A stretch of 22,068 nt of DNA from Myxococcales bacterium (GTDB lineage Bacteria > UBA10199 > 2-02-FULL-44-16 > JAAZCA01). The stretch covers positions 1 through 22,068 of the forward strand of contig JAAZCA010000032.1 in the NCBI GenBank assembly GCA_012513515.1. Direction: 5' to 3'. Below are positions 1-22,068 of this stretch, piece by piece. Every line of letters starts with the position of its first letter. Within the stretch, counting starts at the first letter, position 1. The position numbers were made by a program, and so were the translations under genes. The notes under the pieces are model-generated. The model was not told where the DNA came from, did not search any database, and saw only the letters and a program-made list of their open reading frames with translations.

Positions 1-341
1 AGCGTTTGACTCTCATAATAATTGGGGTTCTCCTCGGAAATCTTTTTCACCTCTTTATTGAATCTTGCGAGCATGAAGTCGAAAAGCCTGCCCGCATTCT
101 CATTCAGACCGTAGTTATCCCCTTCCTTGTGTGAGTAGATCCTTTCGAAGCCGGACTCCTCCCACATATTATCCTCCAGAAACTTTTCCCAGATCCAGAC
201 GAAATCATCGACCTGCAAAAATTTGCCTATATGGAATATTCTGGCGCGCTCATTCTCATCGACCCTTTTCAAACAGTCTATAAATTCCGACTTGCCCGCA
301 GCTGGGCGCCCCAATAAAAGTATATTTTCAAATCTGTTCAT
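1..341 (-). CDS. P-loop kinase-like protein, partial (paralog of the upstream gene)
   Basis: This gene starts at the ATG at 341-339 and reads off the left edge, so only the first 113 residues are visible. The N-terminus begins MNRFENILLLGRPAAGKSEF, giving a Walker A P-loop (GRPAAGKS) near residues 11-18, followed by a conserved block with VDDFVWIWEKFLEDNMWEE. It is clearly homologous to the gene at 338-1078, at roughly half identity by eye over the shared part. Its start codon overlaps the stop of that gene (ATGA), so the two are very likely translationally coupled. The P-loop and overall look suggest a nucleotide-binding kinase of the adenylate-kinase/deoxynucleoside-kinase type, but the substrate is not recognisable. 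The homology and overlap are seen directly; the kinase function is inferred. Confidence 0.85.
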   Translation of the reverse strand, partial: MNRFENILLLGRPAAGKSEFIDCLKRVDENERARIFHIGKFLQVDDFVWIWEKFLEDNMWEESGFERIYSHKEGDNYGLNENAGRLFDFMLARFNKEVKKISEENPNYYESQT

Positions 342-1078
342 TTTTTCTTCTCCTGGTAGATCTCGAATAGGCGATCAAGATGAGGTCCGTATCGTTTCGC
401 CAATGGCCCGCGTTCTTTGAGCTCGGGAGTATTATTCATCGTTACAAATGGTATATCGACGCCATGAAAGGTAAGAAAACCAAATTCTTTTCCGCCAGTC
501 AGTTCATGCCAGTCGTCGATTTTATAAAAATACTCCATCGTCTCCTTCGGGGCCATATGGGCGAGGCTGGAGCTTTTAAGCTTCTCCTGATATCTTGCTA
601 TGTTTCTTCGCCACGACTCCTCGAAATCGACGTCAACGTAAAGTATTGCCGCCTTTTCCAAAACCTCCTTTGAAAGCCTCGTGAGCGCATTTTTGTAGGC
701 ATCCTTCATCCCGCGAGCGAACTCTATGATGAGGGTCCCCTCTTCATAAAAATCCGGATTGGAAAGATACTTCTTGTTTATTACGTAGTTGAATTTTGCG
801 AAGAGAAAATCGTAGAGCTTTATCTGATCCGGAAATTTTACGTTGTAATTTCCTTCCTTGCGTTCCGAAAACACCCTTTCGTAGCCCGCTTCTTCCCATA
901 GGTCATCCTCGAGAAATTTTTCCCATAGCCAGAAAAAATCGTCCACCCCCTCAATCTTGCCCAGATGATATTTATCGGCCCTTTCGGAATCGGAGGTTTT
1001 TTCCATAAAATCTATAAACTCCGATTTTCCGGCTGCGGGGCGCCCTAGAAGCAGAAAATGGTCGAATGTCCTACTCAC
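338..1078 (-). CDS. P-loop kinase-like protein of unknown substrate
   Basis: This is a 246-residue protein. The Walker A motif GRPAAGKS lies at residues 12-19 directly after a short hydrophobic strand (HFLLL). A second strand, LIIEFARG at about 116-123, could carry the acidic/arginine residues of a nucleoside-kinase core, and the arginine-rich RRNIARYQEK at about 157-166 could be a lid. There is no signal peptide or membrane segment, so it is probably cytoplasmic. The start is GTG at 1078-1076, chosen because an excellent Shine-Dalgarno sequence (AGAGGAGG) lies just upstream. Its stop overlaps the start of the paralogous gene at 341 by ATGA, so this is a tandem duplicate in one operon. I do not recognise a named family; a nucleotide or small-molecule kinase is the best guess. 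Confidence 0.85.
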   Translation of the reverse strand: MSRTFDHFLLLGRPAAGKSEFIDFMEKTSDSERADKYHLGKIEGVDDFFWLWEKFLEDDLWEEAGYERVFSERKEGNYNVKFPDQIKLYDFLFAKFNYVINKKYLSNPDFYEEGTLIIEFARGMKDAYKNALTRLSKEVLEKAAILYVDVDFEESWRRNIARYQEKLKSSSLAHMAPKETMEYFYKIDDWHELTGGKEFGFLTFHGVDIPFVTMNNTPELKERGPLAKRYGPHLDRLFEIYQEKKK

Positions 1079-1259
1079 GATTTCCTCCTCTGTTTGTGGT
1101 GGTTGGGATCAAAGGGAGAGCTAGCACGAAAGAAGCATCGACTGCAAGGCTTGCAAATACAGATTTTACCTATAAAAACTGCCCTAGCACTCCTTGACAA
1201 AGGGGAATGCTTCAACTATTGCGTTGCCGCGCTAACTTACCAAATATGAAAGGATTTTT
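1079..1259. promoter_or_regulatory. divergent intergenic region between kinase pair and nfnA
   Basis: This 181-nt spacer separates divergent genes and must hold promoters for both. On the plus strand a perfect TTGACA lies at 1194-1199, with a poor -10 candidate TATTGC at 1217-1222 (17-nt spacing). The nfnA ribosome-binding site AAAGGA is at 1249-1254. On the minus strand a TAAAAT hexamer is present (complement of 1164-1169) but has no convincing -35. Promoter positions are tentative. Confidence 0.35.
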
Positions 1260-2117
1260 ATGAACAGGATAGTACGGAGGAATCAACTCTCCGATAACGT
1301 GGTGGAGCTCGTAGTGGCATCCCCGGTCATCGCCCGCAAACGAAAGCCCGGTCAGTTTATAATACTTCGTACTCACGCCGACAAAGCGGAGAGAATACCG
1401 CTGACGATAGCCGACGCGGATTCAAATGCAGGGACGATCACTCTCGTGTTTCAGGTTGTCGGGAAAAGCACTGCGGAGCTTTCGGATCTGAAAGAAGGGG
1501 ATTCAATACACGACCTCGCCGGGCCTCTGGGTAAACCTACACACGTAGAAAATTTTGGAAGCGTGGTCTGTATCGGCGGGGGAATAGGAATCGCTCCGCT
1601 CCATCCGATCGCTCAGGCGATGAAGTCTGCAGGCAACAGGGTAACATCAATACTCGGCGCCAGGACAAAAAATCTTCTGATAATGCAGGAGCATATGAAG
1701 AAGGCTTCCGACGAAGTGATAGTTGTCACCGACGACGGAAGCGCAGGTGATCAGGGATTCGTCACAACCGCACTGGAAAAATTAATTTCTTCCGGAGAAA
1801 AAATCGACATGGTTGTAGCGATAGGGCCTTCGATAATGATGAAGATGGTCTGCAAGGTTACAAAACAGCACGACATCAGAACGGTGGTTTCCTTAAACAC
1901 CATTATGGTCGATGGAACCGGCATGTGCGGATGTTGCAGAGTTTCGGTGGATGGAACTACTCAGTTCGTATGCGTGGACGGACCGGAATTCGACGGACAT
2001 AAGGTAGATTTCGAAGAAATGATGCAGAGGCAATCGACATACCTGGATCAGGAAAAAAAATCTTACGAAATTTATAAGCACGGCTGCGGCGACAACTGCA
2101 CCTGCAACCGCAAATAA
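1260..2117 (+). CDS. nfnA: NfnA-type ferredoxin-NADP+ oxidoreductase FAD/NAD-binding subunit (sulfide dehydrogenase SudB-like)
   Basis: This 285-residue flavoprotein is of the dihydroorotate-dehydrogenase electron-transfer (PyrK)/NfnA/SudB type. RIPLTIAD near residue 46 is the FAD-binding motif. GGGIGIAPLHPIAQAMK near 106-122 is the nucleotide-binding loop. Cysteines of CGCC (223-226) and C238 fit the [2Fe-2S] site in the C-terminal part. The length matches the family. The start ATG has AAAGGA six bases upstream. It is followed after 32 nt by the partner subunit nfnB. In known NfnAB complexes this subunit binds NADH and the pair couples NADH plus reduced ferredoxin to NADP+ reduction by flavin-based electron bifurcation. 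An oddity is the extra cysteine-rich tail CGDNCTC at about 276-282. The alternative reading, a ferredoxin:NADP reductase or sulfide dehydrogenase subunit, cannot be excluded by eye. Confidence 0.88.
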   Translation: MNRIVRRNQLSDNVVELVVASPVIARKRKPGQFIILRTHADKAERIPLTIADADSNAGTITLVFQVVGKSTAELSDLKEGDSIHDLAGPLGKPTHVENFGSVVCIGGGIGIAPLHPIAQAMKSAGNRVTSILGARTKNLLIMQEHMKKASDEVIVVTDDGSAGDQGFVTTALEKLISSGEKIDMVVAIGPSIMMKMVCKVTKQHDIRTVVSLNTIMVDGTGMCGCCRVSVDGTTQFVCVDGPEFDGHKVDFEEMMQRQSTYLDQEKKSYEIYKHGCGDNCTCNRK

Positions 2118-2149
2118 TTTTCAAAAAACGGCAGCACTAGGAGATTTCG

Positions 2150-3565
2150 ATGACACTGACAGCGGCGGAAAGAATGAAAATACCCAGGCAGAACATGAGG
2201 GAGCAGCCCCCTGCCGAAAGGGTAAAAAATTTCAAAGAGGTTCCATTCGGCTATACTGAGGACGAAGCTGTAGAGGAAGCAAAGCGATGTATAGCCTGCA
2301 AGGCGCCACAGTGCATGACCGGATGCCCCGTGGAAATAGATATTCCAAAATTCATACAGCAGATAGCTAACCGCGATTTCGAAAGAGCTATTGAAACTGT
2401 CAAGAAGACAAACCTCCTTCCTGCCGTCTGTGGCAGGGTATGCCCGCAAGAGACTCAATGCGAAATCAAGTGTATCCTGGGAAAGAAGCACAAGCCCGTC
2501 GCAATAGGAAATCTCGAAAGATTCATCGCCGACTATGAACGAAACAAACTTGGCGCAAAAATTCCTCAAATCGCCAGCAAAAGCGGACGTCGAGTTGCAG
2601 TCGTTGGCGCAGGACCCGCAGGACTTACCGTTGCCGGAGACCTCGCAAAGATGGGACACTCGGTAACCGTATTCGAAGCTCTTCACAGGCTCGGCGGCGT
2701 CCTCATGTACGGAATCCCGGAATTTCGGCTGCCAAAGGAAATTCTTGAATTCGAAGCCAAATTTCTCGAAAAATTGGGCGTGGAATTTAAGGTCAATGCG
2801 GTTATAGGTATGCAGTATTCTCTGGATGAACTCTTCGAGCAGGGATTCGAAGCGATCTTCCTTGGGACTGGAGCCGGGCTCCCCTATTTCATGAACATAC
2901 CCGGTGAAAACTTCAACGGCGTATATTCCGCAAACGAATATTTGACCAGGTCGAATCTGATGGGGGCATATGAATTCCCGAAATCCGACACTCCAATAGC
3001 TCAGTCCAAAAATGTAGCCGTCGTAGGCGGCGGAAATGTGGCTATGGATGCAGCCAGAACGGCAAAGAGGCTCGGCGCTGAAAATGTCTATATAATATAC
3101 AGACGCTCGGAACAGGAAATGCCAGCAAGGCTCGCCGAAGTTCATCACGCGAAGGAAGAAGGAATAATCTTCAACATCCTCATGAATCCGACCAGATTCA
3201 TAGGTGATAAAAACGGATGGCTAACTAAGGTCGAGTGCATAAAGATGGAACTCGGGGAACCGGATAACTCTGGGAGAAGGCGCCCGGTACCGGTGAAAGG
3301 CTCCGAATTTATGATCGACATCGACTGTGCCGTTATCGCCATAGGAAACGGTCCAAACCCTCTGGTTCCGCGTACTACGCCAGATCTGGAAACCAACAAG
3401 TGGGGAAATATCATAGCAAATCCCGAAACCCAGAAGACTTCGAAGAAGGGGGTGTTCGCCGGAGGGGATATAGTTCTCGGCGCCGCAACCGTCATTCTCG
3501 CAATGGGAGAAGGACGGCGAGCCGCCAAGGCAATAGATGATTACTTGAAAACAGGGAACTGGTAG
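2150..3565 (+). CDS. nfnB: NfnB / glutamate synthase small-subunit-like NADPH oxidoreductase (GltD/SudA family)
   Basis: This 471-residue protein belongs to the glutamate synthase beta-chain family. The N-terminal double [4Fe-4S] domain shows C47, C50, C55 and C59 (CIACKAPQCMTGCPV) and C94, C98, C104 and C108 (CGRVCPQETQCEIKC). The FAD-binding GAGPAGL is at 153-159 and the NADPH-binding GGGNVAMDAARTAKRLG starts near 293, followed by YRRSEQEMPA. The C-terminal FAD-contacting GVFAGGDIVLGAATVILAMGEGRRAA is intact. The start is preceded by TAGGAGAT. Pairing directly behind nfnA, with no large glutamate synthase subunit nearby, favours NfnB (NADPH and ferredoxin side of a bifurcating transhydrogenase) over GltD. 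The older names sulfide dehydrogenase subunit alpha or homotetrameric GltA describe the same family. Cytoplasmic. Confidence 0.9.
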   Translation: MTLTAAERMKIPRQNMREQPPAERVKNFKEVPFGYTEDEAVEEAKRCIACKAPQCMTGCPVEIDIPKFIQQIANRDFERAIETVKKTNLLPAVCGRVCPQETQCEIKCILGKKHKPVAIGNLERFIADYERNKLGAKIPQIASKSGRRVAVVGAGPAGLTVAGDLAKMGHSVTVFEALHRLGGVLMYGIPEFRLPKEILEFEAKFLEKLGVEFKVNAVIGMQYSLDELFEQGFEAIFLGTGAGLPYFMNIPGENFNGVYSANEYLTRSNLMGAYEFPKSDTPIAQSKNVAVVGGGNVAMDAARTAKRLGAENVYIIYRRSEQEMPARLAEVHHAKEEGIIFNILMNPTRFIGDKNGWLTKVECIKMELGEPDNSGRRRPVPVKGSEFMIDIDCAVIAIGNGPNPLVPRTTPDLETNKWGNIIANPETQKTSKKGVFAGGDIVLGAATVILAMGEGRRAAKAIDDYLKTGNW

Positions 3566-3592
3566 CACATAAAAGCAAGGGGAGGGCTTCAC

Positions 3593-4045
3593 ATGCAGAA
3601 AAATTTCGCATCTGAACTGATAGCAAAAGCGATTGAACGTGAGGAGGATGCCCATAGGTTATATAGTCAAGCGGCAAACCTCGCTCAAAAGCCGGAAGTC
3701 AAAAAACTTTTTGAGGAACTCGCATCGCAGGAACTCGACCATAAAGAAACGCTCAAGAAAATAGACCCGTCCCAGTTTAGCGAAAAAGCCAGCGAAAAGA
3801 CTGCGACTTCAAACATCGCTTCTCTTGTCGAACCACGCAAACTCAACCCAGGGTTTTCTATTCAGGATGCGCTGATTTTCGCCATAAAAAGAGAGGAAGA
3901 ATCCTATCGTTTTTACACCGAATTCGCTGAGCTGGCCGAGGATGAAAAACTTAAAAATATTTTCTTCAACCTAGCAGCGATGGAGATGCATCACAAAAAC
4001 TCGCTGGAAGATATCTACGACAGAAAAATAGCGTGGGAGAACTAG
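3593..4045 (+). CDS. rubrerythrin-like diiron (ferritin-superfamily) protein
   Basis: This 150-residue all-helical protein has two matching halves. EREEDAHRLY (E17/E18, Y24) with ELDH (E47, H50) recurs as KREEESYRFY (E101/E102, Y108) with EMHH (E131, H134). This is the E...E..H ligand pattern of a rubrerythrin-type diiron four-helix bundle. There is no C-terminal rubredoxin CxxC domain, so it is a short erythrin-like version. Known relatives reduce peroxide or scavenge oxygen species in anaerobes. The ribosome-binding site is AGGGGAGGG before the ATG. It sits 27 nt behind nfnB, so electrons from NADPH or ferredoxin may feed it, which is inference. It ends only 7 nt from the convergent gene at 4053. 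Confidence 0.85.
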   Translation: MQKNFASELIAKAIEREEDAHRLYSQAANLAQKPEVKKLFEELASQELDHKETLKKIDPSQFSEKASEKTATSNIASLVEPRKLNPGFSIQDALIFAIKREEESYRFYTEFAELAEDEKLKNIFFNLAAMEMHHKNSLEDIYDRKIAWEN

Positions 4046-4052
4046 GCTGTCT

Positions 4053-4574
4053 TCACCCTGATGATTCTTCCTCAAGATCTCCCGATGAAAAAGAAGATAG
4101 GATATCCTTTTGGACTATCTGATAAGCAGCAAGCGAATATTTTGAATCCCGTTCGATATCGGAGGCGAGCTGCTCACCATCTTTTCCGGCAAGATTTATG
4201 AATTCACGCGCACGCAACCCGCTCTCATCGTGATTCACAATCGTAAGATTTTTCCCATCCCCCTTCGGATCCTTCAGATGTATAGTCAGGTGTTTCACTA
4301 TAACGGTATTTTTAAGATTGCTCGTAATCTGGCGCTTAGTTGGCAGCGGCCTCACGTCCTCAGGTGAAACAAACAAGTGATGAATTTCTCCGTTGATCTC
4401 TATCGGCCTCTGGCGGTCTTCGGAGTTCTCCGGACCGATAACTATTTCGTAGTGGCCGTAATTGGCATTCACGCTTATGACATGGACCTCGCCCGGCTTC
4501 ATATCCTTCAGATCCTTGACCACCTCAGCGAGCTGTTTGAAAAAAGGAGCGGTAGGTCGCTTTTTTCTACTCAT
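4053..4574 (-). CDS. protein of unknown function under a sigma-54-like promoter
   Basis: This 173-residue protein is not one I recognise. The start chosen is the ATG at 4574-4572 (MSRKKRPTAPFF), because GAGGGGGGA lies just upstream and because the longer reading frame, which begins at 4631, would start inside a -24/-12 promoter. The N-terminus is basic. The middle alternates beta-type stretches (EVHVISVNANYGHYEIVIG, IEINGEIHHLFVSPEDV, TVIVKHLTIHLKD, KNLTIVNHDESG), suggesting a mostly beta domain. The C-terminus is helical, then Ser/Glu-rich. There is no signal peptide, membrane segment or metal motif. It is monocistronic, between a convergent rubrerythrin gene and aspS. The function is unknown; the promoter suggests expression under a specific activator. 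Confidence 0.75.
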   Translation of the reverse strand: MSRKKRPTAPFFKQLAEVVKDLKDMKPGEVHVISVNANYGHYEIVIGPENSEDRQRPIEINGEIHHLFVSPEDVRPLPTKRQITSNLKNTVIVKHLTIHLKDPKGDGKNLTIVNHDESGLRAREFINLAGKDGEQLASDIERDSKYSLAAYQIVQKDILSSFSSGDLEEESSG

Positions 4575-4620
4575 TTGTCCCCCCTCGGTTCTTTTCCCAG
4601 TACGCTCCGCTTCCAAGCAA

Positions 4621-4638
4621 GAGCAATTCATATGCCAA
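4621..4638 (-). promoter_or_regulatory. putative sigma-54 (-24/-12) promoter
   Basis: On the minus strand the sequence reads TTGGCATATGAATTGCTC. It has TGGCA, then TTGCT, with GG and GC separated by exactly 10 nt, which matches the RpoN consensus YTGGCAYRNNNNTTGCW well. The predicted start of transcription is near 4611, giving a leader of about 37 nt with a strong ribosome-binding site before the ATG at 4574. Confidence 0.65.
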
Positions 4639-4724
4639 TAAATGTCATAGATTTTTTATTGATAACTAATTGAAAAATAAGAAATTATCATAGAGACCTC
4701 GCGAAACAGCCCACACCCCCGCAG

Positions 4725-4738
4725 GTCAATATATTGAC
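4725..4738. promoter_or_regulatory. 14-bp perfect palindrome, candidate upstream activator site
   Basis: GTCAATATATTGAC is a perfect 14-bp palindrome. It is centred about 120 bp upstream of the predicted sigma-54 start point at about 4611, the distance usual for enhancer-binding-protein sites. The role is inferred from position and symmetry only. Confidence 0.45.
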
Positions 4739-4893
4739 GAACGCGAAGAAGCTGTGGAGTTTTTGACATGGGCTCAAATTAACAGCAGAGACCTTTTCCC
4801 CATAGGGAGAAAGAGGAGGGGCTTAATCGCCCTGAAAATTAAAGAAAATGCGAAATAGTTGAAAGGTTGAGCTTCCTACAGTTAGCGAGGGTT

Positions 4894-6654
4894 CTACTTC
4901 GAAAGCGATATCCCTAGTTCAGCGAGTTGGTGCTCATCAACATTCGAAGGGGCATCCGACATGAGATCGGTGGCCGACGTAGTCTTTGGAAAAGCTATGA
5001 CATCGCGTATGGAATCCGTGCCGGCAAGGAGCATAACCAGCCTGTCTAGCCCCAAGGCAATTCCCCCATGCGGAGGAGCCCCGAACTGAAGCGCATCAAG
5101 GAGAAAACCAAACTTGGCGCGTGCCTCCTCTTCGCATATTCCGAGCACATCGAATATTTTCGACTGCATGCGGCTGTCATGAATACGAGTCGATCCGCCG
5201 CCGACCTCGCTGCCGTTCATCACGATGTCATAGGCTAAGGAACGAGCCTTCGATGGATCGGAATCCAAAAGCGCCACGTCATCAGGATGAGGGGCTGTGA
5301 AAGGATGATGAACGGCTACGTACCGCTTCTCATCGTTATTCCATTCCAGAAGCGGGAAATCCACTACCCAGAATATGTCCAGCTTCGATTCATCCAGAAG
5401 CCCCAATTTTTTCCCAAGGAAAGTCCTAACGTTTCCGAGGGATACATTTGCTGTATTTGCGAAATCAGCGACGAGAAGGACTATATCCCCATCTTTCGCA
5501 TTACAGGATTTTATAATATTATCCTTCTCCGCATCGGAGAAAAATTTTGCCACCGACCCACTCCAGCCATCAGCGGAAAGCTTCACCCACGCAAGCCCCT
5601 TCGCGCCGAAGGTCTTTGCCACCACCTCAAGCTCGGCGATCTCTTTCCTGGAGAGCTCATGCGCACCAACATTGAGCGCTTTGACTATTCCTCCATTTGC
5701 CACGACGCCAGCGAAGGTTTTAAATCCGGAATTTTTGAACCCCGCCGTGACATCGGCCAGTTTCCAAGGAATACGCCTGTCCGGCCTGTCGCTTCCATAG
5801 AGTGACATCGCATCGGCGTATGTCATCCTCTCGATCGGAAGCGATATATCTATCCCTTGGGTTTCGCGAATTACCTTTTGGAAAAAACCATCCATTATTG
5901 AAAGAAGGCCGTCACGATCCAAAAAAGAGGCTTCTACGTCGATCTGCGTGAACTCAGGCTGGCGGTCAGCGCGGAGGTCCTCGTCCCTGAAGCACTTCAC
6001 TACCTGAAAATATCTGTCGAAACCTGAAACCATCAGGAGCTGTTTGAATATCTGGGGGCTCTGCGGAAGTGCGTAGAACATCCCCTTGCTGATGCGCGAT
6101 GGCACCAGATAGTCGCGAGCGCCTTCCGGAGTGCTCTTCGTAAGGAACGGCGTCTCTATTTCAAGAAATCCGTTATCGGAAAGATAATTTCTCGCATACT
6201 GCACAATCCTATGGCGCAGAGCGAGGATCTTTTGAAGCGCTGGTCTGCGAAGATCGATATACCTGTATTTCAAACGAAGTTCTTCGGAAACATCCGTCTC
6301 GTCCTCAACAAGAAACGGAAGAGGCTTGGAGGTATTTAGTATCTGCACCGAATCCGCTAAAATTTCAATCTCTCCGGTAGAAATCCTTTCGTTGGACTGC
6401 CCCTCCGGACGTCTGGAGACAGCCCCCTCTATTTCCAGAACATATTCAAAACGAACCGATTCTGTCGCCTTCATTATTTCCGCCGAGACGTGTTCCGGGT
6501 TTATCACAACCTGAGTGGTGCCAAACCTGTCGCGAAGCCCCAGGAAGATCAGGCTGCCGAGATCCCTTCTTGAACCGACCCAGCCCTGAAGTAAAACTCT
6601 TTTCCCCTCGTCGGAGCCCCTCAGCTCACCGCAAGTATGTGTCCTCTTCTTCAT
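4894..6654 (-). CDS. aspS: aspartyl-tRNA synthetase (bacterial type)
   Basis: AspRS charges tRNA-Asp with aspartate. The 586 residues match the bacterial length, including the inserted GAD domain. In order: an N-terminal OB-fold anticodon domain ([22 protein letters not shown], about 24-45); class II motif 2 with [18 protein letters not shown]; the insert ending in [27 protein letters not shown]; and motif 3, [15 protein letters not shown], near the C-terminus. It follows hisS by 47 nt on the same strand, a common hisS-aspS operon order. A weak AAGGGAG lies 12 nt before the ATG. Its specificity (Asp only, or Asp and Asn) is unclear: the position after RRD is Leu as in discriminating enzymes, but PEGQSN keeps Gly as in non-discriminating ones. 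GatCAB in the same window makes the question relevant. Confidence 0.97.
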
Positions 6655-6701
6655 TTTTACGATTCACTCCCTTGAAAAAGAACGGTGGGTTACAAAGCAA
6701 A

Positions 6702-7976
6702 TCAACCACCTATCTCGATGAAATGCATTGGAAGATCTTTGAGTCTTACCTCTTTCTGACTTCCCGCTTGCATATCGCGAACTATCGCGTGGCCTTTTTG
6801 AATTTCATCTTCGCCGATTATCACGACTGACTTGGCCAAAAGCTTGTCGGCCCTCTTCATCTGCGATTTAAGGGACTTTGAGGCATAATCCCACTCGACG
6901 CGAACCCCATCTTTCCTGAGAATTTGTATCATGGGCAGGGCGGCATCCCGCGCCTTATCTCCCAGTACGGCGAAATATATTACGTCGTCATTATAAAATT
7001 CCTGGCTGTAGGTCTGTTCCAAAAGAAGTACGAGCCTCTCCATTCCTAGCGCAAAGCCGATGCCAGGGAGATCAGGACCACCCAGTTCTTTGACGAGGCC
7101 ATCATACCTTCCGCCAGCCAAAACTGCGTTTTGTGAACCGAGCTTGTCGGTGAGGAATTCAAAGGTCGTACGCATATAGTAGTCCAGACCGCGCACGATC
7201 CTGTCGTTTACTGTGTATCCTACCTCAAGTAAATTTAGGGTCTCTTTCACCGTATTGAAATGTTCTACGCATTCATCACACCAAAAATCCGGGAATCGCG
7301 GAGCAGACTCAACTATTTTTTTGCAGCCCTCATTTTTACAATCCAGTATTCGCATCGGATTTTTGCCAAGCCTTCTTGCGCAGTCGCCGCAAAGCCCAGA
7401 CTTAGATGATTCAAAGTAACTTACCAAGGCAGAGTTGAACTGAGGACGGCACGCAGGGCAGCCTATTGAATTTATCTCGAGGACCAATCCCTCCGCGCCG
7501 ACATCTTTCAGAAAATGGTCGGCCATCGCGATAACCTCTGCATCGGCCATCGGGCTTTTGACATCGAAAAGCTCGCATCCAATCTGGTAGAACTGGCGCT
7601 GACGCCCTTTCTGGGGCCTCTCTCGGCGAAACATCGGCCCTATATAGAAAAATCTGGCCAGCGGAGCAGTATGACATATGTTGGATTCTATGTAGGCGCG
7701 CACCACAGGAGCGGTGCCCTCTGGGCGTAAAGTGAGCTTATCATCTCCCTGATCGACAAAACTGTACATCTCCTTTTCGACTATCGACGAGCTTTCGCCG
7801 ACACCTCTGACGAAGAGATCGGTATTCTCGACTATCGGGGTTCTGATTTCATAATAACCATAGGTTGAAAAAATCCTCCTGGCGCTCTTCTCGATGCGCT
7901 GCCACATCTTGACGGATGGTGGAATTACATCGACCATCCCCTTGATAGCCCTGATTATTTGTTTATCTTTTGCCAT
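6702..7976 (-). CDS. hisS: histidyl-tRNA synthetase
   Basis: HisRS is a class II synthetase that charges tRNA-His. With the start at ATG 7976-7974 (MAKDKQIIRAIKGMVDV) it has 424 residues, the usual length. Upstream in-frame codons would add about 33 atypical residues, so the shorter form is chosen. Visible motifs are motif 2 TLRPEGTAPVVRAY, the histidine-binding signature RGLDYYMRTTFEF, AGGRYDGLVKELGG, and motif 3 GIGFALGMERLVLLLE. A C-terminal anticodon domain follows (AVLGDKARDAALPMIQILRKDGVRVEWDY). A cysteine-containing insert (CPACR, CGDCARRLGKNPMRILDCK, CDECVEHF) is normal for the family. The gene leads an apparent hisS-aspS operon. There is no Shine-Dalgarno sequence before the chosen ATG; a promoter very close to the start is described separately. 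Confidence 0.96.
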   Translation of the reverse strand: MAKDKQIIRAIKGMVDVIPPSVKMWQRIEKSARRIFSTYGYYEIRTPIVENTDLFVRGVGESSSIVEKEMYSFVDQGDDKLTLRPEGTAPVVRAYIESNICHTAPLARFFYIGPMFRRERPQKGRQRQFYQIGCELFDVKSPMADAEVIAMADHFLKDVGAEGLVLEINSIGCPACRPQFNSALVSYFESSKSGLCGDCARRLGKNPMRILDCKNEGCKKIVESAPRFPDFWCDECVEHFNTVKETLNLLEVGYTVNDRIVRGLDYYMRTTFEFLTDKLGSQNAVLAGGRYDGLVKELGGPDLPGIGFALGMERLVLLLEQTYSQEFYNDDVIYFAVLGDKARDAALPMIQILRKDGVRVEWDYASKSLKSQMKRADKLLAKSVVIIGEDEIQKGHAIVRDMQAGSQKEVRLKDLPMHFIEIGG

Positions 7977-7989
7977 AGGACTGGCGAGA

Positions 7990-8017
7990 AGTATCAGAGG
8001 AAAATATCCCATGTCAA
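7990..8017 (-). promoter_or_regulatory. putative hisS promoter close to the start codon
   Basis: The minus strand has a perfect TTGACA (8017-8012) and GATACT (7995-7990) with 16-nt spacing. The -10 box ends 13 nt before the hisS ATG, so the transcript leader would be only about 7 nt, consistent with the missing Shine-Dalgarno sequence. This is sequence pattern only. Confidence 0.45.
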
Positions 8018-8027
8018 CGCAATTGCC

Positions 8028-8056
8028 TTGCGGCAACCACCTAAAAACATTAGAAT
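8028..8056 (+). promoter_or_regulatory. putative promoter of the lipoprotein gene, near-leaderless
   Basis: TTGCGG (8028-8033) and TAGAAT (8051-8056) are spaced 17 nt. Only 9 nt separate the -10 box from the ATG at 8066, and no ribosome-binding site is visible. A small inverted repeat, TTGCC-TTGC-GGCAA (8023-8036), overlaps the -35 and lies between the two divergent promoters. Confidence 0.4.
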
Positions 8057-8065
8057 ATCGACCAC

Positions 8066-9142
8066 ATGAAGTCACTTGCAGCCAGAATTCCTCTGATTTT
8101 AATGTTCTTCCTCGTAGCCGGATGTAAAAACCCCTTCGTGAACCCGTTTGGGGGAATGTTTGGCGATGGCGATAACTCCCGACCTTCCGCCGAACCTAGC
8201 AGGGTAATCGAGCCCACAGAAAAGTTTGCCATAGCTATCGGAGGGGTGGCCCTCGGCCGTGATGAACTAGTTCTATACGACGAAAAAGGGAAGCCCAGAC
8301 AGTTCAGCTCCGACCTGCTCTCATGCGAATCTGAAAAAAACATCGTAGATATCGAGGAGCGTCCTGGCTTCGAATCAGCCTCAGATGGCAGCGGAGTCAG
8401 GATAATAGCAAGGTCGCCCGGAGTGACCGCAGTGAGATGCAGCTTCGGGGATATAGAGATGGAAGAAGTTTATGAGGTTACTGTTCCGCCGCAATCATTG
8501 ATACAGATTCTCGTAGCTGAAGCCGGAGGCCAGATCGCTGACGAAGCAGAATTAGACGAGGATTATGACGATCCCGTCGTAAAGCTCTCCAGCAGGTCGC
8601 CAACCGCAGAGCTGCTAGCTTCAGTGATTAAAAACAGGATCATCATAATAAACAATGAAGATGATCCATCGCTGTTCGCTGTGAAAAAAAATGATTACGA
8701 TTTAGAGGCGCCTACATCGTATTACGATTCAGTGATATTGGCGAATGGGCAGTTTTCACCTACCGATCCAGAAGATATCATGCACAACGTATTTAAAAAC
8801 GCCTCGAGCAGAGATAACCTCTCAGCCGACTGGCAGATAGCATATGATCAGGCAGTGCTGACAGCCGCTGCGATATTCAACGGAGATGTCCAGGACGATA
8901 CCGGTGAATCCTTCGGTTTCTTTTCACCTGATGAAGATATTTGGAACGACATATGGAATGCGTTCCGACTTGGACAGGAAATACCGGATAGCTCGCCCTT
9001 TACTGATTATACGTTCAAGGAACTCGCACCGATACAGCTGCTTTTGCACCCTGATGTAAAAAAATACAGCGATGGAAGGCCGTCATTTATATTCGCAAGA
9101 CGGCGCGGGGAAAACAGCTTCGCCGTAGAAGACACTCCATAA
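8066..9142 (+). CDS. lipoprotein with a possible divergent SleB-like cell-wall hydrolase domain
   Basis: This 358-residue protein has an N-terminal lipoprotein signal, MKSLAARIPLILMFFLVAGC, with lipobox LVAGC and lipidated C20, so it should be membrane anchored. Residues about 55-140 look like a beta-sandwich (Ig-like, bacterial Big-type) domain, with C87 and C125 perhaps forming a disulfide. Residues about 145-290 resemble the SleB/hydrolase_2 pattern: LIQILVAEAGGQ, LLASVIKNRI, a later GQFSP, then an alanine-rich helix with FNGDVQDDTGESFGFF. That would suggest peptidoglycan binding or cleavage, but the match is by eye and distant. The C-terminal 70 residues are unassigned. The gene is divergent from hisS and convergent with the deoxyhypusine-synthase-like gene. 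Lipoprotein status is well supported; enzymatic function is tentative. Confidence 0.8.
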   Translation: MKSLAARIPLILMFFLVAGCKNPFVNPFGGMFGDGDNSRPSAEPSRVIEPTEKFAIAIGGVALGRDELVLYDEKGKPRQFSSDLLSCESEKNIVDIEERPGFESASDGSGVRIIARSPGVTAVRCSFGDIEMEEVYEVTVPPQSLIQILVAEAGGQIADEAELDEDYDDPVVKLSSRSPTAELLASVIKNRIIIINNEDDPSLFAVKKNDYDLEAPTSYYDSVILANGQFSPTDPEDIMHNVFKNASSRDNLSADWQIAYDQAVLTAAAIFNGDVQDDTGESFGFFSPDEDIWNDIWNAFRLGQEIPDSSPFTDYTFKELAPIQLLLHPDVKKYSDGRPSFIFARRRGENSFAVEDTP

Positions 9143-9348
9143 TATGTTTTAAAAAATACACGGCCCTGTCCAAGATAAGCCACATCCCTTAGTCATCTTT
9201 TGAAAGTCATCATTTTGTTCGCGTAAATATCTCGCAAAACTTGCATCAAATTTTTTCTGTAGTCACCATACTTCCAGCAGAATCAAGGATGACATTTCCC
9301 ATTTTTCTATCGCAGGCTGTTTTTTGCATCCTTGCGCGATCTGACACC

Positions 9349-10326
9349 TCACTGTCCAAGTACGTATGCGAACATAAGTGGTGCCACTATCGTAGCATCG
9401 GATTCAATTATGAACCGCGGTGTCTCTATGCCAAGTTTTTCCCAAGTTATTTTCTCATTAGGAACGGCCCCGCTGTAGGATCCATAAGAGGTTGTACTAT
9501 CTGATATCTGACAAAAGTATCCCCAAAGCTTAACATCTGACTGTAGTTCCTGGCGAAGCATCGGCACAACGCAGATCGGAAAATCACCGGCTATTCCTCC
9601 GCCGATTTGAAAGAAACCTACATATTGAGTTTTTGTGTTCTCAAGGTACCAGTCAGCCAAAAAGTTCATTTGTTCAATGCCATTTTTGACCAAATTCACG
9701 TCCTTAATATCGCCGTTTCTGACAGCCGCAGTGAAGATATTGCCTAAGGAGGAATCCTCCCATCCAGGCGTCCATATGGGGATATTCTTTTCACAGGCGG
9801 CAAGAACCCAGCTGTTTTTTGGATCTATCTGATGATGCTGAACGAAATCACCATTTCTTATGCAATCGTATATGAACTCGTAGTGATATTTCCTATTATT
9901 GGTGGCATCAGCATTTTTCCAATGTTTATACAAGATTCCTTCAACTTTTTTCATGCATTCATGCTCAGGAATACATGTATCGGTAACACGACTGAACTTC
10001 TGTTTCAGTAGCTCCAGTTCATCATCGGGAGTAAGATGTCTGTAATGCGGAATTTTTTTATAATGCTCATGAGCTATAAGATTGAAGATATCCTCTTCTA
10101 TATTTGCTCCGGTACATGTTATCGCATGAACCTTATCCTGACGTATCATCTCGGCAAGCGAAATGCCAAGCTCGGCAGTGCTCATAGCACCGGCAAGAGT
10201 GATCATCATCTTGCCGCCGTCATCCAGATGCTTTTTATATGCTTTCGATGCATCTAGAAGAGTTGCTGCGTTAAAGTGAAGAAAATTCTTTCTGATAAAA
10301 TCAGAAACAGGTGAATTTTTTGACAT
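9349..10326 (-). CDS. deoxyhypusine synthase family protein (bacterial, polyamine-related)
   Basis: This 325-residue protein has the deoxyhypusine synthase fold throughout. Visible signatures are MITLAGAMSTAELGISLAEMI (about 41-61), AITCTGANIEEDIF, the IWTPGWEDSSLGN region, and a C-terminal SGAVPNEKITWEKLG...ESDATIVAPLMFAYVLGQ block. The eukaryotic enzyme has SWGKI at the last position, with its catalytic Lys; K297 in TWEKLG aligns with it, so the active-site lysine is kept. Family enzymes use NAD+ and spermidine to transfer an aminobutyl group. Bacteria lack eIF5A, so the product here is more likely a polyamine such as homospermidine, which is inference. The start has AAAGGAGG seven bases upstream. 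It stands alone, convergent with the lipoprotein gene across 206 nt in which I see no gene or clear terminator. Confidence 0.88.
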   Translation of the reverse strand: MSKNSPVSDFIRKNFLHFNAATLLDASKAYKKHLDDGGKMMITLAGAMSTAELGISLAEMIRQDKVHAITCTGANIEEDIFNLIAHEHYKKIPHYRHLTPDDELELLKQKFSRVTDTCIPEHECMKKVEGILYKHWKNADATNNRKYHYEFIYDCIRNGDFVQHHQIDPKNSWVLAACEKNIPIWTPGWEDSSLGNIFTAAVRNGDIKDVNLVKNGIEQMNFLADWYLENTKTQYVGFFQIGGGIAGDFPICVVPMLRQELQSDVKLWGYFCQISDSTTSYGSYSGAVPNEKITWEKLGIETPRFIIESDATIVAPLMFAYVLGQ

Positions 10327-10362
10327 AGTTTTCCTCCTTTAGTTAGTGACGCAAATTCTAAA

Positions 10363-10400
10363 ATTATATTACTAATTAGGGCGTCAAGACATGATATGTC
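10363..10400 (-). promoter_or_regulatory. candidate promoter and inverted repeat upstream of the deoxyhypusine-synthase-like gene
   Basis: A perfect TATAAT on the minus strand (10368-10363) lies 37 nt before the ATG. No good -35 is at the standard spacing; TTGACG occurs 13 nt away. A symmetric GACAT-GAT-ATGTC (10388-10400) covers the -35 zone and could be an operator. Confidence 0.35.
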
Positions 10401-10508
10401 AATGAATAAAACCTCTAAACAGCCTTGCAAGCTCGATAAAGACTATATTGGAAGCAAATATGTTCTTTTGTGAGAGTGCAAGGCGAGCTTACTACATCAA
10501 AACACGCG

Positions 10509-11360
10509 CTATCTTCGTTCGGTAGCCTCTATCGCGGGATTTATCAGAGGCAGACCCAAGTCTTCGCCAACGCTGCGAATAACCTCGGCACCCAGCGGCA
10601 ACTCAGCTTTTCGAATGAACCCTTCAAAGAGCGCATTATCGCAAAGCACATTTACCATTCTCGGATTGCCGTTTGTAAGTTCGTAGATTTCCTCAAATGC
10701 ATCGGCGCTGAATATTTGCGACTCTCCTCCGGCGTGTGAAATTCTGAAGTTGACATAGTCGACAAGAACTTCTGGAGAAAAATTTTTTAGTCTGTATCTA
10801 ACCGCAGTGCGCTGTTTGAGAGCGCTGTCATTTTCAAGGCAAGCGTCTAACTCCGGCATTCCGAACATCACAAAGGAAAGAAGTTTTGAATCCGGAAGCT
10901 CCAGATTCAAAAGGCCGCGAATTTCTTCGAGCGTCTCACGCTGCCTGAGCATATGTGCCTCATCTATCAGTATGACAGCACGGCGTCCCTCTTCATGGAT
11001 TTCGACAAGCCTGTCATACAACCTTCCGATCAGGTCAACCTTGCTAGCCCCTTCATCCACTATTCCAAACTGCGCAGAGACCCTCTTAATGAGCCACTCG
11101 CTGGTCACATCCGCATGCAAGACAACTAATAGAGAGACTTCAAACTTGTCATCAGGAAGATTTTCGAGAAGCCTCCTCGCCAACAAGGTCTTTCCGGTTC
11201 CTATGTCACCGACCAGGACGGCCAAACCCATCATCCCTTCCACAGCCCTTGAAAGACGCAGCATCGCTTGATCGTGCTGCTCATTGTGGTAATAAAAATT
11301 AGTGAGCGGCATTATTGAAAAAGGCTCTTCACGGAGTCCGTAATATGTAAGATGGTCCAT
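10509..11360 (-). CDS. ExeA/GspA-type AAA ATPase
   Basis: This 283-residue protein begins MDHLTYYGLREEPFSIMP, the typical opening of ExeA/GspA-family ATPases (YGLxExPF). Walker A is GDIGTGKT at 51-58. Walker B is AVILIDEAH at about 128-136. Later LRGLLNLE-like and sensor regions (SFVMFGMPELDACL, LKQRTAVRYRLKNFSPEV) and NGNPRMVNVLCDNAL fit the family. No C-terminal peptidoglycan-binding domain or membrane segment is present, unlike full-length GspA. The start is ATG 11360-11358; an in-frame TTG at 11399 would add 13 atypical residues. No Shine-Dalgarno sequence is visible. It follows two TPR genes by 99 nt on the same strand. Relatives act in type II secretion, pilus assembly or exopolysaccharide export, so an envelope-assembly role is inferred. 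Confidence 0.88.
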   Translation of the reverse strand: MDHLTYYGLREEPFSIMPLTNFYYHNEQHDQAMLRLSRAVEGMMGLAVLVGDIGTGKTLLARRLLENLPDDKFEVSLLVVLHADVTSEWLIKRVSAQFGIVDEGASKVDLIGRLYDRLVEIHEEGRRAVILIDEAHMLRQRETLEEIRGLLNLELPDSKLLSFVMFGMPELDACLENDSALKQRTAVRYRLKNFSPEVLVDYVNFRISHAGGESQIFSADAFEEIYELTNGNPRMVNVLCDNALFEGFIRKAELPLGAEVIRSVGEDLGLPLINPAIEATERR

Positions 11361-11459
11361 GGCGTTCGGAAATATACCCACATCCCTGCAAATATACAAC
11401 CCCCGGTATAACAGATGTTCAGCGGGAAAACAGAATTAAACGGTTGAGTGACAAAATCG

Positions 11460-13070
11460 TCAGACGAACGATATCTTCTTTCGTCCCAAATTCTTTGGGG
11501 CGGAACCCTTTGAAGGGTCCTTTTCACGCCTCGATTGGCGATGCACAGCTTTTTTGACCTGGGCCACCTGACGCTTAGGATCCGATTCTACAGGAGCCTT
11601 TTTGGAGGTGCTCGGCATCTTGATTCCTAGTGCGCCGACCAATTTATTTACCCGCTCCATAAGATTGCCTTCGATAATGCCAGCCGCAAAAATGGATTTA
11701 ACTATATCTGATGCCTTTTTAAACTCGCTGTTTGACTCGTCGATAAGCCCCATCTTTTTATATGCGCTGCCGAGATCAAAGGCCGCTTCAGCCTGTTGAA
11801 GGTTATCAACTATGCTGATTTTGCTTTTTTTAACCAAATCCGGAGGCTTCGCATCGACCTCAGCGACATATATCTTATCCGTTTCAGCATTTTCATCGGA
11901 TTTATCTTTCAAGCCGCCTATTCCCTGAGAACCGGAATAACTATCAAACTGCGTAGAAAGGGAGCCGGCCGCCTCCACCTTTTTCTCTGATTTAGTAGAT
12001 GATCTATTGACGCCTTTTTCTGAGTCAGGAGGTGCGGAATTTGAAACTGCTTCGGACAAACCATCTTTTTGATGCTGTTCCCTGATCTGCCTGCCTATCT
12101 CCTCATCCTCAATTTCTTTGCGTCTGGCAAGCGCCCTTGCAACTATGATTGGCATGCCGCCCGGGCTGACCGCATCGACGAGGTCGGAAAATCTCTCCTC
12201 CTCGTCAGGAAAAATTACGAGGATTTCGGTGATGGCATGCAGCATCCCCTCGATGTCCCCGCGCTTTTTACAGAGATCGGCAAGGATTAACAGCTTCTTT
12301 CTGGCAGTTTCATTCTGATTTTGAGCCACATACAGAGAGGCCATGTATTTCAAAAGTTCTGGATCGGAGTCGACGAGTTCTCCAACCATCTCCAGCCATT
12401 TAAGGGCCTTTTTGGAGTTTTTAAGGCTGCGGTAGATCGATATCAGCTTCTTGAGCATGTCATAACGCGCGGGCCTGTGTGACAAAATCTTCTCAAGGAG
12501 GTCGGCAAGCTTCTGAGGATCCTTCCCGTCATGTTCAAGCTGGCGAGCATACTCCTCGTATTGATCTATGGCCTCATCTATCCTCCCCTCTTTCTGATAG
12601 GTTTCGGCAAGGCGGGTCCTTGCCGCGCCATCATTTGGGACCAGACTTACTATCCTCGCCCGTATTTCAACGGCCCGATCTCCCATCCCCCTCGACTCAA
12701 AAGCGCTCGCCAAGATGCCATACTGCCTGACTGCATCGGCTATGAGCCCCATCCTTTCATACAGCGATGCAAGCTGTTCGTTGACCTCTATCAGCGACGG
12801 GTTGAGCCTGAGAATATTCTTGCTTACAGTCACCGCCTTGAGAAAAAAGCCTTCATCTTCGTAGGATTTGGAAACCTCGCGATAAATTCTGATGGCGTCA
12901 TTGACCTGTTTGCGCTTTGCAAACAACTCCGCTATGCGCAGCTTGACACGGAGATCGGAGGGATCGGCCGCAACGATCTTTTCATACTCGCGAATCGCCC
13001 TGTCGAGCCTCCCCTCTTCTATGAAGATTCTGGCCTGCTCGAGTATCTTTTCCTTATTGAGGATATTCAT
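11460..13070 (-). CDS. TPR repeat protein
   Basis: This 536-residue protein is built from tetratricopeptide repeats over about residues 1-330: units such as EQARIFIEEGRLDRAIREYEKIVAADPSD, AELFAKRKQVNDAIRIYREV and AETYQKEGRIDEAIDQYEEYARQL. A low-complexity, charged linker follows (about 330-410), then another TPR-like helical pair near AEAAFDLGSAYKKMGLIDESNSEFKKA. A strongly basic tail closes the protein. The start is ATG 13070 (MNILNKEK); an in-frame TTG at 13094 overlaps the stop of the upstream gene and is the alternative. There is no signal peptide, so it is likely a cytoplasmic scaffold. It lies between another TPR gene and the ExeA-like ATPase, as in several bacterial surface-assembly loci. 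The exact partner is unknown. Confidence 0.85.
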   Translation of the reverse strand: MNILNKEKILEQARIFIEEGRLDRAIREYEKIVAADPSDLRVKLRIAELFAKRKQVNDAIRIYREVSKSYEDEGFFLKAVTVSKNILRLNPSLIEVNEQLASLYERMGLIADAVRQYGILASAFESRGMGDRAVEIRARIVSLVPNDGAARTRLAETYQKEGRIDEAIDQYEEYARQLEHDGKDPQKLADLLEKILSHRPARYDMLKKLISIYRSLKNSKKALKWLEMVGELVDSDPELLKYMASLYVAQNQNETARKKLLILADLCKKRGDIEGMLHAITEILVIFPDEEERFSDLVDAVSPGGMPIIVARALARRKEIEDEEIGRQIREQHQKDGLSEAVSNSAPPDSEKGVNRSSTKSEKKVEAAGSLSTQFDSYSGSQGIGGLKDKSDENAETDKIYVAEVDAKPPDLVKKSKISIVDNLQQAEAAFDLGSAYKKMGLIDESNSEFKKASDIVKSIFAAGIIEGNLMERVNKLVGALGIKMPSTSKKAPVESDPKRQVAQVKKAVHRQSRREKDPSKGSAPKNLGRKKISFV

Positions 13071-13090
13071 CGGCAGCTGGATTCCAAAAA

Positions 13091-13639
13091 TCAACCGGCG
13101 CTGGTCACGAACTCGAGTCCGCGCCTGGCGGCGTCATTGTGTGGATCCCTCTTGAGTATAGCTTCGTATATCTCGCGAGCCCTGTCGCGATGCCCCTGCG
13201 CTGAATAAATATTGGCCATCGTGACGGTCTCCCACGATGGCACCCTTCTAGGAACGTACTGTTGGCTCTGATCAACTGATAAATCCTGGCGAGGATCTTC
13301 AACTTTTACGGGAACAGAGCCCTGACCGAATGATGTTATTTCAGCCTCAAGCGACTTCGCTTCGGAATGATCGGGGATCACCTCCAGGATTCTTTTCACC
13401 GAATCAAGCGCCTCGGTGTATTCCGACCTACGAATTCTTATCTTGGCCATCATCATGTGCCCAGTGACAAGAGAGGGATGATGGCTTATGCCAGATTCAC
13501 AAATTTTGACGGCTTCATCGAGCATACCGTACTTCATAAAGTACTCTGCGATTGGAACGAATACAACAGAGGCGGGATTCGATTGCCACTGGCTGTAATA
13601 CTTCAAAAAAAGCGAATTATTGAGGAGTTCCGGATGCAT
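13091..13639 (-). CDS. small TPR repeat protein
   Basis: This 182-residue protein starts MHPELLNNSLFLKYYSQW and carries an N-terminal TPR pair (VPIAEYFMKYGMLDEAVKICESGISHHPS and HMMMAKIRIRRSEYTEALDSVKRILEVIPDH). A Gln/Val/Pro-rich linker (about 105-135) leads to one more TPR (TMANIYSAQGHRDRAREIYEAILKRDPHNDAARRGLEF). The ribosome-binding site AGGAG lies four bases before the ATG. Its stop overlaps the possible TTG start of the larger TPR gene, so the two are co-translated or at least co-transcribed. There is no signal peptide. It probably forms a scaffold with its neighbour. Confidence 0.85.
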   Translation of the reverse strand: MHPELLNNSLFLKYYSQWQSNPASVVFVPIAEYFMKYGMLDEAVKICESGISHHPSLVTGHMMMAKIRIRRSEYTEALDSVKRILEVIPDHSEAKSLEAEITSFGQGSVPVKVEDPRQDLSVDQSQQYVPRRVPSWETVTMANIYSAQGHRDRAREIYEAILKRDPHNDAARRGLEFVTSAG

Positions 13640-13760
13640 AGGCTCCTGCGGAAATACAACAAAGATGACGCATAATCAAGGGAATTAGGTCGGATGGCTC
13701 GGCAAATAATAAAATTGCGAGGCGCAATTATTCCCGCAGCCTCAAGCGGAACTCCATCCC

Positions 13761-13802
13761 CCCAGTTAACCAGTCACAAGTTTGGATTTGCAAGTCACGA
13801 CA
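13761..13802. repeat. degenerate heptanucleotide repeat tract 1
   Basis: Read in steps of seven the tract gives CCCAGTT, AACCAGT, CACAAGT, TTGGATT, TGCAAGT and CACGACA. Most units fit NNCCAGT or CACRAGT. A second tract at 19583-19617 uses the same heptads. Confidence 0.5.
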
Positions 13803-13877
13803 GTTGTTGACTCCTCCTCTACCCACCACGGGGAAGTGGAATTAAAGTACTCGTGGATGACAGGCTCACATAAAACG

Positions 13878-13904
13878 AAAAAACCGCACGATAATCTCGC
13901 GCGG
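13878..13904 (-). terminator. rho-independent terminator after the XRE gene
   Basis: On the minus strand CCGCGCGA and TCGTGCGG form an 8-bp stem (one G-U pair that only works in minus-strand RNA) around a 5-nt loop, followed by six T. It lies 28 nt past the XRE stop codon and would stop minus-strand transcription before the TPR genes. Confidence 0.85.
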
Positions 13905-13932
13905 CCATTGTTCATTTAAAGTTATCTGAAAA

Positions 13933-14148
13933 TCATTCCGGGAAAACACGGTTCTTGTCTGATAGCTTCATCCCAAGGGCGAGGATAATCTTTCTCTTCG
14001 TATCCATCCGGCACGGCATGCCACGCTCGACTCTATCTATCGTAAGGGCCGAAAGACCGGCCTTCCTGGCCAGCTCAGCCTTGCTCATAAGAAGTTCCTC
14101 GCGTAATTTCATCACGTTATTCGGTACATTGTTATTTTTCTGATTCAT
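13933..14148 (-). CDS. small XRE-type helix-turn-helix regulator
   Basis: This 71-residue protein begins MNQKNNNVPNNVMKLREELLMSKAELARKAGLSALTIDRVERG. The stretch MSKAELARKAGLSALTIDRVE (about 21-41) is a clear XRE/Cro-like helix-turn-helix. KRKIILALGMKLSD completes the five-helix domain, so the protein is little more than a DNA-binding unit. The start ATG 14148-14146 is chosen because the longer open frame would read through the promoter at 14210-14238. A perfect 10-bp inverted repeat lies 20-42 nt upstream, probably its own operator. It is followed by a strong terminator, so it is monocistronic. Prepilin peptidase is the next gene upstream on the same strand; target genes are not known. Confidence 0.82.
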   Translation of the reverse strand: MNQKNNNVPNNVMKLREELLMSKAELARKAGLSALTIDRVERGMPCRMDTKRKIILALGMKLSDKNRVFPE

Positions 14149-14167
14149 CAAGCCCACCCATCGTAAA

Positions 14168-14190
14168 AACAGATGCCATCGGCATCTGTT
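14168..14190 (-). promoter_or_regulatory. 10-bp inverted repeat in the XRE leader (candidate operator or hairpin)
   Basis: AACAGATGCC and GGCATCTGTT are perfect complements separated by ATC. The repeat sits between the predicted transcription start (about 14203) and the start codon (14148), at about +13 to +35. It could be an autorepression operator or an mRNA hairpin limiting translation. Confidence 0.6.
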
Positions 14191-14209
14191 CCACATCATT
14201 AATAGAGGA

Positions 14210-14238
14210 ATTATCGTCGTGACACCTATAATCGTCAA
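14210..14238 (-). promoter_or_regulatory. sigma-70 promoter of the XRE gene
   Basis: On the minus strand TTGACG (14238-14233) and GATAAT (14215-14210) are spaced exactly 17 nt. A very AT-rich stretch (about 14240-14310) lies upstream like an UP element. The predicted start is near 14203. Confidence 0.6.
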
Positions 14239-14326
14239 GACTTTTTAAACAAATTAAATAAATTATATGTATAATTATCTATAAATTATATTAAGATAAT
14301 TGAGCTAACTATGCGTTTTATATGCG

Positions 14327-15133
14327 TTATCTCAAAAAAAGACCAAAATACCAGTCGACCACCATTTCACCAAAGAAAAGATAGAATATCGCGGCCATAA
14401 CGAGGAAAGGCCCATACGGAATTGGGTGCTTTGAATCCTTCCTATAGAAGAGCATGAGACCGAGCCCTATCGCCGATCCTGCAATTGAAGAGAGAAAAAG
14501 CGTCACCAATGCACCACGCCATCCGAAAAAGGCACCGAACATCGCCGCAAGCTTGATGTCTCCGCCACCCAAGCCCTCGCGCTTTTTTATTTTCTCATAT
14601 GAATAGGCCACCAAAAACAACAAACCACCACCGATCAGAATTCCTAGTATCGAGTCCAACGCTGAGGCTGCATATGAGCCCCTTTTATTTAAATATAGAG
14701 TCGCTAAAAATCCCGTAACGATCCCTGTCAGCGATATAGAGTCGGGAATGATCATGTGCCTGATATCTATAAGGGCAGCTATTATGAGCGGAATTACGAA
14801 TAGAATCAGATAGATAAAAAACTGAACCGGCTCCCTGAAGTGATGCCAGAGCGATACCGCCATCACGATAGAGAGCAGCTCGACCATAGGATATGTAATT
14901 GAAATTCTATTTCTGCAGGATGAACATACTCCGCGCAGGAAAATATAGCTTATCAAAGGGATATTTTCCCATGGCCGTATGGCGTGACCGCATGAAGGAC
15001 AGCGCGAACCCGGTCGGACAACCGATTTCCCCTCGGGAATCCTCACTATACAGACGTTCGCGAAGCTGCCGAGTATTGCGCCCATGGTTCCTGCCAGAAG
15101 ATAGAGTACCCACCCCGGAAATATATGTAACAT
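14327..15133 (-). CDS. pilD: prepilin peptidase / leader peptidase with methyltransferase domain (A24 family)
   Basis: This 268-residue polytopic membrane enzyme cleaves and N-methylates type IV prepilins or pseudopilins at the inner membrane. The N-terminal methyltransferase part shows GAILGSFANVCIVRIPEGKSVVRPGSRCPSC and two zinc-binding CxxC pairs (C45/C48 and C70/C73). The A24 aspartates are D124 in ALIDIRHMIIPD and D193 in GLGGGDIKL (the GxGD motif). Six or more hydrophobic segments are visible. The length fits PilD/GspO. The start ATG 15133 has only weak SD-like CGGA; a possible extended -10 (TGTGATACA) ends 8 nt before it. It is divergent from gatCAB. A type IV pilus or type II secretion system must lie elsewhere, since no pilin is in the window. 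PilD or GspO are equally fitting names. Confidence 0.92.
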   Translation of the reverse strand: MLHIFPGWVLYLLAGTMGAILGSFANVCIVRIPEGKSVVRPGSRCPSCGHAIRPWENIPLISYIFLRGVCSSCRNRISITYPMVELLSIVMAVSLWHHFREPVQFFIYLILFVIPLIIAALIDIRHMIIPDSISLTGIVTGFLATLYLNKRGSYAASALDSILGILIGGGLLFLVAYSYEKIKKREGLGGGDIKLAAMFGAFFGWRGALVTLFLSSIAGSAIGLGLMLFYRKDSKHPIPYGPFLVMAAIFYLFFGEMVVDWYFGLFLR

Positions 15134-15185
15134 TCCGGACTTGTATCACAGCCGACGGACAATTCACAAGCAACCTTAGAATCTT

Positions 15186-15211
15186 GCTTAACATATCCCC
15201 GTATGTTAAGC
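15186..15211. promoter_or_regulatory. 10-bp perfect inverted repeat upstream of gatC
   Basis: GCTTAACATA and TATGTTAAGC are perfect complements around a 6-nt TCCCCG centre. The repeat starts just after a good -10 box, TAGAAT (15177-15182), for which I find no good -35. It would therefore overlap the transcription start of gatCAB-mtnA, as an operator or leader hairpin, about 35 nt before the gatC start. Confidence 0.55.
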
Positions 15212-15246
15212 GGAGCGCCTTGGCTGCTTTAAAGATCGGAGCGGAT

Positions 15247-15546
15247 TTGAAAGAAAAAAACATCATAGAGGACCTGAAAAGGGTGGCATCCCTGTCGCGC
15301 CTCGGATTTGACGAGAAGAACCTCTCAATTCTAATCGAAAAGGCCAGGAGCATGCTCGGCTACATAGAGCAGCTAAACGAACTCGACACTGAAGGAATTG
15401 AACCGACCTCACACGCAGTACAGATCGAGGCACGCCTGCGAGAAGACTCTGTAGAGAGCTTTGAAGAACATGATAAAATAATCGAGATCGCCCCGGAAAA
15501 AAGCGGGCACTTCGTGCAGGTCCCAAAGGTGATCGATGCTGAATAG
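15247..15546 (+). CDS. gatC: Asp-tRNA(Asn)/Glu-tRNA(Gln) amidotransferase subunit C
   Basis: This 99-residue protein matches GatC in length and pattern: IIEDLKRVASLSRLGFDEKNLSILIEKARSMLGYIEQLNELDTEGIEPTSHAV, then LREDSVESFE and a C-terminal SGHFVQVPKVID. The start is TTG at 15247, preceded by GGAG five bases upstream; no in-frame ATG gives a sensible length, since the open frame runs back into the divergent gene. GatC stabilises the GatA-GatB complex that converts mischarged Asp-tRNA-Asn or Glu-tRNA-Gln to the amide form. Its end overlaps the gatA start by 11 nt. Confidence 0.93.
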   Translation: MKEKNIIEDLKRVASLSRLGFDEKNLSILIEKARSMLGYIEQLNELDTEGIEPTSHAVQIEARLREDSVESFEEHDKIIEIAPEKSGHFVQVPKVIDAE

Positions 15547-17008
15547 TTCTGAAATAAGATTTTCCTCCCTCTCCGATCTCTCCGAAATGCTTTCGGGCGA
15601 AAAGGCATCATCTGAAGAGATAACGAAGGCATTTCTCAATCTGGCGGAGAAGGAGAATGAAAACATAGGGGCCTTTCTTACGATAGCGCCGGAGCAGGCG
15701 ATCGCCTCCGCCAGGGAATCTGACAAAAGGAGATCAAGAGGGGCGCCACTATCGCACTTCGATGGAATCCCAATAGCCCTCAAGGATGTATTCGTCACCA
15801 AAGGAATGCGCACCACATGCTCATCTAAAATGCTTGAAAATTACATTCCGCCCTACGATGGAACGGTGGTCGAAAAATTGAAAAATATGGGTTTTATCAT
15901 CTTCGGCAAGCTCTCGATGGATGAGTTTGCAATGGGGACATCGAATGAACATTCCGCATTTGGACCGGTAAAGAACCCCTGGGATCTAGCAAGAACGCCC
16001 GGAGGATCGAGTGGAGGCTCTGCGGCAGCGATAGCGGCCGGGCTCACCCCAGTCTCTCTGGGAACGGACACCGGCGGGTCAGTGCGCCTTCCGGCTGCCT
16101 ACTGCGGCATAGTGGGGCTAAAACCAACATACGGCAGGATCAGCCGATATGGAGTAGTTGCGTTCGCGAGCTCCCTCGATCAGGTGGGGCCGATGACCAG
16201 GAACGTATCGGACTGTGCAGCGATGCTCTCGGCGATAGCCGGATACGATCCGAAGGATTCAACCTCTATCCCCGGAGATCTCCCGAATTATCATTCTCTG
16301 CTAAGCGGAAAAATAGACGGCCTCAGGATAGGGATTCCATCTGAATTCTTTTCCGGTGGAATAGACGATGAAGTCAGATCTTCCATTGAAAACGCAATAA
16401 AGACCTGCGAAAAGCTCGGAGCAAAAACGGTTTCGATATCATTGCCCCATGCCAAGTATGCAGTCCCCTGTTATTATATCATTGCCACTGCCGAAGCCTC
16501 ATCGAACCTCGCCCGCTACGACGGAATACGCTACGGATTTAGCGCTAAGAGGAACTTAAGCCTCGACGATCTGATGAAGGCTAGCAGAACCGCAGGTTTC
16601 GGCCCCGAGGTCAGCCTTCGTATTATCGTCGGGACCTACGTACTTTCATCTGGATATTATGACGCGTATTATCTGAAGGCCCAAAAAGTTCGCACGCTCA
16701 TCAAAGAAGATTTTTTTGATGCCTTCAAAAAATGCGACCTGATCATGTCGCCGACATCGACCTCGTGCGCCTTCAAGCTCGGTGAAAGATCGGACGACCC
16801 TGTGCAGATGTACCTAAACGACATCTTCACAAGTCCTGTAAATCTCTCCGGCCTTCCAGGGATGTCAATACCATGCGGGTTCTCGCGTGAAGGGCTGCCG
16901 ATCGGACTTCAAATTATAGGAAGGCCGCTCGATGAAGGCCGTATGTTAAACGTTGCCTACGCATATGAACAGGCTACGGAGTGGAAAACGAGGAGGCCGC
17001 CAATATGA
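15536..17008 (+). CDS. gatA: Asp-tRNA(Asn)/Glu-tRNA(Gln) amidotransferase subunit A
   Basis: GatA is the amidase subunit that releases ammonia from glutamine. The 490 residues match the family. The Ser-cisSer-Lys triad is intact: K83 in GIPIALKDVFV, cis-Ser S158 in GGSSGGSAAAIAAG, and nucleophile S182 in GTDTGGSVRLPAAYCG. The C-terminal SPTSTSCAFKLGE and NLSGLPGMSIPCGF are also typical. The start ATG overlaps gatC and is preceded by AAAGGTGA inside it. The stop overlaps gatB as ATGA. Confidence 0.97.
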   Translation: MLNSSEIRFSSLSDLSEMLSGEKASSEEITKAFLNLAEKENENIGAFLTIAPEQAIASARESDKRRSRGAPLSHFDGIPIALKDVFVTKGMRTTCSSKMLENYIPPYDGTVVEKLKNMGFIIFGKLSMDEFAMGTSNEHSAFGPVKNPWDLARTPGGSSGGSAAAIAAGLTPVSLGTDTGGSVRLPAAYCGIVGLKPTYGRISRYGVVAFASSLDQVGPMTRNVSDCAAMLSAIAGYDPKDSTSIPGDLPNYHSLLSGKIDGLRIGIPSEFFSGGIDDEVRSSIENAIKTCEKLGAKTVSISLPHAKYAVPCYYIIATAEASSNLARYDGIRYGFSAKRNLSLDDLMKASRTAGFGPEVSLRIIVGTYVLSSGYYDAYYLKAQKVRTLIKEDFFDAFKKCDLIMSPTSTSCAFKLGERSDDPVQMYLNDIFTSPVNLSGLPGMSIPCGFSREGLPIGLQIIGRPLDEGRMLNVAYAYEQATEWKTRRPPI

Positions 17009-18432
17009 AATACGAAGCGGTAATAGGCCTCGAGGTACACGCTCAGCTCAAAACCAGAACAAAGATGTTCTGTTCCTGTTCAACATCTTTCGGCGACAGG
17101 CCAAACAGCAACATCTGCCCAGTTTGCACGGGCCAGCCAGGCACGCTCCCAGTGGTGAATAAAAACGCGATCGAAATGGCAATCAAAACGGGACTGGCTG
17201 TAGGATGCACTATCAACACAAAGAGCATCTTCGCCAGAAAGAATTATTTCTACCCAGACCTCCCAAAAGGATATCAAATATCGCAGCACGAATTCCCGCT
17301 TTGCACCATGGGGTATATGGATATCACGTATGAAAAATCAACGAAAAGAATAGGGATTACGAGAATTCATCTCGAAGAGGATACGGGCAAATTGATGCAC
17401 GACATGGGGAATCCAAATGAAAGCCATGTGGACTTCAACCGCTGCGGAGTTCCTCTCATAGAAATAGTCTCCGAACCCGACGTGCGCAATCCCAAAGAAG
17501 CTGGCGAATATTTAAGAACGCTTAGAAACGTACTCGTCTATCTCGATGTCTGCGAAGGCAACCTGCAGGAAGGGAACTTTCGATGCGATGCTAACGTATC
17601 GATAAGACCGATGGGGCAGGAGAAATTTGGCACGCGCAGTGAGATAAAAAATCTCAACTCCTTCAAAGCGGTTGAGCGTGCGATCGCCTATGAAATAGAG
17701 CGCCAGGTCAAACTTCTGGATTCAGAAGGAAAGATCGTTCAGGAAACGCGTCTTTGGAACGACGCTGCCGGAAAAACCGAAAGCCTTCGAAGCAAGGAGG
17801 AGGCTCACGACTACAGATATTTTCCGGACCCCGACCTTCTTCCTCTCAAGGTTTCTAATGAATGGATAGAGAAGGTAAGAAAGTCGATCCCGGAACTCGC
17901 ACTGGAAAGATCCGCTCGCTTCGTCAGCCAGTATTCTATACCACGCTACGATGCCGATGTTCTTACCGATGAAAAGTCGATAGCCGATTATTTCGAAGAT
18001 GTGGTTAAATCCGGAGCTCCGCCCAAGAAGGCATCCAATTGGGTCATGGGCGAAATTCTCCGGCAGCTCAATGAGGATGGATCTGAAATATCCGCATGCA
18101 AAATTTCACCCGCAGGCCTCGCACAGCTCATATCGCTGATAGAAAAAGGGGTTATATCCGGCACCATGGCAAAAGAGGTATTTGCCGAAATGTACCGAAG
18201 CGGAGAAAGTGCCGAAACAATTGTAAAAACTAAAGGGCTTACACAGATGAGCGACTCGTCGGAGATCGAAAAGATCGTCGACGATGTTATAGCAGCCAAC
18301 CAAGCGCAACACGCACAATATAAGGCTGGCAAAGAAACCATTTTTGGATTCTTCGTCGGTCAGGTAATGAAAGCGTCAAAGGGAAAAGCCAATCCCGCAG
18401 TCGTGAACGAACTTCTGAAAAAGAAACTGTGA
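17005..18432 (+). CDS. gatB: Asp-tRNA(Asn)/Glu-tRNA(Gln) amidotransferase subunit B
   Basis: GatB binds the mischarged tRNA and carries the kinase/transamidase activity. The start is ATG 17005 (MKYEAVIGLEVHAQLKT), overlapping the gatA stop as ATGA and preceded by GAGGAGG; an in-frame GTG at 16981 gives 8 extra residues and is less likely. The 475 residues fit. Signatures are GLEVHAQL, the zinc cysteines CSCSTSFGDRPNSNICPVC, TGQPGTLPVVN, HLEEDTGKLMHD, NRCGVPLIEIVSEPD, and the C-terminal YqeY-like helical domain ending GFFVGQVMKASKGKANPAVVNELL. Confidence 0.97.
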   Translation: MKYEAVIGLEVHAQLKTRTKMFCSCSTSFGDRPNSNICPVCTGQPGTLPVVNKNAIEMAIKTGLAVGCTINTKSIFARKNYFYPDLPKGYQISQHEFPLCTMGYMDITYEKSTKRIGITRIHLEEDTGKLMHDMGNPNESHVDFNRCGVPLIEIVSEPDVRNPKEAGEYLRTLRNVLVYLDVCEGNLQEGNFRCDANVSIRPMGQEKFGTRSEIKNLNSFKAVERAIAYEIERQVKLLDSEGKIVQETRLWNDAAGKTESLRSKEEAHDYRYFPDPDLLPLKVSNEWIEKVRKSIPELALERSARFVSQYSIPRYDADVLTDEKSIADYFEDVVKSGAPPKKASNWVMGEILRQLNEDGSEISACKISPAGLAQLISLIEKGVISGTMAKEVFAEMYRSGESAETIVKTKGLTQMSDSSEIEKIVDDVIAANQAQHAQYKAGKETIFGFFVGQVMKASKGKANPAVVNELLKKKL

Positions 18433-18444
18433 GGTGGTTAAAAG

Positions 18445-19485
18445 ATGGATATCATAAAGACAATAGAGTGGCAGGGAGACAGAGTTGTAATGCTAGACCA
18501 AAGGCGCCTTCCAAGAGAGGAAGTCTACAATACCTATGAGGACTATCTGGAGGTGGCGCACGCAATCAAGAGCATGGTTATTCGCGGCGCGCCGGCCATA
18601 GGCGTCGCAGCAGCGATGGGCATGGCTCTGGGATCGATGGGAATAGGAATCGACAACTTCGACGACTTTTTCAAGAAACTCTCCACGATAGGTGACAAGC
18701 TCGCCTCCACGCGCCCTACTGCTGTCAACCTCTTCTGGGCGATAGAACGAATGAAAAATGCGGCGCTGGCGAACAGGGAAAGAGAAATACCTGAGATCGT
18801 TGAGGCACTAAAGCTGGAGGCGCTTAAAATTTATTCCGAAGATATCGAAGCCAATCACATGATAGGCAGAAACGGGGAAAAATTGCTGTCGGATGGGATG
18901 AGCATTTTGACCCATTGCAACGCCGGAGCTCTAGCCACAGCAGGTTTTGGAACGGCGCTTGGCGTTATCTACACCGCCACCGACGCCGGAAAACGCATCC
19001 ACGTCTATGCCGATGAGACGCGCCCAAGGCTTCAGGGTGCGATGCTCACCGCGTGGGAGCTTCAAAAACACGGGATAGAAGTCACCGTAATATGCGATAC
19101 GATGATGGGCAGCCTGATGCGCGCAGGAAAAATCAACGCGTGCATCGTAGGGGCTGACAGGATCGCTAGAAACGGGGATGTCGCCAATAAGATCGGTACC
19201 TATCAGGTAGCCGTTTTGGCCAAGCACCATAAAATTCCTTTTTACGTCGCCGCACCGCTTTCAACCATCGACATGACGATAAAAAATGGCTACGACATCC
19301 CAATAGAAGAGCGCGACCCGCATGAAGTAACACATATAAATTCTACGCAGATAACGCCTGATTATGTCGAGATATGCAATCCTGCATTCGACGTAACTCC
19401 TGCAGATCTGGTAAGCGCTATCATCACAGAAAGGGGAATAATAAAGGCTCCCTTTGAAAGTTCACTTGAAAAGATATTCTCGTAA
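18445..19485 (+). CDS. mtnA: S-methyl-5-thioribose-1-phosphate isomerase
   Basis: MtnA converts methylthioribose 1-phosphate to methylthioribulose 1-phosphate in methionine salvage; the fold is that of eIF2B-alpha. The 346 residues fit. Motifs are VIRGAPAIGVAAAMG (47-61), the STRPTAVNLFWAIERM region, ILTHCNAGALATAGFGTALGVI with catalytic C158, ADETRPRLQGAMLTAWEL, and GADRIARNGDVANKIGTYQVA with D238. The start has GAGGTGG upstream and lies 12 nt behind gatB, so it is probably the last gene of the gatCAB operon. Methylthioadenosine is a by-product of polyamine synthesis, a possible indirect link to the deoxyhypusine-synthase-like gene. No terminator is evident after it. Confidence 0.95.
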   Translation: MDIIKTIEWQGDRVVMLDQRRLPREEVYNTYEDYLEVAHAIKSMVIRGAPAIGVAAAMGMALGSMGIGIDNFDDFFKKLSTIGDKLASTRPTAVNLFWAIERMKNAALANREREIPEIVEALKLEALKIYSEDIEANHMIGRNGEKLLSDGMSILTHCNAGALATAGFGTALGVIYTATDAGKRIHVYADETRPRLQGAMLTAWELQKHGIEVTVICDTMMGSLMRAGKINACIVGADRIARNGDVANKIGTYQVAVLAKHHKIPFYVAAPLSTIDMTIKNGYDIPIEERDPHEVTHINSTQITPDYVEICNPAFDVTPADLVSAIITERGIIKAPFESSLEKIFS

Positions 19486-19521
19486 TTGTCTTGAAAACAA
19501 CGAAATCACATTCAAAAATAT

Positions 19522-19553
19522 CTTCAATATAAACTAACTTCAATCTAAACTAG
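19522..19553. repeat. 16-nt tandem direct repeat
   Basis: CTTCAATATAAACTAA is followed at once by CTTCAATCTAAACTAG, two copies differing at two positions. The repeat lies about 230 nt upstream of the sigma-54-like promoter and just after mtnA. Confidence 0.6.
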
Positions 19554-19582
19554 CTGCGATTTGATCTGCCAGAGCACAGCCT

Positions 19583-19617
19583 TGCCAGTCAGCATTCACG
19601 AGTTACCGGTCACGACT
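19583..19617. repeat. degenerate heptanucleotide repeat tract 2
   Basis: Read in steps of seven: TGCCAGT, CAGCATT, CACGAGT, TACCGGT, CACGACT. The units match those of the tract at 13761-13802, which suggests one dispersed intergenic repeat family. Confidence 0.5.
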
Positions 19618-19754
19618 CCTACAACGAGCCTCTTTTGGCGACTTTTTGACATCTTCTCCCAAAGCGATACTCGCGCACAACTTTAGCGTTCCTCTCTAGA
19701 ATTAGCTTTTCTTTGAATAACACCTAATTACCCTTAAATTTTATCGGACCATGG

Positions 19755-19771
19755 CTGGCACGCCTCTTGCT
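19755..19771 (+). promoter_or_regulatory. putative sigma-54 (-24/-12) promoter
   Basis: CTGGCACGCCTCTTGCT matches the RpoN consensus almost perfectly, with GG (19757-19758) and GC (19769-19770) separated by 10 nt. The predicted start is near 19782, just before AGGAGAAGG and the ATG at 19797. A TATAAT (19772-19777) overlaps the downstream side but has no -35 partner, so sigma-70 use is the alternative. Confidence 0.7.
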
Positions 19772-19796
19772 TATAATCACGTTAGGAGAAGGCGAT

Positions 19797-20048
19797 ATGG
19801 CACACAGAGAGGCATTCCAGGAAATGGTCTTCAAGAGGGTGCTAGCGAGCTCCTCTGAGGAGTTCGATCACAGAAATTCGGCGGTTCTCTCATGCGGCGG
19901 AATATACATCCCTCATCGCGGTGACCCCAAGGTAAGGTTGATGAGCATACTCACCACCGCCAGAAAAGATGAACCGGTAAAACTCGTATCTCAGAGCAAA
20001 CCGCGAAACGCCCTTTTCGAAGTTCTTATGAAGGAGAATCTAAACTGA
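19797..20048 (+). CDS. small protein of unknown function behind a sigma-54-like promoter
   Basis: This 83-residue protein begins MAHREAFQEMVFKRVLASSSEEFDHRN. The start ATG 19797 is chosen for the AGGAGAAGG just upstream; the ten residues that the open frame adds before it would be translated from the promoter. It has one N-terminal amphipathic helix, a short SAVLSCGGIYIPH stretch with a single Cys, a basic middle and a C-terminal helix. There is no signal, membrane or known motif, and I do not recognise it. The gene is isolated, with its own promoter and terminators, so it is likely real and separately regulated. Confidence 0.72.
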   Translation: MAHREAFQEMVFKRVLASSSEEFDHRNSAVLSCGGIYIPHRGDPKVRLMSILTTARKDEPVKLVSQSKPRNALFEVLMKENLN

Positions 20049-20058
20049 CGCTCTAGGA

Positions 20059-20079
20059 AGAGCATAATGCTCTCCTTTT
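20059..20079 (+). terminator. hairpin after the small gene, possible terminator
   Basis: AGAGCAT and ATGCTCT pair perfectly around a single A, followed by CCTTTT. The tight loop and short T-run make it a weaker terminator than the hairpin directly downstream. Confidence 0.4.
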
Positions 20080-20084
20080 CCTTG

Positions 20085-20113
20085 AAAATGCCGGCTCACC
20101 GCCGGCATTTTTA
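20085..20113. terminator. strong bidirectional terminator between the small gene and uvrC
   Basis: AAAATGCCGGC and GCCGGCATTTT form an 11-bp perfect stem with a TCACC loop, with T-runs on the plus side and A-runs on the other. It serves both convergent genes. The uvrC stop codon (20111-20113) touches its edge. Confidence 0.88.
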
Positions 20114-21742
20114 TTTCCCGAAAGACTTCTTGTCGCGGCGGCGGCAATGCGCGGAAATGGCAAAACGATGCGCCTCATCGCGCACCTTCATGAGAAGGAG
20201 CAGCTCCTTCGACTTGGCCTTTATGTTGACCGGGTTCATCCTGCCCGGGATGAATATCTGGTCGGGTTCATCATCTTTTTTCCCTTTTGCGATAGCTGCC
20301 AATGGCAGAGATAATCCGAGCTCCTCAACTGCACGCATCGCGGTCGCAAGCTGACCCCGCCCTCCGTCAACGAGCAAAATATCCGGCATTTCTCGTTCGA
20401 CATTCTCTGCATATCTCCTTTTAATAACCTCGTACATCATCGCGTAGTCATCCGGCGTCGTGAGAGTTCGAATGTTAAAAATTCTATAATTTTTCTTATC
20501 CGGCTCACCATGAAGAAATGACACTATCGCACCAACCGCTTCGCGACCACCGGTATTGGATATATCGACGCATTCGATTTTCTGAATCGGCGAAATGAGC
20601 GCGAGTTTTTTTGAAAGCTTTTCAAAAACGGCGTCATCCTCTTTTCTCATGAGCTTGAATCGTAAAAACTCCCTGGCGTTTTCAAGAGCGAGCATCAGAA
20701 TTCTGTGTGCCGCCCCCTTTTTAGGGATTGAAATAGAAAATTTTTTGCCACTTCTATCAGATACGATCTTTTCCACCAGACTGCGGTCCGCTGGAGCCGA
20801 CTCCATAATGGCCTTGACAGGAATAAAGCTGCCTTCCACATATCGCTGAAGAAGAAAATCCCTCAGCACCTCCGGAGCGTCCTGAACGCCGCACTTTAAG
20901 TGGTAATTTCTCTGGCCGGAGATAGCTCCAGAACGCACCTCCATTACGGATATGATGCAGTCTGAGCCCTCCGACTCCATAGCGATGGCATCGTTATCGC
21001 TAGAACCGTGGCGGATGACATTTTGTCTTTCAAGCGCATCTGAGATCATCCCTATTGCATCGCGACAGCGTGCCGCCTCCTCGTAATCCATCTTCGCGGA
21101 GGCATCGGACATGCGTTTTTTCAGCATACCAACCAAATACTTTTTCTTGCCGGAAAGAAATGATGCGACATCGGATAGATGAAGAGCATATTCATCCTGT
21201 GAAATTTTTTTCACGCAGGGAGCACTGCACCTTCCTATATCGTGTTTGAGGCAGGCCCTGACCCTGTTTGCAAACTCCCTGTCGGTGCAAGACCTGATCT
21301 GGAAAAACCTCGTTATCTGCTCCACGGCCTCACGCGCCGCAGCTGCAGAGTCGTATGGACCGAAATATTTAGCCCCCTCCTTTTTTGGACGCCTGGTAAC
21401 AGAAATTCCAGGGAAAGGATGTTCCATCCCTATTCTGATGTAGAGGTGGCTCTTGTCATCCTTGAGTTCAATATTGTAGCGTGGCTTATGCTTTTTGATC
21501 AGCGTACTTTCGAGCAGCAGCGCCTCTTTTTCGGAATCCGTGACTATAAAATCTACAGATCGAGTCTTTGCGATCAGAAAATATATCTGAGGTCGGTCGT
21601 CGCCAGAGGAGCGGAAATAACTGCCTACCCTTTTTCGAAGATTTTTTGCTTTGCCTACGTATAAGATCTCACCGCGCAAACCCTTGAAAAGATACACGCC
21701 CGGACGCTGCGGAAAATTTTTGGTGCGCTCCTTGATATCCAT
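20111..21742 (-). CDS. uvrC: excinuclease ABC subunit C, lacking the C-terminal HhH region
   Basis: UvrC makes both incisions around DNA lesions in nucleotide excision repair with UvrA and UvrB. The N-terminal GIY-YIG nuclease is intact: GVY (15-17), YVG (28-30), the arginines after it, and E78 in EALLLEST. The cysteine cluster CLKHDIGRCSAPC and the UVR motif (KMDYEEAARCRDAI) follow. The RNase H-like second nuclease keeps CVDISNTGG, LLVDGGRGQ and RDEAHRFAIS. The protein stops 17 residues later at 543 aa, whereas typical UvrC continues for about 60 more residues with a double helix-hairpin-helix. The sequence after the stop is a terminator, so the domain is truly absent here. A TTGTCA/TAATCT promoter ends 6 nt before the ATG and no ribosome-binding site is seen. 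Confidence 0.95.
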   Translation of the reverse strand: MDIKERTKNFPQRPGVYLFKGLRGEILYVGKAKNLRKRVGSYFRSSGDDRPQIYFLIAKTRSVDFIVTDSEKEALLLESTLIKKHKPRYNIELKDDKSHLYIRIGMEHPFPGISVTRRPKKEGAKYFGPYDSAAAAREAVEQITRFFQIRSCTDREFANRVRACLKHDIGRCSAPCVKKISQDEYALHLSDVASFLSGKKKYLVGMLKKRMSDASAKMDYEEAARCRDAIGMISDALERQNVIRHGSSDNDAIAMESEGSDCIISVMEVRSGAISGQRNYHLKCGVQDAPEVLRDFLLQRYVEGSFIPVKAIMESAPADRSLVEKIVSDRSGKKFSISIPKKGAAHRILMLALENAREFLRFKLMRKEDDAVFEKLSKKLALISPIQKIECVDISNTGGREAVGAIVSFLHGEPDKKNYRIFNIRTLTTPDDYAMMYEVIKRRYAENVEREMPDILLVDGGRGQLATAMRAVEELGLSLPLAAIAKGKKDDEPDQIFIPGRMNPVNIKAKSKELLLLMKVRDEAHRFAISAHCRRRDKKSFGK

Positions 21743-21748
21743 GCGACG

Positions 21749-21776
21749 AGATTAATCCCACCATCGGCTTTGACAA
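21749..21776 (-). promoter_or_regulatory. putative uvrC promoter, predicted leaderless
   Basis: On the minus strand TTGTCA (21776-21771) and TAATCT (21754-21749) are spaced 16 nt. Exactly 6 nt separate the -10 box from the uvrC ATG, so the predicted start of transcription is the A of the start codon. Confidence 0.5.
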
Positions 21777-21813
21777 CAAAAATCCGCGGCCCCCCTGTGA
21801 GGAACCGCGGATT
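21776..21813 (-). terminator. terminator after the porin-like gene
   Basis: On the minus strand AATCCGCGG and CCGCGGATT form a 9-bp perfect stem with further weak pairing (TCCTC/GGGGG) inside the 15-nt loop, followed by a T-rich TTTGTT. It lies 21 nt after the barrel protein stop and just upstream of the uvrC promoter. Confidence 0.8.
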
Positions 21814-21833
21814 GAGCAATCAGGAAAGTCCCG

Positions 21834-22068
21834 TTAGAATGTAGCCGACAACATCAACACGACATCGTGCTGTGCGTTGTTTCTGGTATAGGTACCGAAG
21901 TTAGGATCGTTGGGATCAGAATCCTCGGCAAAAAATCTGTACATCCTGTAATTGAGCTGCAGCTTCATATTGTTTTCAAAAATATAGTAGTTAAGACCAC
22001 CTCCAAGCTCCCAGGAATCGTTTCCAGGACTCTGACGAAATGCCTGTGATGCCTGCGCAGCGATCTCA
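21834..22068 (-). CDS. outer-membrane beta-barrel porin-like protein, C-terminal part
   Basis: Only the last 77 residues are in the window; the gene runs in from the right edge. My translation ends ...WELGGGLNYYIFENNMKLQLNYRMYRFF... and ...NNAQHDVVLMLSATF. Alternating aromatic and polar residues form beta-strand pairs, and the terminal strand ends in Phe, the usual BAM-recognition signature. The last strands look like phosphate-selective porin (OprO/OprP-type) proteins, but too little is visible to be sure. The stop is TAA at 21836-21834. It implies an outer membrane. Confidence 0.8.
   Translation of the reverse strand, partial: EIAAQASQAFRQSPGNDSWELGGGLNYYIFENNMKLQLNYRMYRFFAEDSDPNDPNFGTYTRNNAQHDVVLMLSATF

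Follow-up and report, generated by a model that had tools for sequence, protein, structure and literature searches.

The window analysed here, the whole stretch of 22,068 nucleotides, carries an 83-codon gene that encodes a real, previously undescribed small protein shared by nearly all sequenced members of a single, little-studied bacterial phylum. Taken together, the evidence favors, at better than even chances, a phylum-specific small cytoplasmic protein that is expressed from its own sigma-54 unit and would, as a PilZ derivative blind to c-di-GMP, act as an adaptor or feedback regulator in a sigma-54 cell-surface programme. The initial annotation had seen a small, highly regulated cytoplasmic protein here, an idea the present data support, and had called it an orphan, which it is not: the protein belongs to a phylum-wide family with detectable PilZ-domain similarity. 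The gene and its flanking elements are as follows:

19636–19651 (+): TGGCGACTTTTTGACA, candidate enhancer (UAS), 10/12 against the family dyad, 120 bp upstream of the -24 element
19756–19771 (+): TGGCACGCCTCTTGCT, sigma-54 element, -24 GG at 19757–19758 and -12 GC at 19769–19770, from exact match and conservation
19772–19777 (+): overlapping TATAAT, a perfect hexamer, probably not a working -10
19784–19792 (+): AGGAGAAGG, ribosome-binding site, from the sequence
19797–20048 (+): 83-aa open reading frame, ATG at 19797, TGA at 20046–20048, 83 codons
~20055–20076 (+): first hairpin with a T-rich tail, terminator-like, from a stem-plus-T-run scan and folding
~20083–20113: second, strong hairpin, located where the 83-aa gene and uvrC converge and contributing to the -30.2 kcal/mol fold

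To define the distribution of the family, a profile built from 35 of the small proteins alone was run against 385 genomes, 46 of the phylum and 339 outside it, and recovered the family from every high-quality phylum genome (29/29) and from none of the outside ones (0/339). A 20-member profile gave matches in 39 of the 46 genomes of the class (which represent the whole phylum as sampled), some of the weaker ones being PilZ paralogues. Relatives of the 83-aa protein occur at the family, order and class levels, with a single copy in nearly all genomes. Conservation of the reading frame, a check singled out by the initial annotation, is evident both from these phylum-wide orthologues and from the nearest of them, where differences at codon positions 1/2/3 number 28/19/50 and pN/pS is 0.29; on these codon statistics the frame is under purifying selection. 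In one genome (G028, L147:5948–6949) the small gene is duplicated in tandem, and a separate sigma-54 element precedes each copy. Most of the relatives that have names were deposited as Deltaproteobacteria MAGs.

The -24/-12 element TGGCACGCCTCTTGCT shows 0 mismatches to TGGCAC-N5-TTGCW and is the only exact match to that pattern in the window, while a pattern search of the 1.79-Mb draft genome with the looser TGGCAY-N5-TTGCW returned 17 sites versus 2 for the reversed control pattern. Comparison across the family supports the assignment: a GG-N10-GC element lies upstream of 41/41 members examined, mostly 39–46 nt before the start codon, and 37 of these promoters match TGGCAY-N5-TTGCW exactly, the other 4 having a single deviation in the -24 box. 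By chance, ~0.03 exact sites would be expected across the 41 upstream windows, a figure obtained by multiplying the site density of this genome by 41 windows of 150 nt. The near-perfect sigma-54 promoter of the initial annotation is borne out, and the search for homologs with the same promoter that it had proposed finds the element before every homologue examined. Sigma-54 regulation of the small gene is well supported by this comparison, RpoN dependence itself being a prediction. The genome encodes RpoN (E 1.7e-63) along with six strong Sigma54_activat proteins, i.e., enhancer-binding proteins, and RpoN is found in 44 of the 46 phylum genomes. In G034 and G039 (family f20; L156, L182), where no RpoN was found, the small gene has perfect or near-perfect sigma-54 elements and the activator orthologue discussed below is present.

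With a transcription start predicted near 19782, the 83-aa gene would have a leader of ~15 nt; a leader or riboswitch reading was rejected, as predicted leaders span ~13–20 nt in most members. The ribosome-binding site AGGAGAAGG stands where the initial annotation had noted a strong one. The perfect TATAAT hexamer overlapping the promoter, which that annotation had flagged as a possible source of RpoN-independent transcription, could suggest that a housekeeping sigma factor mainly drives the gene and that the sigma-54 match is coincidental. We find this exceedingly improbable: the promoter scan detected no -35 partner for the hexamer, and relatives retain the -24/-12 element without exception but not the hexamer. 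On both counts TATAAT is probably not a working -10, and a sigma-70 promoter at this position was rejected.

In most genomes uvrC and mtnA flank the small gene, with gatB, gatA and gatC coming next, and the same locus recurs across orders, including members with only ~20% protein identity; by virtue of this shared place, the uvrC-mtnA family members are orthologues. In both this genome (G000) and its nearest relative (G002), the small gene is inverted relative to its neighbors with its own promoter included, so that, as judged from gene order, it is an autonomous transcription unit. Cotranscription with uvrC or mtnA was likewise rejected, since the gene keeps its promoter although its orientation is not the same in all genomes. 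The unit would end at the two hairpins that the initial annotation had placed after the gene: the region folds with an energy of -30.2 kcal/mol (z -4.9), the stem-plus-T-run scan flags the first hairpin, and the second is a probable bidirectional terminator. A gene with a settled genomic place and a sigma-54 promoter conserved across the depth of a phylum without cultured members directs attention to the core of that phylum’s sigma-54 programme.

To look for activator sites, 36 promoter regions, 220 bp upstream each, were scanned together with dinucleotide-shuffled controls. A 16-bp dyad, TGTCAA-N4-TTGACA, is present at a minimum of 10/12 positions and with the same spacer in 18 of the 36 promoters, at -120 to -165 relative to the -24 element; for some orthologues the scan detected none. 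The mean best dyad score is 9.67 versus 8.46 in the shuffles, where the highest set mean is 8.69. Taken alone, TGGCGACTTTTTGACA is a modest match, as 2/60 shuffles reach its score; its position and spacer agree with those of the orthologous promoters. The FleQ box has been defined as the inverted repeats GTCAAT and ATTGAC with two bases between them (PMC10723142), and the family dyad, written as GTCAA-N4-TTGAC, equals this GTCAAT-N2-ATTGAC consensus.

The candidate activator is a REC-AAA-Fis-HTH protein, the first of three activators in an operon at C18 of this genome (1465–2889). It matches FleQ over the full length (E 9.5e-96), with NtrC1-type chains scoring higher over the REC-AAA part, and its recognition helix has RTTLVEK in common with FleQ; an orthologue is found in ~44 of the 46 genomes. 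From these sequence features, an NtrC/FleQ-type activator with a FleQ-like helix is the likely regulator of the small gene, and we infer, with rather more confidence than doubt, that the protein binding the dyad is this first activator of the C18 operon. The operon order is histidine kinase, three NtrC-type activators, STAS protein and HATPase/SpoIIE phosphatase. In this genome the small gene is not beside it; the gene does occur a few genes behind the triple-activator operon in G015, G030 and G035, three genomes from other families. The locus itself (L219:305–7802 in G000) comprises the histidine kinase, the three NtrC-type activators, STAS, HATPase and a GAF-SpoIIE phosphatase, recurs in at least three other genomes, and represents an unusual joining of sigma-54 activation to a partner-switching module. 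As for the flagellar protein FliG, only a sub-cut-off FliG_C match was detected in this genome and strong matches in 4/46 genomes; because FliG is convincing in so few, flagella are not the likely target.

The protein itself (MAHREAFQ...VLSCGGIYIP...EPVKLVSQ...LMKENLN) is recognized by no Pfam or NCBIfam model. In the 35-member alignment only S32, C33, G34 and G35 are strictly invariant, and a C-terminal K-E-x-[LM]-N is widely kept. The LSCGG stretch resembles a lipobox (L-S-C-G), a lipoprotein reading that was rejected because charged or polar residues precede VLSCGG in the aligned members, with no hydrophobic stretch. In a whole-genome profile search, the proteins that follow the family are PilZ-domain proteins with NISCGG, which lack a sigma-54 site, and in hhalign comparisons the family profile scores 96% against the phylum’s SCGG-PilZ and 12% against other PilZ, with 40 column-shuffled controls at or below 2%. 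When all 5,099 open reading frames of the fetched loci were ranked, the 19 matches next after the family were all PilZ, including PilZ proteins without SCGG; this ranking is not wholly independent, as part of the PilZ set was fetched for matching the family, while the PilZ proteins fetched with the Pfam model are independent. The match spans only ~40 residues; the strand order (SCGG, LPN-type, PVKV) follows that of PilZ.

We regard PilZ ancestry of the family as quite probable on these profile comparisons. The alternative, in which the SCGG likeness is convergent and the family represents a lineage-specific fold unrelated to PilZ whose conserved cysteine serves metal, redox or modification chemistry, draws on the invariance of that cysteine in all 35 aligned members and on the failure of direct PilZ detection: the PilZ model PF07238 gives no match at E ≤ 1 for 20 aligned members and none for three divergent members, and fold searches with the AlphaFold models (pLDDT 57, unusable, and 70, middling) returned no significant match and no PilZ in the PDB. 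Profile searches of the PDB gave very weak matches (E 0.4–1.7, in the first alignment only) to ‘Type IV fimbriae assembly protein’ (PilZ) chains. They also gave matches to Protein A, rejected as a chance YEILHLPN match, whose E value of 3e-5 warns that short-motif E-values can mislead and thereby lends the convergent reading further weight. Against it, however, next after the family the ranking lists PilZ proteins alone, some of them without SCGG, three strands occur in matching order, and the column-shuffled controls fail in the profile comparison. We consider convergence unlikely.

PilZ kinds that act independently of c-di-GMP exist, e.g., the type IV pilus PilZ of Xanthomonas (XC1028). Among the aligned members of the present family the SxGG of the c-di-GMP motif is kept, RxxxR is absent before the core, and the D/N position is mostly V or I. 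Relative to PF07238, the family shares the order of SxGG turn, next strand, LPN-type strand and P-V-K-V strand; it differs in being shorter, in lacking RxxxR and the last strands, in the replacement of the D/N of DxSxxG, in escaping the Pfam model, and in always carrying a sigma-54 promoter. It may offer an example of a signalling domain that has apparently shrunk to a small protein.

In the mechanism that we propose, a signal would pass through a histidine kinase or partner-switch module to an NtrC/FleQ-type activator, RpoN polymerase would sit closed at 19756–19771, and the enhancer-binding protein, on the dyad ~120–165 bp upstream, would open it; the resulting mRNA would have a short leader and stop at the hairpins. 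Its product would be a PilZ derivative retaining the SxGG turn and the following strands, and since RxxxR and D/N are lost, this small protein would work through contact with other proteins and not through c-di-GMP binding. Its most likely role, inferred and held at rather less than even confidence, is that of an adaptor or feedback element in a sigma-54 surface programme. Somewhat more broadly, and still tentatively, we suggest a PilZ domain reduced to its c-di-GMP-blind core and placed under a FleQ-like sigma-54 system that in this phylum mostly no longer serves flagella, the outcome being a phylum-defining regulator that would be a new kind of small output or feedback protein for sigma-54.

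The main competing explanation is that the sigma-54 activators themselves, and not a PilZ or pilus pathway, are what the small protein inhibits by feedback or co-regulates. Small partner proteins are known to act on PspF or FleQ, and several genomes have the gene shortly after the operon of histidine kinase, three activators, STAS and HATPase/SpoIIE; together with the activator dyad in its promoter, this arrangement would make a simple autoregulatory loop. In most genomes, however, the gene sits between uvrC and mtnA, away from the activator operon, and we hold direct action on the activators to be rather unlikely. The small gene provides a marker of the phylum with a predicted activator site in common with FleQ, and the purpose of sigma-54 in mostly non-flagellated bacteria becomes a testable question.

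The literature searched contained no paper linking PilZ, sigma 54 and a small protein, and, besides the PilZ domain, three described systems provide partial parallels. The Pseudomonas FleQ system resembles the present one in the dyad, which equals the FleQ box, and in the RTTLVEK of the candidate activator’s HTH; it differs in that the phylum is mostly without convincing flagellar FliG, that the target here is a stand-alone small gene, and that the candidate activator resides in a histidine-kinase operon with two more activators and a STAS/SpoIIE module. In Xanthomonas oryzae, RpoN and FleQ regulate flgZ, an atypical PilZ gene (PMC5550985); this is a likeness in regulation that we draw by description and not as orthology; unlike the small gene, flgZ is a PilZ-domain flagellar gene in an operon and is probably controlled through FliA (PMC5550985). 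Finally, Francke 2011 (PMC3162934) ties sigma-54 to control of the bacterial exterior. Many further sigma-54 sites of this genome stand before genes for lipoproteins and secreted proteins and so fit that view, whereas the conserved target described here is no envelope component but a small protein of the cytoplasm.

Indeed, of the 17 strict sigma-54 sites in this genome (L036–L052), ~9 precede lipoproteins or other secreted proteins. One precedes a small open reading frame and a ComEA-like gene, and two precede REP-type transposases and may be due to chance. A second such promoter in the window, also reported in the initial annotation, is indeed present, 63 nt before a 173-aa open reading frame whose product has no Pfam match, and it too has a candidate FleQ-like dyad:

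4053–4574 (-): 173-aa open reading frame
4637–4622 (-): its sigma-54 promoter element
4768–4753 (-): candidate UAS, a FleQ-like dyad, at -131 of this second promoter

At the window’s start, two adjacent paralogous open reading frames on the reverse strand (3–341 and 338–1078) begin with LLLGRPAAGKSEFID and are P-loop-like.
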